A stretch of 64,000 nucleotides of DNA from Microcella alkaliphila. GTDB lineage: Bacteria > Actinomycetota > Actinomycetes > Actinomycetales > Microbacteriaceae. Positions 1-64,000 of this stretch are shown one piece after another; the first letter of the stretch is position 1, and the number at the start of each line of letters is the position of its first letter. The position numbers were made by a program, and so were the translations under genes. Location of the stretch: positions 1,736,001-1,800,000 of the forward strand of contig NZ_AP017315.1 in assembly GCF_002355395.1 (NCBI RefSeq), written 5' to 3'. Below the pieces are notes generated by a model that searched no databases, was not told where the DNA came from, and saw only the letters and a list, made by a program, of their open reading frames with translations.

Positions 1-438
1 TGGACGGTCAAGATTCGTCATTGCGTGGCCACGGGACCTGGCAGACGCTGCCGCCCTCAATCACAGATAGGGCGTCGCAGAACGACATTGGCCTGCACAC
101 GTATCCGGCGACACCGGTGCAACTCGTACCTGGTCTTGACTACGAGAAGCGCATTGTAGCTACTGTCACGTCGAGACTGTGGGCGTCAGACCAGGAGCCA
201 AGAGGTGCCGTCGGCTCCCGGGGCCCGCGCGACACCTCCACACTTCTCAGGAGCCCGAACTTGCGTTTGGCACAAATACCGAGCGCAAGTCTCGACGTGC
301 GCAAGATCCGGCACCGCGGGGACAACCTAAAGGAGTCGCAACCAACCGGCAGACTAGCCCCGGTACACCATCGCCGATTTCTTAGCTGTATGGATGGCTT
401 TACAGGACCGCTTTGCCGACGCAAGCGAACGGGAACCG
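1..438. other. Stretch with no supported gene
   Basis: No reading frame here looks like a real protein on either strand. The longest open frame on the plus strand has a shuffled, Arg/Pro-poor composition with no recognisable domain, no ribosome binding site and no TANNNT element before its start. The base composition is less GC-rich than in the flanking genes. The stretch lies downstream of the small minus-strand gene that ends at 439, so it may simply be spacer or the edge of an accessory region. Confidence 0.5.
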
Positions 439-822
439 CTAGAACACATCGCTGAGGGCTGCAATCTTGGAGCGCAAGAGCGTCAGATCTGGCGGCGTGA
501 GCCCCTGCTCCCGTTCCAGTTTGGACAGCATCGCAGCAATAAGTGCTTCCGTGTTCACTGTGTGGTCGTGTTCATTGCACATCCGGAAACCCTGAACCTC
601 AGGCCTCAGCCAGACCAAGGACCGACACTGCAACGGTTGGTTCCTGTCTACGGCGCCCGCGTCCAGAGAAACCATAGGCTCGCCGAAAACGCGCATCCCC
701 TCACCTCTTGTCACGTTGAAACGCTCAGCGGTAAGGCGCAGGAAAGGACCTCGGCCACATGACACCGAGTCGGCGCTATCGACGCTTGGCTTCGCCACAT
801 CTCGCGTAGTCCATGTGTTCAT
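439..822 (-). CDS. Small hypothetical protein coupled to exonuclease
   Basis: This 127-residue protein is unrecognised. Its ATG (820-822) overlaps the TGA of the upstream exonuclease gene in an ATGA arrangement, which is the main evidence that it is real and translationally coupled. The start MNTWTTRDVAK is preferred over the longer open frame, whose first 63 residues would lie antiparallel in frame-shifted exonuclease sequence. The middle is low in secondary-structure signal. The C-terminal 45 residues look like two amphipathic helices (ALIAAMLSKLEREQGLTPPD, then LLRSKIAALSDVF), as in small adaptor or regulatory proteins. Function is unknown; coupling suggests it works with, or is co-produced with, the exonuclease. 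Confidence 0.55.
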   Translation of the reverse strand: MNTWTTRDVAKPSVDSADSVSCGRGPFLRLTAERFNVTRGEGMRVFGEPMVSLDAGAVDRNQPLQCRSLVWLRPEVQGFRMCNEHDHTVNTEALIAAMLSKLEREQGLTPPDLTLLRSKIAALSDVF

Positions 823-2078
823 GATCCGGCCTCGACACGTTGCGACAGCAAAACATCCAAGTACGACTCCCCCACCACCGGGATGCCATACTCGCGGGCC
901 TTGCGCGCCTTGCCGGATAGCGAGTCGGGGTCGGCGGCGACCACCAGACCGACATTCTTCGATACCGCCGACGCGATGCGGAATCCTCCCGCGACCAGCT
1001 CGGCCTCCCACTGCTCGCGGGGGCGCGACATCGCCCCGGTGAGCACCACGATCGAGCCGAGGGCGATCGCCGACGCCGCCGCGCCGGCAGCCGGGGCGGG
1101 CGCGACGGGAGTTGCGGGCTCACGACCGCGAGCATCCAGGGCCCGCTCGCGCAACTCGTCAGAGACGCCCAGCATGCGCGCGACCGCCTCGATGTCGGCG
1201 CGCTCCTCGGCCGTCAGCACGCCGTCGGCCCACGCGACGGCGGCGAGCTGCTGGACGTACGACTCGTGGAGGGCTAGAGCGGTCGGGCGGTCGACTCCGA
1301 GCTCGTCGGCCAGGGCGATCAGTTCGACGGCCTCATGCTGCGACACGTGCCGGTCGATCAGGCAGCGGTCGAGCAACGCCAGGTAGTCGAGGTGCGCCTC
1401 CGGTGCGCTGACCTCGGGAAGCGCCGCGGACATCCGTTCAAGAAAATGGCGGTCATCACGGGCGGTGGCGCGCGGCATCCAAGCCGAAAACGGCGCCGGC
1501 GACGTGTGCTCGGGGCGCCGCCACGACACCGACGCCGCCTTCTCGAGGTGCGGCCTCCACATCGCGGCACCCGTGCTCGCGATGTAGCCAGCCAGTAGCT
1601 CGGCCGTCGCACGGGCGTCGCCGAGGGCGTGGTGGGCGCTCGACAGTTCGACGTCAAACGCCGCACAACAGTCGGCGAGGCTGCGACCGGCGCCGGGGAT
1701 GATCTCGCGGGCCAGCCGCATCGTGCACACGAACGGCGCGTCGTCGGGCAGCGGGGCGCGGGCGCGGGCGAATTCGGCGGCCAGAAACCGGCGGTCGAAG
1801 CTGGCGTTGTGCGCGACGATCGCGCGGCCGTCGAGCACGTCGACCAGGTCAGGGAGGATGTCGGCGAACGCGGGGGCGTTCATGAGGGTGGCGCCGTCGA
1901 GTCCGTGCACGTGGCCGGCGCCGATGTGCCGGCGGGGGTTCACGACCGTCTCCCACTCGCCGGTCACCGAGCCCAACTCGTCGGTCGTCACCACGGCAAG
2001 CTCGATAACGCGATCAGAGCCCCCCGGGAAGAGGCCCGTCGACTCGACATCAACGACGGCGAAGCCTCTGGTGCTCAT
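819..2078 (-). CDS. DEDDh 3'-5' exonuclease with TerB-like and BRCT parts
   Basis: This is a 419-residue DNA polymerase III epsilon-like exonuclease. The N-terminal domain has the DEDDh pattern: VVDVESTG at about residue 10, VAHNASFDRRFL in the middle, and HHALGDARATAELL at about 155. A helical middle segment (about 235-300, VAWADGVLTAEERADIEAVA) resembles a TerB-like fold. The C-terminus (about 335-415) is a BRCT domain (VVLTGAMSRPREQWEAEL, then a GIPVVGESYLDVLL ending). This architecture is common in Actinobacteria and is inferred to act on DNA in repair. Two ATGs stand in tandem at 2081 and 2078. The second lies 6 nt after a TAGCGT -10 element, so a leaderless start at 2078 is chosen. Confidence 0.85.
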   Translation of the reverse strand: MSTRGFAVVDVESTGLFPGGSDRVIELAVVTTDELGSVTGEWETVVNPRRHIGAGHVHGLDGATLMNAPAFADILPDLVDVLDGRAIVAHNASFDRRFLAAEFARARAPLPDDAPFVCTMRLAREIIPGAGRSLADCCAAFDVELSSAHHALGDARATAELLAGYIASTGAAMWRPHLEKAASVSWRRPEHTSPAPFSAWMPRATARDDRHFLERMSAALPEVSAPEAHLDYLALLDRCLIDRHVSQHEAVELIALADELGVDRPTALALHESYVQQLAAVAWADGVLTAEERADIEAVARMLGVSDELRERALDARGREPATPVAPAPAAGAAASAIALGSIVVLTGAMSRPREQWEAELVAGGFRIASAVSKNVGLVVAADPDSLSGKARKAREYGIPVVGESYLDVLLSQRVEAGS

Positions 2079-2081
2079 CAT

Positions 2082-2160
2082 TCGACGCTATCGAGGAGGA
2101 TTCAGGATGGGAAGGGTGAGGGGCAGTGAGGCGGGTGATGCGTGGCCCCAGTTTGGGGGT
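2082..2160 (-). promoter_or_regulatory. Exonuclease promoter with GC palindrome
   Basis: On the minus strand a TAGCGT hexamer (2085-2090) stands 6 nt before the second ATG of the exonuclease, the spacing expected of a leaderless actinobacterial promoter. About 55 bp further upstream is the palindrome CCCCAGTTTGGGGG (2146-2159). The whole block is strikingly similar to the sequence in front of the helicase remnant at 3979-4060. Confidence 0.5.
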
Positions 2161-2188
2161 GGTGGATTCCCGGCGGCGCGTGGAGCCG

Positions 2189-2941
2189 TCAGGTGCTCAC
2201 AGCGGCGAGTCGCTGCTGCACTTCGATACTGAGGAGCGTCGAAAAGATCATTTCCCCTGGTTCGAGCTCGAGGTGCAGAGGGCTCGTCGGTTCGGGTTGC
2301 CAGTCTGACGCGTCAACACCGGGGATGGCGTCGAGCACCGTGACCATGAATTCCGTCTCCATCGAGTTGACGAAGCTAATCGCCACGTACGCCTCGCCAT
2401 CAGGCAGAACGCGGATCCGTATACGAACATCCCGCTCGCCCAATCTCACGACGATGATGTCGCCCGACACGAGGGCTCGACTGACAGCCTGTTGCATTGC
2501 TGCGCGGGTCACCCTCACTGCGAGAGTTGCCGCCTCTGCCTCAAGCCGTCGCCAGTCCCACTCAGACGGCAACAGTTCAGCAGAGTCCTTCCCGTAAGTA
2601 TCGAGTTCGGCATAGAAGTCAGTGCGGCTGTCGGCGGTTCTGGTGCCGGCGGCACCGAGCCACCACGGGTGAGAGATCGTGAGCGCGTTCAGTTCGCCGG
2701 CTGTCAACTGAGTGCACGCACCGCGCTGACGCGCCCTCTTGACCTTGAACCACACACGATCCGACAAGGTACGGATGCGCTCGCCTCCGCCCGATTCGAC
2801 GTCGTGCGGAACAGACTGTGCCTTCGCGATGAGCGGGTCAGTCACCTCGTGCAAGAGGGTCGTCAAGACAGGAATCGGAACGCCGAGACGGTCAAGGACT
2901 CGCCGCGTTGGCCGTACGCCGTCACCAGCTGAGGAAGTCAT
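2189..2941 (-). CDS. Unrecognised protein paired with RHH gene (candidate toxin)
   Basis: This 250-residue protein belongs to no family I can name. Visible features are a conserved-looking aromatic stretch at about 90-110 (ISHPWWLGAAGTRTADSRTD), a helical Ala/Arg-rich segment at about 130-160, and a beta-rich C-terminal half ending LLSIEVQQRLAAVST. It has no signal peptide or membrane segment. It follows the ribbon-helix-helix gene by 9 bp. The hexamer TAGCCT, which includes that gene's stop codon, sits 6 nt before this ATG, so it may also have its own leaderless promoter. The antitoxin-first order, the neighbourhood of other toxin-antitoxin genes and the operator upstream suggest a toxin. 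That role is inference only. Confidence 0.6.
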   Translation of the reverse strand: MTSSAGDGVRPTRRVLDRLGVPIPVLTTLLHEVTDPLIAKAQSVPHDVESGGGERIRTLSDRVWFKVKRARQRGACTQLTAGELNALTISHPWWLGAAGTRTADSRTDFYAELDTYGKDSAELLPSEWDWRRLEAEAATLAVRVTRAAMQQAVSRALVSGDIIVVRLGERDVRIRIRVLPDGEAYVAISFVNSMETEFMVTVLDAIPGVDASDWQPEPTSPLHLELEPGEMIFSTLLSIEVQQRLAAVST

Positions 2942-2950
2942 GCGGGGAGG

Positions 2951-3217
2951 CTAGCGGCGACCTCCGTCGTCGAAGCCGCCAAGCTCGTCGAGCTCGTCAC
3001 GCGAGAAGCCCGTGATCTCACTGACGATCGATGGGAGCGTGCCGTCGAGACGCGCAAGCGAGGCCCGCACGGCCGCAGCGATTTCATCTCGGTGGTTCTC
3101 GACGTACTCGCGTACGGCAGCGTCGACCAGATCCTTCTTCGTGCGGCCGAAGTAGTGCGAAACCTCGCTGACGAGACGGTCGGTCTCTGGCGAAACCTTC
3201 AGCGGTGCAGTTGCCAT
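2951..3217 (-). CDS. Ribbon-helix-helix antitoxin-like protein
   Basis: The protein has 88 residues. Its first ~50 residues have the ribbon-helix-helix pattern: a short strand (PLKVSPETDRLVSEVSHYFG), then RTKKDLVDAAVREYVENH, typical of CopG/VapB-type antitoxins and small plasmid regulators. The Asp/Glu-rich tail (SRDELDELGGFDDGGRR) would be the partner-binding part in such families. A GGGGGA sequence precedes the ATG. An inverted repeat overlaps the likely -10 element upstream, which fits autorepression. It probably dimerises on that operator and neutralises the protein encoded just downstream. Confidence 0.7.
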   Translation of the reverse strand: MATAPLKVSPETDRLVSEVSHYFGRTKKDLVDAAVREYVENHRDEIAAAVRASLARLDGTLPSIVSEITGFSRDELDELGGFDDGGRR

Positions 3218-3242
3218 CAGTGTCCCCCATCAGTCCTCGTGC

Positions 3243-3258
3243 TGGTACCCAAGTACCA
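3243..3258. promoter_or_regulatory. Inverted-repeat operator of RHH operon
   Basis: TGGTACCCAAGTACCA is a perfect 6-bp inverted repeat with a 4-bp centre, 25 bp before the RHH start. On the minus strand the possible -10 element TATGGT overlaps its distal arm. This is the geometry of an autoregulated antitoxin operator; binding is inferred. Confidence 0.5.
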
Positions 3259-3324
3259 TACGACACCTGCCTGACAACTGCGATAGGGGCCGTGTCCGAG
3301 GTCGGGTTTACCGTGCCGCCATGA

Positions 3325-3978
3325 TCACGACACGGGCCTCCGCGCTACGGCCGCGGCCGCCACCGCCGCAGGGCTGGCCCCGCCGAGAACCCGCACTCCC
3401 TCGCGATGGGGCACGTGCATCCAGTCGCTCGCGAGGCGCCAGGGGGCGCCCTCGCCGCGCAGCACCGTGCAGGCGTAGCGGGCGCGGGTCATGCCGACGT
3501 AGAGCAGGTCGTTCCAGCTGAGGTTGTGCTCGTCGGCCCAGGCGGCCGCCTCGACGGTGACGTCGGTGACGACGACGGCCGGAGCATCCAGGCCCTTCGC
3601 CTTGAAGATCGAGCGCCAGGCGACCGGGCGCTCCCCTGTGAGCAGCTCGCGCAGGGCCCGCTCCTCCATGTTGGCGGGCTCGCGGGCGAGAAAGCGGCCC
3701 ACCAGCGACGACTGCGGGCCGAACGGGCTCAACACCACGATGTCCTCCGGGTCGTAACACTCGCCCAACCGCTTCAGGGCGCTCAGCAGGGCCGGCAGTT
3801 CACGGCCCGCGGCCACCTCGTCGACCTGCAGCGAGCTGGGAGTCGAAGTGGGCATCCGGTCGCTCGAATGATCCAGCGGGCGCGCCAGCGTGCGGCTGAT
3901 CGCCTGCAACAGCCGCGGAGCCACCCGACAGTTGCGGCGCACCCGCGCGTGCACGAGCGCCGGGTAAGCGGAGGACAC
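3325..3978 (-). pseudogene. 5'-truncated UvrD-type helicase remnant
   Basis: The 217 residues match only the C-terminal part of superfamily I helicase-like proteins. The pieces are RRNCRVAPRLLQAI (motif after the first RecA core), VLSPFGPQSS, FKAKGLDAPAVVVTDV (motif V region) and LYVGMTRARYACTVL (motif VI). The Walker A and B motifs and the whole first RecA domain are missing, so it cannot be an ATP-driven helicase. A GTG start (3978, or 3981) lies 6 nt after a TAGCGT -10 element. The upstream ~80 bp resembles the exonuclease promoter, so the remnant may have been joined to a copied promoter. It could still make a stable fragment, but loss of function is the simplest reading. Confidence 0.65.
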
Positions 3979-3981
3979 CAC

Positions 3982-4060
3982 TTGACGCTATCGAGGGCTA
4001 TTCACGAAAGCGAGGGCGGGCGGCGGAGTGGCGAGGGGCAGGTGACCCCTTTTTGGGGGG
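3982..4060 (-). promoter_or_regulatory. Promoter region copied from or shared with exonuclease
   Basis: On the minus strand CCTCGATAGCGTC (TAGCGT at 3985-3990) precedes the remnant's tandem GTGs, with a palindrome CCCCTTTTTGGGGG at 4046-4059. Order, spacing and much of the sequence match the block at 2082-2160. Between here and 4250 I see no gene. Confidence 0.45.
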
Positions 4061-4250
4061 TGACGCACGACGGGGATGCCCTGTCACTCGAAACCCCGGG
4101 CCCCGTGGCAGCTGCGACCTGCCCGAGAAAGAAGTGGGCGTCTGGCGAGCGGTTTTCCGCAGTCGTGCGTGATCCGACTTCATCGGTCGGGGGTGCCGCC
4201 TACCTTCGCGGCGAGGCAGTAGCAGACGCGAGGCCAGGCCGGTACCATTA

Positions 4251-4850
4251 ATGACACCACAACGGAAGATCGATCGACTGGTCGCGCACATGAAAGCCTC
4301 ACCGGCATCGGTGAGGTTCGGCGACCTGGAAGCGGTATGCACGCACCACTTCGGCACGCCCAGGCGGTCGAATGGAAGCCACGTCGTCTACACGATGCCG
4401 TGGGCCGGTGACCCTCGCGTGAACATTCAAAACGACAACGGTTCGGCAAAGCCTTACCCAGTGCGGCAAGTCATCAAGGCAATTGAACGCCTCGCCGCGC
4501 TACACGACTCCGAGGAGGGGCCGCTGATGAGTGACAACCACTACACCTACCGCGTCACCTGGTCGCCCGAAGACGGCGAGTACGTCGCGACCGTCGCCGA
4601 ATTCGGATCGCTCTCGTGGCTCGATACCGACCCGACCGCAGCCCTATCGAAGCTGCGGAGCCTCGTCGCGGACGTCGTCGCGGATCTACGGGCGAGTGGC
4701 GACCCGGTACCCGAACCGCTCGCCGACCGGCACTACAGCGGAGAGTTTCGCCTTCGCATCCCGCCAAGCCTCCACCGAGCACTCGCGATCGAAGCCGCCG
4801 AGCAAGGCATCAGCCTGAACCGGCTCGTCAGCGCAAAGGTCGCAGGCTAA
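4251..4850 (+). CDS. hicAB: HicA-HicB fusion toxin-antitoxin protein
   Basis: One 199-residue open frame carries both halves of a HicAB system. Residues 1-86 are HicA-like: a double-stranded RNA-binding-like fold with the catalytic His in NGSHVVY (His44) and a basic helix VRQVIKAIERLAAL. Residues 93-199 are HicB-like: a partial RNase H fold (YRVTWSPEDGEYVATVAEFG) followed by a ribbon-helix-helix end (FRLRIPPSLHRALAIEAAEQ, ISLNRLV). In known systems HicA is an mRNA interferase blocked by a separate HicB. Here no stop separates them. An internal ATG with a strong Shine-Dalgarno could also give free HicB (107 residues). Promoter: a TACCAT element lies close to the first ATG. The alternative is a sequencing loss of the hicA stop, but both halves are intact. 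Confidence 0.85.
   Translation: MTPQRKIDRLVAHMKASPASVRFGDLEAVCTHHFGTPRRSNGSHVVYTMPWAGDPRVNIQNDNGSAKPYPVRQVIKAIERLAALHDSEEGPLMSDNHYTYRVTWSPEDGEYVATVAEFGSLSWLDTDPTAALSKLRSLVADVVADLRASGDPVPEPLADRHYSGEFRLRIPPSLHRALAIEAAEQGISLNRLVSAKVAG
4513..4529 (+). promoter_or_regulatory. Internal ribosome binding site for free HicB
   Basis: GAGGAGGGG (4512-4520) followed by ATG at 4527 lies exactly at the HicA/HicB junction and in the same frame. It is one of the better Shine-Dalgarno sequences in the window. It would let ribosomes start at MSDNHYTY and make antitoxin without toxin. Confidence 0.6.
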
Positions 4851-4937
4851 GCGCGGCCGCCACTAGCGCCGGGCCGGGCGCGCCGTGAACGCGCACGCCC
4901 TTGCCACGGTGCGCGTGCACCCGGTCGCGGCAGAGTG

Positions 4938-4976
4938 GCGCCGTCTGCGTAACCCCAGTACGGGGGTGGTGGCGCC
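4938..4976. promoter_or_regulatory. Nested palindrome upstream of membrane gene
   Basis: CCCCAGTACGGGGG (4953-4966) is flanked on both sides by GGCGCC (4938-4943 and 4971-4976), giving a nested inverted repeat 65 bp before the GTG at 5041. With the adjoining TGGTGG it matches the palindrome before the exonuclease (2146-2165) at 18 of 20 positions. It may be an operator or an RNA hairpin; its role is unknown. Confidence 0.4.
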
Positions 4977-5040
4977 TCTCAGCCTGGCGCGTGTCGGCCG
5001 TGACCGGTAGACGGGACGCGTCCGAGGGTGAGGAGACGTC

Positions 5041-5907
5041 GTGAATCGAGAGCCACTGCGCCGCGAGCCGGGGCCGCGCGACTGGACGCCCGGCGGCGGC
5101 TACGTGTACGACAGCCCTGCCACGACCGGGGCGACCGGCGCCACGTCGGCGGGCGGGGTGGCGAGCCGCGGAGTGCGCGCGAAGCGCCCGCGCCGCACCC
5201 GCCCGCTCGTGTCGCGCGACCACGGGTTCGCCGCCCTCATCGTCGGCGTGGTCGCCATCGCCACCGCCGCCATCTCGTGGCCCGCCGGCGACGGCGGCTA
5301 CACCGCGCTGCTCTCCACCATCGGACTCATCGCCGTCGCCCTCGGCGTCAGCACCCTGCGCGCCTGGCGGGTCGGCCTCGCCCGGCACCGCGGCATGGCG
5401 CGCACCGGCATCGCCCTCGGCGGCGTCGCCCTCGCCTCCAGTGCGATCATCCTCGCCAACGGGTGGTTCGGGCTGACACTGCCCGCCCTGCCCGACGTGA
5501 CGCGCGCGGTCGTGGCGTCCGCGACGGGGGCGAGTACAGCATCCATCGATCAGGATGCGGTTGTCAGCGACGGTGCCGTCATCGGGGCGCCGAATGCGGC
5601 CGTCGTGGAGGTTCCGGTGTTTGCGGATGCCGACAGTGAGTTCACGCGGCTCAGCATGGAGCTCGGCACGCTCGTGTACGTCATCAACAACGTTGCGGCA
5701 GGAGGCGTGCCCGACGTGCTCTACGCCGTCGACAGCGGGCACGCACACGTGGCACCCGACGGGCGCGTGCTGGCTCCTGACAACGCGTGGGTCACCACCG
5801 GGTACGCGCGAGGCGCCGACGGCAGCTACGTCATCACCATGACCGGGGCGCAGCACGGCAGTGTCGCGTACTACCACTCGGGGGTTGGGGCGATCGAGCG
5901 GCGGTAG
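5041..5907 (+). CDS. Membrane-anchored hypothetical protein
   Basis: The protein has 288 residues. A basic, disordered N-terminus (about 1-58, ending AKRPRRTRPLVSRDHG) is followed by three hydrophobic segments at about 60-80, 85-105 and 120-145. After them comes an external domain of ~140 residues (VEVPVFADADSEFTRLSMEL onward) ending in Gly/Tyr-rich beta-type sequence. The layout resembles small actinobacterial DUF4190-like membrane proteins with an extracytoplasmic tail. No catalytic motif is visible. GTG at 5041 is preceded by GGAGACGTC, a reasonable ribosome binding site. Neighbours are toxin-antitoxin genes on both sides but nothing couples it to them. Confidence 0.6.
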   Translation: MNREPLRREPGPRDWTPGGGYVYDSPATTGATGATSAGGVASRGVRAKRPRRTRPLVSRDHGFAALIVGVVAIATAAISWPAGDGGYTALLSTIGLIAVALGVSTLRAWRVGLARHRGMARTGIALGGVALASSAIILANGWFGLTLPALPDVTRAVVASATGASTASIDQDAVVSDGAVIGAPNAAVVEVPVFADADSEFTRLSMELGTLVYVINNVAAGGVPDVLYAVDSGHAHVAPDGRVLAPDNAWVTTGYARGADGSYVITMTGAQHGSVAYYHSGVGAIERR

Positions 5908-5920
5908 GGGTTGTTGCGTG

Positions 5921-5956
5921 TTGACGTAATACGTCGCTTAGGCGACTATATATGTC
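5921..5956 (+). promoter_or_regulatory. Promoter and operator of HTH/nucleotidyltransferase pair
   Basis: TTGACG (5921-5926) and GACTAT (5944-5949) form a -35/-10 pair with a 17-bp spacer, and the -10 stands 7 nt before the ATG at 5957. Two palindromes lie inside: GACGTAATACGTC (5923-5935) and TCGCTTAGGCGA (5934-5945). An autoregulating antitoxin is the natural candidate to bind them; that is inference. Confidence 0.5.
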
Positions 5957-6559
5957 ATGGAAACTGCGACGCGAACGGCCGCCCTGCAACTCGGCCTCAG
6001 CCAAAGGCAGGTTCAGAGAATGACCCGGGCCGGCCGCCTGGCACATCGTGACATCGCCGGGCGCACACTCGTGTCGAGCAGGTCAGTTCTGGCCGCCAGC
6101 CGATCGCGGGGCCGCGGGCGCCCATGGGAGGAAAACACCGTGCGTGCCGCTTGCGAACTGCTCGAGTGCGGCGAAACAACCGCAATGTCGGGAAGCCAAC
6201 GCAGTCGCCTACGCGCCCGCCTGCGCGAGCTCAGCGTGGACGCACTCGCCCACCAGGTGCTCGGCGCCAGAGTTTCACTCTGGCGTGCCACCGCGGCCAG
6301 CCCCCCCAGCATCGGCGATGGGGACGGGTCGCTCACCGCTACAGGGTCAAGTGTGCACGTCGCCGTGACTGCAAGCGCCGACGATCTTGCGCGGCAGTGG
6401 CGGCTGATCAACGACGCAACCGGCCAGACAGTGCTCGTAGAACTCGACACCACTGCCACAGCGGTCGTCACCGACATCGCGTTGTACGCGTACGGCGACG
6501 AACGTTCAAGCAGCGCTGCACGCGAACGTTTGCTGCGGCGGCAGAAGACGCTGATGTGA
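5957..6559 (+). CDS. HTH protein, antitoxin of nucleotidyltransferase pair
   Basis: The protein has 200 residues. The N-terminus (AALQLGLSQRQVQRMTRAGR, then a short wing) is an excisionase/MerR-like helix-turn-helix. A basic linker follows (SRSRGRGRPW), then a mostly alpha/beta C-terminal half without a known signature. It overlaps the next gene in an ATGTGA junction, so the two are translationally coupled. A small DNA-binding protein placed before an AbiEii-type nucleotidyltransferase is the usual layout of abortive-infection or type IV toxin-antitoxin modules, with this member as antitoxin and repressor. The family assignment of the C-terminal half is open. Confidence 0.65.
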   Translation: METATRTAALQLGLSQRQVQRMTRAGRLAHRDIAGRTLVSSRSVLAASRSRGRGRPWEENTVRAACELLECGETTAMSGSQRSRLRARLRELSVDALAHQVLGARVSLWRATAASPPSIGDGDGSLTATGSSVHVAVTASADDLARQWRLINDATGQTVLVELDTTATAVVTDIALYAYGDERSSSAARERLLRRQKTLM

Positions 6560-7284
6560 ACGAAGCCATCACGATCAGTGAACCTGTCGGTGGGTGGCGA
6601 AGCCCATGGCCACAAGTCTGGGAACTGGCCGACGCATTTCCCGCCACCCGGTGGGCTCTCATTGGCGGGCTCATGGTGCAAGCCCATGCGATGTCAGCAC
6701 AGGTCGAGGCGACACGAGTCACGGTCGACGTCGACGTTGCGGCACGAGTGGAGGCCGGGTCCTTCGATTATGCAGCGGCGGCCACCGCCCTGATCGGGCG
6801 GGGCTACTCCCTCGATGAATCAACTCGATACGCGTATCGATTTCGCCGCAATAGTGATGTCGTAGACCTGATGGTGGCAGATCACCAGAGGCCAGCTCCC
6901 CGATTCGGGCGCAAAGTAGTACTGCGGGTCGAAGGCGGTCAGCAGGCGCTCAGCAGAACGCAGGCGCTGCACTTCGCGACTGGTGACCGGACTGTTGCCG
7001 TTCCGCTGCCGACATTGCACGGCGCACTCGTGCTCAAAGCTGCCGCGCACATAGTCGACGCGCGAGATCGCGATCGCCACCTCCTTGACGCGATCACGCT
7101 TCTTGCCTGCGTAACCGACAGCGCAACGGTAAGTGCGCACCTCAAAGGTTCTGATCGCAGAAGAATCACGCATCTGTTGCGGTCGCTCGCGGAGCAGCCG
7201 CTCATCGAAGCGCAGGCGCCGACCGACACTGCCGAACTCGCCCGCCGCGCCGCCGATGACCTACGGCGTGACCTGCACGCCTGA
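6556..7284 (+). CDS. Nucleotidyltransferase-fold toxin, AbiEii-like
   Basis: The protein has 242 residues, with a GTG start inside the stop of the HTH gene. It shows the minimal nucleotidyltransferase pattern: WALIGGLMVQAHAM at about 29-42 (the GG..A..H core), then TRVTVDVDVAAR (paired Asp residues for metal binding) and, later, DVVDLMVAD, which could supply the third acidic residue. The C-terminal half is helical and Arg-rich. AbiEii enzymes transfer nucleotides to RNA targets to arrest growth; whether this relative does so cannot be read from sequence. The last codons overlap the start of the decayed sugar-kinase gene. Confidence 0.7.
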   Translation: MNEAITISEPVGGWRSPWPQVWELADAFPATRWALIGGLMVQAHAMSAQVEATRVTVDVDVAARVEAGSFDYAAAATALIGRGYSLDESTRYAYRFRRNSDVVDLMVADHQRPAPRFGRKVVLRVEGGQQALSRTQALHFATGDRTVAVPLPTLHGALVLKAAAHIVDARDRDRHLLDAITLLACVTDSATVSAHLKGSDRRRITHLLRSLAEQPLIEAQAPTDTAELARRAADDLRRDLHA

Positions 7285-8179
7285 ACCGGACGCGGCGTTG
7301 CGGTGGTACAGGGGCAGCCCCGTCGTCATCGCGACAGAATTGCGGCGGCGCGGGGCACGCACCGCGTTGCTCACGCAGCTCGGAGACGACGACGCTGGCG
7401 AGCGCATCGCCACGACGCTGCGCGCGACCGGCATGAGCGTGCGCACACCCCCGCGGTCGGGCCGCACCGCGAGGCGCTCCGTCTACATGGACGCCGACGG
7501 CCTCACCACCGACCGGCTCGACGACGACTGAGTGTGGACGCTCGACGGCACCCACATCGGCGGCCCATACGCGCACGCAGACATCGTGCACTATGGGTCG
7601 CTCGGCAGCGCCCGACAGCCCGGCGCCGCCGGGGTCGCCGCCTACGTCGACCTCATGCGCTGGCGGTCCCTCATCAGCTACGCCCCGCGCATCCTTTTCG
7701 CGCACGACGCCGACCGGGTGGCCGTACGGAACCGCGTCGACACGCACGCCGCCGCCGCCGACATCGTGACCGTGACCGTCGATGACCTCGCCCACATCAG
7801 CACCGAATACTCTCCCCACGGCTACCCGCCCGACGGAGACGCGCGGCACGCCATGGTGCGGCACTGGGCCGACCGGTGGTTGCAGGCCGGAGTCGGACTC
7901 GTCGCCGTCATCGACCACGCGCGCGGCGGCGAGGTGCGAGTGTGGACCGGGTTCGGTGCGAGGGCGGACGTGGAGTCGGCGGTGGAGCCGCATTCGGATG
8001 CGCGGTCGGCCTCGATTCCCGTCGATTCGGTTCTCGACGACCCCACCATCAGCGTCGTTGACCGCGCTGACGTGATCATCGCGCGCCTCCTCGTCGCCCT
8101 CCACGCCGCCGGCATCGGCGGACGCGCCACACGCGACACCCTCAACCACCTGGATGCTCGCACCCTGACGCTCGCCTGA
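7256..8179 (+). pseudogene. Decayed PfkB-family sugar kinase
   Basis: The frame matches the intact PfkB kinase at 10052-11053 along most of its length. Examples are GSPVVIATELRRRGARTALL against GSPMNVAIGLARQGADVAFV, and ADIVTVTVDDLAHI against ADIVRASVDDLAHI. It lacks the N-terminal strand and Asp of the substrate pocket. A single in-frame TGA interrupts it at 7529-7531. The catalytic anion-hole motif, GAGDAF in the paralogue, has become DRADVI. It directly abuts the nucleotidyltransferase gene, so the 5' end was probably lost when that module was inserted. It is best read as a pseudogene of a duplicated kinase. Confidence 0.8.
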
Positions 8180-8276
8180 CGCACGTTCGCGAGACGCCCG
8201 GCCGCCACTCCCCCACACCCGCGAAGTCCGGGCCCGCCGTCCACAGACGCACCACTTCCACGCCGAATGTCGGTAG

Positions 8277-8292
8277 TCGAACGTATATTCGA
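8277..8292. promoter_or_regulatory. SOS-box-like LexA site
   Basis: TCGAACGTATATTCGA matches the actinobacterial SOS box TCGAAC(N4)GTTCGA except for one position in the right arm. It overlaps a likely -10 element (TATATT, 8284-8289) and lies before the DUF222/HNH gene. In mycobacteria several 13E12-repeat genes are known LexA targets, so DNA-damage control is plausible. Confidence 0.65.
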
Positions 8293-8325
8293 ATGACACA
8301 CCAGCGCGCGACGAACGGAGGCACC

Positions 8326-9756
8326 GTGGGCGAACTCGCCACCCGCATGGCTGCCGCCGTCGCGTCACTCGAACGCGTTCCACGCGAGGTCGAACGCGTG
8401 CGCGCCCTCGACGATGAGGCGCTCCTCGCACTCACCCGCGTCGCCGCCGACGAAGTACGGCTCGCGCAGTTGCACGTGTCACTGCTCGCCGGCGAGATCG
8501 CGCGACGCTCGGCACCCGAACTCGGCAGCGACGGGCTCGCACAGCGCGAAGGCCACCGCACCCCCGAAGAGGCGGTGCGCGTCGCCACCGGAACAACCGC
8601 AGCCGACGCCCGCACCGCCGTCCGGGTCGGGGCCGCCGCGGCGGCCGAAACGCCCACCGCGCTGGGCACCGCCGTGCTCGACGGTCGGGTCAGCGTCGCC
8701 GTCGCCGACGCAATCACCACCGGGCTCGGCCGCCCCACCCACCAGTTGGATGCTCGTGCCCTCGACGCCGCCGCCCACTCACTTCTCGAGCGCGCGGCCG
8801 CCCTCGACGCCGACCGAGCCCTGAGGGAGGCGCGTGCGCTGCGCGACGAACTCGACCTCGCCGGAGTGGCCGAGCGTGAAGAAGAACGGCGCGACCAGCG
8901 GTCGTTCCGTATCGGCAAGAAAGCCAACGGAATGGGCTGGGCGCACTGGGTACTCGACCCCGAAACCCTCGCCATCGTCAGCGACCTCTACGACCGCGTC
9001 ACCTCTCCCAAGCGACGCGTGCCGTCGTTCGACTCGAGCGACGCAATACCGGGGCGGGGCAGCGCTGATGGCCGTGTTGGCGCCGATGGCAAGGGGAATG
9101 CCGACGATCTCGCTAGTCATGAAGAAGACGCCGGCGGCTCCGATACCGACGAGCGCACGCTCGAGCAGTACGCGAGCGACATGTTCACCGAGCTGTTGCG
9201 CCAGGGGTCGAACTCCGACACCAGCGGGCTGCTCGGCGACGGGCCGGCCGCCGTGCGGGTGATCGTCGCCGCGTCGACACTCGAACAGCGACGTGGGCGC
9301 GGCTGGCTCGAGGGGCAAACCGACCCAATTTCAGTCGACACAGTCGAACGCCTCGCGTGCGCGGGCGGCACGATCCAGATCACCGTTGACAGCGACCCCA
9401 ACAACGCCGGTCAACCCCTCAACCTCGGCCGCGAACGGCGCCTCTTCAGCCGCGCCCAACGCGTCGCACTCACCGCGCGCGACGGCGGATGCCGCTGGCC
9501 CGGGTGCGAACGACCACCCAGCTGGTGCGAAGCGCACCACATCAACCACTGGCTGAGAGACGGCGGGCGAACCGACGTCGCCGACGGAATCCTCCTCTGC
9601 CGACACCACCACATGCTCGCCCACAACCACGGGTGGGAAATCGAACGCGCCGGCCCCAGCTACGTGCTGAAACCACCGGGCACAGAACAACAGCCCCACC
9701 ACTGGCGCGACATGCCCAGCCGCAGTGCGGCGCTCCGCGACGCGCTCAGCGCGTGA
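8326..9756 (+). CDS. DUF222/HNH endonuclease-like protein (13E12 family)
   Basis: The protein has 476 residues from the GTG at 8326, which is chosen because GGAGG stands 5 nt before it and because the upstream in-frame ATG (8293) would lie at or before the transcription start. The first ~380 residues form the helical DUF222 domain, with an acidic, variable insertion at about 240-290. The C-terminus is an HNH nuclease: RDGGCRWPGCERPPSWCEAH, then HINHW, then LLCRHHHMLAHNHGW, which supplies the zinc cysteines and the catalytic His/Asn pair. Members are multicopy and patchily distributed in Actinobacteria and are suspected mobile or genome-modifying elements. The SOS-like box suggests induction by DNA damage. 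Confidence 0.85.
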   Translation: MGELATRMAAAVASLERVPREVERVRALDDEALLALTRVAADEVRLAQLHVSLLAGEIARRSAPELGSDGLAQREGHRTPEEAVRVATGTTAADARTAVRVGAAAAAETPTALGTAVLDGRVSVAVADAITTGLGRPTHQLDARALDAAAHSLLERAAALDADRALREARALRDELDLAGVAEREEERRDQRSFRIGKKANGMGWAHWVLDPETLAIVSDLYDRVTSPKRRVPSFDSSDAIPGRGSADGRVGADGKGNADDLASHEEDAGGSDTDERTLEQYASDMFTELLRQGSNSDTSGLLGDGPAAVRVIVAASTLEQRRGRGWLEGQTDPISVDTVERLACAGGTIQITVDSDPNNAGQPLNLGRERRLFSRAQRVALTARDGGCRWPGCERPPSWCEAHHINHWLRDGGRTDVADGILLCRHHHMLAHNHGWEIERAGPSYVLKPPGTEQQPHHWRDMPSRSAALRDALSA

Positions 9757-9761
9757 CAGAA

Positions 9762-9841
9762 GGGGCGCGTGACGGACGGTGCGCCTGAAGGACGGTGCGC
9801 GTGACGGACGTGGCGCGGAACGGACAGTGCGCGTGAGGGAG
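9762..9841 (+). repeat. Five-unit 16-bp tandem repeat
   Basis: Five consecutive degenerate copies of a 16-bp unit close to GGTGCGCGTGACGGAC lie just after the DUF222/HNH stop codon, at 9762, 9778, 9794, 9810 and 9826. The last copies drift. The repeat is noncoding. Confidence 0.7.
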
Positions 9842-9881
9842 GTGACGGGTGACAGCTGCTGTGGACAGACGTATCTGTCGT

Positions 9882-9898
9882 CCCCCACGTACTGGGGG
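9882..9898. promoter_or_regulatory. GC-palindrome upstream of PfkB kinase
   Basis: CCCCCACGTACTGGGGG has 6-bp complementary arms (CCCCCA and TGGGGG). It lies in the 295-bp gap between the DUF222/HNH gene and the PfkB kinase. It resembles the palindromes at 2146 and 4953, reading as CCCCCAGTACGTGGGGG on the minus strand. The rest of the gap, apart from the tandem repeat, holds nothing I recognise. Confidence 0.35.
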
Positions 9899-10051
9899 AT
9901 ATACGAGAAGCCACGCGCGCCCGTACTCTCAAGCAACGATCCAGGAGCAGGGATGCTCCGAATATGAGGCAGCACATGCAGTAAGCGCAGGCACACATCA
10001 CGCGCAAACAGCACGCGCTACCGCAGCACGGATCGCTCACTGGGGGGTGAT

Positions 10052-11053
10052 ATGAACGGGTCGGCCACGCGCCCACTGCGCGCACTCGTTATCGGAGAAT
10101 CACTAATCGACGTCCTCATCGACGGCGACCACCGCACCGAAAAGCCCGGCGGCAGCCCCATGAACGTCGCCATCGGCCTCGCCCGCCAGGGCGCCGACGT
10201 CGCCTTCGTCACCGACCTCGGCCGCGACCACCTTGCCGACCAGATCGAACTGCGCCTCGTCACCGAAGGGGTCGACGTCTACTCGCCCCTCCGCCACGGA
10301 CGCCGCACCAGCGTGGCCCTCGCCACCATCGACGCCGACGGCAACGCCAGCTACGAGTTCGACCTCACCTTCACCCTGGAACACACGGACACACCCGAGA
10401 ACGGGCTCGCCGACTTCGTCCACTTCGGATCCATCTCGACCGTCATCCAGCCCGGCGCCACCCACGTCGACCAGCTCGTCGACACGTTCCGACCGAACGC
10501 GCTCGTCAGCTACGACCCCAACATTCGGCCCCTCATCGACCGAGACCGCGACGCCGCCCGCGCCCGCGTCGACCGGCACGCCGGACTCGCCGACATCGTG
10601 CGCGCCAGCGTTGACGACCTCGCCCACATCCACCCCGAGCTGCTCGCCGACCCGAGCCGGCGCATCGAATCCAGCACCGAACGGATGATCGCGGCAGCCA
10701 CCGAACGCTGGCTCGCCGCCGGCGCCGCCCTCGTCGCCATCACCGACGCCGAGCGGGGCGTGCACCTCGCCACCGAGAATCACCGCACCCACATTGCGTC
10801 GAACCGTCCCGCCGTCGTCGACACCGTCGGCGCCGGCGACGCGTTCATGGCCGGGCTCATCAGCGGCATCGACATCGTCGGCCTGCGCCGTCAGGCGCAC
10901 CGCGACGAACTCGCCTCCATCGACCTGAAGACCCTGCGTACCATCGCCTGCTGGGCGCAGCGCACCGCCGAGTACACCGTCGGCCAGGTCGGCGCCGAAC
11001 CACCCACCTCGGTCGAACTGCTCAACGCCGAGCGCGGCGTCCGCGTCGCCTAA
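10052..11053 (+). CDS. PfkB-family carbohydrate kinase
   Basis: The protein has 333 residues, the usual PfkB/ribokinase length. N-terminal substrate motif: VIGESLIDVLIDG, then EKPGGSPMNVAIGLARQGAD (the GG hinge). C-terminal signature: VVDTVGAGDAFMAGLISG, with the catalytic Asp in GAGD. The preceding GSIST..QPGA and SYDPNIRP segments match fructokinase and 2-keto-3-deoxygluconate kinase relatives. It phosphorylates a sugar or sugar acid with ATP; the exact substrate cannot be assigned. GGGGGG lies just before the ATG. A decayed paralogue lies 2 kb upstream, so this copy probably carries the function. Confidence 0.85.
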   Translation: MNGSATRPLRALVIGESLIDVLIDGDHRTEKPGGSPMNVAIGLARQGADVAFVTDLGRDHLADQIELRLVTEGVDVYSPLRHGRRTSVALATIDADGNASYEFDLTFTLEHTDTPENGLADFVHFGSISTVIQPGATHVDQLVDTFRPNALVSYDPNIRPLIDRDRDAARARVDRHAGLADIVRASVDDLAHIHPELLADPSRRIESSTERMIAAATERWLAAGAALVAITDAERGVHLATENHRTHIASNRPAVVDTVGAGDAFMAGLISGIDIVGLRRQAHRDELASIDLKTLRTIACWAQRTAEYTVGQVGAEPPTSVELLNAERGVRVA

Positions 11054-11076
11054 GCGCAGATCGCCGATTCTCGCCG

Positions 11077-11103
11077 CGCGAGGGGTGTGCCGGACCCCCC
11101 GCG
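11077..11103. terminator. Hairpin terminator between convergent genes
   Basis: GCGAGGGGT pairs with ACCCCCCGC around a GTGCCGG loop, in the 51-bp gap between the convergent PfkB kinase and DarT-like genes. It has no long T-run, but its position between two stop codons fits a shared terminator. Confidence 0.5.
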
Positions 11104-11104
11104 A

Positions 11105-11869
11105 CTACTCCCACTCGAGCGCGACGAACCACGGCGGGTAGACGACCACCTTCGCATTCACGCCCGCCTCGGCGAGCAAACCGCGCACCTCCGCGCGCCG
11201 CTTGTCGTTGGCGACCGCGACCAGCGCGACCGCGTCCAACGCGACCTCGCCGGGGATGAGCGCTTCAGCCGCCTGCAGGACGGCCGGGTCCCCGGCGGCG
11301 CGCGCGAGCATCCGTCGAACGGTGTCGGGAGTCGAAATGGTCGTGACCATCGCCGCCGCATCGCCGTCGGTGACCACCAGGCGATCCTCAACCGCCGCGA
11401 CGGGCACACCGAGGACGACGAAGTCGGTGATGGTGGCGTGGCGGGCCTGCTCGCTCCACGTCGGGCCGGCAGCGCCCTGCTGCACCTCGCCCCACCACGT
11501 GGCCTGGGGGCTCAGCGAAAAGGCGACGCAGTCGGCGACCGACGCCGCGTTCGTGGCCGACGCGGTGCGGCGCAGCTCGTCGGTGATCTCGCTGCCCAGC
11601 TTTACGGCGGGCTCGGCCGCACTCGACGGCTTGATCGCGCCGTCGCCGAGGATTCCGGCGAGGTTGTCGACGTGGGTGACGTGGAAGATGCGCTGCGGGA
11701 GGTTGGGGGCCTTGACCGGGGCGACCCGGCCCGACGCGTCGGCCTTCGGGGTGCGCAACGAGGCGGGCTTGGCTGACGCGCGGCGAGCGGGAGCCTGCTT
11801 CTCGGGCTCAGGGGCGGGGAAGCAGCTGGCGCACATCCCCGGTTCGAATCCGTGAATGCACTCGTCCAT
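11105..11869 (-). CDS. DarT-like (DUF4433) DNA ADP-ribosyltransferase, orphan
   Basis: The protein has 254 residues. A short Cys-rich head (CIHGFEPGMCASCF, likely metal-binding) and a basic Pro/Ala linker lead to a DarT-type domain starting at about 62: QRIFHVTHVDNLAGILGDGA, then DCVAFSLSPQATWW and later helices around LIPGEVALDA. The FHVTHVDNL..IL..G pattern is the NAD-binding start of the DUF4433/DarT family, which modifies thymidines in DNA. No macro-domain antitoxin (DarG) gene is adjacent; neighbours are a PfkB kinase and a divergent DUF429 gene. The ATG at 11869 has GAGGAG upstream. Whether it is active without a nearby partner is unknown. Confidence 0.65.
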   Translation of the reverse strand: MDECIHGFEPGMCASCFPAPEPEKQAPARRASAKPASLRTPKADASGRVAPVKAPNLPQRIFHVTHVDNLAGILGDGAIKPSSAAEPAVKLGSEITDELRRTASATNAASVADCVAFSLSPQATWWGEVQQGAAGPTWSEQARHATITDFVVLGVPVAAVEDRLVVTDGDAAAMVTTISTPDTVRRMLARAAGDPAVLQAAEALIPGEVALDAVALVAVANDKRRAEVRGLLAEAGVNAKVVVYPPWFVALEWE

Positions 11870-12007
11870 AGCTGATACTCCTCGCGTCGACCGGGCTTGT
11901 GGCCCGACCCTCAAGGCTACGGCACGGGCGGAGGTCACGGCACCGGGGAAGGTCGCGCGGCCGAGGGGCGCGGTGGAGCCTCCAGGGCGTCGACCTACAC
12001 TCAGCCC

Positions 12008-12946
12008 ATGGCGCTGTTCCTCGGCATCGACCTCGCGTGGGGGCTCGGCGGGAGGCGACCGCCCAACGAGACCGGACTGTGCGCGCTCGACGAGACCGGG
12101 TGCATCCTCGATGCCGGCTGGACCCGCGGGCCGGGCGCCGTCGACGAGTGGGTCGGAACGATGCTCGCGCAGCACCGCGCTGCCGGCGAGACGGTCGTGA
12201 TCGCGATCGATGCGCCGCTGATCGTGCCGAACGAGACCGGGATGCGCGCGTGCGAACGCGACGTCGGCCGCTGTTACGGGCGCTGGAAGGTGGGCGCCAA
12301 CGCGAGCAACCGGGCGCTCGCGAGCCGCGCCGGCGAGGTGCTGCTCGAGCTGCTCGAACAGCGCGGAGTCGCCTACACCGACGGCACCACGCCCGCGGCC
12401 CCCGGCGCCGCCGTCGCCTTCGAGTGCTACCCGTACACCACCCTGGTCGGCGTTGACGCCTTCGGCTACGACGACGAGCGCCCCCGCTACAAGCGCCTCG
12501 ACCGCTCGATCGCGTCCTCCGAGGCGAAGCTTCGCCGCGCCGCCGCAACCGACGAGCTCATCCTCCGCCTCGACCGGCTCGCCGAGGCAGACGCCGACCC
12601 GCGTCTTGACGTCCGAAGCCACGCGGTCACCGCCGAGATCGCCGCAACCCTGACCCCGCCGAGCGGTGAAAAGACGCGCAAGCACCGCGAGGACCTCATT
12701 GACGCCGCACTCTGCGCCTACACGGCCGCGTTCTGGCACCGGCACGGCTCCGCCAGAACGCAGGCGCTCGGCACGCTCGACCCCGCCACCGTCGACCGGG
12801 ATGCACGCGGACGCGTCGCCAGCATCGTCGCACCCGCCCGCCGCACCGCCCGCGCCAGTCAGTGGCGTGCGCACTGGGGTGCGGCGCGCCCGGTAGACAG
12901 TTCGTCCAGACACGAGCACCCCTCGACCAGTACGGTCGAGGCATGA
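12008..12946 (+). CDS. DUF429 family protein (RNase H-like fold)
   Basis: The protein has 312 residues. It opens with the DUF429 pattern FLGIDLAWG (strand with conserved Asp), then VIAIDAPLIVPNETGMRACE (second acidic strand), VAFECYPYTTLVGVDAFGY, and EDLIDAALCAYTAAFWHR near the end. These spaced acidic residues resemble an RNase H-like nuclease core; no reaction has been assigned to the family to my knowledge. TACACT stands 6 nt before the ATG, so the mRNA is probably leaderless. The stop overlaps the start of the next gene (ATGA). Confidence 0.8.
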   Translation: MALFLGIDLAWGLGGRRPPNETGLCALDETGCILDAGWTRGPGAVDEWVGTMLAQHRAAGETVVIAIDAPLIVPNETGMRACERDVGRCYGRWKVGANASNRALASRAGEVLLELLEQRGVAYTDGTTPAAPGAAVAFECYPYTTLVGVDAFGYDDERPRYKRLDRSIASSEAKLRRAAATDELILRLDRLAEADADPRLDVRSHAVTAEIAATLTPPSGEKTRKHREDLIDAALCAYTAAFWHRHGSARTQALGTLDPATVDRDARGRVASIVAPARRTARASQWRAHWGAARPVDSSSRHEHPSTSTVEA

Positions 12947-13920
12947 GCAATGACACGCCGCCTCCCCCGCCGCCCGAACAGCCGCCACCCCCGCCGCCGC
13001 CCGCAGGCCCCTACGCTCCCGCCTACGGTGCCGCCGCCCCCGGTGGCACGCCCGCAGCCGCCGCTCCGGGCGGCGCGCCCGGTCGCGGCATGGCAATCAC
13101 GTCGCTCGTGCTGGGAATCCTCGCCCTGCTGGGCGTCGCCATCCCGCTCCTGAACATCGGTTCGCTCATCATGGCGATCGTCGGTCTCGTGCTCGGCATC
13201 CTGGCGCTGCGCAAGTACGCGGCCGGCAAGGGACTGTCGATCTCGGGCGTCATCATCAACGCGCTTGCCGCGTTCCTGGCGCTCATCTTCGTGATCCTCT
13301 ACGCCGTCGGCTTCGCCGCGATTGTCACCGAACTCGAGCAGGAGTTCACACCGACGCCGTTCGAGAGCATCGAACCCACAGATCCGGCCGACCCCGGTGA
13401 TGACGGAGCGAGCGACCCCGACCCGACTGACCCCGGCAACGGCCTCTTCGAGGTCACCACGCCCGCAAGCGGGCCGGGGTCGTTCGATGAGCCGCTCGCG
13501 ATCGGCGAGACTGTGACTCTCACCGATTTCGGCGTCGACACGTGGGAGGTCACGGTCGACGCCGTCGAACTGTTCGCCGATGAGGCCGTGCTCAGCGCAA
13601 ACGAGTTCAACGAGCCACCGGGGCCGGGGACCCAGTACGCGGTCATGACGCTCACGGTGACGAAGATCGCCGGCGAGCCGGCCGACCCGTGGTTCGCCAT
13701 CGAGGTCGAGTACCTGTCGAGCGCGAACACGACGCACACGCAGTTCGACGCGCTGGTCGTTGACCCCGAGCCGTCGTTCTTCGACCTCGGTGAGCTGAGC
13801 GAGGGCGACACGGCGACCGGCAACGTGACCATACTCGTGCCGAGTGCCGACGTCGAGAACGGCCGTTGGCTGGTCTACAGCTACTTCGACTCGGAAGGTT
13901 TCTACTTGCAGGCGCAGTAA
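12943..13920 (+). CDS. DUF4190/DUF4352-type membrane protein
   Basis: The protein has 325 residues. The first ~45 residues are a proline-rich cytoplasmic tail (PPPPPPEQPPPPPPPAGPY). Two transmembrane helices follow at about 52-78 and 90-125, as in DUF4190. The external part has an acidic Pro/Asp linker (TDPADPGDDGASDPDP) and a C-terminal immunoglobulin-like DUF4352 domain (about 180-325, TLTDFGVDTWEVTVDAVELF ... YAVMTLTVTKIAGEP). The ATG overlaps the DUF429 stop. The hexamer TACGGT is 6 nt upstream, so besides coupling it may have its own leaderless promoter inside the upstream gene. Probably a cell-surface protein; ligand unknown. Confidence 0.75.
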   Translation: MSNDTPPPPPPEQPPPPPPPAGPYAPAYGAAAPGGTPAAAAPGGAPGRGMAITSLVLGILALLGVAIPLLNIGSLIMAIVGLVLGILALRKYAAGKGLSISGVIINALAAFLALIFVILYAVGFAAIVTELEQEFTPTPFESIEPTDPADPGDDGASDPDPTDPGNGLFEVTTPASGPGSFDEPLAIGETVTLTDFGVDTWEVTVDAVELFADEAVLSANEFNEPPGPGTQYAVMTLTVTKIAGEPADPWFAIEVEYLSSANTTHTQFDALVVDPEPSFFDLGELSEGDTATGNVTILVPSADVENGRWLVYSYFDSEGFYLQAQ

Positions 13921-13924
13921 CGCA

Positions 13925-14281
13925 CTAGGCGGATGGCCCGCCGCTCCCTGCGGCGGCGCGGCGGGCCTCCTCCTCACGGCGGGTGAGCTCGTGGTCGACC
14001 GCGCGCAACGACATCGCCAGGGCGATGATGCGCTCGTCATCCACGTCGAGGCGCGTTTGTGTGAAGCGCTCACGCAGCAGCTCCTCCGCCGTGTGATGGT
14101 GGCCCCGGGACAGGTCGAGGCGCACCTGGTCGACGACGCCGGCAATCTTCTGCCGTGCCGTCGCATCCGACCAGCCCTGCATGACCGGAGAGTCCTGCGA
14201 GGCGATCACGGGCATCCGTTCTCGGTGGGGGTTCGCGTACATGTCGCTACGCAGTCCCTGACTGGACAGATCGAGTGTCAT
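13925..14281 (-). CDS. Small helical protein, tandem paralogue B
   Basis: The protein has 118 residues and no named family. Residues ~50-110 form a helical unit: VVDQVRLDLSRGHHHTAEEL, then LLRERFTQTRLDVDDERIIA, ending in an Arg/Glu helix. The same unit occurs in the gene just upstream (QVQYDLSIGHHLEADELLRE), so the two arose by tandem duplication. Its ATG overlaps the upstream stop (ATGA), implying coupled translation and perhaps a heteromer. It is convergent with the DUF4352 gene, whose stop lies 4 bp away. Confidence 0.65.
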   Translation of the reverse strand: MTLDLSSQGLRSDMYANPHRERMPVIASQDSPVMQGWSDATARQKIAGVVDQVRLDLSRGHHHTAEELLRERFTQTRLDVDDERIIALAMSLRAVDHELTRREEEARRAAAGSGGPSA

Positions 14282-14715
14282 GATCTCGTCTCCTCACCGG
14301 CGGCGTCTGCCGCCTCGTCCGCCTCACGGCGCTCGCGCTCGTGTCGCGCGTAGTCAACGGGGGCGAGCTCATCGACGAGTGCGGCGATCTGCTCCTCCTC
14401 GAGCTCGATCTGCGACGCCTTCAGGCGTTCGCGCAGCAGCTCGTCCGCTTCGAGGTGGTGTCCGATCGACAGGTCGTATTGCACCTGCTGCATGAGCCCG
14501 TCGACCTTTTCGATGACGGTGGCGCTCACGGCGCCGTCAAGCACCGGACCAGCGAGAATGGGGCCCGTCGGCGGCGAGGAAGTTGCGATGCGCTCGTGCA
14601 CCACCATGATCGACCCCGTGGGGTCATCGCTCGACCAGTCGGTCGTCAGCGCGTCGTCACCGTTCGGGTCGGGTGCGGGCCCCGCATCCGGCCGCTTCCT
14701 CGTCAGCCATGCCAT
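14278..14715 (-). CDS. Small helical protein, tandem paralogue A
   Basis: The protein has 145 residues. The N-terminal half is polar and probably disordered except for VHERIATSSPPTGPILAGPV. The C-terminal half carries the DLSIGHH..ADELLRERL unit shared with the downstream paralogue, then acidic/basic helices ending in a charged tail (RHERERREADEAADAAGEE). A position-specific similarity search would be needed to place it. First gene of a two-gene coupled unit. Confidence 0.6.
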   Translation of the reverse strand: MAWLTRKRPDAGPAPDPNGDDALTTDWSSDDPTGSIMVVHERIATSSPPTGPILAGPVLDGAVSATVIEKVDGLMQQVQYDLSIGHHLEADELLRERLKASQIELEEEQIAALVDELAPVDYARHERERREADEAADAAGEETRS

Positions 14716-14856
14716 GCCCGTCAGGGTGCTCTCGCCACCAGCGCGTGGGCTGGAGGTAACCCCGCGTGTTGCTGTCAGCCAGGTGGCAGAAGCCTGAACG
14801 CGGCGCCCCCTTCGCGCCGCGTGCAGTACTGAACTCAGGGGCCGAGGCCCCGAAAC

Positions 14857-15666
14857 TCAACTCGCCGAGGCGATCGTGATGCCACCGTCGAGGTCGAGGT
14901 CCAGGTCGACGTCGGGCGAGAGCGGGGCTGCGCCCGACCCCCAGTCGATCGATCCGACCGTGCCCGGAATCGCCGTCAGCCCTGTCGTGCGACGGCTGGA
15001 TGCCCGCGCCGAGGCGAGCAGCCCGAGCAGGTGATCGGTCATGTCGTGCGCGGCGACGTGCGCGTGGTCGCTCTTCTTCAGGCTCACCTTCGCGGCGACC
15101 CCCTCCAGCACCTCATCGAAGTAGTGCTGACGGATGTTGTAGGTGTCGACCTGGTCTTGAACGATGCGCGAACCGAGCGAACCAAACGCGGCGAGACCGT
15201 GCGGGTGCCACAGCAGGTGGTCGTGGTGGTCGTCCCACGCCTCGTCAAAGGCGTTCGCGACCGCGCGCCAGTAGTGCAGAAACAGGCGCGCCAATAGATG
15301 GCCACCCTGTTCGACCTTGTGGTGCGTCAGCGAGTTGGGCCCCTCGAGCACGGCTTCGGCGATGAGCTGGTCAGGCAGACAGACAGATTCTGCGCGCCGC
15401 GCGCCGCGCAACATGTGGTCGACGACGCCGCGGAACGTCGCATAGGTGATCGCCTTCGCCCCTCCGATACTCTTGCCCGACTTCTTGGCGGGCACGTGCA
15501 CCTTCCCGGCAAAGAGGTCATCGTCGGTGAGTAGCCGTTCGGCGATCCACTCCGCGCGCGTCTCGGACTCGTACAGCGGGTGCTCGATGCGGAAGGCGGG
15601 TTCGTGAGGGGGCGGTGCGTCGGTCGGCTCACCGTCGGGCAGGGGAATCTCAATCAGCCGGGGCAT
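14857..15666 (-). CDS. Hypothetical protein, no family recognised
   Basis: The protein has 269 residues from MPRLIEIPLPDGEP; GGGAG lies 5 nt before this ATG, favouring it over the ATG four codons upstream. The N-terminus is acidic and Pro-rich. The central region (about 40-190) is helical with conserved-looking pieces: KVHVPAKKSGKSIGGAKAIT, NSLTHHKVEQGGHLLARLFL, and an Asp/His-rich DEAWDDHHDHLLWHPHG. The C-terminus is acidic (DVDLDLDLDGG). The His/Asp cluster could bind metal, but no known catalytic signature is visible. A palindrome lies about 210 bp upstream. Function unknown. Confidence 0.55.
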   Translation of the reverse strand: MPRLIEIPLPDGEPTDAPPPHEPAFRIEHPLYESETRAEWIAERLLTDDDLFAGKVHVPAKKSGKSIGGAKAITYATFRGVVDHMLRGARRAESVCLPDQLIAEAVLEGPNSLTHHKVEQGGHLLARLFLHYWRAVANAFDEAWDDHHDHLLWHPHGLAAFGSLGSRIVQDQVDTYNIRQHYFDEVLEGVAAKVSLKKSDHAHVAAHDMTDHLLGLLASARASSRRTTGLTAIPGTVGSIDWGSGAAPLSPDVDLDLDLDGGITIASAS

Positions 15667-15877
15667 GGGGGCTCCCATCGGGTTCCACCCACCGGCGGCG
15701 TGAGGTGTAGCGCGGCGCCTCGGGAGGCGAGCGTCACAGGCGACGACAGTCACCAGCGGGTCAGGTATGGAATCTCGGGTGTTCGGGTGTGGGGATGATG
15801 CTCGGCGCGGGTACGCCGGAAGCCGATGGGTGGTCGACTCCACGCATCACACTGGCACAGCCGAGCGCGATTCAATA

Positions 15878-15892
15878 CCCCGTAAACGGGGG
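15878..15892. promoter_or_regulatory. CCCCGT...ACGGGG palindrome
   Basis: CCCCGTAAACGGGGG has 6-bp complementary arms. It lies between the J-NERD gene's stop (15910) and the hypothetical gene's start (15666) on the minus strand, so it is upstream of the latter. It belongs to the group of GC palindromes seen at 2146, 4046, 4953 and 9882. Confidence 0.35.
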
Positions 15893-15909
15893 TGTCGCGA
15901 TGTTCGCGC

Positions 15910-16839
15910 TCAGTACACGTAGCGAACGCTGTGCTGGATGCGCGTGCGCACCTCGAACAGGTCGGTCCCGCCGACCCCCACTCCCGGCAAGCCGGTGCGG
16001 ATGAGGTTGACGAGCCGCGACCGCTCGACGAGCAGCCCCTGCGCGCCACGGATCGACTTGAGTTCCATCAGCGACTGCGGCGCGTGCTCATCGTCGACGA
16101 CCACCACGAGCGCCGAAAAGCGCACCTTCGCCTCGCGGGCGACGACCTTGGCGCGCACGGCGAGGTCGTGCAGCGGCCGCTCCCCCGGCGCTAGCCCCTC
16201 GCCGATGACCTCCCCACGCTTGACCTTCACCGGACCGCCCCAGTCTTCGCTCAACACAGCCCAGAGGCCGGTCGGGCCGAGCACGATGTGGTCGATCTTG
16301 TCGAGGGGGCCGGGCCCGGCCAGCACGTCGTGCCACAGCGTGAACCCCATGCCGAGCGTGAACAGCGCCGTCGCCGTCTTCTCCTCTGCCACGGCCGCGG
16401 CGAGCAGGTGACGAATCTCACGCGGCACGCGACGCACGAGCTGCGGGTCGTACGGGTCGTCGAGCTCGACGCCGCGCCCCACCCACTCGCGCATCAGGTC
16501 GAGGTACCGCTCGCGGAAATACCCGCCGGGATGCCCGTGGCTCGTCGCGTTCGGACGGCTATCGCCGCGCCGGCGCGCACCTCCGCTCGCCGACTGCGCC
16601 CACGAGCCGCCTCCGCCGCTGCCCGCGTCGGCGCCGGTGTCGTAGGCGGTGCGCGCCGACGGCGTGCCCACCCGCTGCCAGGCCTGCTGCACCCGGTCGA
16701 ACTCGGCGCTCGAGCCGCCCGTGTCGGGGTGCGCCTCGCGCAGCCGCTTGCGGTACGCGCGCTTCAATTCGTCGTCGCTCGCGTTCGGCGCGACTCCGAG
16801 AACCTCGTACGGGTTCGACGCCAGGGGTGAGTCAGCCAT
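15910..16839 (-). CDS. J-domain/NERD fusion protein
   Basis: The protein has 309 residues. Residues 8-65 are a DnaJ-type J domain: NPYEVLGVAPNASDDELKRA, then YRKRLREAHPDTGG, with the HPD tripeptide intact. A Gly/Ser linker follows. Residues ~150-260 match the NERD nuclease-related domain: TATALFTLGMGFTLWHDVLA, DKIDHIVLGPTGLWAV and PVKVKRGEV. NERD proteins are nuclease-fold relatives linked to DNA or RNA processing. The HPD suggests recruitment of DnaK. No zinc-finger or client domain of a classical DnaJ is present. The start at 16839 gives a complete J domain. It shares a short divergent promoter region with the oligopeptidase gene. Confidence 0.8.
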   Translation of the reverse strand: MADSPLASNPYEVLGVAPNASDDELKRAYRKRLREAHPDTGGSSAEFDRVQQAWQRVGTPSARTAYDTGADAGSGGGGSWAQSASGGARRRGDSRPNATSHGHPGGYFRERYLDLMREWVGRGVELDDPYDPQLVRRVPREIRHLLAAAVAEEKTATALFTLGMGFTLWHDVLAGPGPLDKIDHIVLGPTGLWAVLSEDWGGPVKVKRGEVIGEGLAPGERPLHDLAVRAKVVAREAKVRFSALVVVVDDEHAPQSLMELKSIRGAQGLLVERSRLVNLIRTGLPGVGVGGTDLFEVRTRIQHSVRYVY

Positions 16840-16866
16840 AGTCGCGGAAAAGCCTACGCTGGCTGC
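16840..16866. promoter_or_regulatory. Overlapping divergent promoters
   Basis: On the plus strand TACGCT (16855-16860) stands 6 nt before the GTG of the oligopeptidase. On the minus strand TAGGCT (16851-16856) stands 11 nt before the ATG of the J-NERD gene. The two -10 elements overlap, so the genes may compete for polymerase. Confidence 0.5.
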
Positions 16867-19161
16867 GTGAGCATTCCCCCACCACAGGCCCCGCGCATCC
16901 CCGTCACTCGAACGCACCACGGCGACACCGTCACCGACCACTACGAATGGATGCGCGACAAGACGTCTGAGGACGTCCTCGCGCACCTGCGCGCCGAGAA
17001 CGCGTATGCCGAGGCGCGCATGCAGCACCTCGACCCGCTGCGGGAGCGCATCGTGGCCGAGATCCGCTCGCGCACGCAGGAGACCGACATGGGGATTCCC
17101 GTGCGCGAGGGCGACTGGTGGTACTACGGCCGCACCGTCGAGGGCAAGCAGTACAGCATCCAGTGTCGGGTGGCGGCGCGACCCATCGACCCGGCCGACC
17201 CCACCGACCCGGTCGCGTGGACTCCCCCGCCGCCGCTGAAGGACCCGGCCGAGCCGCGGGAGGGCGAGCAGGTCATCCTCGACGCGAACGTCGAGGCCGA
17301 GGGCCACGACTTCTTCTCGCTCGGCACGTTTGACATCTCGGACGACGGGCGCTTCCTGCTGTTCGGCGTCGACACCGAGGGCGACGAGCGGTACACGCTA
17401 CGCATCCGCGACCTCGAGACCGGCGAACAGCTCGCCGACGAGATTCGTGGGACGTCGTCTGGCGCGTTCTTCGATCCGTCCGGTCGCTACGTCTTCTACT
17501 CAACCGTCGACGCCTCGTGGCGCCCCGACACCGTCTGGCGACACGAGGTGGGCACCGACCCGGCGGCCGACGTGCGGGTCTTCCACGAGCCCGACGACTC
17601 CTACTGGGTGGGGGCGGGGCGCACCCGTAGCGGGCGGTATCTCGTGATCGGCGCATCCTCGTCGGTGACGAGCGAGACCCGCGTGCTCGACGCGAGCGAC
17701 CCGACCGGCGAGTTCGCGCTCATTTGGGCGCGCGAGCAGGGCGTCGAGTACGACGCCGAGCACGCTGTGCTCGCCGGCCGCGACTGGTGGCTCATCACCC
17801 ACAACAAGAACGCGCCCGACTTCACGGTCGTCGCCGTGCCGGTCGAGAACCCGCACGCCGAGCCCGTCACGGTGATCGAGCACGAGGCCGGGCGGCGCGT
17901 CGAAGGCGTCGACGCGTTCGCGCGGTTCTTGGTGTTCGACTACCGCACGGGAGGCCTACCGAAGACCGCGGTGGCGCGGCTCGATGGCGGGCAGGCGCTG
18001 GCCGAGCTCACGTGGGACGAGCTCGTGCCGCCCACCGCATCCGGTCGAGGCGGGCTGCTGTCGATCGGCGCACGCGGCAACCCCGAGTGGCAGCAGCCGA
18101 CGCTGCGCATTGGCTACACGAGCTTCATCGAGCCGGCGACCGTCGCCTCCTACGACGTGGCGGCGGGCTTCTACACGGTGCTGAAGCGCCAGCCCGTGCT
18201 CGGCGGCTACGCCTCGGGGGACTACGCCGAGAAGCGCGACTGGGCGATCGCCGACGACGGCACGCGTATCCCGATCTCGCTCGTCTGGAAGCGCGGGCTC
18301 GTGCCGGCGCTCGACGGCGGCGAAGCATCGAACGGCCCCCTTGCGGGTGGCGCACGCCCCGAGCCCAGCCCGCTCGAGCTGTACGGCTACGGCTCGTACG
18401 AGGCGAGCATGGACCCGGGCTTCTCGATCCCCCGCCTGTCGCTGCTCGACCGCGGCGTCGTCTTCGCGATCGCGCACGTGCGCGGCGGCGGCGAACTCGG
18501 CCGCGACTGGTACGAGAAGGGCAAGTTCGGCCACAAGAAGAACACGTTCACCGACTTCATTGCCTGCGCGCGCCACCTGATCGACACCGGCGTCACCGCC
18601 CCCGAGCGGCTCGTCGCCGAGGGCGGCAGCGCCGGCGGTCTGCTCATGGGCGCCGTCGCGAACATGGCGCCCGAACTGTTCGCCGGCATTCTCGCGGACG
18701 TGCCGTTCGTCGATCCGCTGACGAGCATCCTCGATCCGTCGCTGCCGTTGACGGTGATCGAGTGGGACGAGTGGGGTAACCCGCTCCACGACGCCGAGGC
18801 GTACCAGTACATCAAGAGCTACGCGCCGTACGAGAACGTGCGCGAGCAGGCGTACCCGCGCATCCTCGCCGTCACGTCGCTCAACGACACGCGCGTGCTG
18901 TACGTCGAGCCGGCCAAGTGGGTGGCGCGCCTGCGCGAGGTCGGCGCCGACGCGATGCTGCGCTGCGAGATGGAGGCCGGGCACGGCGGCGTATCGGGCC
19001 GCTACTCCGCGTGGAACCAGCGCGCCATCGAGCTGGCGTGGCTGCTCGACGTGCTGGGACTGGCGGACGCTCCGGCTGACGCTGACGCTACGGTCGCCGG
19101 CTCGTCGGGTGCGGGTGACGCTGCGGCTGACACACCGGGTGCGGCTGACGCGACGCCCTGA
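16867..19161 (+). CDS. ptrB: Oligopeptidase B-like S9 serine peptidase
   Basis: The protein has 764 residues, the usual length plus a ~35-residue Ala/Asp-rich tail. The N-terminus (DHYEWMRDKTSEDVLAHLRA, then WWYYGRTVEGKQYSIQCR) is typical of oligopeptidase B, followed by the beta-propeller. The C-terminal alpha/beta hydrolase has the triad Ser588 (GGSAGG), Asp674 (LNDTRV) and His706 (GHGG). Such enzymes cut short peptides after basic residues in the cytoplasm; there is no signal peptide. The leaderless-type start is a GTG 6 nt after TACGCT. The extra tail is encoded in DNA that overlaps the end of the convergent surface-protein gene by 74 bp, so it may be a recent read-on extension. Confidence 0.9.
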   Translation: MSIPPPQAPRIPVTRTHHGDTVTDHYEWMRDKTSEDVLAHLRAENAYAEARMQHLDPLRERIVAEIRSRTQETDMGIPVREGDWWYYGRTVEGKQYSIQCRVAARPIDPADPTDPVAWTPPPPLKDPAEPREGEQVILDANVEAEGHDFFSLGTFDISDDGRFLLFGVDTEGDERYTLRIRDLETGEQLADEIRGTSSGAFFDPSGRYVFYSTVDASWRPDTVWRHEVGTDPAADVRVFHEPDDSYWVGAGRTRSGRYLVIGASSSVTSETRVLDASDPTGEFALIWAREQGVEYDAEHAVLAGRDWWLITHNKNAPDFTVVAVPVENPHAEPVTVIEHEAGRRVEGVDAFARFLVFDYRTGGLPKTAVARLDGGQALAELTWDELVPPTASGRGGLLSIGARGNPEWQQPTLRIGYTSFIEPATVASYDVAAGFYTVLKRQPVLGGYASGDYAEKRDWAIADDGTRIPISLVWKRGLVPALDGGEASNGPLAGGARPEPSPLELYGYGSYEASMDPGFSIPRLSLLDRGVVFAIAHVRGGGELGRDWYEKGKFGHKKNTFTDFIACARHLIDTGVTAPERLVAEGGSAGGLLMGAVANMAPELFAGILADVPFVDPLTSILDPSLPLTVIEWDEWGNPLHDAEAYQYIKSYAPYENVREQAYPRILAVTSLNDTRVLYVEPAKWVARLREVGADAMLRCEMEAGHGGVSGRYSAWNQRAIELAWLLDVLGLADAPADADATVAGSSGAGDAAADTPGAADATP

Positions 19162-20551
19162 CGGCGGCAGCGCCCGCGGCGAGTAGCGCCGCGGCGACGA
19201 GACCCAGGATGCTCGCGGCGGCCGGGTCCGCGCCCGTCGCGGCGGCCGGGTCCGCGCCCGTCGCGGCGAGCTCGGGCGAGACGTCAGCAACGAGCTCGGT
19301 GGGCGGCGCGTCATCGGTCGCGGCCGCCGCCAGTACCGTAATCGGGATGCTCGTGTCGCCGACGGTCAGCACGCGCTCGCCCGCGGGAACTGACGCCGGC
19401 ATCGTCAGTTGGGCTTCGAAGGCGCCGTCGCCGTCGGTCGTCACCGTGCCGACCAGGACGGCGTCGGAGGTGAGGATCACCGGATACTCCCGCTCCGGGT
19501 CAAAGCCCGCACCGAGCAGCGTGAACGCGTCGCCTGCACGCACCGTCGGAGCTGACAGTCGAAGCTCCGGGTCGTCCGCGTCGACGACGTCGGGCTGGGG
19601 AACCGTGTAGCTGATGGTGGCGAATCCGTCGCCGACGTTGTCGCGCAGCTCGAGCTCTTCGGCACCGGGCGCGAGGTAGCCGGAACCGCCGCCGCCGCCA
19701 CCCGGATAACGGATTCGTGACGCCAGATCTCCCTGGTCAAAGATCTGGACATCCACCGACGCGCCGTGCCCGCCAGCGAAATAGCCCGATCCGCCGCCGG
19801 TGAACATGTCACCCACCGGGCCCGATGCAGGGGAGATGACCCCGCCCGTGACCGACATCGGAGCCGGGGCCGGCTGAACGGCTGGCGTGAGCACCGCGAC
19901 GGCGGGGTCGTTGTCGTCCTCACGCGTGACGCCCATTTCGGGCTGGCTCTAGCCGGCGGCATCCGCCGTAGCGCCCACGCCATTGACCATGATCTCGCTG
20001 AGCGGACTGTTGTCGGCTCCGTCGAGTCCGGCAGATGTGCCGGACTGACGCGAAAACCCACCGGCGCCACCCGTGGCGCACACGTAGTCGATCAGCTCAC
20101 AGTTGCCGCCAGCCCAGCCCGCTCCGCCGCCGCCCGCGGCAGCCAGCACTGCGCTGGTCGTCGCGAGCGCCGTCGCCCCGCCACCGGCGTTCGCGGAGCC
20201 GCGAGCGCCCACGGAAATGAACAGTGGTGAGCCCTCGTCGACGGGCACCCGCGCAATGAGGTGCCCTCCCACGCCACCGACCGCCCCGTCGGCGTCGCCC
20301 ACGGTGATGCGGCCGCCCGAGCCCGCCGCGAGCTCCACCGTGATCTCGCTGACGCCATCGGGCACGACCCACTCGTACTGCTCGGCGCGGTACGGGAAGT
20401 CGACCGTGACCGTCTCGCCGGGGTTCGCGAACGCGTCGAACCCGCCGTCGGAGGCAGCGGCGCCCGGCGTTGTGAGCAGCGCAATTGGCGCAAGTAGGGT
20501 GAACGCGCCCGCCACCGCAACCACTCGGCGACGGCGAGGCACCCGTGACAT
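19088..20551 (-). pseudogene. Secreted cell-wall protein split by an amber codon
   Basis: Two adjacent reading frames are in the same frame and separated only by a TAG at 19949-19951. The upstream part (200 codons) has a signal peptide (RRRRVVAVAGAFTLLAPIAL ... AAAS) and a Gly-rich domain (AAAGGGGAGWAGG). The downstream part continues the Gly-rich pattern (GGGGGGSGYLAPG), then an Ig-like segment (LSAPTVRAGDAFTLLGAGFD) and a sortase-type end: ELAATG, a hydrophobic helix and Arg residues. Read through, this is one ~485-residue wall-anchored protein. With the stop, only a secreted fragment lacking the anchor is made. Either a pseudogene, a phase-variable allele or a base error. Confidence 0.75.
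19215..19262 (-). repeat. 24-bp tandem duplication in sorting-signal region
   Basis: Two identical 24-bp units (19215-19238 and 19239-19262) encode a repeated eight-residue ATGADPAA just before the C-terminal membrane helix of the wall protein. The first copy keeps the LAATG sorting-like motif; the second lengthens the spacer. An exact duplication implies recent slippage. Confidence 0.75.
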
Positions 20552-20694
20552 GCGTTCGACCCTAGGCGCGATATGCGACGGATTTCCACTATTGCGTATC
20601 CCTCGACTATCGAGAAGGACCGTTCTACGCCGTCAACACGGCGAAAAACCTCCGTGCGTGCCACGGATCGCGACGTGCCCGCCGACGGCGATGC

Positions 20695-21627
20695 TCAGGC
20701 GAGCGCGGCGAGCTCCTCGGCGGTGAGCGTCAGGTCGAACGACTCCACGAGTGCGGTCAGCTGCTCGGTCGACCGCGCGCTCGCGATCGGGGCGCCCACG
20801 GTGGGCTGCTGGCGCAACCAGGCGAGGGCGACGGCGGTCATGGACGCTCTGCGAGCATCCGCCACACCGCGCAGCGCCTCGAGCGTCGCCACCGCGCGGT
20901 CGTCGTCGAGCAGCTTCGTCGCGTTGACCGCGCGCGGCGAGTCGATCGGCTCGCCGCTGGCGCGGTACTTGCCGGTGAGGAAACCGCCCTGCAGCGCGCC
21001 GAACGGCAACTCGACGAGCCCCAGCGCCGCGATGGTCGGCTTCAGGTCGGTCTCGTAGTCACGGCGCACCAGGTTGTACAGGTCTTGCGCGACCGTGAAG
21101 CCCGGAATGCCGTGCGCGGTCGCGACGTCGACGGCGCTGCGCAGCCGCTCCGCGCTGAAGTTCGACGCACCCAGCTGGCGCACGCGACCCTCGGCGACGA
21201 ACTCGGCCATTGCCGTGACGACCTCGTCCTGCGGGACCTCGGGGTCGTCGCGGTGCGCGTAGTAGAGGTCGACGTAGTCGGTCTGCAGCCGCTCGAGTGA
21301 CTCGGCGAGCGCGGCGCGCAGGTTCACCGGCGACAGCCCGCGGCGGTCGCTCTTCTGGCACACCTTCGTGGCAATGCTGACGTTCTCGCGCATGCCGGGG
21401 CGCGCCGCGAGCCACTCGCCGATCACCGACTCCGACTCGCCGCCGGTGTGGCCGTCGGCCCACTCGGAGTACACGTCGGCCGTGTCGATCGCCCGGCCAC
21501 CGGCCTCGACGAAGGCGTCGAGCACGGCGAAGCTGGCGTCGCGGTCGGCTGTCCACCCGAAGACGTTGCCGCCGAGCACGAGCGGGCCGAAGTCGGTAGT
21601 GGGCTGGGTGTTCGCAGAGTCCGTCAC
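20695..21627 (-). CDS. Aldo/keto reductase
   Basis: The protein has 310 residues with a TIM-barrel aldo-keto reductase pattern. The catalytic tetrad is visible as AIDTADVYSEW (Asp, Tyr), VSIATKVCQKS (Lys) and DLYYAHRDDP (His). Cofactor-binding elements are GASNFSAERL and the C-terminal GAPIASARSTEQLTAL, which contacts the NADP phosphate. It reduces aldehydes or ketones with NADPH; the substrate is unassigned. The GTG start lies 8 nt after TACGGT, giving a short or absent leader. The Nudix gene lies 67 bp upstream on the same strand, so the two may be co-transcribed. Confidence 0.85.
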   Translation of the reverse strand: MTDSANTQPTTDFGPLVLGGNVFGWTADRDASFAVLDAFVEAGGRAIDTADVYSEWADGHTGGESESVIGEWLAARPGMRENVSIATKVCQKSDRRGLSPVNLRAALAESLERLQTDYVDLYYAHRDDPEVPQDEVVTAMAEFVAEGRVRQLGASNFSAERLRSAVDVATAHGIPGFTVAQDLYNLVRRDYETDLKPTIAALGLVELPFGALQGGFLTGKYRASGEPIDSPRAVNATKLLDDDRAVATLEALRGVADARRASMTAVALAWLRQQPTVGAPIASARSTEQLTALVESFDLTLTAEELAALA

Positions 21628-21653
21628 GTGTCCACACCGTACGAGCTCTCACT

Positions 21654-21689
21654 GAGAACCGGATGCACGCAGAGAGCCGGATGCACGCA
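21654..21689 (+). repeat. 18-bp direct repeat in intergenic gap
   Basis: GAGAACCGGATGCACGCA is followed immediately by GAGAGCCGGATGCACGCA, differing at one base. It fills the gap between the Nudix stop (21695) and the reductase start (21627). The spacing is too short for a transposon end; its role is unknown. Confidence 0.6.
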
Positions 21690-21694
21690 GCGCG

Positions 21695-22195
21695 TCACGA
21701 GCGCCGCGCCACTCCCCATTCCTGCCGCACCACCCGATCGCCCGCCCCGAAATGCAGGGTTGCGCGCACGAACTCGCCGCGGAGGGCGCGCGGCAGCCAC
21801 AGCGCCGCGTCGGCCCACATGCGGTCGACCGGCAACGCGTCGAGCGGGTGCCACACAGGCTCGAGCTCATCGCTCGCCCGCACCTCGCCGCGAAACCGGT
21901 CGGTCGTGAACGCGTGCGAGAACTGCGACCAGCGCGGCTCGTCGACGAACGGGTAGGCGATCTCGCCGATCGGCTGGAGGTCCGTGGGGTCGATTGTGAG
22001 CCCCACCTCTTCGGCGACTTCGCGCACGGCCGCGTCGCGCGGGCTCTCGCCCGGCTCGAGCTTTCCGCCCGGACCGACGAGCCGGTCGACCCCGAGGCCC
22101 GTGAGTTTGCGGCCGAGCAGCACCTCGCGCCGGCGCGTGCCGGCGATGCCGACCGTGCGGGTCACGTAGACCACCGCCACGTCGAACATCGCCAT
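21695..22195 (-). CDS. Nudix hydrolase, MutT-like
   Basis: The protein has 166 residues. The Nudix box is complete: GPGGKLEPGESP, then REVAEEVGL, with the metal-binding REVAEE glutamates. The flanking VLLGRKLTGLGVDRLVGPGG and the later YPFVDEPRWSQFSHAFTTDR resemble the oxidised-purine (8-oxo-dGTP) branch. It hydrolyses a nucleoside diphosphate-linked substrate and would sanitise the nucleotide pool. TAGGCT stands exactly 6 nt before the ATG, giving a leaderless mRNA. Confidence 0.85.
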   Translation of the reverse strand: MAMFDVAVVYVTRTVGIAGTRRREVLLGRKLTGLGVDRLVGPGGKLEPGESPRDAAVREVAEEVGLTIDPTDLQPIGEIAYPFVDEPRWSQFSHAFTTDRFRGEVRASDELEPVWHPLDALPVDRMWADAALWLPRALRGEFVRATLHFGAGDRVVRQEWGVARRS

Positions 22196-22295
22196 GCCGG
22201 AAGCCTAGGTCGCGGAGAGCGACGACACCGGTCGCGCTGCGCGGCACGCGCGAATCTGTGCGCGTGCACACACGAAGCTTGCTAGCCTCCCCCTC

Positions 22296-22991
22296 GTGAC
22301 AGCGACGTCCGCGCCCGAGAGCGCCACAGCATCCCGCCGCCTGCTCGTTCTGCGCCGTAGCGCCGGAATCCTCTCGCTCGCCGCGAGCGCGACCGTATTC
22401 GCTGCGCTCGTGACGCAGATCACCGACCAAATCTCGGTCGGGCGGTTCGAGCCGACCGAGTACTTCGCGTTCTTCACGATTCAGGCGGCGATGATCAACA
22501 TTGTGGTGTTGGCCGCCGGCGGCATCATGGCGCTGCGCGCCGAGCGCGACACGCAGCTGTACACGGCGATCCGCGCATCCGTGTTCTCGTACGCGATCGT
22601 GACCGGGGTCGTCTACAACCTGCTCTTGCGCGACGTGCCAAACGACGACGGCTACGTCGGCCCGTGGTGGCCGAATGAGGCGCTGCACGTGTGGATTCCT
22701 GTCTACATCGCCGTCGATTGGATGCTCGCCACCGGTCGCGCCCGCATCGCCTGGTCGGCCATGTGGCTGGCCGTGTCCTACCCGCTCATCTGGGTCGGCG
22801 TGACCATGCTGCGCGGGGCGGCCGACGGCTGGTACCCCTACCCCTTCCTCGAGCCGTTCGGCCCGAACGGCGTTCCGGGGGTGGTCGCCCACGTTGTCGC
22901 CATCGCGGCGTTCATCATCGGGCTCACCGCGATCGCCGTGACGATCAACCACCGTCAGACGCGAGCGTCGAGCAACTCCCCTGCCCGCTGA
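22296..22991 (+). CDS. Pr6Pr-type integral membrane protein
   Basis: The protein has 231 residues with six hydrophobic helices. The pattern matches the Pr6Pr (FAR-17a/AIG1-like) family: FTIQAAMINIVVLAAGGIMA, VTGVVYNLLLRDVPNDDG, NEALHVWIPVYIAVDWMLAT (the conserved N..LH..P.....DW motif) and PYPFLEP. Eukaryotic relatives are serine/threonine hydrolases of lipid esters with a conserved His; the bacterial function is not known. The GTG is 7 nt after TAGCCT. It is convergent with, and overlaps by 37 bp, the GntR gene. Confidence 0.8.
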   Translation: MTATSAPESATASRRLLVLRRSAGILSLAASATVFAALVTQITDQISVGRFEPTEYFAFFTIQAAMINIVVLAAGGIMALRAERDTQLYTAIRASVFSYAIVTGVVYNLLLRDVPNDDGYVGPWWPNEALHVWIPVYIAVDWMLATGRARIAWSAMWLAVSYPLIWVGVTMLRGAADGWYPYPFLEPFGPNGVPGVVAHVVAIAAFIIGLTAIAVTINHRQTRASSNSPAR

Positions 22992-23791
22992 ATCAGTGCC
23001 CGAGCCTCTGAGAGGCGCGCGTCTGGGGCCCCTTGGTTCCCCCGATGCGCGTCAAGATCGAAGGCAATGAGGTCACCGCGATGCCACGTCGCAAAGTGTT
23101 CCACGAATCGCCCATCTTCCGACTCGGTCACTCCCTCGAGGAGCAGCAGCGGCGACCCGGTGTGTACGTTCAGCAGGCCGGCGAGAGCATGGTCCGCAGC
23201 CACCGCACGAACGGTGCGCCGCCCGCCGTCAATGCGCAGCCCGAATCGCTCGCTGAGAACCGCGTGCAGGGATGCATCGCGAAGGTCGCTCACGCTCAGT
23301 TCACCACCGAGCTCAACCGGCAACCACGTGCGAATGAACGCCGTCGGCATGCCGTCGAGTGAGCGTAAACGCTCGAGCCGCACTGCCTCCCGCCCGCCCA
23401 GTTCGGGAATCGGGCGAGGCGCAACCTCCGTGGTCATCGACAAGATGTCGGTCCGCAGTTCGAGACCGGCATCGCGCATCTGGGCATACAGGCCCGAGGC
23501 GTCATTGACGATGCGGTGCCGCTGCCGCTCCGGGGCGACGACCGAGCCGCGGCCCCGTCCCCGCACAACGAGCCCCTCGGCGACGAGCGTCGCCATCGCT
23601 TGACGGGCGACAGACCGCGAAACGCCGAATTTTTCCTGCAGATGCGCCTCGGTGGGCAGCACCTCGCCGGGGAGGAGATCACGGTCACGAATCTGATCAC
23701 GGATGACTCGCGCCAATTGCGCGTGCAGCGGCTCCCGCGACTGGGTATCGAGATGCCCTGGAATCGGGCGCGGGGTGGCGGCCTCGGTCAT
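22955..23791 (-). CDS. GntR/HutC-family regulator with UTRA domain
   Basis: The protein has 278 residues. Residues ~18-85 are a GntR winged helix (REPLHAQLARVIRDQIRDRD, LPTEAHLQEKFGVSRSVARQ, VVRGRGRGSVV). Residues ~100-250 are a UTRA effector-binding domain (VRLERLRSLDGMPTAFIRTW ... LLLLEGVTESEDGRFVEHF). It is the last gene of the sugar-acid operon, 35 bp after the dehydrogenase, and probably represses it until the substrate or a phosphorylated intermediate binds. The likely operator is upstream of the permease gene. Confidence 0.85.
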   Translation of the reverse strand: MTEAATPRPIPGHLDTQSREPLHAQLARVIRDQIRDRDLLPGEVLPTEAHLQEKFGVSRSVARQAMATLVAEGLVVRGRGRGSVVAPERQRHRIVNDASGLYAQMRDAGLELRTDILSMTTEVAPRPIPELGGREAVRLERLRSLDGMPTAFIRTWLPVELGGELSVSDLRDASLHAVLSERFGLRIDGGRRTVRAVAADHALAGLLNVHTGSPLLLLEGVTESEDGRFVEHFATWHRGDLIAFDLDAHRGNQGAPDARLSEARALIQRAGELLDARV

Positions 23792-23826
23792 GACGCCAGC
23801 CTACGCACGGGAATCCGTGCTGCCAC

Positions 23827-24876
23827 TCACGCCTGCAGCGCGTCGGCGCTCGCCTGGGCGGCATGCCACACGTGATCCCAGCCGGGTGCAAGTTCAGCGG
23901 CACGTTCCAGCGCGAGCACAAGCGAGCCTTCCCGAGCGATACCCCGACCAGCGATGTCAAACGCCGTCCCGTGGTCTACGGAGACCCGGACAACGGGAAG
24001 ACCCACAGTGATGTTGACCCCGTCGTCGCCGTAAACGGCCTTGAATGGCGCGTGCCCCTGATCGTGGTAGCAGGCGACGACGAAGTTCCACTTCCCCCGC
24101 ACGGCCTGCGGAATGAGAGCGTCCGCTGCAATGGGGCCGTGCGCCGGAATTCCGGCCGCCACGGCCCGCTCAACCGCGGGGCGCAAGATCTCATCGTCCT
24201 GGTGGCCGAAGAGCCCGTTTTCACCCGCATGAGGGTTCAGTCCGGCGACGCCGATTGGCTCTGCCCCCCGTCCGATGGCGCTCGCATACGCGTGCACGAG
24301 ACGCAGCACGCCGTCGACGCGCGCCGGAGTGATTCCCTCGATCGCGTCACTGAGCGACACGTGGGTCGTCAAGTGGAAGATCGACAGGGCGCCAGCCGAG
24401 AGGACGAGCGAATAGTTCTTCACGCCAAATTCGTGAGCCAGCAGTTCGGTGTGGCCGGGGAACGCATGCCCGCCGAGGTGCATGGCGGCCTTGTTGAGCG
24501 GGGGCGTCACGATTGCGTCGACCGATCCCTCCTTCGCCAGTCGACACGCTTCAACGACGAAACGGTAGGCACCATCGCCGGCCGCTGCCGACAGTTCGCC
24601 GACGGGCACGTCGGACAGGTCAGGACCCGTCTGCAACACCTCGATGGTGGTGGGATCGTTGGTCGCCTCATCCGGGTGCGAGATCGTGACGACGGCTGAG
24701 GGGTCGAGCCCCACGGCCGCGACGCCGCGGCGCACCGCACCGGAGTCACCGACGACGATCGGTGACAGCCGGCCGCGAAGCTCCGGGTGCTCGAGCAGCG
24801 CCCTGGCGATGATCTCGGGGCCGATTCCTGCGGCGTCACCGAGGGTGACGGCGAGACGGGGGGTCGAACGACTCAC
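23827..24876 (-). CDS. pdxA2: PdxA2-type 4-phospho sugar-acid dehydrogenase
   Basis: The protein has 349 residues of the PdxA family: LAVTLGDAAGIGPEIIARAL at the start, TPPLNKAAMHLGGHAFPGHT, then metal-binding histidines in PGHTELLAHEFG, LNPHAGENGLFGHQD and YHDQGHAPFKAV. Because it is in an operon with a four-carbon acid kinase and not with pyridoxine genes, it is best read as the D-threonate/D-erythronate 4-phosphate dehydrogenase branch, yielding dihydroxyacetone phosphate and CO2. The GTG start at 24876 is preceded by AAGGAGGA and overlaps the kinase stop (GTGA), so translation is coupled. Confidence 0.85.
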   Translation of the reverse strand: MSRSTPRLAVTLGDAAGIGPEIIARALLEHPELRGRLSPIVVGDSGAVRRGVAAVGLDPSAVVTISHPDEATNDPTTIEVLQTGPDLSDVPVGELSAAAGDGAYRFVVEACRLAKEGSVDAIVTPPLNKAAMHLGGHAFPGHTELLAHEFGVKNYSLVLSAGALSIFHLTTHVSLSDAIEGITPARVDGVLRLVHAYASAIGRGAEPIGVAGLNPHAGENGLFGHQDDEILRPAVERAVAAGIPAHGPIAADALIPQAVRGKWNFVVACYHDQGHAPFKAVYGDDGVNITVGLPVVRVSVDHGTAFDIAGRGIAREGSLVLALERAAELAPGWDHVWHAAQASADALQA

Positions 24877-26093
24877 GGGGTGTCCTCCTTTACGGATCGG
24901 GTTACATCGGGCGCAGCCACCGCGCCGGTGTGTTCGAGAATGCGCAGCAGAGTTTCGGAATCTCCGAACCCGCCGGCTTTCGTCCACACGGCAAGTCCAT
25001 CGTGGGGTCCGCCCACGATCGTCATCATCGGCGCCCCTTCGACCGCCGCGTCGCGAACCGCGAGCGCGCGGGCCCCCAGGCGACGGAGGACCGCACGAGC
25101 GCCGTCGCCACCGACGAGCCCGATGACGGCCGGATGCTCGCGTTCGATGATCGACACAGTCACGGCAGCCAAAACATCGGCGACCGCCGCAGCCGCGTCA
25201 CCGTTGCCCTCGGAGACTCGGCTTTGTGGCGTACGGATGAGCGTGACGGGGCGCTCGGCCGGCACTGTCGAGCCAGCCGCCGATACGGCGCTAGCGTCGG
25301 CCAGCGTCGGCTCGACCACCTGGACCACATCCGGACGAGAGTCCCGCAACGTGTCGGCCTGGGCGTGCGACACGGGGTTGAGAGACGACAGGAGGATGAC
25401 GCTCCGTCCGCGGGGCCGTGGCACGTCTGAACTCTCGCGCGAGCCGGGAAGGTGACGCGCGAGCGATTCCGCGAACCCGGCCGACCCAACGACGATGAAC
25501 CGCTCCCCCAGCTGCGCGAGGCGTAGCGCGTACTGATCGAGTTCCGCTTGGCCGCGTGCGTCGAGGATCAGAATCGCTCCGGGCGCGGCCGCCGGGATGT
25601 CATCGATCGTCGCCACTTTCGAGTTCGGGATGCGCGCCACGAGCGAACTCTCGGTGACCGGTGTCACCGGGTCTGTACCGATGGCGGTGCGGTGCACGGG
25701 AGAGCCTCCCACCAATACCTGACCAGCTTCGACGGTGCGAGCCATCGCGGGGTAGGCGGGGCACACGACGGCGACAGCATCGGCGTGCCGGCGTGTCCAC
25801 GCAGCGAGCGCACCCTCGACCTGAGCGGCGATGCTGCCCCGCGCCGTGGAGTCGATCTTGAGGTACAGCCGGGTGGGATTCAGATGCTCGATGGCGGCTT
25901 CGGTCGCGCGAGCAGCCGGAATGTCCGCGAGTGGCCGCGCATCAGAACTGATGGCGACTATCTGGCCAGACAGCTCCGCGTCCTCACGGAGCGCAATGCG
26001 AGCATCCCAGCCTCGCATGCCAAATTGGACTGCCGTGTCGTTAGCGCCCGTCAGGTCGTCGGCGACGATCCCGATGTCGATTGACGGGGTCAT
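24873..26093 (-). CDS. Four-carbon acid sugar kinase (DtnK/OtnK family)
   Basis: The protein has 406 residues. The N-terminal domain shows the DUF1537 signature IGIVADDLTGANDTAVQFGM, then LYLKIDSTARGSIAAQVEGA. The C-terminal nucleotide-binding domain shows VIGLVGGDGARAVLRRLGA and TIVGGPHDGLAVWTKAGGFG. Members phosphorylate threonate, erythronate or related acids at the 4-hydroxyl. The partner PdxA2 dehydrogenase fits D-threonate or D-erythronate, but the exact stereochemistry is not readable. The ATG at 26093 is chosen because the family begins there; the upstream extension is non-conserved. Confidence 0.85.
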   Translation of the reverse strand: MTPSIDIGIVADDLTGANDTAVQFGMRGWDARIALREDAELSGQIVAISSDARPLADIPAARATEAAIEHLNPTRLYLKIDSTARGSIAAQVEGALAAWTRRHADAVAVVCPAYPAMARTVEAGQVLVGGSPVHRTAIGTDPVTPVTESSLVARIPNSKVATIDDIPAAAPGAILILDARGQAELDQYALRLAQLGERFIVVGSAGFAESLARHLPGSRESSDVPRPRGRSVILLSSLNPVSHAQADTLRDSRPDVVQVVEPTLADASAVSAAGSTVPAERPVTLIRTPQSRVSEGNGDAAAAVADVLAAVTVSIIEREHPAVIGLVGGDGARAVLRRLGARALAVRDAAVEGAPMMTIVGGPHDGLAVWTKAGGFGDSETLLRILEHTGAVAAPDVTRSVKEDTP

Positions 26094-26195
26094 GTCAGTT
26101 GCCCTTTCCATGGGTGCTACGGGGACGTGCGGGACATGCGCCACCCGAAGACGCACGTCCCGCACGGGTATGGTGCCCCGTATGAGCGCGACGAC

Positions 26196-27254
26196 CTAGA
26201 GGCGTGGCCCGTCCGCTTCCGTGGCCTGTTCGGACTCGTCGGCAGTTGCCATATCGCGCGCCTCAGCGACAACCTCATCATCGGGGGAATTCAGTGCACC
26301 GTGGCGCTTCAAAACGAACGCGGCAATCAGCGGAGCCAGGATCGCCGTGATCAGAACCGACGCGGCGACCTGCGCGGTTGCCACCTCGACGTACGGGGCG
26401 AACGTCGAGTCGATCTGGCCGACGATCGCGGGCGTCGCGATGGCGTTACCCGCCGTCGTTCCTGCGGCGAAGCCGAGTCCGCTCTTGATGCCGCGGCGCA
26501 GAATGTATTTGTAGCCGAGGTAGACGAGGAACCCAGTGAACGGGGCGACGATAAGGCCCACGACAATGCCCTGTGCACCACCAGTGACGACGTTGCCGAG
26601 GTTGATGCCTGTTCCGAGCGCGAAGGCGAAGAACGGAATCACGATGTTCGGAACCGGAACGAGAATGCTCTTCCACTTTGGGTCGAGGTTTCCAACGATC
26701 ATGCCGAGGACGAACGGGATCACTGCCGCGAGGAGGGCGAGCGCCGGAATTGCGGCGAGACCCGACACACCGAGGAACAGCAGAGAAAGGAACGGACCAT
26801 CGTTGACGGCGGAGGCCATGTAGGCGCCTCGGTCGCGGCTGTCACCGTACTTACCGGTGAACGCAAGCCACAGCCCGCCGTTGCTGTTATCGATGGCGAC
26901 GAGGAGCGCGAGAATCGAGACGCCGAGGATACCGTCGAGGCCCACGATGAGTCCGAGACCGATCACGAGCGCCGCGGGGATGAGCGACTTCGTGAGCAGG
27001 ATGACGCCGGTATGCGCGAGAACGGGGCCGGTATTGCGGACCGAAACCTGGGTGCCCGTGGCGAAGATCAAGAGGGCGATCAGTGGTAGTGCGCTGTTCT
27101 GGAACAGAGCCGTCGTGAAGCTTCCGATCTCCAGAGCCGGCTGGAAGAAGGTGCCGAAGATTGAGCCGAGGATGAGCGGGATGAGCATAAGTCCGCCCGG
27201 GACTCGGTTCATACCGTCAAACAACGGCACGCGAACGCGGGATTCAGCTGCCAT
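26196..27254 (-). CDS. KdgT-family sugar-acid permease
   Basis: The protein has 352 residues and about ten transmembrane helices. It is similar to 2-keto-3-deoxygluconate permeases: NRVPGGLMLIPLILGSIFGT, then LLVAIDNSNGGLWLAFTGKY, VNDGPFLSLLFLGVSGLA and GFAAGTTAGNAIATPAIVG. The acidic tail is cytoplasmic. As first gene of the operon permease-kinase-PdxA2-GntR it probably imports the four-carbon acid by proton symport. The ATG has GGAG 9-12 nt upstream. KdgT relatives serve several sugar acids, so the name gives the family, not the substrate. Confidence 0.85.
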   Translation of the reverse strand: MAAESRVRVPLFDGMNRVPGGLMLIPLILGSIFGTFFQPALEIGSFTTALFQNSALPLIALLIFATGTQVSVRNTGPVLAHTGVILLTKSLIPAALVIGLGLIVGLDGILGVSILALLVAIDNSNGGLWLAFTGKYGDSRDRGAYMASAVNDGPFLSLLFLGVSGLAAIPALALLAAVIPFVLGMIVGNLDPKWKSILVPVPNIVIPFFAFALGTGINLGNVVTGGAQGIVVGLIVAPFTGFLVYLGYKYILRRGIKSGLGFAAGTTAGNAIATPAIVGQIDSTFAPYVEVATAQVAASVLITAILAPLIAAFVLKRHGALNSPDDEVVAEARDMATADESEQATEADGPRL

Positions 27255-27309
27255 GGTGAATCCGTCTCCTTTGGGTAATCCGGGGTACGCCAGTCGGACC
27301 CCTGTGTCC

Positions 27310-27322
27310 GTACATTGAGTAC
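27310..27322. promoter_or_regulatory. Candidate GntR operator before permease
   Basis: GTACATTGAGTAC is an inverted repeat of GTAC halves, 55 bp upstream of the permease ATG and close to the divergent pabC gene. A dyad of this size fits a GntR-family dimer. This is inferred from position and symmetry. Confidence 0.35.
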
Positions 27323-27385
27323 TACCTTTACAGGCAGTGCATAGGCGTGTCAAGTGGCCCGGGGAGCGTGCTAGAAAAGGGATAC

Positions 27386-28291
27386 ATGAGCGCGCCCGAG
27401 CATCTCGCCCTGATCACGCACCGGCCCGACGGGGTCGCGGTCGGGTTTCTCGAGGCCGACGTGTCGCGGCCCCAGCTGAGCGTGCTCGACTCGGCGCCCG
27501 TTCGCGGCGACGGCATCTTCGAGACCTTCAGCGTCGCGAACGGGCGGCCGCAGTCGCTCGAACGGCACCTGGAACGCTTCGCCGCGTCGGCGCGAGCCCT
27601 CGACCTGCCCGAGCCGACGCTCGCCGTGTGGCGTGACGCGATCTTCGCGATCGCCGCGCATTTCGCCGACGTCGAGGAGGCCTGGCTGAAAATCGTGCTG
27701 ACCCGCGGTGTGGAGGCTGGCCCCGCCGCAACCGGCTCGGCGCCCGAGGGCACGGCGCCCACCGGGTGGGTCTATGCGGCTCCCGCCCCCGACTTCAGCC
27801 GCGCACGCATCGAGGGCATCAGCGTCGCCGTGCTCGATCGGGGCCTGCGCAGCGACGTGGCGTCGACGAGCCCCTGGCTGCTCGCAGGAGCGAAGACCCT
27901 CTCCTATGCGGTGAATCGGGCCGCCCAGCGCGAGGCGGCGCGGCGCGGCGCCGACGACGTGGTGTTCGTCTCCAGCGATGGGCTGCTGCTCGAGGGGCCC
28001 ACCTCGACCCTCATCGTGCGGCGGGGGTCGCAGCTCGTCACTCCCCCGGCGTCGCTCGGCATTCTCGCGGGAACGACCCAGGCCGACCTGTTCGAGGCCG
28101 CGCACCTGTGGGGCCTGTCGACCGCGATCGAGGTGCTGCGCGCATCCGACCTGATGTCGGCCGACGCGGCATGGCTCGTGTCGAGTGTGCGGCATGCGGC
28201 GCCCACTCGCGCGGTCGATGGTGAGCCGCTCCCGGTCGATGCTGAGTTGAGCCACCGAATGAACGAATTCTTGAGGGCTCGTCGCGCGTAG
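27386..28291 (+). CDS. pabC: Class IV aminotransferase / aminodeoxychorismate lyase-like
   Basis: The protein has 301 residues. It has the fold type IV PLP pattern: APVRGDGIFETFSVANGRPQ near the start, the lysine in PWLLAGAKTLSYAVN for the Schiff base, EGPTSTLIVRRGSQLVTPP for phosphate binding, and GILAGTTQADLFEA. This combination is seen in PabC, which cleaves 4-amino-4-deoxychorismate to p-aminobenzoate for folate. A branched-chain or D-amino-acid aminotransferase activity is the alternative. AAAGGG lies just before the ATG. It may share the upstream region with the sugar-acid operon on the other strand. Confidence 0.75.
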   Translation: MSAPEHLALITHRPDGVAVGFLEADVSRPQLSVLDSAPVRGDGIFETFSVANGRPQSLERHLERFAASARALDLPEPTLAVWRDAIFAIAAHFADVEEAWLKIVLTRGVEAGPAATGSAPEGTAPTGWVYAAPAPDFSRARIEGISVAVLDRGLRSDVASTSPWLLAGAKTLSYAVNRAAQREAARRGADDVVFVSSDGLLLEGPTSTLIVRRGSQLVTPPASLGILAGTTQADLFEAAHLWGLSTAIEVLRASDLMSADAAWLVSSVRHAAPTRAVDGEPLPVDAELSHRMNEFLRARRA

Positions 28292-28319
28292 CTTCCGGCC
28301 CGGGGATAGGGTCGAACGC

Positions 28320-29639
28320 ATGAACAGCACGATGGAGTGTCTCACCGACTGGATGACACGCCAGCGCTGGTACGCCGGCAAGGGCCGACTGCCGAACCTG
28401 GTAGAGGTGACCCGCGAAGAGTGGTCGTCAGACGATCCCGACGCGCGCGTTCTCGTGCTCATCGTGCGCGACCTGGCGAACAATCCGCCGTCGCTCTACC
28501 ACGTGCCGATCGTGCTGCGGCAGACGGTGCCGAAGGGCGCGGGCCCGGCTCTCATCGGCAAGAACAACGACGGCGATTACCTCTTCGACGGGGCTCACGA
28601 CCCGGCCTACACGAGCGCGCTGCTGCGCCGGATGCACGTGCACCGGCAGGATCGCACCTCACGCGTGCACGGTGGCGAGCAGTCGAACACGTCGATCATC
28701 TTCGACCGGGGAGGCGAGGCACCGGTCGTGGCGAAGGTGTTCCGACTGGTGCACGCGGGCGAGAACCCCGATGTGACGCTGCCGTCGGCGCTGACGGCGC
28801 GCGGCTACCGCCAGGTGCCGCGGATGCTCGGCTCGGTGACCGGCTACTGGGATGACCCGCACGAGCCGAGCCGCTTGTTCTCGGGTCACCTCGCGTTCGC
28901 GCAGGAGTTTGTGCGCGACGTGGTCGACGGGTGGGAGTTGGCGCTTGAGCGCGCCGCCGCCGGGGATGCGTTCGTCGACGAGGCGACTGAGCTCGGCCGC
29001 GTGACGGCGCGCATCCACGCGGGTCTCGCCGAGGCGATGCCCGTGCGCCCCGCGACGCTGGGCGACATCGTGGGGTTCGTCGCTGGCTGGCATCAGCGCC
29101 TCGCGGTGGCGAGCTCGGACGTGCCGGCGTTGCGCGAGCTGCGACCCGCGATCGAGGCGGTGTACGACGCGGCCCAGGATGCACCGTGGCCCGACCTGCA
29201 GCGTGTGCACGGCGACTACCACCTGGGGCAGGTGCTGCGTCGCGCGAGCGGCGAGTGGGTGGTCGTCGACTTCGAGGGCGAGCCGCTGCGCCCGCTCGAT
29301 GAGCGCACCCGGGTCGACTCGCCGCTGCGCGATGTCGCCGGCATGCTGCGGTCGTTCGACTACGTGACCGGGGCGCGGTTGAACACCGCTCCCGACGCGG
29401 ATGCACGGGCGCGCGTCGACGCCGCCTGGTCGCGCGGCACCCGCCACGCCTTCCTCGACGGCTACATCGCCGAGTCGGGCGTGGATCTGCGCGCGCACCG
29501 CGCCTTGCTTGACGCCTTCGAGCTCGACAAGGCCGTGTACGAGGCCATGTACGAGGCGCGTAACCGCCCCACCTGGTTGCCGATCCCGATGGATGCGGTG
29601 CGCTACCTGGTCTCGGAAGCGCGCGCCAGCGCCCGCTGA
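28320..29639 (+). CDS. Maltokinase-like phosphotransferase
   Basis: The protein has 439 residues. The N-terminal cap (TRQRWYAGKGR) and the C-terminal aminoglycoside-phosphotransferase-like domain (RVHGDYHLGQVL with catalytic Asp, then VVVDFEGEPLRP with metal-binding Asp) are those of the Mak/Pep2 and glucosamine-kinase group. The last ~60 residues (ELDKAVYEAMYEARNRPTWL) also match. Mak makes maltose 1-phosphate for glycogen synthesis, but no treS, glgE or glgB is nearby, so glucosamine kinase remains possible. TAGGGT stands 7 nt before the ATG, indicating a leaderless mRNA. Confidence 0.75.
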   Translation: MNSTMECLTDWMTRQRWYAGKGRLPNLVEVTREEWSSDDPDARVLVLIVRDLANNPPSLYHVPIVLRQTVPKGAGPALIGKNNDGDYLFDGAHDPAYTSALLRRMHVHRQDRTSRVHGGEQSNTSIIFDRGGEAPVVAKVFRLVHAGENPDVTLPSALTARGYRQVPRMLGSVTGYWDDPHEPSRLFSGHLAFAQEFVRDVVDGWELALERAAAGDAFVDEATELGRVTARIHAGLAEAMPVRPATLGDIVGFVAGWHQRLAVASSDVPALRELRPAIEAVYDAAQDAPWPDLQRVHGDYHLGQVLRRASGEWVVVDFEGEPLRPLDERTRVDSPLRDVAGMLRSFDYVTGARLNTAPDADARARVDAAWSRGTRHAFLDGYIAESGVDLRAHRALLDAFELDKAVYEAMYEARNRPTWLPIPMDAVRYLVSEARASAR

Positions 29640-29745
29640 GCGGCGCTCACGCTACACGGGGCGCGCTGCCCGAGTCATCCGACGTGCCCGAATCGTCCGG
29701 GGGAGGTTCCGGCAAATCCGGCCCGAAAGTACTCCCCCCTCCCCC

Positions 29746-29897
29746 GCGACTACTCCGGTGTAGGACTTCCTACACTCGAGGAGCGCCCCGCAATCGAGCC
29801 TGCTGGCCCCGAAATGTAGGAAGCCCTACACCAGCGGGGCGCGCGGTGCGAGCGACTCGAGACCAAACTGTAGGAAGTCCTACAGCGGAGTAGTCGC
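29746..29897. repeat. 152-bp inverted-repeat element (MITE-like)
   Basis: The element is bounded by 29-bp inverted repeats with one mismatch (29746-29774 and 29869-29897). Each arm is GCGACTACTCC followed, after two bases, by a 16-bp palindrome of the form TGTAGGA(CT or AG)TCCTACA. A third palindrome, TGTAGGAAGCCCTACA, stands in the middle (29815-29830). The interior has no coding potential. This layout fits a miniature inverted-repeat transposable element or a composite of protein-binding palindromes. It lies in the 420-bp gap between the maltokinase-like gene and the split AbiEi-like gene; the rest of the gap has no recognisable content. No target duplication was identified. Confidence 0.65.
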
Positions 29898-30301
29898 TGG
29901 CAGAGTGGGATGACATCTGAGAGACAGCGGTGATCGTGGCGGAAAACCGGTCTCGGTCATGCTCGTTGCGACCGGATGCGGCTCCTCCACGTGACGCCCG
30001 TAGCGCGCGCCATCCCGAAAACCAGACTGACGCGCGGCGGCCGAGACCGCCTGCACACACCATGGGATCCATGTGGAGCCCCCGCAGCATCGCCCGCCTC
30101 CTCGCAGACCTCGGCGGCATCGCCTCAGCCCGCGAGCTCTACCCGTACGGTCTCGACGCTCAAAACCTTCGGATCGCGCACGACTACGACTCCCTACGGC
30201 GCATCCGGCGCGGGTGGTACGCGCACCCCGAGATTGCCTCGCCCATCGTGCACGCGTGGGCGTGGAGCGGGCTTCTCACCTGTCGGTCCGCACGCGAATT
30301 T

Positions 30302-31706
30302 GGTGACGTCCCTCTGAGTGGTGGAGTTTCTCAACACCGTGCGGGATCAGCTTTTGGTGATTATGCCGCGTTCAGTTCCGGGATCGCCACCTCCTGTTCT
30401 GTTGCGTTGAGGAGTTTCATGGAGTGTTCGCTGAAGTAGCGGCGGTCGGCGCCGTCCCATTCGTCGTGTTGCTCGATCAACACGTGCCCGGCCAGGCGCA
30501 GTAGCGCGGCAGGGTTCGGGAAGGTGCCCACGACATCGGTGCGGCGTTTGATCTCTTTGTTGACCCGCTCCAGTGGGTTGGTGGACCAGATCTGTCGCCA
30601 GTGCGCGGTCGGGAACCCGGTGAAGGCGAGCAGGTCCTCGCGCGCGGTCTCGAGCATGTCGGCGATCTTGGGGTGGGAGCGGGTGAGCATGCGCGTGACT
30701 TCGTCGAACTGGGTGTTCACGTGCTCGGCGTCGGGTTGGGCGAAGATCGTGCGGATAATCGAGGCAACCATGGGGCCTGCAGTCTTGGGCACGTTCGCCA
30801 ACACGTTGCGCATGAAGTGGACCCGGCATCGCTGCCAGGACGAGCCGTGGAACACGGTCTCGATCGCGGCAATCAAACCCGTGTGGGCGTCGGAGATGAC
30901 CAGCTTCACCCCGGCAAGCCCACGAGCCTTCAACGAACGCAGGAACGTGGTCCAGAACGGTTGCGATTCGGTGTCTCCCACCTCGAAACCGAGCACTTCC
31001 CTGCGCCCGTCGGCGGCGATGCCGACCGCGACGACGACGGCTTGGGAGACCACCCGCCGGCCGACGCGGGCTTTGCAATAGGTCGCGTCGAGAAACACGT
31101 ATGGGTAGGCCTGGTCGGCCAGTGGCCGGTCTCGGAACGCGGCGACGTCCTCGTCCAGGTTCGAACAGATCCGCGACACCTCGCTCTTGGAGATGCCGGT
31201 GTCAGCGCCGAGCGCTTTCACTAGATCGTCGACCTTGCGGGTCGAGACGCCGTGAACGTAGGCCTCCATCACGACCGCGAACAAGGCCTGATCGACTCGG
31301 CGGCGCCGCTCCAGCAGCGACGGGAAGAACGACCCCTGCCGCAGCTTCGGAACCCGCAACTCCAACTCGCCCGCAGTGGTCGCAAGGGTGCGCGGGCGGG
31401 TGCCGTTGCGTTGCGTGACACGATCCGGAGTGCGTTCGAACGGGGCGGCACCGATGAACGCAGCCGCTTCGGCATCGATCAGCTCCTGATAGAGCGTCTC
31501 GGTCGCAACCCGGATTCGGTCGGTGACATCGGTGAGTTTAAGTTCCCCGAGCAACTCGAGGAGGGCAGACTGGTCAAGAGCCATCGTGCGTATGTGTCCT
31601 TTCGTGAGATTCCTAGACAGTTCTCCCTGACCATCGCACGATGGCTCACCACGTCAACGACGCGACACTCGAGCCCGAGAATTACACCACCCCAGGGGAC
31701 GTCACC
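30302..31706 (-). mobile_element. IS256-family insertion sequence, complete
   Basis: The element is 1405 bp with imperfect terminal inverted repeats starting GGTGACGTCCC at both ends and continuing through GTGGTG..A..TTCTC. It is flanked by an exact 8-bp direct repeat GCGAATTT (30294-30301 and 31707-31714), the target-site duplication size expected of this family. It contains one full-length transposase gene on the minus strand. Confidence 0.9.
30361..31584 (-). CDS. IS256-family transposase
   Basis: The protein has 407 residues, full length for the family. N-terminal helical region with RVTQRNGTRPRTLATTAGEL; DDE core visible as YPYVFLDATYCKARV (first Asp), KLVISDAHTGLIAAIETVF (second Asp) and the STNPLERVNKEIKRRTDVVG block near the end (catalytic Glu in NPLERVN). 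The conserved WQRCRVHFMRNVL lies between. No frameshift or stop is seen, and the termini and target duplication are intact, so the element was probably active recently. Confidence 0.95.
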   Translation of the reverse strand: MALDQSALLELLGELKLTDVTDRIRVATETLYQELIDAEAAAFIGAAPFERTPDRVTQRNGTRPRTLATTAGELELRVPKLRQGSFFPSLLERRRRVDQALFAVVMEAYVHGVSTRKVDDLVKALGADTGISKSEVSRICSNLDEDVAAFRDRPLADQAYPYVFLDATYCKARVGRRVVSQAVVVAVGIAADGRREVLGFEVGDTESQPFWTTFLRSLKARGLAGVKLVISDAHTGLIAAIETVFHGSSWQRCRVHFMRNVLANVPKTAGPMVASIIRTIFAQPDAEHVNTQFDEVTRMLTRSHPKIADMLETAREDLLAFTGFPTAHWRQIWSTNPLERVNKEIKRRTDVVGTFPNPAALLRLAGHVLIEQHDEWDGADRRYFSEHSMKLLNATEQEVAIPELNAA

Positions 31707-32043
31707 GCGAATTTGGCACCGACCCCTACCGGCAGGATGCACACCTCACGCTCCCCCTGCACATCTGTGTCCGCGCAAACTCGCCGATCGCGAGCCGGCC
31801 GCTCAGCGCCCGCAGCACCGTACCGGTCGTCATTCACTGGGAAACACTTCCGGAGCACGACGACGAACCCGACCGCCGCAGCCCGCGAAGACTCATCCCC
31901 ACAGCCACAACAATCGCCCGTCACGAATCAACCTGCGATCGCGAGCGCGCGCCCACCTACTGCCGACCGGTCAGCCGCGTGCGACATCCGCCGTCAGCGG
32001 GGTGGTTGCCAGAAACCGGCTGGCTCGCCTGACAAACAGGCCC

Positions 32044-34173
32044 CTACTTTCCGCCGAGCGCGTCGGTCAGCAGCGAGATGAGCGCCTGCAACTGCACCGT
32101 GCCCTCGGCCGCGACCTCCTCGTCCGACCCGTCGAGCGCGCGCGCGGCGAGGCCCGCCTTCGCGTCGATGAGGTCGGCGATGCGCGCGTCGATCGTCTGC
32201 GCGGCCAGGATGCGCCACGCCGTGACCGGCATCTCCTGACCGATGCGGTGCACGCGGTCGATGGCCTGCGTCTGCTCGGCCGACGTCCACGACAACTCCG
32301 CCAACACCACGTTTGACGCGGCCTGCAGGTTCAGGCCGACACCGGCGGCAGTCAGCGAACAGACGATGACCGACACGTCCTCGTCGTTCGTGAACGCATC
32401 GATCGCCTCCTGGCGCGCCTTCGACGACTGGTCGCCGCGCACGCTCACCGAGCGCAAGCCCGCCTGCGCGAAATGCTGCTCCGCCGCATCCATCACGTCG
32501 ATGTGCTTCGCGAAGAACACGACCTTGCCGACGTTACGGGCCAACTGCGCCGTGTAGTCCGCGGCGAGCACCGCCTTCGCGGTCCCGATCTGGCGCACCA
32601 TCGTGAACACGTTGTCGCCCGTCGACGACTGGCGCGACTCCTCCAGCTCGGCGGCCGCAACGAGGCGCACCAGCTCGTGGTCGGTCTCCACCGGCGGCAC
32701 CTCCCGCGCCTCAGCAGCGCGACGGTACCGCGTGAGCAGCCGCGCGACGAGCGCACGCTCGCTGGCGCGAATCGACCGCCCGATCTCGTCATCCAACTCG
32801 ACCGGAATGTCGGCGATGCGGCGCGCCGGAATGTCGGACGCAACATCCACCTTCTTGCGTCGCACGATGCCCATGTCGATGACGGCCTTGCGCGCCTCGC
32901 TGAAGAACCCGGGGTCGGCGGGGGTGAGCCCCGTCTCCTCCAGCTTCTCCATCAACTCGCCGAGCGGCTTCTTGTCGTCGATCCAGCCGAGGAACTTCCA
33001 GATCATCCGGAAGTCCTCGATCTGGTTGATCAGGGGCGTACCCGTCAGCGCCATCATCAGCGCCTTCGGGTGCAACATGCGGATGCTCGCGGCCAGCGAC
33101 TGCACGTGCCGCGAACGCTGAGACGTCGCGTTCTTGATGAAGTGCGCCTCGTCCACGACCATGCCCTTGAAGCCGAAACGGCCGAGCCAACCCACGTGCC
33201 GATCGAGGATCTCGTAGTTGACGATGATGACGTCGGCGAACGCGTCCAGGTCGTCCCCGTCGCCGTGCACGACGGTCGCCGAGCGCTGCGGGATCCAGCG
33301 CTCCACCTCGCGCGCCCAGTTCGTCTTCACGACGTTCGGCACGACGACCAGCAGCGGAAAGGCCTTCGCCACGTTCGCCGCCATGAGCGCCTGCGCCGTC
33401 TTGCCGAGACCCGGCTCGTCGGCGAGCAGGAAGGTGCGGTGGCCGGCCCTGACCGACTCGACGAGACGCGCCTGGTGGCGCATGAGGGGAAGGCCGCCGG
33501 GGGTTGCAAGCGAGTCGGCCTCGGGCAGCTCCATCGTGGCGGCCTGCCCACCGGCGCCGTACTCGAACGACCGGAACAGCGGCTCGATGAGCTCCCAGTT
33601 GGCGAGCCGCGTCGAGGCCGGCTTGCGCGGCGGGGTCAGAGCTGACAGGTCGGGGGCGAGGAAGGGGTTTGCCAGCTGCGCCTGCTTGACGCTCGGCGGC
33701 GTCACCTGCTTGGCCACCTCGGGGGCGACCTCGATCGCCTCGGTGACGATGATGAGCTCGTCGGGCTCGAGCTCGGCGCCCGAGGCGAGCAGCATGTCGC
33801 GGCGCAGCGCCTTCGCGGCGTCCGAGACCTTCGCTTCCGGGGCGAGCAGGGCGATGAGCGAGGTGTCGCGGGCGGCGGTTTTCGCCATGATGCCCGCGAG
33901 GCCGTCGAGGCGCTTCAAGACCTCGGCGCGCTCTGACTCGGGAACCTCAGCGTCATCTTTCACGCGTGCACGTTCCTCACGCACGAGCAAGGCCGCCACC
34001 TGGAACTTGGTGCGGTTCGACGGGCTCACCTTGCCGCGGCCTGCGGCGTTCTCGACCTCGCGAACGGCGCGGGCGAGGATCGGGATGATGCCCTCTTCGT
34101 CGAGGGGTCGACGGCGTCGCCGCGCCTGAGTGCCGCGGGCGTTGTTTTTGGTGCGCTGGCCGGTCTGGGCCAT
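32044..34173 (-). CDS. SNF2-family helicase
   Basis: The protein has 709 residues. It has two RecA-like lobes of a SWI2/SNF2 ATPase: motif I LADEPGLGKTAQAL (about 260), motif II VVDEAHFIKNATSQRS, motif III MALTGTPLINQIEDF, then the C-terminal lobe with VVFFAKHIDVMDAAEQHF, VIVCSLTAAGVGLNLQAA (motif V) and QAIDRVHRIGQEMPVTAWRI (motif VI). The ~200-residue N-terminal region is specific and helical, without a zinc finger. It is inferred to translocate on double-stranded DNA. The ATG at 34173 has GAGGAGGG directly upstream. Several SNF2 proteins belong to defence systems, but no partner is visible here; neighbours are the IS-split gene and mmuM. Confidence 0.85.
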   Translation of the reverse strand: MAQTGQRTKNNARGTQARRRRRPLDEEGIIPILARAVREVENAAGRGKVSPSNRTKFQVAALLVREERARVKDDAEVPESERAEVLKRLDGLAGIMAKTAARDTSLIALLAPEAKVSDAAKALRRDMLLASGAELEPDELIIVTEAIEVAPEVAKQVTPPSVKQAQLANPFLAPDLSALTPPRKPASTRLANWELIEPLFRSFEYGAGGQAATMELPEADSLATPGGLPLMRHQARLVESVRAGHRTFLLADEPGLGKTAQALMAANVAKAFPLLVVVPNVVKTNWAREVERWIPQRSATVVHGDGDDLDAFADVIIVNYEILDRHVGWLGRFGFKGMVVDEAHFIKNATSQRSRHVQSLAASIRMLHPKALMMALTGTPLINQIEDFRMIWKFLGWIDDKKPLGELMEKLEETGLTPADPGFFSEARKAVIDMGIVRRKKVDVASDIPARRIADIPVELDDEIGRSIRASERALVARLLTRYRRAAEAREVPPVETDHELVRLVAAAELEESRQSSTGDNVFTMVRQIGTAKAVLAADYTAQLARNVGKVVFFAKHIDVMDAAEQHFAQAGLRSVSVRGDQSSKARQEAIDAFTNDEDVSVIVCSLTAAGVGLNLQAASNVVLAELSWTSAEQTQAIDRVHRIGQEMPVTAWRILAAQTIDARIADLIDAKAGLAARALDGSDEEVAAEGTVQLQALISLLTDALGGK

Positions 34174-34407
34174 GACCCTCCTCGGGTGCAAACGTGTGAC
34201 GTCTCGCGGTTCTGGTGCGCGGCCCGCGAGGGTGAAGCGTCGGCCCCGCGGTGGTCACAAAGGCCGGGAGCATCTCGTGCCCTGACCCGGTCGAGAACGC
34301 CCGGTGAGCCGAAATGCCGCGTCCAGTCTACTGCACCGGCGCCCACACATGACGAATCATGCCGCGCAGGGAGGCGAAGAGGGGCGTGCGTGTTGCACGA
34401 TAATCCT

Positions 34408-35307
34408 GTGCAGCATCCGCCCCTTCCCCCGGTCGCCGTCTTGGACGGCGGACTCGGAAGTCACCTCGAGGCGATCGGCCACGACCTGAGCGGCGACCTC
34501 TGGAGCGCCCGCCTGCTTCACGACCATCCGGATGCGATTCGGGATGCTCATCACGACTACTTCGCGTCCGGCGCCGACATCGCGATTTCCGCCTCGTATC
34601 AGCTCTCCTTCGAGGGCGCGCGTCGTCGCGGGCTGTCCGATGACGACGCGACCGAGCTGATGCGTGCCAGTGTGACCATCGCCGCCGAGGCCCGCGACGA
34701 ACACCGGCCCGAGGGGCTGGTGGCGGCCTCCGTTGGCCCTTACGGCGCGGCGCGAGCCGACGGATCCGAGTACCGCGGCGACTACGACCTCGACCGCGCC
34801 GGACTGCGCGCGTGGCACGCGCGGCGTCTCACCGTGCTGGCCGAGAGCGGCGCGGACCTGCTCGCCATCGAAACCATTCCGAGCCGTACCGAGTCGAGGG
34901 CGCTGCTCGAGCTGCTGCGCGGGACGGGCGTCGCGGCGTGGTTGTCGTTCACGGTGGCCGATGGGCGGCTGCGCACGGGCGAGAGCCTCACGGACGCGTT
35001 TGCGGACGCCGACGCGGTCGACGAGATCGTCGCGGTCGGCATCAACTGCTCCCACCCCGCCGAGGTGTCGGGCGCAATCCGCGCCGCGCGCTCCGTGACC
35101 GACAAGCCGATCGTCGTCTACCCGAACAGCGGCGAGCACTGGAATCGGGCACAGCGACGCTGGGAGGGCGAGCCTGGCTTTGCTCCGGCGCAGGTGTCGC
35201 GGTGGCTGGAGGAGGGAGCGAGTATCGTCGGCGGATGCTGCCGGGTCGGCCCCGCCGAGATCGCGGGTATCGCCGACGTCGTCCGCAGGCACGCCCCCGC
35301 TACGTGA
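34408..35307 (+). CDS. mmuM: Homocysteine S-methyltransferase
   Basis: The protein has 299 residues. It has a TIM-barrel methyltransferase pattern with the zinc ligands: AVLDGGLGSHLE at the start, VGINCSHPAEV (first Cys), and SIVGGCCRVGPAEI (the paired cysteines). It moves a methyl group from S-methylmethionine or a similar donor to homocysteine, giving methionine. GTG at 34408 is the family-like start; a second GTG six codons upstream is also possible. The stop overlaps the end of the convergent ABC ATPase gene by 8 bp. Confidence 0.85.
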   Translation: MQHPPLPPVAVLDGGLGSHLEAIGHDLSGDLWSARLLHDHPDAIRDAHHDYFASGADIAISASYQLSFEGARRRGLSDDDATELMRASVTIAAEARDEHRPEGLVAASVGPYGAARADGSEYRGDYDLDRAGLRAWHARRLTVLAESGADLLAIETIPSRTESRALLELLRGTGVAAWLSFTVADGRLRTGESLTDAFADADAVDEIVAVGINCSHPAEVSGAIRAARSVTDKPIVVYPNSGEHWNRAQRRWEGEPGFAPAQVSRWLEEGASIVGGCCRVGPAEIAGIADVVRRHAPAT

Positions 35308-36037
35308 GGAAGCGAGCGAGGAAGGCGCGTGTGCGATCCTCCCGGGGCTCGCGCAGCAGCTGAGCGGCCGGCCCCTCCTCGACGATGACGCCGCCGTCGA
35401 GGAAGACGACGCGGTCGGCCACGTCGCGGGCGAACGCCATCTCGTGCGTCGCCATCACGATCGTCGTGCCCTCGTTCTTCAGCTCACGCACGAGGTCGAG
35501 CACCTCGACGACCAGTTCGGGGTCGAGCGCCGAGGTGATCTCGTCGAGCAGCAGCAGTTCGGGGTTCGTCGCGATCGCCCGCACGATGGCGACGCGCTGC
35601 TGCTGACCGCCGGAGAGCCGGTCGGGATACTCGCGCGCCTTGCCCGCCAACCCGACGCGATCGAGCAGCTCGAGCGCGGTCGCCTCGGCCGTTGCGCGCG
35701 GGATGCGCAGCACGCGACGGCTCGCGAGCGTGACGTTGTCGATGACCCGGATGTGCGGGAACAGGTTGAACTGCTGGAACACCGTTCCGATGCGGGCGCG
35801 CACCCGGTCGGCGTGCACCCGCGGGTCGGAGATGTCGGTGTCGCGCAACCAGATCTGACCGTCGTCGATTCGCTCGAGCAGGTTGACGCACCGCAGCAGG
35901 GTCGACTTTCCCGATCCGCTGGCACCGATGAGCGCGACGACGTCGTGTTCGGCCACGGTCAGGTCGACCCCGCCGAGCACCTCGGTGTCGCCGAATCTTT
36001 TGCGCACGCCGTCGAGCCGGAGGACAGGCGGGGTCAT
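35300..36037 (-). CDS. Polar amino-acid ABC transporter ATPase
   Basis: The protein has 245 residues of the GlnQ/HisP class: Walker A GASGSGKSTLL, Q-loop VFQQFNLFPHIRV, signature RLSGGQQQRVAIVRAI, Walker B LLLLDEITSAL, and H-loop TIVMATHEMAFARD. It energises the permease encoded upstream; their genes overlap (ATGA). It is the last gene of a binding protein-permease-ATPase operon. Specificity is set by the binding protein. Confidence 0.9.
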   Translation of the reverse strand: MTPPVLRLDGVRKRFGDTEVLGGVDLTVAEHDVVALIGASGSGKSTLLRCVNLLERIDDGQIWLRDTDISDPRVHADRVRARIGTVFQQFNLFPHIRVIDNVTLASRRVLRIPRATAEATALELLDRVGLAGKAREYPDRLSGGQQQRVAIVRAIATNPELLLLDEITSALDPELVVEVLDLVRELKNEGTTIVMATHEMAFARDVADRVVFLDGGVIVEEGPAAQLLREPREDRTRAFLARFLT

Positions 36038-36888
36038 ACGACGCTCCCCATCTGTTCGCGCGCCCGAAGCCGCGCCGTGTACCAGTCGGTGAGGCGAATC
36101 ATCGGCAGGGCAAGGAGCACGAACAGCAGGCCCGCGACGACGTAGGGGGTGAAGTTGAAGTTCGCCGCCGTCTCGATCTGCGCGGCACGCACGGCGTCGA
36201 CCACCCCGAGCACCGAGATGAGCCCGACATCTTTCTGCATGGCCACGAAGTCGTTCATGAGGGCCGGGGTGACTTTCCGCACCGCCTGGGGTAGTACCAC
36301 GATGCGCATCGACTGCCCGTGGTTCAGGCCCAGGGAACGCGCAGCCAGCCGCTGTGAGGGGTGTACGGCCTCGATTCCGGCGCGGAACACCTCGCTCACG
36401 TACGCCGAATACGTCAGGATGAGTGCGATCGTGCCCCAGAACTGCGCGCTGTTGCGGGGGAACAGTTCGAGCCCGGGGAGCCCGAAGCCGACGAGGAACA
36501 GCACGATGATCAGCGGCAGGCCGCGGAACAGGTCGGTGTAGGCGGCGGCGAGCGCGCGCAGCGGGAACCAGATCGGCCCCCGGAGCGTGCGAATCGTCGC
36601 GATCAGCACACTCAGCACGAGCACGCCGATCACCGCGAAGAACAGCACCTGCACGTTGATCCACAGACCCGCGATCACGCGCGGCCAGGCGGCGATCGCG
36701 GTCTCCAGGTCGAAGAAGCTGCGCTGCACCCGGTTCCAGCCCGGCGTGTTGATGATCGTGATCCACACGATCACCGCGAAGACGATCGTGGAGACGAAGG
36801 AGATCAGGACCGAGCGCGCATTCTGCTTCCGTCGATACGCACGCCGACCGAGTTCGACGTCGCTGACGGTTTCGCGGGACGCTGGCAC
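36034..36888 (-). CDS. Polar amino-acid ABC transporter permease
   Basis: The protein has 284 residues from a GTG that overlaps the TAG of the binding-protein gene. An N-terminal basic cytoplasmic segment (RRAYRRKQNARS) precedes about five membrane helices. The HisMQ-family permease core includes YTDLFRGLPLIIVLFLVGFG, SAYVSEVFRAGIEAVHPSQR and the EAA loop (AARSLGLNHGQSMRIVVLPQ). Only one permease gene is present, so it is inferred to form a homodimer. Confidence 0.9.
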   Translation of the reverse strand: MPASRETVSDVELGRRAYRRKQNARSVLISFVSTIVFAVIVWITIINTPGWNRVQRSFFDLETAIAAWPRVIAGLWINVQVLFFAVIGVLVLSVLIATIRTLRGPIWFPLRALAAAYTDLFRGLPLIIVLFLVGFGLPGLELFPRNSAQFWGTIALILTYSAYVSEVFRAGIEAVHPSQRLAARSLGLNHGQSMRIVVLPQAVRKVTPALMNDFVAMQKDVGLISVLGVVDAVRAAQIETAANFNFTPYVVAGLLFVLLALPMIRLTDWYTARLRAREQMGSVV

Positions 36889-37721
36889 TACTGCAGGATA
36901 GGCGCGCCCGCGTCGGCGCCGAGCCACTCGTCGGCGATGTCCGCCAGGCGACCGCTGTCGCGCAGGCGGTCAACCGCGGCCGAGACCGCCTCCGTCAGCG
37001 GGCTGTCCTTCGCGAGCACGAGGCCCCACTCGTCGCTGATGCCGGCGTCTGCTGGCAGCTGGCCGAGCAGCACGCCGCCCTCGAGCACGACGGCGCTGAG
37101 GAAGAACGCGGTCGGAAGGTCGACCACGATTGCATCTACCGTGCCGTTCTGCAGCGCCAGCACCGCATCGTCGTTCGTGTTGAACGCCTGGGCGCCCGCA
37201 GTCGGAGCGATCTGCTGCTCAATCGCCGTGAAGCTCGTCGTTCCGGTCGCAGCGCCAATCAGGAAGCCCTCCAGGTCGGCAAGGCTCGCCGCGCCGGCAG
37301 CGGGCGACGACTCGACGGTGATCACCGCTTGCGGCGTTGCGTAGTACGGGGTCGAGAAGTCGACGTTCTCGGCCCGCTCCGCGGTGATCGTGTACTGCTG
37401 CAGGTTGAAGTCGAAGGTCTTCGGGCCCGGCTGAATCGCCGACTCGAAGCTCGTGCGCACCCACACCACGTCCTCGGGCGCGAATCCGAGCTCCTCGGCC
37501 ACGGCGTACGCGACCGCCGCTTCGAACCCTTCACCCGTGGTGGGGTCGTCGTCGATCACGTACGGGAAGTAGGCGGGCTCACCGGTGGCGATCGTCAGCA
37601 CGCCCTCCGTGACGTAGCCGCTCGCATCATCAGCGGGCGCATCGGCGGCGCAGCCAGCGAGAACGAGCGCGAATGCCGCGAGAGCGGCGAGCGGGGTAAG
37701 ACGACGGATGCGCGTGGTCAC
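36888..37721 (-). CDS. Amino-acid ABC transporter substrate-binding lipoprotein
   Basis: The protein has 277 residues. The signal peptide ends in a lipobox (LALVLAGC type: ALVLAGCAAD), so it is anchored to the outer face of the membrane. Family III solute-binding features: EGVLTIATGEPAYFPYVIDD, GEGFEAAVAYAVAEELGF, YTITAERAENVDFSTPYYAT and the dimer-of-lobes hinge. The ligand is a polar amino acid or opine, not more precisely known. GTG start. Its TAG overlaps the permease GTG start. Confidence 0.88.
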   Translation of the reverse strand: MTTRIRRLTPLAALAAFALVLAGCAADAPADDASGYVTEGVLTIATGEPAYFPYVIDDDPTTGEGFEAAVAYAVAEELGFAPEDVVWVRTSFESAIQPGPKTFDFNLQQYTITAERAENVDFSTPYYATPQAVITVESSPAAGAASLADLEGFLIGAATGTTSFTAIEQQIAPTAGAQAFNTNDDAVLALQNGTVDAIVVDLPTAFFLSAVVLEGGVLLGQLPADAGISDEWGLVLAKDSPLTEAVSAAVDRLRDSGRLADIADEWLGADAGAPILQ

Positions 37722-37928
37722 GAGGGCCTCCAGGTACGGTGAGAGTGCGGGTGACAGTCATTGTGAACCGAGGCCACGTTCTGACGCGCGATCCGGGTCG
37801 AATTGTTACGCGCATCACCCGTGAGACGACCTCGCGCGGCGCGACTACACGCCGCCGCCGCCTCCACCGCCTCCTCCGCCGCCCGAGGACCCGCCGCCGC
37901 CGGAGCCGCCCGGGGAGCTCGTGCCCGA

Positions 37929-38246
37929 CTAGCTCGACGACAGGGTGGAGCTGACCGAGCCGACGCCGGCGGCAAAGGCGCCGACGGTGAACGGGCGCGC
38001 GCCGCGGTCGTTCGGGTCGATCGGTTCGCGCAGCGCACCCTGCGGCGACTGCAGCACGCGCATCCGATCGGCCTCGGCGAGGCGGATGTACTGGTCGAGA
38101 CCCGTGAGGTGATCGTTCACCTCGGCCCCGGCTGCGCTGAGTGGCTGCCGCGACAGCAACCCGGCGGTGACGATCGCGCCGAGCGGAGCGGCCACGCCGA
38201 CCAGCATCGCCGTGACGAGACCCAGCAGTGCGACGATGGGGCGCAT
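37929..38246 (-). CDS. Short secreted or membrane protein ending at an early amber
   Basis: The protein has 105 residues with an N-terminal hydrophobic segment (RPIVALLGLVTAMLVGVAAP) that is a signal or anchor, and a soluble part ending SVSSTLSSS. The frame then meets TAG (37929-37931). Beyond it the same frame runs on for 27 more codons of Ser/Gly-rich sequence (SGTSSPGGSGGGGSSGGG, then poly-Gly) to another TAG at 37845-37847. Such Gly-rich tails are common ends of actinobacterial secreted proteins, so the first TAG may be a recent truncation. TAGCGT lies 7 nt before the ATG. The start codon overlaps, in antiparallel, the start of the divergent M20 peptidase gene. Confidence 0.55.
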   Translation of the reverse strand: MRPIVALLGLVTAMLVGVAAPLGAIVTAGLLSRQPLSAAGAEVNDHLTGLDQYIRLAEADRMRVLQSPQGALREPIDPNDRGARPFTVGAFAAGVGSVSSTLSSS

Positions 38247-39630
38247 GACCTCGACGCTATCGCCTGACACGCGGCACGACGAGAGGGCGATCGCGCGGTT
38301 GCGAGAGTTGGTGCGCATCCCGACGATCTCCCGGCCGCCCTACGGGCCGGGGCCGCGCCGCGACCCGGAGCCGTTCGAGCGTTTCATCGACACCCTCCCG
38401 ACGCTCTACCCGCTCGTGCATGAGCACCTGACCCGCGAGCGCGTCGGCGACGCGGCGCTGCTGTACCGCTGGCCGGGAGCTGATCCCACCGGTGCGTCAT
38501 CGCCCACGGTCCTGATGGCGCACTACGACGTGGTGCCCGCGACCGACGAGGGTTGGCAACACCCGCCGTTCGTCGCCGTCATCACCGACTCCGGTCCCGA
38601 CGGCGACGAGGCGGTGCTGTGGGGCCGCGGCACGATCGATGACAAGGGATGCGCCGCCGCCATTCTCGAGGCCATCGAGCGTCTGCTCGCGGCCGGCTTC
38701 CGCCCCCGGCACGACGTTCTCGTCAGCCTCGGCGACGACGAGGAGGTTAGCGGGCGCGGTGCCCGTGCCATCGTGGAGGTTCTGCGCGAGCGCGGAGTGC
38801 GGCCATCGCTCGTGCTCGACGAGGGAGGGGCGATCGTGTCCGGCGCCTTTCCCGGTGTCGACGAGCCGTACGCGGTGGTCGGCGTGACCGAGAAGGGCAT
38901 CACCACCCTGCGCCTCACCGTCGAGCAGCAGGGCGGGCACGCCGCGAGCCCGCCGCCGCTGGCGGCAACCGAGCGGCTCGCGCGCGCCATCCTGCGGTTG
39001 AACGCCCGACCCGCCCACGCGCGGCTCGATGCGACGACCCGACTCATGATTCGTACGCTCGGCGAACGCGCGAAGCCGGCCCTCCGCTTCGTGTTCCGGC
39101 GGGTGGACCTGTTCGCGCCGCTGCTGCTGCGCGTCTTTCTGCGCACGAGTCCCGAGACCCGCGCGCTCGTGCGAACGACCCGCGCGGTCACCGAGCTGCG
39201 GGCCGGCCACGCCGCCAACGCGTTGGCCGAACGCGCCGAAGCCACGATCAACATGCGCATCGCGCCCGGAACCTCCGTCGCCGAGGCCGTCTCCGAGGCG
39301 GAAACCGCCATAGACGACGAACGCGTCACGGTCGAGGTGCTCGAACCGAGCGAACCCTCCCCCGTGTCACCCGCATCCGGGGAGGGCTGGGAGGCGATCG
39401 TGCAGGCGGTGCACGACGTGCATCCCGGGCTGGTGGTCTCGCCCTACGTCATGATGCAGGCGAGCGACAGCCGCTGGTTCACCGCGATCAGCGATCACGT
39501 CTACCGATTCGCGCCGTTCCGCATGACGGCAGACGAGCGCGCGTGCCTCCACGCGAAGAACGAGCGTATTCGGGTGGCGGCGTTCCTGGAGGGCGTGCGT
39601 GTCTACGAGGCGCTACTGCGCCAACGCTGA
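38245..39630 (+). CDS. M20-family metallopeptidase
   Basis: The protein has 461 residues. It has the zinc-dependent M20 pattern: PTVLMAHYDVVPATDEGWQH (His and Asp), LWGRGTIDDKGCAAAILEAI (bridging Asp), SLGDDEEVSGRGARAIVEVL (catalytic Glu pair) and a late His (ACLHAKNERIRV). The dimerisation lid lies at about 225-380. It is a carboxypeptidase or dipeptidase-type enzyme on an unknown substrate. The start MTSTLSPDTRHDER is chosen because the family begins there, although its ATG overlaps the divergent gene's ATG. Starts further upstream would overlap that gene more. Confidence 0.85.
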   Translation: MTSTLSPDTRHDERAIARLRELVRIPTISRPPYGPGPRRDPEPFERFIDTLPTLYPLVHEHLTRERVGDAALLYRWPGADPTGASSPTVLMAHYDVVPATDEGWQHPPFVAVITDSGPDGDEAVLWGRGTIDDKGCAAAILEAIERLLAAGFRPRHDVLVSLGDDEEVSGRGARAIVEVLRERGVRPSLVLDEGGAIVSGAFPGVDEPYAVVGVTEKGITTLRLTVEQQGGHAASPPPLAATERLARAILRLNARPAHARLDATTRLMIRTLGERAKPALRFVFRRVDLFAPLLLRVFLRTSPETRALVRTTRAVTELRAGHAANALAERAEATINMRIAPGTSVAEAVSEAETAIDDERVTVEVLEPSEPSPVSPASGEGWEAIVQAVHDVHPGLVVSPYVMMQASDSRWFTAISDHVYRFAPFRMTADERACLHAKNERIRVAAFLEGVRVYEALLRQR

Positions 39631-39643
39631 AGCGAGATGCGCC

Positions 39644-40552
39644 CTACGAACCGAGCCAGTCGGCCCAGTGGTTCATGCCGCGCGGGTCATCGGTCACGAT
39701 GACATCCACGCCTGCCTGTCGTGCCTTCTGCCAGAGCGTCGGGGTGTTCAGCGTGTAGACGATCACGGTCACGCCGGCCTGCTGAAGTTGCGCCACCATT
39801 CGCGGCGACAGGTCGATCGAGCGCATACTCGTCACGACCACGGAGGCGTCGTAGGCCGTCACGAGGCCGAGCGGCGACGCCGGAAGCACGCGCATCGTGA
39901 GGGCCCGTTGCAGGTGCGGAGCAGCCCGCTGCAAGGCGATCATGGTGCGCGCCTCGAAGCTCGAGACGACGGTGCGATCACCGATCCCCAGTTCGTCGAT
40001 CACCGCGATGACCGGGGCGACGTCTTCTTCGCGCCACGTGCCCTTGAACTCGACGAGCGCCGTCGTCGGCACGTCGATGAAGGGTTCGAGCGCCTCCCGT
40101 GCCGTCGGCACCGGGGTGCCGCGCCATGCAGGACCGAACCACGATCCCGCGTCCAGCTGTCGGATGCCGTCGAGCGTGAACTCGCTGATCGGTCCCGCTC
40201 CGTCCGTCGTGCGATCAACCATGTCGTCGTGCATCAGCACGGCGTGGCCGTCGCTCGTAAGCTGCAGGTCGAACTCCACAATGTCGGCGCCACCGTTGAT
40301 GCCCGCGACGATCGCCGGCACGGTGTTCTCGGGAGCTGCGACCGGATCACCGCGGTGCGCGGCGGTCAGCGGAACCCCGTCATTCATCGCCTGCGCATAC
40401 GCCGGAATGGCGGCGTATGCCGTCGCGGCCGTGTAATCCACCGAGAACACACCCACGAGGGCGACAGTCACCGCGACCGTCGTCGACACGCGACGGAACG
40501 AGTAGCGGTGACCGCGACAAAAACGGCGGGGCTGGGTCTCGGAATGCGTCAC
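39644..40552 (-). CDS. Secreted glycerophosphodiester phosphodiesterase
   Basis: The protein has 302 residues from a GTG with GGGAGG 5 nt upstream. A basic N-terminus and a hydrophobic segment (VAVTVALVGVFSVDYTA) act as signal or anchor. The catalytic domain has the GDPD motifs: TAAHRGDPVAAPENTVPAIV (HR and EN), VEFDLQLTSDGHAVLMHD (ExD and His), then EFKGTW and VIVYTLNTP. It hydrolyses glycerophosphodiesters to glycerol 3-phosphate outside the cell, a phosphate- or glycerol-scavenging role. TAGGCT and two 11-bp direct repeats lie upstream. Confidence 0.88.
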   Translation of the reverse strand: MTHSETQPRRFCRGHRYSFRRVSTTVAVTVALVGVFSVDYTAATAYAAIPAYAQAMNDGVPLTAAHRGDPVAAPENTVPAIVAGINGGADIVEFDLQLTSDGHAVLMHDDMVDRTTDGAGPISEFTLDGIRQLDAGSWFGPAWRGTPVPTAREALEPFIDVPTTALVEFKGTWREEDVAPVIAVIDELGIGDRTVVSSFEARTMIALQRAAPHLQRALTMRVLPASPLGLVTAYDASVVVTSMRSIDLSPRMVAQLQQAGVTVIVYTLNTPTLWQKARQAGVDVIVTDDPRGMNHWADWLGS

Positions 40553-40597
40553 GAAACCTCCCAATCGTCGGGTCACCGCGTCGGTGCGGTGCCGACC

Positions 40598-40629
40598 AGC
40601 CTAGGGGGTTCCGTTACCGTTCCGTGACC
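40598..40629 (-). promoter_or_regulatory. Promoter with PHO-box-like repeats before phosphodiesterase
   Basis: On the minus strand two 11-bp direct repeats, GGTCACGGAAC and GGTAACGGAAC (40629-40608), stand just before a -10-like TAGGCT (40603-40598). The repeat length fits PhoP binding. The same bases also encode the Arg-Asn-Gly tail of the CAP-domain protein, so the repeat could be a coding coincidence. Confidence 0.4.
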
Positions 40630-41437
40630 AAAGGCGCCCGCGAGTGCGGCGATTCTCAGCCCCCTTTCGGGGGAAGAACGACCCGGCGACCGCCAGCAAT
40701 CCGATGAGACCGGCACCGAGCATCCCGGCTGCCGCACCGACCGCGGGGGGAAGTTCGGTCGCGGACAGCGCTGCCGAATTCGACATGCGGATGCTCGCGG
40801 TCGCGTCGTCGACGACCCTCGCTTCGGGCGTCGGCCGCGGCTCCTTTACGGGCATGGCGGTGGCGGTATCGGGCTCCGGTTCGGGCGCCGGCGCCGGCTC
40901 TGCGGGTGCGGGGGGAGGCGGCGGCGCGGGCGCGGGCACGCTGGAGCCGTACTTCGCGAACACCTGCACGCCCCAGGTCGTGCCGCCGGCCTGGATGAAC
41001 GCGATACCGACATCGGTGAAGTCGCCCAGCATGTTCGCTCTGTGGCCGGGCGAATTCCACCAGCCGTCGTGCATGGATACACCCGTCGGGTAGCCCTGCG
41101 CGATGTTCTCCGCGGCGCGGCTCCAGCCGCCGGGTATCTGCGCGCTGTAGTTCGGGTTGTGGTACAGCCGCCCCTCGGCCGCCATCTGATTCGCCCAATT
41201 CAGCGCAACCTGGTCGAGCGCTCCATTGCGAGCCAACGGGCCCAGCCCCGAGCCTCCCCTGGCCTGATTGAGCAGCGAGTGAATCGTGCCAGCCTCACTG
41301 GCGTGGGCGGGCGTCGAGGCGCCGGGCGCGACGATCAGCGCCGCCGCGAGCATCAACCCCGCGAGCGACGCCAGCACCCCCCCCGTGCGGCCCCCACGCG
41401 CCCTATTCTGCGCGAATCTCCTGCCGAATGCGAGCAT
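40601..41437 (-). CDS. Secreted CAP/SCP-domain protein with C-terminal anchor
   Basis: The protein has 278 residues. The signal peptide (GVLASLAGLMLAAALIVAPG) is followed by a CAP domain at about 50-165: LLNQARGGSGLGPLARNGAL, ENIAQGYPTGVSMHDGWWNS and PGHRANMLGDFTDVGIAFI with the conserved His. Next is a Pro/Ala/Glu-rich spacer that would span the wall, then a membrane helix (GAAAGMLGAGLIGLLAVAGS) and a basic tail. CAP proteins are extracellular and may bind sterols or lipids or act as proteases; the role is unknown. The start could also be the GTG at 41377. It overlaps the SDR/DUF2867 stop by 35 bp. Confidence 0.8.
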   Translation of the reverse strand: MLAFGRRFAQNRARGGRTGGVLASLAGLMLAAALIVAPGASTPAHASEAGTIHSLLNQARGGSGLGPLARNGALDQVALNWANQMAAEGRLYHNPNYSAQIPGGWSRAAENIAQGYPTGVSMHDGWWNSPGHRANMLGDFTDVGIAFIQAGGTTWGVQVFAKYGSSVPAPAPPPPPAPAEPAPAPEPEPDTATAMPVKEPRPTPEARVVDDATASIRMSNSAALSATELPPAVGAAAGMLGAGLIGLLAVAGSFFPRKGAENRRTRGRLWSRNGNGTP

Positions 41438-42887
41438 TCGCCTCGGCCTGACGGGCCATGCCCTCCGCCATGCCGGGGAAGATCACGCCGTGGAAAGGGA
41501 TGATGATGCCCCAGTACAGGCGGCCGCCGAGCCCCGACGGGAAGAACACGGCGCGCTGGTCGAGGTGCGAACCACCACCCTCGCGGGGGCTGACGCGAAA
41601 TTCGAGCCACGCGCGACCCGGAAGCTTCATCTCGGCACGCAGCCGCAGGAACGTGCCCCTGTCGAGCTGTTCGACCCGCCAGAAGTCGAGGGCGTCGCCC
41701 GGCTGGAGGCGCTCGGGGTCGAGCCGCCCACGCCGCAGCCCCACTCCCCCGACGAGCTTGTCGAGCCAGCCGCGGGCCGCCCACGCGACCGGTAGTGAGT
41801 ACCAGCCATTGTCGCCGCCGATGCCCTCGACAATGCGCCACAGCTCGTCCGGGCTCGCATCGCTGTCGGCCTCGCGGTGGTCGACGAACACGGTCGCCCC
41901 ACTCCACTCGGGGTCGCTCGGCAGCGGATCGGCCGGAGCCTCGGCGACGGCCGCGTTGCGCCAGCTCGTCTCGACCTCCCCTTCGCGCATCTTCGCGAGC
42001 GCGTAGCGCACAGCCTGCCGGTAGCCGGTCAGCCCGCCTTCGGGCGCGGCGATGTACTGCTCGATGTCGTGCTCGCTGCAGATCGCGTCGTACTGCAGCG
42101 ACGAGATGATCGGCACGGCGAGCGAGCGCGGAATCGGGGTGACAAGGTTCACCCACTGGCTCGCGAGATACGGGGTGAGAACGGGCAGGCTCGCAATCGG
42201 TCGCTGCTTGAGCCCCGCCTCCAGCGCATAGCCGTTCATCATCTGCCCGTACCGCAAGACGTCCGGTCCGCCGATGTCGAAGGTGCGGTTCACGTCGGCG
42301 GGGAGGGTCGCCGCGCCGATCAGATAGTGCAGTACGTCACGCACCGCGATCGGCTGGATAAAGTTGCGCACCCATTTCGGCGCGGGCATGTACGGCAGCA
42401 CCTCGGTCAGGTGTCGAATCATTTCGAAGCTCGCCGAGCCCGAGCCGATCACGACTCCCGCCTGCAGCGCCGCGGTGGGCACGCCGCTCTCGAGCAGGAT
42501 CTGCCCCACCTCGGCGCGGCTGCGCAGGTGCCGCGACAGCGGCCCGTCGGGGTGAAGCCCGCCGAGATACACGATGCGGCGAACCCCCGCCTCCCGGGCC
42601 GCGCGGGCGACCGTGTCGGCGATGCGCTTCTCCAGCGCCTCGAAGTCGAGCCCCGAGGTCATCGAGTGCACGAGGTAGTAGAGCACCTCGACGCCGTCGA
42701 GGGCCGCCGCGACGTCGTGCGGGCTCCGCAGGTCGCCCGTCGCCACCTCCACATCGCCGCTCCAGGGCACGTCACGCAGACGGTCGGCGTCGCGCACGAA
42801 CACCCGCACCGTGTGGCCAGCCGCGACGAGTCGCGGCACGAGCCGGCCGCCGATGTACCCGGTCGCGCCGGTGACGAGGATGCGCAT
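41403..42887 (-). CDS. NAD(P)-binding SDR with DUF2867 domain
   Basis: The protein has 494 residues. The N-terminal atypical short-chain dehydrogenase has RILVTGATGYIGGRLVPRLV (nucleotide-binding GxxGxxG) and VRRIVYLGGLHPDGPLSRHL. The C-terminal ~150 residues form a DUF2867 domain of the START-like fold: ELWRIVEGIGGDNGWYSLP, GDALDFWRVEQLDRGTFLRL and LYWGIIIPFHGVIFPGMA. The combined protein is known in Actinobacteria without a defined reaction. TAGCGT stands 7 nt before the ATG, so it is probably leaderless. Adjacent genes give no functional clue. Confidence 0.85.
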   Translation of the reverse strand: MRILVTGATGYIGGRLVPRLVAAGHTVRVFVRDADRLRDVPWSGDVEVATGDLRSPHDVAAALDGVEVLYYLVHSMTSGLDFEALEKRIADTVARAAREAGVRRIVYLGGLHPDGPLSRHLRSRAEVGQILLESGVPTAALQAGVVIGSGSASFEMIRHLTEVLPYMPAPKWVRNFIQPIAVRDVLHYLIGAATLPADVNRTFDIGGPDVLRYGQMMNGYALEAGLKQRPIASLPVLTPYLASQWVNLVTPIPRSLAVPIISSLQYDAICSEHDIEQYIAAPEGGLTGYRQAVRYALAKMREGEVETSWRNAAVAEAPADPLPSDPEWSGATVFVDHREADSDASPDELWRIVEGIGGDNGWYSLPVAWAARGWLDKLVGGVGLRRGRLDPERLQPGDALDFWRVEQLDRGTFLRLRAEMKLPGRAWLEFRVSPREGGGSHLDQRAVFFPSGLGGRLYWGIIIPFHGVIFPGMAEGMARQAEANARIRQEIRAE

Positions 42888-42937
42888 GCCGGGAACGCTA
42901 GCCGCGCCTCCTGAACGCGCCCCGCGCATCCATTCGC

Positions 42938-43251
42938 TCAGCAAAAGTCAGCGAATACCGGGCGGGGATGCTCGTGGTCGGCATTGTCGATCACGATCGT
43001 CGCCGCGCGGTGCGGCTGCGCCTCGCGCCGATAGATCGCCTGCCCGTCGCGGCACGTCGACCACCGTCTGAACGGCGGTCGCGCTGGAACGGAACGGCAC
43101 GACCGTCTGCTCGCGCAGGGCGCCATGGTCGAACGAGTGGCGGTGGTAGCCCTCTGCCGAGTCGCAGCCGCGGGCGTGTCGCTCGGCGCGGTGTGCCGCG
43201 AGCAACTCGTCGCTCAGCTCATCGAGCGGGGCCGTGCGCGTCTCCGCTTTC
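42938..43251 (-). pseudogene. Uridine-kinase-like gene remnant
   Basis: Two frames on the minus strand carry pieces of one protein. The first reads ARGCDSAEGYHRHSFDHGAL, matching the nucleotide-kinase pattern D-S-x-E-x-Y-x-x-S-F-D. The second, shifted by one base, reads AIYRREAQPHRAATIVIDNA, then DHEHPRPVF, matching the end of the same family. The P-loop N-terminus is absent and the centre is shortened, so it is a deleted, frameshifted relic. It fills the 386-bp gap between the SDR gene and mutY, whose leaderless promoter lies at its edge. Confidence 0.7.
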
Positions 43252-43273
43252 AGGGCGAGCCTAGGCTGAACGC

Positions 43274-44161
43274 GTGCAGTTGAGCTCGACGATCGCCGCC
43301 TGGTACCGCGGTAACGCCCGTGACCTGCCGTGGCGCCGCCCCGGGTTCAGCCCCTGGGGCACGCTCGTGAGCGAGATCATGCTGCAGCAGACCCCCGTCG
43401 CCCGGGTCATTCCGAGGCTGGAGCAGTGGCTCGCCCGGTGGCCGACGCCGGACGCACTCGCGGCCGACTCACCCGCCGAGGCGGTGCGGGCGTGGGACCG
43501 CCTCGGCTACCCCCGCCGCGCCCTCAACCTGCACGCCGCGGCGACGAGAATCGCCGAACAGCACGGCGGCGAGGTTCCGGCCGACGTCTACGCGCTGCTC
43601 GCCCTCCCCGGAATCGGCGACTACACCGCCCGCGCGGTCGCCTGCTTCGCGTTCGGGATGCGCGTCCCCGTCGTCGACGTCAACACCCGTCGCGTCATCG
43701 CGCGCGCCGTGCACGGCCACGGCGAGGCGGGCCCCGCCCGCACCCGGGCCGACCTCGCCGCGATGGACGCGCTGCTCCCCGAGGACCCGACCGAGGCGCA
43801 CGACGTCAACGCGGGCGCCATGGAGCTCGGGCAGACGGTCTGCACCGCCCGCGCTCCGCGCTGCGACGCGTGCCCGATCGCCGATCTCTGCGCGTGGCGA
43901 GCGGCCGGCTTTCCCGCCTACGACGGGCCGGCGGCGCCGCGGCAGGCCCGGTTCGAGGGAAGCGACCGGCAGGTGCGCGGGCTCATCATGCGGGAGTTGC
44001 GCCACAGCGACGGTCCGGTGCCCTCCGGGGTCATCGAGGGTGTGTGGCCCGACCCTGGTCAGCGCGAGCGCGCCCTCAGCGGTCTCCTCGCTGATGGCCT
44101 CGCGACGGGCGATGATGACCGGGGCTACTCGCTTCCCGACTCGGTGCGCGAAGAGCGGTGA
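43274..44161 (+). CDS. mutY: A/G-specific adenine glycosylase
   Basis: The protein has 295 residues. The MutY pattern is LPWRRPGFSPWGTLVSEIML, QQTPVARVIPRLEQWL, the helix-hairpin-helix LALPGIGDYTARAVACFAFG, then VPVVDVNTRRV with the catalytic Asp, and the 4Fe-4S cluster CTARAPRCDACPIADLC (C-x6-C-x2-C-x5-C). It removes adenine opposite 8-oxoguanine. The C-terminal MutT-like domain of long MutY proteins is replaced by a short helical end, as in many Actinobacteria. TAGGCT stands 6 nt before the GTG start (leaderless). It is convergent with the ArsR-type gene, overlapping by 37 bp. Confidence 0.9.
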   Translation: MQLSSTIAAWYRGNARDLPWRRPGFSPWGTLVSEIMLQQTPVARVIPRLEQWLARWPTPDALAADSPAEAVRAWDRLGYPRRALNLHAAATRIAEQHGGEVPADVYALLALPGIGDYTARAVACFAFGMRVPVVDVNTRRVIARAVHGHGEAGPARTRADLAAMDALLPEDPTEAHDVNAGAMELGQTVCTARAPRCDACPIADLCAWRAAGFPAYDGPAAPRQARFEGSDRQVRGLIMRELRHSDGPVPSGVIEGVWPDPGQRERALSGLLADGLATGDDDRGYSLPDSVREER

Positions 44162-44673
44162 CCCTCGGGGTGGACCGAGAGGAACAGCCCGTGCCGGGCG
44201 CCGTCGTCGTCGGGTGACTCGTGGTACTCGAGGATGACCTCCACCAAACGGTTCTGCAGTTCTTCTAGCCGTTCGGCAGTGAGTTTGAAGCCCATCCGCA
44301 CCATGAACTGCTCGTCGAGATCGAGGCCATCGACTTCTTCCAGGAAGGTCCGGATGACAAGGGCACCCTGGCCGTCAATGCGGGTGGACCATGACAGGCC
44401 GGTTGCCCGATAGGGAATCTCCCGCGCTCCTCGCCGACCGGTGCGCGGCTCTTCCGCCACAAGGAATCCGTTGTTGACGAGCGTTCTCACGTGGTGAAGA
44501 CTCGTGCCGACGTTCAGGCCGAACTCCTCCGCAATCTCGCGATTCGTGTGCGCGTCGTAGAGACAGAAGCGCAGGATGCGCAACCGCAGCGGCGATGCCA
44601 GTGCGCGCCCAGCCGACAGCTGGCGCGCATCTGCATCGTCGGAGTTCGCGCTCGCCGAGGGAGTGGTCGCCAC
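44125..44673 (-). CDS. ArsR-type winged-helix regulator
   Basis: The protein has 182 residues from a GTG 6 nt after TATGGT (leaderless); the upstream extension would start inside the operator. The winged-helix domain reads RALASPLRLRILRFCLYDAH, then TNREIAEEFGLNVGTSLHHV and NNGFLVAEEPRTGRRG. The C-terminal ~90 residues (LVIRTFLEEVDGLDLDEQFM ... LQNRLVEVILEYHES) may bind a ligand or make the dimer. No metal-binding Cys pair is present, so the inducer is more likely an organic compound. It is divergent from the exporter gene and probably represses it. Confidence 0.8.
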   Translation of the reverse strand: MATTPSASANSDDADARQLSAGRALASPLRLRILRFCLYDAHTNREIAEEFGLNVGTSLHHVRTLVNNGFLVAEEPRTGRRGAREIPYRATGLSWSTRIDGQGALVIRTFLEEVDGLDLDEQFMVRMGFKLTAERLEELQNRLVEVILEYHESPDDDGARHGLFLSVHPEGHRSSRTESGSE

Positions 44674-44710
44674 CGCTCGACCATAGCGAAGCGTTGCGAA
44701 CATCGACCTA

Positions 44711-44732
44711 CCGATTGACACTTATCAATCGG
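44711..44732. promoter_or_regulatory. Operator between regulator and MFS exporter
   Basis: CCGATTGA (44711-44718) and TCAATCGG (44725-44732) form a perfect 8-bp inverted repeat with a 6-bp centre. It overlaps a TTGACA -35 element (44715-44720) that points to the exporter. A bound ArsR-type dimer here would block the exporter promoter. Confidence 0.7.
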
Positions 44733-44750
44733 TTGATCGAGGATGTCCCC

Positions 44751-46013
44751 GTGACCTCGCCTCCCCCGCGCTCCCCGACCCTGTGGCGCCACCGCAACTT
44801 CATGCGGCTGTGGAGCGGCGAAGCGGGAGCTCAATTCGGGGCAGAATTCGGCGGCATCGCCATTCCCGTCCTCGCGGTCGCGATCCTGGGCGCCAACGAG
44901 TGGGAAGTCGGCCTTCTCGGTGCCGCAGGCACCCTCGCGTTCCTCGTCGTCGGGCTCCCGGCCGGGGCATGGGTAGACCGCAGCCTCAAGCGACGAGTGA
45001 TGATGCGGGCAAACATCACGCGAGCCCTCGCCTTCGGGGCGATCCCAATCCTCTGGGCCGCTGGCGCCCTGCAGATGTGGCACCTGATCGTGCTGGCCGC
45101 GATCATCGGATTCGCCCAGGTGTTCTTCGACGTCGCCTACCAGAGCTACATCCCCGTGCTGGTTCCTCGCGACAGGATCTCCGATGCGAACGGAAAGCTC
45201 GAATCGACCGCCCAGCTCGCGGGCGTTGCCGGCCCGGGGCTCGGTGGCCTCCTCCTCGCCGTTGTGCAGGCCCCGATACTGCTGGCGGCGACCGCGATCA
45301 CCTACCTCGGTTCCTTCGTGGCGATCGCGAGCATCCGCGATGAGGAGCTGCCCGCGCCGCGAGATAAGCGACGACCGCTGTGGACGGAGATCGTTGAGGG
45401 TCTCGCCTTCGTCTGGAACCAGCGCCTCCTGCGGTCGATTGCGGCCTGCACGGCGCTCACGAACTTCTTCGCCAGCCTGCTGTTCACGATGCTGCCGCTG
45501 CTCGTCCTCCGTGACCTCGAGATCAGTCCGGCGCTGTACGGCATCGCGCTGTCCGTCGGCGCGGTCGGGGGTCTCATCGGAGCAGTGCTCGCCGCACCCG
45601 CCTCGGAACGCATCGGTGAAGGAACCGTGATCCCGCTCTCCGCGCTCCTGGGCGTGGTTGGGATGGTCCTGTTCGCGCTCATGCCGGTCTTCCCCTCCAT
45701 CGCCATCGCGCTCCTCATGGTCGGGAACGCGGTGACGAGTGTGAGCGTGCTCGTTTACAACATCGCCCAGGTGAGCTTCCGGCAGCGCATCTGCCCCGTG
45801 CCCCTCCTCGGTCGCATGAATGCGTCCATCCGATTCGTCGTGTGGGGCGTCATGCCCATCGCGGGCGTCCTGTCGGGGGTTATCGCGACCGCCATCGGAA
45901 TTCCGGCCCTGTTGTGGCTCGCTACCGCCGGGGTTCTCCTCGCCGCCGGATTCGTCGTCGCCTCTCCCCTCCTCGGAATGCGGCGCCTTCCCACCGAACT
46001 GGACGCCCACTAG
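44751..46013 (+). CDS. MFS exporter, EntS/macrolide-efflux type
   Basis: The protein has 420 residues and twelve membrane helices. The start HRNFMRLWSGEAGAQFGAEF, the loop GLPAGAWVDRSLKRRVMM (motif A, G-x-x-x-D-R) and PVLVPRDRISDANGKLESTA are typical of the EntS-like drug or siderophore exporters. The GTG at 44751 lies ~30 bp after the TTGACA element, so the leader is short or absent. The neighbouring divergent regulator and operator imply induction by the exported compound. Confidence 0.85.
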   Translation: MTSPPPRSPTLWRHRNFMRLWSGEAGAQFGAEFGGIAIPVLAVAILGANEWEVGLLGAAGTLAFLVVGLPAGAWVDRSLKRRVMMRANITRALAFGAIPILWAAGALQMWHLIVLAAIIGFAQVFFDVAYQSYIPVLVPRDRISDANGKLESTAQLAGVAGPGLGGLLLAVVQAPILLAATAITYLGSFVAIASIRDEELPAPRDKRRPLWTEIVEGLAFVWNQRLLRSIAACTALTNFFASLLFTMLPLLVLRDLEISPALYGIALSVGAVGGLIGAVLAAPASERIGEGTVIPLSALLGVVGMVLFALMPVFPSIAIALLMVGNAVTSVSVLVYNIAQVSFRQRICPVPLLGRMNASIRFVVWGVMPIAGVLSGVIATAIGIPALLWLATAGVLLAAGFVVASPLLGMRRLPTELDAH

Positions 46014-46119
46014 ACGGCGAACGCTGCACTCGCCCGGGCGTTCCGTCCTCGCTTCTCAGCAATGTGCGGCACGATAGGAGGAGTCGACGAACGCGATCCC
46101 GTCACAAAGGAGTCACTCG

Positions 46120-46290
46120 ATGAGCATGGATGCAGAGCACACCGGCGCAGAACCCCGCCCCGGCCTGATCGAAAAGGCGGGCGTCGCCCTGTTCGGCGTG
46201 ATCGCGGGACTGTCAATCGTCGCCGGCGTGATCCTGATTGCCGTGTCGATCTTCAACACGGGGTCGATCGACCTCGGCGGCCACTCCTAG
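46120..46290 (+). CDS. Small single-pass membrane protein (56 residues)
   Basis: The 56-residue frame starts at ATG 46120, with AAAGGAG 7 nt upstream. A charged N-terminus (MSMDAEHTGAEPRPGLIEKA) is followed by a single hydrophobic helix (GVALFGVIAGLSIVAGVILI) and a short polar end. The strong ribosome binding site and clear membrane segment support a real gene. It lies between the exporter and rbfA and is convergent with rbfA. Function unknown. Confidence 0.65.
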   Translation: MSMDAEHTGAEPRPGLIEKAGVALFGVIAGLSIVAGVILIAVSIFNTGSIDLGGHS

Positions 46291-46301
46291 GCCGCTGTCC
46301 C

Positions 46302-46736
46302 CTACTCGTCGTCGGCCTCGCGGGGCTTGACGTACGGGTCTTCGTCACCTGCGTACTGGGCGCTTCTCGCCTCCGCCTCGGTCTGGGCATCGCGTTCGCG
46401 CGCCTCGCGCAGCAGGTTCTCGATCGCCGCCGCGTTCTCGGGCACGCCGTCGGCGATGAACTCGATCGTGGGGGTCAGGCGCGTGTTGAGGTTCTTGCCG
46501 ACCTCGGTGCGCAGCATGCCGGTGGCCGCCTTCAGGGCCGCGGCCGAATCAGCGCGCTCCTCGTCGGTGCCGTACACCGTGTAGAAGATGCTGGCGTGCT
46601 GCAGGTCACCGGTGACGCGCACTTCCGTGATGGTGACAAAGCCGAGTCGCGGGTCACGAAGGCCTCTCTCGAGGCGCGTGGCAATGACCTCATGGATGCG
46701 GTCGGCGACCTTGCGGGCGCGAGGGTTCTCACTCAT
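46302..46736 (-). CDS. rbfA: Ribosome-binding factor A
   Basis: The protein has 144 residues. The KH-type fold is recognisable: PRARKVADRIHEVIATRLER, then DPRLGFVTITEVRVTGDLQH, ASIFYTVYG and LRTEVGKNLNTRLTPTIEFI. An acidic tail of ~30 residues follows. It binds the 30S subunit during late maturation of 16S rRNA. It is the last gene of the nusA-ylxR-infB-rbfA run; truB, its usual next neighbour, is not present downstream. Confidence 0.92.
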   Translation of the reverse strand: MSENPRARKVADRIHEVIATRLERGLRDPRLGFVTITEVRVTGDLQHASIFYTVYGTDEERADSAAALKAATGMLRTEVGKNLNTRLTPTIEFIADGVPENAAAIENLLREARERDAQTEAEARSAQYAGDEDPYVKPREADDE

Positions 46737-46848
46737 GGTGACCCACCTTCTTCGTCGTGTGGTGCGTGTGGTTCTGTTCGGTGCCGAACGGGCCCCGTCC
46801 ACCGTGCGGATGCACGGGGCCGGGGCCCGACGGACACGATCGCGGCGC

Positions 46849-49539
46849 TTAGGCGCGCGGCTTTTCCTTCATCTCGATCGTCTCGATCTCGTCGCCGACC
46901 TGGATGTCGTTGAACTTGCCCAAGCCGATGCCGGCTTCGAAGTCGGTCTTGACCTCGGTGACGTCGTCCTTGAAACGGCGCAGCGACTCGATCGCGAGGT
47001 TGTCGCCGACGACGACGCCCTCACGAATCACGCGCGCCTTCGCGTTGCGCGTGATCGTGCCGCTGCGCACGATGACACCGGCGATGTTGCCGAACTTCGA
47101 CGAGCGGAAGATCTCGCGAATCTCGGCCACGCCCGACTGCACCTCTTCGAACTCAGGCTTCAGCATGCCCTTCAGCGAGTTCTCGATTTCCTCGAGCGCC
47201 GAGTAGATGACCGAGTAGAAGCGGATGTCGACGCCCTCACGCTGGGCGCGCTCGCGCGCCTTCGTGTCGGGGCGCACGTTGAAGCCCACGATGATCGCGT
47301 TGTCGATCGTCGCGAGGTTCACGTCGCTCTCGGTCACCGCACCAACACCGCGGTGGATGATGCGCAACTGCACGCTCTCGTCGACCTCGATCTTGAGAAG
47401 CGCCTCTTCCAGGGCCTCGACAGCACCCGAGACGTCACCCTTGAGGATGAGGTTGAGCGACTCGACCTTGCCGTCTTCCAGCGCCTTCGTGAAGTCTTCG
47501 AGGCTGATGCGCTTGCGAGCCTTGGCCAGCATGGCGTTGCGCTCGGCGGCCTCACGCTTCTCGGCGATCTGGCGGGCGGTGCGGTCATCGTCGGTGACGA
47601 TGAACGTGTCACCCGCACGCGGCACGGTCGACAGACCCTGAACGGCCACCGGACGCGACGGGTAGGCCTCGTCGACCTTCTCGCCGTTCTCGTCCGTCAT
47701 GGCGCGCACGCGGCCGTAGGCGGTGCCCGCGACGATGGCATCGCCGACGCGCAGGGTTCCGGCCTGAATCAGCACGGTCGCCACCGCTCCGCGGCCCTTG
47801 TCGAGCTTCGCCTCGATCGCGGTTCCGCGCGCCAGTCGGTTCGGGTTCGCGCGCAGGTCGAGTCCGGCGTCGGCCGTCAGCAGAACGGCGTCGAGCAGCT
47901 CGGTGATGCCCTTCTTCTGCAGCGCAGAGACGTCGATGAACATGACGTCGCCGCCGTACTCTTCGGCCACGAGACCGTACTCAGTGAGCTGCTGGCGCAC
48001 CTTGGCGGGGTTGGCCCCGTCCTTGTCAACCTTGTTGACCGCGACCACGATCGGCACGTTCGCCGCCTGGGCGTGGTTCAGGGCCTCCACCGTCTGCGGC
48101 ATGATGCCGTCGTCGGCGGCGACCACGAGGATCGCGACGTCGGTCACCTGCGCACCGCGGGCACGCATGGCGGTAAACGCCTCGTGACCCGGGGTGTCAA
48201 TGAAGGTGATTGCGCGCTCGATCCCTTCGTGCTCGGTCCACACCTGGTAGGCGCCGATGTGCTGGGTGATGCCGCCGGCCTCGCCCGCGACGACGTTCGC
48301 CTCGCGGATCGCGTCGAGCAGCTTCGTCTTACCGTGGTCGACGTGGCCCATGACGGTGACCACGGGAGGACGGATGACGAGGTCTTCCTCGTCGTCCACC
48401 TCGTCGAGGTCGATGTCGAACGCCTCGAGCAGTTCCTTGTCTTCGTCCTCCGGCGAGACGATCTCGATCTTCCAACCGAGCTCCTCGCCGAGCACCTCGA
48501 AGGTGGCGCCGTCGAGCGACTCGGTGGCGGTTGCCATCTCACCGAGGTGGAACAGCACCGTCACGAGGTTTCCGGGCGGGCAGTTCATGCCCGTGGCGCT
48601 CTCCAACTTGTCAGCGAAGTCCGTAATGGACGCGCCCTGCCGCAGGCGAATAACGGTCTTGCCGTCGCCGCGGGGAACGCTGACGCCGCCTACCGACGGC
48701 GCCTCCCGCATTTCAAACTCTTGCCGCTTCGTCCGCTTCGACTTGCGGGCGCGACTCTTACCGCCACCACGACCGAAGGCACCAGCGGTGCCGCCACCGG
48801 GGCCGCGGCCACGGCCGCCGCCGCGGAAACCGCCACCACCGCCGCCGGGGCCTCCGGGGCCTCCAGGACCACCGGGACGGAAGCCGGCTGTACCGGGCGC
48901 CGGCCGCGCACCGCCGCCTTGGCGGGTCTGGAACGGCGCGTTGCCGCGTCCGGGCGCTCCCTGACGGGGCGCACCGGGTCGGGGGGCTCCGGGGCGGGGC
49001 GCGCCGGGACGCGGCGGACGCGGAATGGCGCCACCCGCGCCGCCCGGGCGGGGCATGCCCTGCGAGGACGAGAACGGGTTGTTACCGGGTCGGGGCGTGC
49101 CGGGGCGCGCCATGCCCTGCTGGGATGCAAAGGGATTGTTGCCGGGACGCGGACCACCCGTCGCGGCGGGCTTCGACGGCGCGGGCTTCTCCGCGTCGGC
49201 GGCGGGCGCCGCGGGCGCTTCCGGAGCCGCGGGCTCGGCGGGAGCAGCCTCGGCGGCGGACGCGGCCGGAGCCTCCGGCTCGGCCGCGGGCGCGGCGGTA
49301 GCCGGCGCGGGCTTCGGTGCGGCCTTCGGGGCCGGCTTCTTTGCCGCCGGCTTCTCGTCGGCGACGGGCTTGGCGCCGTCAGCCTCGAGAGCAGCGCGAA
49401 GCTTTCGCGCTACGGGCGGTTCGATCGTCGACGAGGGACCCTTGACGAATTCGCCAAGCTCCTTCAGCTTCTCCAGCGCGTCTTTACTCGATACTCCGAA
49501 CTCGCTGGCGATTTCGTGTACGCGTGGTTTTCCAGCCAC
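46849..49539 (-). CDS. infB: Translation initiation factor IF-2
   Basis: The protein has 896 residues from a GTG with AGGAG upstream. The N-terminal segment [20 protein letters not shown] is the IF2-N module. A long Ala/Pro/Gly-rich low-complexity linker (about 65-280) includes repeated [23 protein letters not shown] units and [11 protein letters not shown] repeats. The GTPase core has [22 protein letters not shown] and [13 protein letters not shown], followed by domains II-IV. It places initiator tRNA on the ribosome. Length and repeats are typical of Actinobacteria. Confidence 0.95.
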
Positions 49540-49614
49540 TTCTCTCCTGTCTGGGCCTGCACCCGGACAGGGGCAGACCACTAATGGTGGACGGGTCTCA
49601 TTTCGAGCCGCTCA

Positions 49615-49902
49615 TCAGTTGTCCATGTGCCGATCAGCCTGTTCTCTCGAGGATCCGGTGGATCCGTACAGTGTCAGAAGCTCTCCCGCATCGAGCGGAC
49701 CGGCGGTGCGAAACGCGCGAGCCCATGCTCGGCGTGACGTCGCCGTCTCGATGCAGTCGCGGGTGCCGTGCACCCACGCGCCCCGGCCAGGAAGACTGGT
49801 CGACGCGTCCGCGACGATTGACTGATCACGCACGACGCACCGAATAAGTTCGGAACGAGGAGCGCGAGCACGACAGCCGACGCAGGTTCTGACGGGTTCC
49901 AT
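49615..49902 (-). CDS. ylxR: YlxR/RnpM family RNA-binding protein
   Basis: The protein has 95 residues. The DUF448 signature MEPVRTCVGCRARAPRSELI, then SLPGRGAWVHGTRDCIETA matches YlxR, which has been reported to bind RNA and to modulate RNase P. It sits between nusA and infB, its conserved place. The start is 11 nt after the nusA stop. Confidence 0.9.
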   Translation of the reverse strand: MEPVRTCVGCRARAPRSELIRCVVRDQSIVADASTSLPGRGAWVHGTRDCIETATSRRAWARAFRTAGPLDAGELLTLYGSTGSSREQADRHMDN

Positions 49903-49913
49903 CCTAGCGGGTG

Positions 49914-50909
49914 CTAGTCATCCATCACGGAATCGGGCTGGATATCAATTTTCGCGCCCGTCAGTTTCGCGGCGAGGCGGGCGTTTTGCCCTTCCTTACC
50001 GATCGCGAGCGACAGTTGGTAGTCGGGCACGAGGGCGCGAACCGCCTTCGTGTCCGGGTTGATGACGAACGCGTCCGTCACCTTCGCGGGCGACAGTGCG
50101 TTCTTCACGAACGTCGCGAGGTCATCCGAGTAGTCGACGATGTCGATCTTCTCGGTGCCGAGTTCGGCGGTCACACCGCGCACGCGCTGCCCCAGCTCTC
50201 CGATGCACGCACCCTTCGCGTTGACGCCCGGCTCCGTCGCCCTGACGGCAATTTTGGTGCGGTGGCCCGCCTCGCGCGCGAGCGAGACGATCTCCACGAC
50301 ACCGGATGCGATCTCGGGCACGTGCAGCGCGAACAGGCGGCGGACGAGAGACGGGTGCGTGCGACTCACCGTGATCGACGGACCCTTGAGGCCCTTCGAC
50401 ACGCTCGTGACATACACGCGGATGCGGCTGCCGTGCGGGTACTCCTCACCGGGAACTTGCTCCTCGGGCGGCAGGATGGCCTCGACCGTGCCGAGGTCGA
50501 TGTGCACCATGCGCGGGTTCGGACCCTGCTGGATGACACCGGCGACGATGTCACCCTCGCGACCCTTGAACTCGCCGAGCACGCGGTCATCGCCGATGTC
50601 GCGCAGTCGCTGGTTGATGACCTGCTTGGCCGCGAACGCCGCGATGCGCCCGAAGTCGTCGGGGCTGTCGGGGGCCTCGCCGATCACGGCGCCCTCGTCG
50701 TCGAGCACGGGCGCGTACACGGTCACGTGACCGGTCTTGCGGTCGAGCTCGACGCGCGGCTGGGGAGCGTCGGAGCCGCGCTGGTCGGCCTGATCGGTGT
50801 GCTTGAGGTAGGCCGTGAGGATCGCCTGCTCGATGATCTGCACGAGCTCATCGAACGGGATCTCCCGCTCGCGCTCCATCATCCTCAGGACTGCCAGGTC
50901 GATGTCCAC
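49914..50909 (-). CDS. nusA: Transcription termination/antitermination factor NusA
   Basis: The protein has 331 residues from a GTG with GGAGG 7 nt upstream. The N-terminal domain starts DIDLAVLRMMEREREIPFDE and continues IIEQAILTAYLKHTDQADQR; then come S1 (VNQRLRDIGDDRVLGEFKGR) and two KH domains (ASGVVEIVSLAREAGHRTKI, GACIGELGQRVRGV, QLSLAIGKEGQNARLAAKLT). The acidic C-terminal repeats of enterobacterial NusA are absent, as usual in Gram-positives. rimP, which normally precedes nusA, is not found. Confidence 0.93.
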   Translation of the reverse strand: MDIDLAVLRMMEREREIPFDELVQIIEQAILTAYLKHTDQADQRGSDAPQPRVELDRKTGHVTVYAPVLDDEGAVIGEAPDSPDDFGRIAAFAAKQVINQRLRDIGDDRVLGEFKGREGDIVAGVIQQGPNPRMVHIDLGTVEAILPPEEQVPGEEYPHGSRIRVYVTSVSKGLKGPSITVSRTHPSLVRRLFALHVPEIASGVVEIVSLAREAGHRTKIAVRATEPGVNAKGACIGELGQRVRGVTAELGTEKIDIVDYSDDLATFVKNALSPAKVTDAFVINPDTKAVRALVPDYQLSLAIGKEGQNARLAAKLTGAKIDIQPDSVMDD

Positions 50910-51035
50910 GTGGGGTGCCTCCGCTATTCGATTGGGCGACGCGCCGCTCGAGAGAGGGGGCGCGGGTCGGAGTTCCACGGTACCCGACTCCACGCCCCCT
51001 CCTCACCCCCGCAGAGGCCGAGCGGAACGACTAGG

Positions 51036-51237
51036 TGTACTGAGTCACGACCTGGTTGACAGTTAGGTCAACCGCACCCTGGCAGCCGAGTGGGCTTATC
51101 GGCAGCCGTTCACCTCAAACACTGCCCGCGCAGAAGCCCTTGCTCCGTGGCTGCACAACTACAACACTGAGCGAATCCACACAGCCCACGGGCTCACGCC
51201 CGCCGGCCGAGTGTCACCAACCTCGTGACTCAGTACA
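51036..51237 (+). mobile_element. Internally deleted IS481-family relic
   Basis: The relic is 202 bp bounded by inverted repeats that begin TGTACTGAGTCACGA at the left (51036) and end TCGTGACTCAGTACA at the right (51237). Inside, 51067-51228 still encodes the end of an IS481 transposase: VNRTLAAEWAYRQPFTSNTA, then ALAPWLHNYNTERIHTAHGL. The rest of the transposase is gone, so the element cannot move itself but keeps both ends, like a MITE. It lies 127 bp upstream of nusA. No clear target duplication was found. Confidence 0.75.
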
Positions 51238-51275
51238 ACTGATATGTGGCTGATTCCTGTCAAGTGGCAGGGGTA

Positions 51276-51311
51276 AGAGCGCCCGGAGTGATCATGCTCC
51301 GGGCGCTCTTT
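51276..51311 (+). terminator. Strong hairpin with T-run
   Basis: AGAGCGCCCGGAG pairs with CTCCGGGCGCTCT around TGATCATG, followed by TT on the plus strand. It is a classic intrinsic terminator reading left to right, yet the adjacent genes on both sides are on the minus strand. It may be a leftover of sequence carried with the insertion elements. Confidence 0.65.
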
Positions 51312-51541
51312 CGTGTGGTCGGCGCGGGCGGTGTGGGTGTCGTGCGTGTCGTGGGCGACGCGCGGTCAGACTGATATGCGCGGGTTGGTTACCGCAGGAC
51401 GTGCTGTTCGGCTGGAGCGGTTCCGCTTGTCTAGGATCGAGCGTCGCCTGCCCTTCGGGCGGGCTGCTCATAGCTGTTCCGCGGGTCGCTCCTCGCGCTG
51501 CCGTCACCTGCCGTCTGAACCGACCGGTCAGGGGGCCCAGG

Positions 51542-52609
51542 TCAGTCGGGCATCACGGCCAAGGACCAGCACCAGCCGGCGAGCTCGCGGGCGATGGCGA
51601 CGTTCGCGATCGTGGGCCGCTTCTTGCGTGCGGTGAAGTGCTGCCATTTCTGATGCAGGCGCCGGTTGCCGTCGTCGCCGCGGGACGCTGCAAGGCTGGG
51701 CGCGGCAGCCCACCGGGCCTGCATCACCGCTCCGGGACGATAGGGCTTGCGGTGATGCCAGGCCGCTTCCACCAGCAGGCGGCGGGCGTGAGTGTTGCCG
51801 GTCTTGGTGATCGAGCCTTGCGAGCGGGACTGTCCGGAGGAGTGCTCTGAGGGCACCAGCCCGACGAACGCTCCGATGCTGGATCCGGTGAAGCGCTCCC
51901 AGTTGCCGATCTCGACCGCGAGGCCGAACCCGGTCAAGGTCGAGATCCCACGCAAGCACCCCAGGCGTCGCACCACGGGCGCGTAGGTGCTGGCCGCGGC
52001 CATCTGCTCGATGATCGCGTCGAGTCGGTCTTTGCGGGCGCGCACCTGCTGCACTGCTTCGTAGTCGGCATCGAACGCAGCCTGCAGTCCGGGATGGTCG
52101 AACCTCTGCCGACGCAGCCAGGCATCATGCGCGCCGGTCCACGCCTGCTTGCCGTCATAAATGATCCCGTGGCGCAACAGCAGCTTCGAGAGCCGATGCC
52201 GTGCAGCCATCAGCTCACCCCGATTGTCCTCCCGGGCTCGCACCAAGTCGCGGGCGGTTTCCTGCTCGATCGTGGGCACGGCAACCGCGACGATCTCACC
52301 CAGTCGCAGCAGTCTTGCCAAATGCATCGCGTCCCTGGCGTCGGTCTTGACTCGATCCCCGACCGGGCGCTGCAACTTCGACGGCGCCGCCACGAAGCAC
52401 TCGATGCCTGCGGCGGTGAACAACCGGGCCAAAGCGAACCCGGTCGGCCCAGCTTCATAGGTCACCGCCGCCGGCTGGGGCAGCGACCGCACCCACTCCA
52501 CAACTGCCGCGGGGTCGTAGCCGAAACGATGACGGATCACTTCCCCGGTGTCCTCATCGATTGCGCATCCCACGACGCTACGGGCGTGCACGTCCAGACC
52601 GACGCTCAT
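51542..52609 (-). CDS. IS110-family transposase
   Basis: The protein has 355 residues. The DEDD RuvC-like domain is at the N-terminus: MSVGLDVHARSVVGCAID (first Asp), VTYEAGPTGFALARLF (Glu) and DRVKTDARDAMHLARLLRLG (paired Asp). The C-terminal transposase-20 domain has VVRRLGCLRGISTLTGFGLA and FVGLVPSEHSSGQSRSQGSI with the conserved Ser. The gene is intact. IS110 elements lack inverted repeats and make short or no duplications; in recent work they use a noncoding bridge RNA from their flanks, so the ~110 bp between this start and phoX, and the ~230 bp after its stop, may belong to the element. I could not fix its ends. Confidence 0.9.
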   Translation of the reverse strand: MSVGLDVHARSVVGCAIDEDTGEVIRHRFGYDPAAVVEWVRSLPQPAAVTYEAGPTGFALARLFTAAGIECFVAAPSKLQRPVGDRVKTDARDAMHLARLLRLGEIVAVAVPTIEQETARDLVRAREDNRGELMAARHRLSKLLLRHGIIYDGKQAWTGAHDAWLRRQRFDHPGLQAAFDADYEAVQQVRARKDRLDAIIEQMAAASTYAPVVRRLGCLRGISTLTGFGLAVEIGNWERFTGSSIGAFVGLVPSEHSSGQSRSQGSITKTGNTHARRLLVEAAWHHRKPYRPGAVMQARWAAAPSLAASRGDDGNRRLHQKWQHFTARKKRPTIANVAIARELAGWCWSLAVMPD

Positions 52610-52733
52610 ACGCTGGATTCTCAACTGGGGCCTCCATTCGCCTGGTGGATAGGCCAGCCCTCGACAGCTGGCAACCCACGAATACGCGAATCGAGGTCCC
52701 AGCCTCAAGAACCAGACCGAAGACCCATATCGT

Positions 52734-54773
52734 CTAGGCGCGCCAGACCTGCACGACCGAGGGGCGAGGCGCCCGGGCCGTGCCGGGGCCGGTCGCCCCG
52801 TAGTCGGGGAACAGCGAGTTCGGCGCCGCGAACGAGCCGTCCTCCCCCGGGTGCTGCACCGCGACGAGCACCATGCCATCCTCGACGCGGATGATCGGGC
52901 CGCACGTCTCGGCGTCGCGCGGCACCGACAGGAACTGCTGCACGCGACCGCGCTCGGGCCCCTCGAGCGGAACCTTGAACAGGCCGTCGTTCTTGCGGAT
53001 CGAGCTCGGCGCCCCGTCGGTCGAGATCCAGAGGTTGCCCTCGGAGTCGAATGCGACGTTGTCGGGGCACGAGATCGGCGAGACCATCGCGGGCGGGAAC
53101 CCGGCGAAGTAGGTCAGCGCCGCCCCGCTCGGGTCGCCGCAGAGCAGCAGGATGCTCCAGGCGAACCGCGCGCCGCCCTGGCCCTCCTGCTCCACGAGCT
53201 CGATGACGTGACCATCCCTGTTCGACAGGCGAGGGTTGGCCTCGTCGACGGGCGCATCGATGCCGCGTCGCGAGTTGTTGGTGCACGCGATGTAGACGCG
53301 GCCGGTCGTCGGGTGCGGCTCGACGTCCTCGCAGCGGTCCATCTTGGTCGCGCCGACGAGGTCGGCCGCGAGGCGCGTGTGCACGAGCACCTGCTCGACG
53401 CTCATCCCCGGCACCGCGCTGCGGCCGTTGCGCGTGAGCGCGATCCACTCCCCCGTGCCGTCGAACAGGCCGTCCTGCGGCAGGCGGCCCGAGCCGTCGA
53501 TCTCGTTCGCGGGCGAGTCGCCCGTGAAGCGCGCGACGAACAGGTCGCCCTCGCTCAGCAGTTTGAGGTTCTGCTTGCGCGCCCCCGGCCCCCTGCCGGT
53601 GTTGACGCGGTGCTTCGAGACGAACTTGTAGAGGTAGTCGCCGCGCTCGTCGTCGCCCATGTAGGCGACGACCCGGCCGTCCTCGGCGATCGAGACGTTC
53701 GCGCCCTCGTGCTTGAAGCGACCCATGGCCGTGTGCTTCACGGGAGTCGAGGTCGGGTCGAGCGGGTCGACTTCGACGATGTAGCCGAAGCGGTTCTCCT
53801 CGTTCTCGTAGCCGGGCGCGGCGCCATCGAAGCGAACGTCCCACGTCTCCCAGCCCGTGCTCGTCGGGCGCTGGCGGAAGCCGTACCGGGCGCGCGAGGG
53901 CGTGTCGGCGGGCGACGAGAAGTAGCCGTTGAAGTTCTCCTCGCCCGAGAGCACGGTGCCCCACGGCGTCGTGCCTCCCGCGCAGTTGCCGAGCGTGCCG
54001 AGCACGGTGCGGCCCTCGGGGTCGGCCGCCGTGCGCACGAGCTCCGAGCCCGCGGCCGGGCCGGTGAGCACGAACGGCGAGTCGACCGTGAAGCGGCGAT
54101 TGCGGCGCCCGCCGGGAACCGTGCGCCACGGAGCCCCGGGCGCATCCCGCACGACCTCGACGACGCTCATGCCCTGCGCGGCCTTGTAGATCTCGCTGCG
54201 CCGGCGCAGCTCGGCGGGGTCGCTCGACGGTGGGAACATGATCTCGGGGTTCACGTACTCGTGGTTGGCGACGAGCACGCCCGTGAGCCCGCCGGCGTCG
54301 ACGATGATGTCGATGTAGTCGTTGTTGTAGCCGAACTGCGCGGCCTGGGCTGCGGCGGACTGCGCGCCGATGTCGAAGACCGGTGCGCCGGCGAGCACGG
54401 GGTCGCCCCAGCGGATGAGCGGCGCCCACGTGTAGCCCTCGGGCACGACGAACGAGTCGACGCTCGAGTCGACCGGCGCGATCGGGGTGAACGGCAGTCC
54501 CGTCGCGGCGGGCGCGGCGACGGCCGCCGTCGGCCGCTCGAGCGAGGTCGTGGCGATCACCACGGCGCCGGCCGCCGCCCCGCCGAGCAGCGCGCGTCGG
54601 CTGAAGGCCGTCTGGGCGATCGAGCGGAACGTCGCATTGCTCGACGTGTTGCACTCGGGCCCGAGGCACGCGTCCGCGCACTTCAGGCGGCACGTCACGG
54701 GTGAGCGCTTGCCGCGCGCGTGGTCGATGATCGGCAGGCGGGTGCGCTGGTCGGTGTCGGCGCTGATGGTCAT
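52734..54773 (-). CDS. phoX: PhoX-type alkaline phosphatase
   Basis: The protein has 679 residues. A Tat signal is present (FSRRALLGGAAAGAVVIATT), so the protein is exported folded. The DUF839/PhoX domain follows: VPEGYTWAPLIRWGDPVLAG, GVLVANHEYVNPEIMFPP, CAGGTTPWGTVLSGEENFNG, EVDPLDPTSTPVKHTAMGRF, and later CEDVEPHPTTGRVYIACTNN and PDNVAFDSEGNLWISTDG. PhoX enzymes use calcium and iron to hydrolyse phosphoesters outside the cell. The ATG has GAGGGGG upstream. PHO-box-like repeats ~95 bp upstream suggest control by PhoP under phosphate limitation. Confidence 0.9.
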   Translation of the reverse strand: MTISADTDQRTRLPIIDHARGKRSPVTCRLKCADACLGPECNTSSNATFRSIAQTAFSRRALLGGAAAGAVVIATTSLERPTAAVAAPAATGLPFTPIAPVDSSVDSFVVPEGYTWAPLIRWGDPVLAGAPVFDIGAQSAAAQAAQFGYNNDYIDIIVDAGGLTGVLVANHEYVNPEIMFPPSSDPAELRRRSEIYKAAQGMSVVEVVRDAPGAPWRTVPGGRRNRRFTVDSPFVLTGPAAGSELVRTAADPEGRTVLGTLGNCAGGTTPWGTVLSGEENFNGYFSSPADTPSRARYGFRQRPTSTGWETWDVRFDGAAPGYENEENRFGYIVEVDPLDPTSTPVKHTAMGRFKHEGANVSIAEDGRVVAYMGDDERGDYLYKFVSKHRVNTGRGPGARKQNLKLLSEGDLFVARFTGDSPANEIDGSGRLPQDGLFDGTGEWIALTRNGRSAVPGMSVEQVLVHTRLAADLVGATKMDRCEDVEPHPTTGRVYIACTNNSRRGIDAPVDEANPRLSNRDGHVIELVEQEGQGGARFAWSILLLCGDPSGAALTYFAGFPPAMVSPISCPDNVAFDSEGNLWISTDGAPSSIRKNDGLFKVPLEGPERGRVQQFLSVPRDAETCGPIIRVEDGMVLVAVQHPGEDGSFAAPNSLFPDYGATGPGTARAPRPSVVQVWRA

Positions 54774-54854
54774 GGTCGAGCCCCCTCGGTCAGATGACGG
54801 ATGCTCCGCCACCGTAGCTCAGGGGCGCGACGTCTGCGTGACCGTCGTGCGACC

Positions 54855-54887
54855 GGAGGGTGTTCGCCCCGTGAACGGGGGGTGAAC
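54855..54887 (-). promoter_or_regulatory. PHO-box-like direct repeats before phoX
   Basis: Read on the minus strand, GTTCACCCCCC and GTTCACGGGGC follow each other exactly 11 nt apart (54887-54866), then a weaker GAACACCCTCC. Direct 11-bp repeats starting GTTCAC are the PhoP-binding units described in Streptomyces. Their place upstream of a phosphatase gene supports a PHO box. Confidence 0.65.
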
Positions 54888-54890
54888 CGG

Positions 54891-56663
54891 TCAGTCCACC
54901 TGCTGCAGCACCGCCGGCACCTCGTGCAGCGCGACGTCGCGGCGCTCGCCCGAGCGGCGATCCCAGAACTCGACCGTGCCCTCGGCGGCGTTGCGGCCGA
55001 CGATGACCACGAGCGGCACGCCGAGCAGCTCGGCGTCGCCGAACTTGACGCCCGGCGAGACCTTCGGCCGGTCATCCAGCAGCACGTCGTGACCCTGGGC
55101 CTCGAGCTCGCTCGCGAGCGTCTCGGCGATCTCGAACACGACCGGATCCTTGCCCGTGGCGACGACGTGCACGTCGAAGGGAGCCACGGCGCGGGGCCAG
55201 ATGAGTCCGCGCTCGTCGTGATTGCCCTCCGCGATCGCCGCGAGGATGCGCGTCACGCCGATGCCGTACGAGCCCATCGTGACGGTCACGAGCTTGCCGT
55301 TCTCGTCGAGCACCTTCAGCTCGAGCGCCTCGGCGTACTTGCGGCCGAGCTGGAAGACGTGGCCAATCTCCATGCCGCGGGCGAGCTCGACGGGGCCAGA
55401 GCCGTCGGGCGCAGGATCGCCCGCACGCACCTCGGCGATGTCTGCGATCCCGTCGGCCACGAAGTCGCGGCCAGCAACCAGGTGGAAGACGTGCTTCTCG
55501 TGCTCGTTCGCGCCGGTCACCCAGGCGGTGCCGTCGACCACCCGGGGGTCGACGAGATAGCGGATTCCCGTGGTTGAGCCCTCTTCGCCGAGCACCGGCC
55601 CAGCGGCAGCCCACGGGCCGATGTAGCCCTTGACGAGGCCGGGGTGCTTCGCGAAGTCTTCGTCGGTGGCGGCGGTGACCTCGGCGGGCGCGAACGCCAC
55701 CTCGGCGCGCTTCATGTCGACCTCGCGGTCACCGGGAACCCCAACGATGACGAGTTCGCTGGAGCCATCGATATGCGTGAGCCGCAGCACGACGTTCTTC
55801 AGCGTGTCGGCCGCCTCCCACTGGCGGTCCTCGCGCGGGTGTCGGTCGTTCGCCAGCGCCACGAGCGTGGCGATCGTCGGCGTGTCGGGCGAGTCGAACA
55901 CGACCGCCTCGGGCTGCCCGTCGATCGGCAGGGCCGCGGGCGCGGTCGTGCGATACGCCTCGACGTTGGCGGCGTACCCGCCGGCTGAGCGCACGAACGT
56001 GTCTTCGCCGACCGCCGTCGGGTGCAGGAACTCTTCACTGCGCGAGCCACCCATCGCCCCGGCGTCGGCCTGCACGATCACGTACTGGAGCCCCAGGCGC
56101 GTGAAGATGCGCTCGTAAGCGTCGCGCTGCGCCTGATACGAGGCGTCGAGCCCGTCGTCGGTGTAGTCGAACGAGTAGGCGTCCTTCATCGAGAACTCGC
56201 GGCCGCGCAGAAGTCCGGCGCGGGGCCGTGCCTCGTCACGGTACTTGTCCTGGATCTGGTAAATCGACAGGGGCAGGTCCTTGTACGACGAGTAGAGGTC
56301 CTTCACGAGCATCGTGAAGACCTCCTCGTGGGTGGGGGCCAGCAGGTAGTCGGCGCCCTTGCGGTCCTTCAGGCGGAAGATTCCGTCGCCGTACTCCGTC
56401 CAGCGCCCGGTGGCCTCGTACGGCTCGCGCGGCAGCAGCGCGGGAAAGTGGACCTCCTGGGCTCCCGCGGCCGCCATTTCGTCATGGATGATCGCCTCGA
56501 TACGGCGACGCACGCGCAGTCCGAGAGGCAGCCAGGCAAAGATGCCCGGCGCCTGACGACGGATGTAACCGGCACGGACGAGCAGGCGATGGCTCGCCAC
56601 CTCGGCGTCGGCGGGGTCGTCACGCAGCGTTCGAACGAAGAGCTGGCTCATGCGAGTGGTCAC
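54891..56663 (-). CDS. proS: Prolyl-tRNA synthetase
   Basis: The protein has 590 residues of the bacterial ProS type: [40 protein letters not shown], class II motif 2 [20 protein letters not shown], the editing (INS) insertion at about 225-410 and motif 3 [14 protein letters not shown], then the anticodon-binding domain. It charges tRNA-Pro. Start: GTG at 56663 lies 8 nt after TACGCT; the ATG two codons upstream and the MSQLF ATG (56651) are alternatives. Confidence 0.93.
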
Positions 56664-56747
56664 GATCATCCAGCGTAGCGTCGGCCGCCGCGCCGGTCGG
56701 ACGGCCGATGCTGGAATTCGAGCGCGATTCGCGTGACAATAAGCGGA

Positions 56748-56793
56748 GGGCCTGCGAGCGACGGCAAGGGGGGCTTGTTTCGCTCGCAGGCCC
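56748..56793. terminator. Long perfect hairpin between ispG and proS
   Basis: GGGCCTGCGAGCGA (56748-56761) pairs fully with TCGCTCGCAGGCCC (56780-56793). Inside the loop CAAG and CTTG can extend the structure. It lies ~90 bp after the ispG stop and before the proS promoter, so it probably ends the ispG transcript although no T-run follows. Confidence 0.6.
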
Positions 56794-56832
56794 GCCTCTG
56801 AAACTATCGCGGCGCACGAACGGCGGTTTAGT

Positions 56833-56846
56833 CCCCCATCGGGGGG
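56833..56846. promoter_or_regulatory. GC-palindrome downstream of ispG
   Basis: CCCCCATCGGGGGG has 5-bp complementary arms, 35 bp after the ispG stop. It resembles the CCCC-N-GGGG palindromes elsewhere in the window. It could also be part of the terminator region. Confidence 0.3.
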
Positions 56847-56880
56847 TTAGCCGCTGCTCGCGCCGGAGGGCAACTCCGTG

Positions 56881-58029
56881 CTACGCGGTGACGACCTCGG
56901 GGCTGCCGGTCGGCGCGTCGGGCATTTCCGCGGCGATGCGGTTCGCCTCGTCGATCAGTGTCTGCACGATCTCAGACTCGGGGACGGTCTTGATGACCTC
57001 GCCCTTGACGAAGATCTGCCCCTTGCCGTTGCCGGAGGCGACGCCGAGGTCGGCCTCGCGAGCCTCGCCCGGTCCGTTCACAACGCAGCCCATGACGGCG
57101 ACCCGCAGCGGCACGGTCATACCCTCGAGCCCCTTCGTGACGTCTTCGGCGAGCGTGTAGACGTCGACCTGTGCGCGGCCGCACGACGGGCACGAGACGA
57201 TCTCGAGCTTGCGCTCGCGCAGGTTCAGGCTCTCGAGGATTTTGAGGCCGACCTTGATCTCCTCGGCGGGCGGGGCCGACAGGGAGACGCGGATCGTGTC
57301 GCCGATCCCTTCGCCGAGCAGAATGCCGAACGCCGTCGCGCTCTTGATCGTGCCCTGGAACGCGGGGCCAGCCTCCGTGACGCCGAGGTGCAGGGGCCAG
57401 TCGCCCCGCTCGGCGAGTTGACGGTAGGCCTTCACCATGACGATCGGGTCGTTGTGCTTGACCGAGATCTTGAAGTCGTGGAAGTCGTGCTCCTCGAACA
57501 GGCTCGCCTCCCACACGGCGCTCTCGACGAGCGCCTCGGCGGTGGGCTTGCCGTACTTCTGCAGCAGTCGCGGGTCGAGCGAGCCGGCGTTCACACCGAT
57601 GCGCAGGCTGACGCCAGCGTCTTTGGCGGCCTTCGCGATCTCGCCGACCTTGTCGTCGAACTTCTTGATGTTGCCGGGGTTGACCCGTACGGCGGCGCAC
57701 CCGGCGTCGATTGCCTGGAACACGTACTTCGGCTGGAAGTGGATGTCGGCGATGACGGGGATCTGGCTCTTCTTCGCGATGATGTGCAGCACATCCGCGT
57801 CGTCCTGACTGGGGACGGCGACGCGCACGATGTCGCAGCCCGTGGCGGTGAGCTCAGCGATCTGCTGCAGGGTGCCGTTGATGTCGGTCGTCGGCGTCGT
57901 CGTCATCGACTGCACGCTGACCGGGTGGTCACTACCGACCATCACCTTGCCGACCTTGATCTGGCGGGTCTTGCGGCGCGGGGCAAGAACCTCGGGAACC
58001 TTCGGCATTCCGAGATTGACTGCGGGCAC
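56881..58029 (-). CDS. ispG: 4-hydroxy-3-methylbut-2-enyl diphosphate synthase
   Basis: The protein has 382 residues. IspG/GcpE features are [80 protein letters not shown] and the 4Fe-4S cysteines in [20 protein letters not shown] and [20 protein letters not shown]. It catalyses the penultimate step of the MEP isoprenoid pathway. GTG start. In many Actinobacteria it follows the rip1 protease gene directly; here three acyl-CoA genes lie in between. Confidence 0.95.
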
Positions 58030-58043
58030 GAGAACTCGACTTT

Positions 58044-58113
58044 CGGGTTCAGGGTGACGGCGAAGAGGGCCGCGGGAGGACGGTGCTCAGACTAGAGCAC
58101 CGCCCTGAACCCG
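58044..58113. terminator. Nested hairpin between scoB and ispG
   Basis: An outer stem CGGGTTCAGGG (58044-58054) / CCCTGAACCCG (58103-58113) encloses an inner stem CGGTGCTC (58081-58088) / GAGCACCG (58095-58102). Both stems are perfect. The structure fills the 88-bp gap on the minus strand. It most simply ends the CoA-transferase transcript, but it is more elaborate than a plain terminator. Confidence 0.55.
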
Positions 58114-58117
58114 CGCC

Positions 58118-58795
58118 TCAGGGCTCGCGGCCGACTCGAGCCCGCTCCGCGCGCCAAATCTCGTGCGGGATGATGAGCGACGGCTCCATCGTCGACGTCA
58201 CGTCGTCGAGTCCCACGCCGGGCGCGAGTTCCACGAGCGTGAGGCCCTCGTCACTGACGTCAATGACGCAGAGGTCCGTGATGATGCGGTCAACGACGCC
58301 GCGGCCGGTGAGCGGCAGCGAGCACTCGGTCACGATCTTGGGCGAGCCATCTTTCGCGACGTGTTCCATCAAGACGATGACACGCCCTGCGCCGTGCACC
58401 AGATCCATGGCTCCCCCGGGCCCTTTGACCATCTTTCCCGGGATCATCCAGTTCGCGAGGTCTCCCTTTTCGGAGACCTGCATGGCCCCGAGGATCGCCG
58501 CGTCGATCTTGCCGCCGCGGATCATGCCGAAGCTCGTTGCCGAGTCGAAGAAGGCGGAGCCCGGAAGGACGGTCACCGTTTCCTTGCCGGCGTTGATGAG
58601 GTCGGGATCGACCGCATCGTCGGTCGGGTAGGGGCCGACGCCGAGGATGCCGTTCTCACTCTGCAAGACGACGGTCACGCCGTCCGGCACATAGTTGGGA
58701 ACGAGGGTGGGCAAACCGATACCGAGATTCACGTACGCGCCGTCGGTGAGCTCCCTGGCGGCGCGCGCCGCCATTTCTGTGCGGGACAGTGCCAT
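58118..58795 (-). CDS. scoB: 3-oxoacid CoA-transferase subunit B
   Basis: The protein has 225 residues. It has the class I CoA-transferase beta pattern: [20 protein letters not shown], then [16 protein letters not shown] with the catalytic Glu in SENG, and [20 protein letters not shown]. It works with subunit A, encoded 2 bp upstream, to move CoA between succinyl-CoA and acetoacetate or a similar 3-oxoacid. With the thiolase nearby it forms a ketone-body or short 3-oxoacid degradation module. Confidence 0.9.
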
Positions 58796-58797
58796 GA

Positions 58798-59577
58798 TCA
58801 GCTCCCCTCTCCTGAACGCACCGTTCGTCGCTCGATGCGCTTCTCGATGTCCGAACCCACCTCGACGACTCGGTCGATGAAGACGCCGGGGAGGTGAACC
58901 ATGTCAGGGTCGAGCTCGCCCGGTTCGACGAGTCTCTCGACCTGCGCGATGGCCACCCGACCCGCCATCGCCGCGAGCGGAGAGAAGTTGCGGGCCGACC
59001 GGGAGAACACGAGGTTGCCGTGGCGGTCGCCGAGCGCGGCGTGGACGAGCGAGAAGTCGGTGGTAATCGCCTCCTCCAGGACGAACTCGCGATCCTCGCC
59101 GCGCACCGCGAAGGTCGCGACGGGCTTGGCCGGTGACGCGACAGCCACCGTCCCGTCCGAGTTGTAGCGTCGCGGGAGGCCGCCCTCCGCGACCTGCGTT
59201 CCGACGCCGGTCTGGGTGTAGAACGCCGCGATCCCCGAGCCGCCCGCACGCAGCTTCTCCGCCAGCGTTCCCTGGGGTGTGAGCTCGACCTCGAGTTCGC
59301 CGGACAGGAACTGCCGCTCGAACTCCTTGTTCTCTCCGACGTATGACGACGTCATCTTGGCAATGCGCCCCGCCGCCAGCAGAATGCCGAGACCCCAGTC
59401 GTCGACCCCGCAGTTGTTGCTCACGATCTTCAGCTCGCGTGCGCCCTGCGCCAGCAGAGCCTCGATCAGCAGCATCGGATTGCCGCACAGTCCGAAGCCA
59501 CCCACCGCGAGGCTCGCGCCATCGGGTATGTCGGCGACGGCGTCGGCAGGACTGCCGACCGTCTTGTCGATCGTCAT
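58798..59577 (-). CDS. scoA: 3-oxoacid CoA-transferase subunit A
   Basis: The protein has 259 residues from an ATG with AAGGAG upstream. Alpha-subunit features: [60 protein letters not shown] and [20 protein letters not shown]. It pairs with ScoB. It is divergent from the thiolase gene (139-bp gap), a common layout for acetoacetate-use genes. Confidence 0.9.
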
Positions 59578-59716
59578 CGTTCGTCTCCTTGTGGGATGGC
59601 ACGACGAGTCGGCGCGGAGTCGGCGCTGACTCGGTCCCTGTTCGGGATACGCCCAAACTAGCGCGAGCGCGCCGCTAGGGTCGAAGACACTCACCCTCCC
59701 CACGAATGGAGTTCTC

Positions 59717-60901
59717 ATGAGCGACAACGCAGTCGTCATCATCGCCGCCGCCCGCACCCCACAGGGTCGCGTCCGCGGAAGCCTCGCCCGCCTTTCCGCC
59801 GTCGACCTCGGGATCCACGCCGCCCGTGCGGTGCTTGAGCGCAGCGGTGTGCCCGCCGAGGCAATCGAGGCCGCCATCATGGGCCAGGTATTGCCCGCCG
59901 GCTGCGGCCAGAACCCTTCGCGCCAGGTCGCATTGGGCGCAGGCCTTGCGCCCTCGGTGGCAACCTCGAGCGTGAACTCGGTGTGTCTCTCGGGCGCGCG
60001 GGCGATCGCCGACGCGGCGCGACTCGTGCGCCTCGGCGACGCCGACGCAGTCCTCGCCGGCGGCATGGAGTCGATGACCAACGCGCCACACCTGCTGCCG
60101 GGCGTGCGCATGGGCTGGGTCTACGGCACGCAGAGCGCGCTCGACCATGCTGCGCATGACGGTCTCACCGACGCGGTCGACGGCATCTCGATGGGGGAAA
60201 GCACCGAACGTCACGTCGGACGCCTCGGCATCAGCCGCGCCGAGCAAGACGAGGTCGCTGCGGCGTCACACCAGCGGGCGGCGGCCGCCGCGGACGACGG
60301 CCGACTTGCTCCCGAAATCGCTGCTATCGAGATCGCACACCGACGGGGCACCACCACCGTCGACAGCGACGAAGGAGTGCGGCCCGACAGCACGGCGGAA
60401 ACGCTCGGCGCCCTCCGGCCCGCCTTCACGGCCGACGGCACGATCACGGCGGGCAACGCGTCGCCCCTCAGCGACGGCGCCGCGGCGGTTGTCGTCGCGC
60501 GTGAGCACTGGGCCCGCGAGCAGGGTGCGACGATCCTCGCGCGCGTCGTCGGCTGGGGCGAAGTCGCCGGCCCCGACAACTCGCTGCACAGCCAGCCGTC
60601 GCGGGCAATCACGGCCGCCCTCGACCGGGTCGGCTGGAGCGTCGACAGCCTCGACCACATTGAGATCAACGAGGCGTTCGCGGCCGTCTCGATCCAGTCG
60701 ACCCGCGACCTGGGCGTCGACCCGACGATTGTGAACCCCGACGGCGGCGCGATTGCCCTCGGGCACCCCATCGGGGCATCCGGGGCGCGCCTCGTGGCGC
60801 ACGCCGCGCACGCCGTTCACGAGGGCCGCGCCCGTCGCGCCGCCATCTCGCTGTGCGGCGGCGGCGGACAGGGGCAGTCGATGCTGCTCGAGTCGGTCTA
60901 A
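59717..60901 (+). CDS. Acetyl-CoA C-acyltransferase (thiolase)
   Basis: The protein has 394 residues, full thiolase length. Catalytic Cys90 is in SSVNSVCLSGARAIADA. The later motifs are DHIEINEAFAAVSI, GGAIALGHPIGASGARLVAH (catalytic His) and SLCGGGGQGQSMLLESV (second Cys). It splits acetoacetyl-CoA into two acetyl-CoA, or runs in reverse. GGAGTTCTC precedes the ATG. Together with ScoAB it completes acetoacetate breakdown. Confidence 0.9.
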   Translation: MSDNAVVIIAAARTPQGRVRGSLARLSAVDLGIHAARAVLERSGVPAEAIEAAIMGQVLPAGCGQNPSRQVALGAGLAPSVATSSVNSVCLSGARAIADAARLVRLGDADAVLAGGMESMTNAPHLLPGVRMGWVYGTQSALDHAAHDGLTDAVDGISMGESTERHVGRLGISRAEQDEVAAASHQRAAAAADDGRLAPEIAAIEIAHRRGTTTVDSDEGVRPDSTAETLGALRPAFTADGTITAGNASPLSDGAAAVVVAREHWAREQGATILARVVGWGEVAGPDNSLHSQPSRAITAALDRVGWSVDSLDHIEINEAFAAVSIQSTRDLGVDPTIVNPDGGAIALGHPIGASGARLVAHAAHAVHEGRARRAAISLCGGGGQGQSMLLESV

Positions 60902-60914
60902 GCACCGGCACCCT

Positions 60915-60944
60915 CGGCGGGTCGCGGTCGAGGGCGACCCGCCG
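60915..60944. terminator. Bidirectional hairpin between thiolase and rip1
   Basis: CGGCGGGTCGC pairs perfectly with GCGACCCGCCG around an 8-nt loop, exactly filling the gap between the two convergent stop codons. It would serve both genes. Confidence 0.7.
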
Positions 60945-62279
60945 CTACGGAGCGAACAGCCTGACCGGGTTCACGATGTCGGCATAGATGAGCAGGGCGC
61001 TCATCACTCCGAGCACGAGCACAACGCCGAGGGTGATCGGAACGAGACGTGCTGTATCGAGCGGGCCAGGGTCGGGCCTCCCGAACAGCTTCGCGAGGAA
61101 GCGGCGCAGCTTCTCGAACAGCGCCCCCGCGACATGCCCGCCGTCGAGCGGCAGCAGCGGAATCAGGTTGAAGACGAACAGCGCAACGTTCAGCGCAGCG
61201 AGCACGCCGACCAAGAACGACGCGCGCTCGACGATGGGGATCGTGTCGAGGCTCGCGATCTCGCCGGCGATGCGCCCGACGCCAACGACGCTGATCGGGC
61301 CGTTCGGGTCACGCTCGGCCGGGCCGAAGGCCGCCTGCGCGACGTCAATCATGCGCTGCGGCAAAGTCACGATGATTCGCGCAACGGCCTCGACGTTCTC
61401 ACCGACCGCCGGCAAGACCTCGCTCGCGGGCTGCTGAACGGTCTCGTACGCCGGCGCGATGCCGGCGAAGCCGACCTCCTCGGTGACCGGGTTGCCGGCG
61501 GCGTCCTCGAGAATCTGGCCCCGATCATCCAGAACGAAGCGTTCGGTGAGTAGCGGCGTCAGCCGTAGGCTCACCTCCTCGCCGTCGCGCTCGACGACGA
61601 CCGGAATTGTGCGGCCAGCGGCGGGACGAATGGCGTCGGAGATGTCTTGCCATTCGGTGATGGTGCGGCCGTCGATCGACAGCACGCGGTCGCCGGGCAA
61701 CAGGCCCGCCTCGTTGCCCGGGGCCACAGGAGTGTCGGGGCCGCACTCTTGCACCGCGCTCGTCGCCGGAACGACGCACTCGTTAATGCTGCCGAGCGTC
61801 GTCGAGGGCTGGTTGATGCCGAAACCCATCAGCACCACCGCGTACAGCACGACCGCGATGACGAGGTTCATGAACGGGCCACCGAGCATGATGATGATGC
61901 GCTTCCAGACCGGTAGCCGGAAGAACGTGCGGTGCTCATCGCCCTCAGGGATGGTGTCGGCGGAAGCCGCACGCGCGTCTTGCACCAGGGTCTGGAAGAA
62001 GCCGGTCGAGGCGGTACGCCCCTCGGCCTCACCCTTCGCCGGCGGGTACATGCCCGCCATCGAGATGTAACCGCCGAGCGGGATCCACTTGAAGCCGTAC
62101 TCGGTCTCGCCACGCCGCGTCGACCAGATCGTCTTACCGAAGCCGATCATGAACTGCCCGACGCGCACGCCAAACGCCTTGGCGGGCACAAAGTGGCCCA
62201 GCTCGTGCAGCGCAATCGAGACCACCAGCCCGACAACGACGACGAGGATGCCGACGATGTACAGCAGGACGGATTCCAC
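60945..62279 (-). CDS. Site-2 intramembrane zinc protease (Rip1/RseP type)
   Basis: The protein has 444 residues from a GTG 6 nt after TACTCT (leaderless). M50 features: VVGLVVSIALHELGHFVPAK with the zinc HExxH, GGYISMAGMYPP, a PDZ domain (about 195-290, AGLLPGDRVLSIDGRTITEW), and LFVFNLIPLLPLDGGHVAGA supplying the third ligand (LDG). It cleaves membrane-bound anti-sigma factors or similar proteins in regulated proteolysis. In related genomes it sits between dxr and ispG; here it is divergent from a protein kinase gene, and dxr is not present. Confidence 0.92.
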   Translation of the reverse strand: MESVLLYIVGILVVVVGLVVSIALHELGHFVPAKAFGVRVGQFMIGFGKTIWSTRRGETEYGFKWIPLGGYISMAGMYPPAKGEAEGRTASTGFFQTLVQDARAASADTIPEGDEHRTFFRLPVWKRIIIMLGGPFMNLVIAVVLYAVVLMGFGINQPSTTLGSINECVVPATSAVQECGPDTPVAPGNEAGLLPGDRVLSIDGRTITEWQDISDAIRPAAGRTIPVVVERDGEEVSLRLTPLLTERFVLDDRGQILEDAAGNPVTEEVGFAGIAPAYETVQQPASEVLPAVGENVEAVARIIVTLPQRMIDVAQAAFGPAERDPNGPISVVGVGRIAGEIASLDTIPIVERASFLVGVLAALNVALFVFNLIPLLPLDGGHVAGALFEKLRRFLAKLFGRPDPGPLDTARLVPITLGVVLVLGVMSALLIYADIVNPVRLFAP

Positions 62280-62313
62280 GGGCACAGAGTAACCGGGTCT
62301 AGCATTGCGTCTC
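62280..62313. promoter_or_regulatory. Compact divergent promoter pair
   Basis: The gap between the protease GTG and the kinase ATG is only 34 bp. It holds TACTCT (minus strand, 62291-62286) 6 nt before the protease start and TAGCAT (plus strand, 62300-62305) 8 nt before the kinase start. Each promoter's -35 region must lie over the other's -10 or inside the other gene. Confidence 0.6.
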
Positions 62314-63612
62314 ATGACCGCCACGTCCGCAGGGACCAGCGGCCTCGACCTCGCGCCGGGCCGAACCGTCGGCGACCGCTATCGCGTCGACCGACTCATC
62401 GGCCGCGGCGGCATGTCGAGCGTCTTTGCCGCCACCGATACTCAGCTCGGGCGCGAGGTCGCGCTCAAGGTGTTCCGCGCGGAGCTGGCCGCGGGCGACG
62501 GGATGCGCCGGCACCGCGACGAGGTCGACCTCCTGGCGAGCCTCAACCACCCCGCTCTCGTCACGCTGTTTGACGCCGTCGACGGGGTGCCGACCCCCGG
62601 AGGCGCAGCCCTCGTGCTCGAGCTCGTCGACGGCGACGACCTGGGGCGCATGATCTCCCGCGGCCGCCTGCCCCACGATCAGGTGGCCGTCATCGGAGCC
62701 ACGATCGCGGAGGCGCTCGCGCACATCCACGACCGCGGCATCATCCACCGCGACGTCAAGCCCGGCAACATCCTCGTCCCGGCGACCGCGGAGGGAGAAA
62801 CCTCCCCCCGCGCGAAGCTCGTTGACTTCGGCATCGCGCGCCTCGTGGACGCTGACGGGCAGACCGGAACGGGCGCGGTGCTCGGCACCGTGCACTACTT
62901 GAGCCCCGAACAGGCCCTCGGTTCCGCCGTCGGTCCGCCGAGCGACATCTACTCGCTCGCTCTCGTGGTGCTCGAAGCGCTCACGGGGCGCCGCGCGTTC
63001 GATGGCGCCGGTGTGGAAGCCGCCGCAGCGCGCGTGACGCGCGACCCCGCCATCCCCCACGACATGCACGTCGGGTGGGGCTCGTTGCTCGGCCGCATGA
63101 CGGCGCGCGACCCCGACGATCGACCCACGGCGCTCGAGGTCGCCGACGAGCTGAGGAGTCTCGCCGACGCCCCAGCGCTACCCGAGATCGACGATGACGG
63201 AGCGGCAACCGTCGCCACCCCAGCATCGGCACCCGCCAGCACCGCGGAGGTCGCCATCGACGATGAGGCGACGGGCGCGATGCCCGAGCCAACCCGCATC
63301 CTGCCGCCGGTCGAGCAGCGGACGACCGAGGTGATCGGCGGGGTGGGCCGCCCAGAGCCCGTGGCACGCGCCGTCGACGCGAGCCGACCGCACACGTCAC
63401 GTCGGCGCTTCGGCCTTGGTCAGCCGCTGCCCCGCGTCGCCCTCGGTGCCGCCGCGGCGATCGCAGTCGTCTCCCTCGGGGTCGCCGGCGTGGCCCTCGC
63501 GACCTCACTCACGGCGGGAAACCCGTCGGCCGAGCCGGCCGTCGAGTATCCGGCTGTGCCCGGCGAACTCGGCGAGAACCTCGAACGACTGCAGCGGAGC
63601 GTGACCCCGTGA
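62314..63612 (+). CDS. Ser/Thr protein kinase, membrane-anchored
   Basis: The protein has 432 residues. Kinase domain at about 20-275: glycine loop IGRGGMSSVFAATD, VALKVF (ATP-binding Lys), IIHRDVKPGNILVP (catalytic loop), KLVDFGIARLVD (DFG), GTVHYLSPEQALG and a DIYSLALVVLEALTGRR segment. An acidic juxtamembrane linker leads to one transmembrane helix (VALGAAAAIAVVSLGVAGVA) and a short external tail. There are no PASTA domains, so it is unlike PknB. It is coupled by a GTGA overlap to the lipoprotein gene, which may act as its external sensor or substrate. Confidence 0.9.
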   Translation: MTATSAGTSGLDLAPGRTVGDRYRVDRLIGRGGMSSVFAATDTQLGREVALKVFRAELAAGDGMRRHRDEVDLLASLNHPALVTLFDAVDGVPTPGGAALVLELVDGDDLGRMISRGRLPHDQVAVIGATIAEALAHIHDRGIIHRDVKPGNILVPATAEGETSPRAKLVDFGIARLVDADGQTGTGAVLGTVHYLSPEQALGSAVGPPSDIYSLALVVLEALTGRRAFDGAGVEAAAARVTRDPAIPHDMHVGWGSLLGRMTARDPDDRPTALEVADELRSLADAPALPEIDDDGAATVATPASAPASTAEVAIDDEATGAMPEPTRILPPVEQRTTEVIGGVGRPEPVARAVDASRPHTSRRRFGLGQPLPRVALGAAAAIAVVSLGVAGVALATSLTAGNPSAEPAVEYPAVPGELGENLERLQRSVTP

Positions 63613-64000
63613 GGTTGACCGTGCGCATAGCGCGGGCGGTCGCGCTCGCCGTCGCCGCGGGGCTCGTCGTATCGGGCTGTGCGGGCGGCACGTCCTACGA
63701 CGACGACACTGCGCGTGATCTTCAACAACAAACCCTTGCAGTGACCACGGCCGCCGCCGACGGCGACTGGAATGCTGCGGCCATGCGGCTGATGGCCCTC
63801 GAGGCAGACGCGCGCGACGCTCACGCCCGCGGGCTCGTCTCGACGGAGCGCCTAGACAGCATCATCGCCGCCATCGCCCTTGTCGCGGCGAGCGTGGAGG
63901 CCGAACGCGTGGCGGCCGAGCAGGCCGAGGCTGAGCGCGCCGAACGCGAGGCGAGCGAGCAGGCCGAGCGCGAGCAGGCGGAGCGCGAGGCGTCCGAGGG
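63609..64000 (+). CDS. Lipoprotein with coiled-coil region, partial
   Basis: The open frame runs past the end of the window. GTG at 63609 overlaps the kinase stop. The signal peptide is RLTVRIARAVALAVAAGLVV, then SGC with the lipobox Cys. After ~60 residues of helical sequence (LQQQTLAVTTAAADGDWNAA) comes a strongly charged Ala/Glu/Arg repeat (AEQAEAERAEREASEQAERE) that would form a long coiled coil. It is probably anchored on the outer face of the membrane beside the kinase. Confidence 0.75.
   Translation, partial: MRLTVRIARAVALAVAAGLVVSGCAGGTSYDDDTARDLQQQTLAVTTAAADGDWNAAAMRLMALEADARDAHARGLVSTERLDSIIAAIALVAASVEAERVAAEQAEAERAEREASEQAEREQAEREASE

Follow-up and report, generated by a model that had tools for sequence, protein, structure and literature searches.

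Within the 64,000-nucleotide stretch of the Microcella alkaliphila genome analyzed here (hereafter, the window), HicA and HicB are encoded in a single reading frame without a stop between them, giving a protein of 199 amino acids (4251-4850, plus strand); the original prediction of such a frame is borne out by the deposited sequence. This locus is likely to be an ordinary two-gene hicAB module, with a HicB of the ribbon-helix-helix (RHH) type, in which the overlapping genes came to share a reading frame in this strain; the module itself is probably tamed and evolutionarily transient. The explanation draws on the single frame, on two domains that appear intact by sequence, on the retention of the hicB start and of a Shine-Dalgarno-like site, and on the existence of unfused relatives. 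The features of the locus are collected in Table 1.

Table 1. Features of the fused hicAB locus, in coordinates of the window
Feature	Position	Strand	Basis
HicA-HicB fusion, single ORF, 199 aa	4251..4850	+	stop-free reading frame
HicA domain, residues 1-87, helix-helix-strands-helix	4251..4511	+	aligned relatives, AF2 block, structural matches
His44 codon	4380..4382	+	invariant across 19 aligned HicA sequences
GAGGAGGGG, Shine-Dalgarno-like site of hicB, doubling as linker-coding sequence (putative function)	4512..4520	+	purine-rich counterpart in three relatives
Linker, residues 88-97	4512..4541	+	pLDDT <50 from residue 89
HicB, 107 aa, native start ATG 4527	4527..4850	+	comparison with unfused relatives
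TGA where hicA of the relative AC4r ends; out of the hicA frame here	4532..4534	+	alignment
HicB C-terminal ribbon-helix-helix (RHH)	4743..4844	+	PF05534; strand-helix-helix in AF2 models
CGGTACCATTA, directly 5' of the hicA start (putative function)	4240..4250	+	11/11 bases invariant in four aligned Microcella copies

When the 199-aa protein was searched against its own 2.70-Mb, one-contig genome, the sole match was the protein itself. No domain was found in it beyond HicA and HicB with its RHH, and no PADLOC model matched it. The HicA part retains His44, which we take to be the catalytic histidine of HicA, along with 13 other positions that are invariant among the aligned HicA sequences. The HicB part is clearly homologous to free HicBs by sequence, and its C-terminal RHH is matched by PF05534 with an E-value of 1.3e-15.

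Structure prediction of the fusion, which had been proposed as a check, yielded a confident HicA fold (pLDDT of 89-98 for residues 1-80, and 73 for residues 81-90) but left the HicB part and the arrangement of the domains without a clear solution, with pTM values of 0.49 and 0.48 in the two AF2 models, low confidence for the linker in both, and confidence below 50 over much of HicB. A joint MAFFT alignment in which the fusion was combined with 18 HicA and 19 HicB proteins came out misplaced, so that the AF2 input consisted of 17 HicA rows and only two (first model) or four (second model) HicB rows. A strand-helix-helix, the predicted RHH, was nevertheless modeled at residues 165-198. HicA chains were the best structural matches in Foldseek, and ranked first on a repeat look, yet these matches were weak (E 1.4-1.5, probability 0.69); searches of PDB sequences returned nothing relevant, whether the query was the fusion, HicA alone, or a HicA profile.

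The conserved CGGTACCATTA upstream of hicA is a possible -10 or operator region, and a leaderless hicA transcript is possible as well. A consensus scan of positions 3900-5100 detected no sigma-70-type promoter. The hicA start codon adjoining this element (4240-4253) is ATG in the window and GTG in three relatives.

Comparison with other Microcella genomes indicates how the frames could have merged. The closest named match to the window hicAB is that of Microcella alkaliphila AC4r (L031). The layout of the junction is common to the window, AC4r, and two further Microcella copies: a purine-rich Shine-Dalgarno-like site is followed by the hicB ATG, located within the last codons of hicA. In AC4r and the two other copies, the hicA stop overlaps the hicB start; the window junction is, net, one base shorter than in these three aligned copies, which places hicA and hicB in register. 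The net one-base difference sits beside a run of G, and the junction differs from that of AC4r at several further bases. The hicAB genes of the window and AC4r are 87% identical at the DNA level, compared with about 95% over most of the aligned backbone (blocks of 83 to 96%, against G300, a genus relative taken as AC4r); thus, hicAB is more divergent than most of the backbone and has a history of its own, and AC4r may not represent the direct ancestral type of the window hicAB. Because the hicB ATG within the end of hicA is present in the unfused relatives too, what was noted as an internal start is where hicB natively begins. The proposed internal start for free antitoxin therefore stands insofar as initiation of HicB at its own ATG is plausible, whereas its status as a feature specific to the fusion does not.

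Matches were detected, with the window's own genome counted, in 30 of 299 sampled genomes of the family, 8 of 26 of the genus, 45 of 396 of the order, and 36 of 396 of the phylum, many of these matches being partial. The junctions were compared across 144 loci, which, with identical pairs counted once, comprise 80 distinct adjacent hicA-hicB pairs; 42 HicB matches lacking a neighboring HicA, matches without a retrieved locus, and plasmid or phage hits other than two plasmid loci fall outside this count. Only one of the 80 pairs, that of the window, is an intact fusion. The two genes lie in the two other relative frames in 28 and 48 pairs, respectively, and share the frame but contain a stop in the remaining 3. 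Going upstream from the HicB match, the first in-frame start codon is reached at -1 relative to the hicA stop in 32 pairs, at -5 in 8, at -8 in 7, at -11 in 4, and at -14 in 3. Thus, in 54 of the 80 pairs the start codon of hicB either overlaps the stop of hicA or lies no more than 14 bases before it, and a small indel in this region could fuse the genes. Within the genus, all six other pairs, from five other genomes (two pairs in G235), are overlapping genes in different frames; G303 has a hicB with no hicA next to it, and in G306 there is just a fragment. The original prediction had named the occurrence of only separate HicA and HicB in close relatives as the observation that would count against it; with six different-frame pairs in the genus and a single intact fusion in the entire set, the idea of a conserved fusion family was rejected.

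Three further candidates for a fusion were discarded. In G200 (L004), the genes share the frame but are separated by a stop, and in the plasmid of Rhodococcus sp. JS3073 (L085), the gene appeared to be in one piece at first look but contains a stop inside hicA. The locus in a Bryobacterales MAG (L043) is a decayed copy, located at 4646-5143 and matched over HicA residues 24-74; its hicA-like frame continues past the junction and enters a degenerate HicB (33.7% identity), within which it is stopped. The same locus also holds an intact HicB at 2341-2682. A scan of viral contigs produced one partial HicB locus, and among 30 records from a phage collection, one covered at least 80% of the query and was annotated as separate HicA and HicB genes.

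HicA-HicB fusions as such are not new, and the window contains a further case of a known fused type. The original prediction had assumed that known hicAB systems encode two separate proteins; this is contradicted by published fused classes (PMC10865869) and, in the accessible part of a 2015 review by the EzeT authors, by a mention of HicA-HicB proteins of about 200 aa (PMC4826407). In the classification of Gerdes (2024), Class 11 comprises HicA-HicB fusions carrying an RHH or HTH at the C-terminus, and a CapRel-like, phage-related role has been raised as a possibility for this class (PMC10865869). The window fusion resembles Class 11 in being one gene with an N-terminal, dsRBD-like HicA, HicB in the middle, and a C-terminal RHH or HTH: the deposited sequence has one uninterrupted HicA and HicB frame and places the HicA domain at the N-terminus. 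In contrast to Class 11, with which it was compared by architecture and not by sequence, it stands alone beside unfused close relatives and keeps the native hicB start. Conservation of the fusion among relatives, a selection test that lies outside the published definition of Class 11, was seen in none of the other pairs (1 of 80, the window itself). The same domains in the same gene order make up the Class 4 hicAB operon with an RHH-type HicB (Gerdes 2024), which is the form found in the window's relatives; Class 4 loci encode two proteins from separate genes, as the relatives do, whereas the window has one frame. The roughly 200-aa proteins share the length and domain order of the fusion, a likeness drawn from their description, the accessible part of the source giving no sequences (PMC4826407). 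CapRel-SJ46 and EzeT, as described in the accessible parts of the sources, also combine toxin and antitoxin in one chain, with inhibition in cis (PMC10865869, PMC4826407), but they belong to other toxin families, and their function has been demonstrated, whereas the window fusion is known from its sequence. In known HicAB complexes, according to the accessible part of the same survey, HicB is packed against the sheet of HicA and recognizes palindromic operators (PMC10865869).

In our proposed mechanism, ribosomes would produce the 199-aa HicA-HicB protein from the first start, and some initiation at the old hicB start would yield free 107-aa HicB. The HicB part would cover the RNase face of HicA, either in the same chain or in the neighboring chain of an RHH-linked dimer, such that HicA is held off, and RHH dimers would repress the promoter. 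Antitoxin turnover as the route of toxin release would be hindered: since the toxin is tethered to its antitoxin and free HicB is probably also produced, loss of a labile antitoxin would no longer easily free HicA, which is why the module is probably tamed.

The main technical concern is that the genome actually has two overlapping genes and that a base is missing from the deposited sequence at the junction. The window being the sole intact fusion among the pairs compared, and the net difference amounting to one base beside a G run, speak for such a sequencing or assembly error. We addressed the frequency of frame errors by setting 244 kb of this genome, among them the window, against 220 kb from a single contig of G300; 182 kb were aligned. 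No second-frame match in this genome was obtained for any of the 110 G300 ORFs (117 kb) whose substitution patterns are coding-like, in a test blind to frame changes of less than about 16 residues. In-frame stops in this genome were found for 13 of these ORFs. In 5 of them the first stop comes no later than residue 30, and in 12 another ORF covers more than half of the sequence, so that the stops are likely to stem from ORFs that are over-long or spurious. One of the 13 has a 1-base difference, located ahead of the matching part. This ORF-wise test replaced an examination of 50 rows of indels whose length is not a multiple of three, located within or close to coding-like ORFs, the ORFs of five rows having been translated. 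In the reverse direction, 15 of 109 ORFs of this genome were flagged against G300, namely, one for a frame change within a gene, four for frame changes among the first 20-30 residues, and ten, as flagged by the test, for in-frame stops. Frame errors are thus not frequent in this assembly. With one genome, a mutation of the strain and a local error of assembly at the junction look alike; however, the results of the frame test, together with the several other bases at which the junction differs from AC4r, which mark this stretch as truly divergent, make an error unlikely. At a separate site in the comparison, an ORF of 1977 residues in the window genome is represented in G300 by two frames, owing to a 4-base repeat difference on G300 contig C5, near 69235 (L149).

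Both halves of the fusion appear to be under constraint. The dN/dS between the window and AC4r is 0.31 for hicA and 0.23 for hicB, and with G275 as the outgroup, 4 residues of HicA and 1 of HicB changed only in the window, against 8 and 6, respectively, only in AC4r. Relaxed constraint is thus seen in neither half, which would fit a recent merger and a working fusion alike; evidence so far that selection maintains the fusion itself is scant. Taken together with the lack of signs of frequent frame errors, the constraint on both halves favors a recent strain-level merger over a sequencing error. Two considerations, among others, speak against our preferred explanation: a functional fusion would be as compatible with these figures as a very recent merger, and the fusion could be made and used by the cell. 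The fusion might also be an early step in the loss of a decaying module, with HicA activity perhaps already weak or dead. No other intact fusion was found, a truncated helicase lies in the neighborhood, residue 70, in a change specific to the window, is Pro where nearly all relatives have Gln, and the frame of the L043 copy, running through the junction into degenerate HicB and then a stop, would illustrate the next stage. Against this, neither His44 nor any of the 13 other invariant positions of HicA has been lost, and the window-specific changes are no more numerous than those specific to AC4r, so we regard decay as quite unlikely.

We assign a very low probability to a selected one-chain toxin of the Class 11 type, in which the HicB part would sense a trigger, for example, a phage protein, and free the tethered HicA RNase in the manner of CapRel-SJ46. 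The domain order is that of Class 11, for which such a role has been proposed (PMC10865869), both halves are constrained, and other toxin-antitoxin-like genes are among the neighbors; yet no other intact fusion exists in the 80 pairs or among the six others of the genus, and the protein has neither a further domain nor a PADLOC model match. Lower still is the probability that the one-base merger gave rise to a self-inhibited one-chain HicA with spare antitoxin from the old start, now serving as a triggered defense protein, that is, the birth of Class 11 caught live. If the junction is confirmed, the recent merger that we prefer would offer a natural comparison between fused HicAB in one strain and two-gene copies in close relatives, and this comparison could address the effect of fusion on toxin release.

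The neighborhood of hicAB contains repeated copies of the 3' end of a NERD/UvrD-type helicase gene around toxin-antitoxin genes, at 3325-3981 (minus strand) and 4852-4928 in the window, and at 2596-3006, 4238-4389, and 5754-7700 in L082. The remnant preceding hicAB in the window is a 200-residue C-terminal piece, 92% identical to the full AC4r protein, and a 77-base, 78% identical copy of the helicase tail directly follows hicB. A helicase match within a few kb, at 33-100% identity, was detected in all six other Microcella genomes searched, all of which have hicAB or hicB. A toxin-antitoxin-like pair is encoded at 2189-3217 (minus strand) of the window, where a 250-aa protein lacking Pfam matches is preceded by an RHH/VapB-like antitoxin (2954-3217) that scores below Pfam cut-offs; a 94% identical copy of this antitoxin gene directly follows hicB in AC4r. 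At 5957-7281 (plus strand), an HTH_17 protein is followed by a protein without a Pfam match, the AC4r relative of which has a weak, below-cut-off match to AbiEii nucleotidyltransferase. In AC4r, brxA, brxB, and a gene for a DUF6079 protein, presumably BrxC-like, adjoin hicAB (L082, 61-2560, minus strand), and the surroundings of hicAB in this genome look like a defense island.
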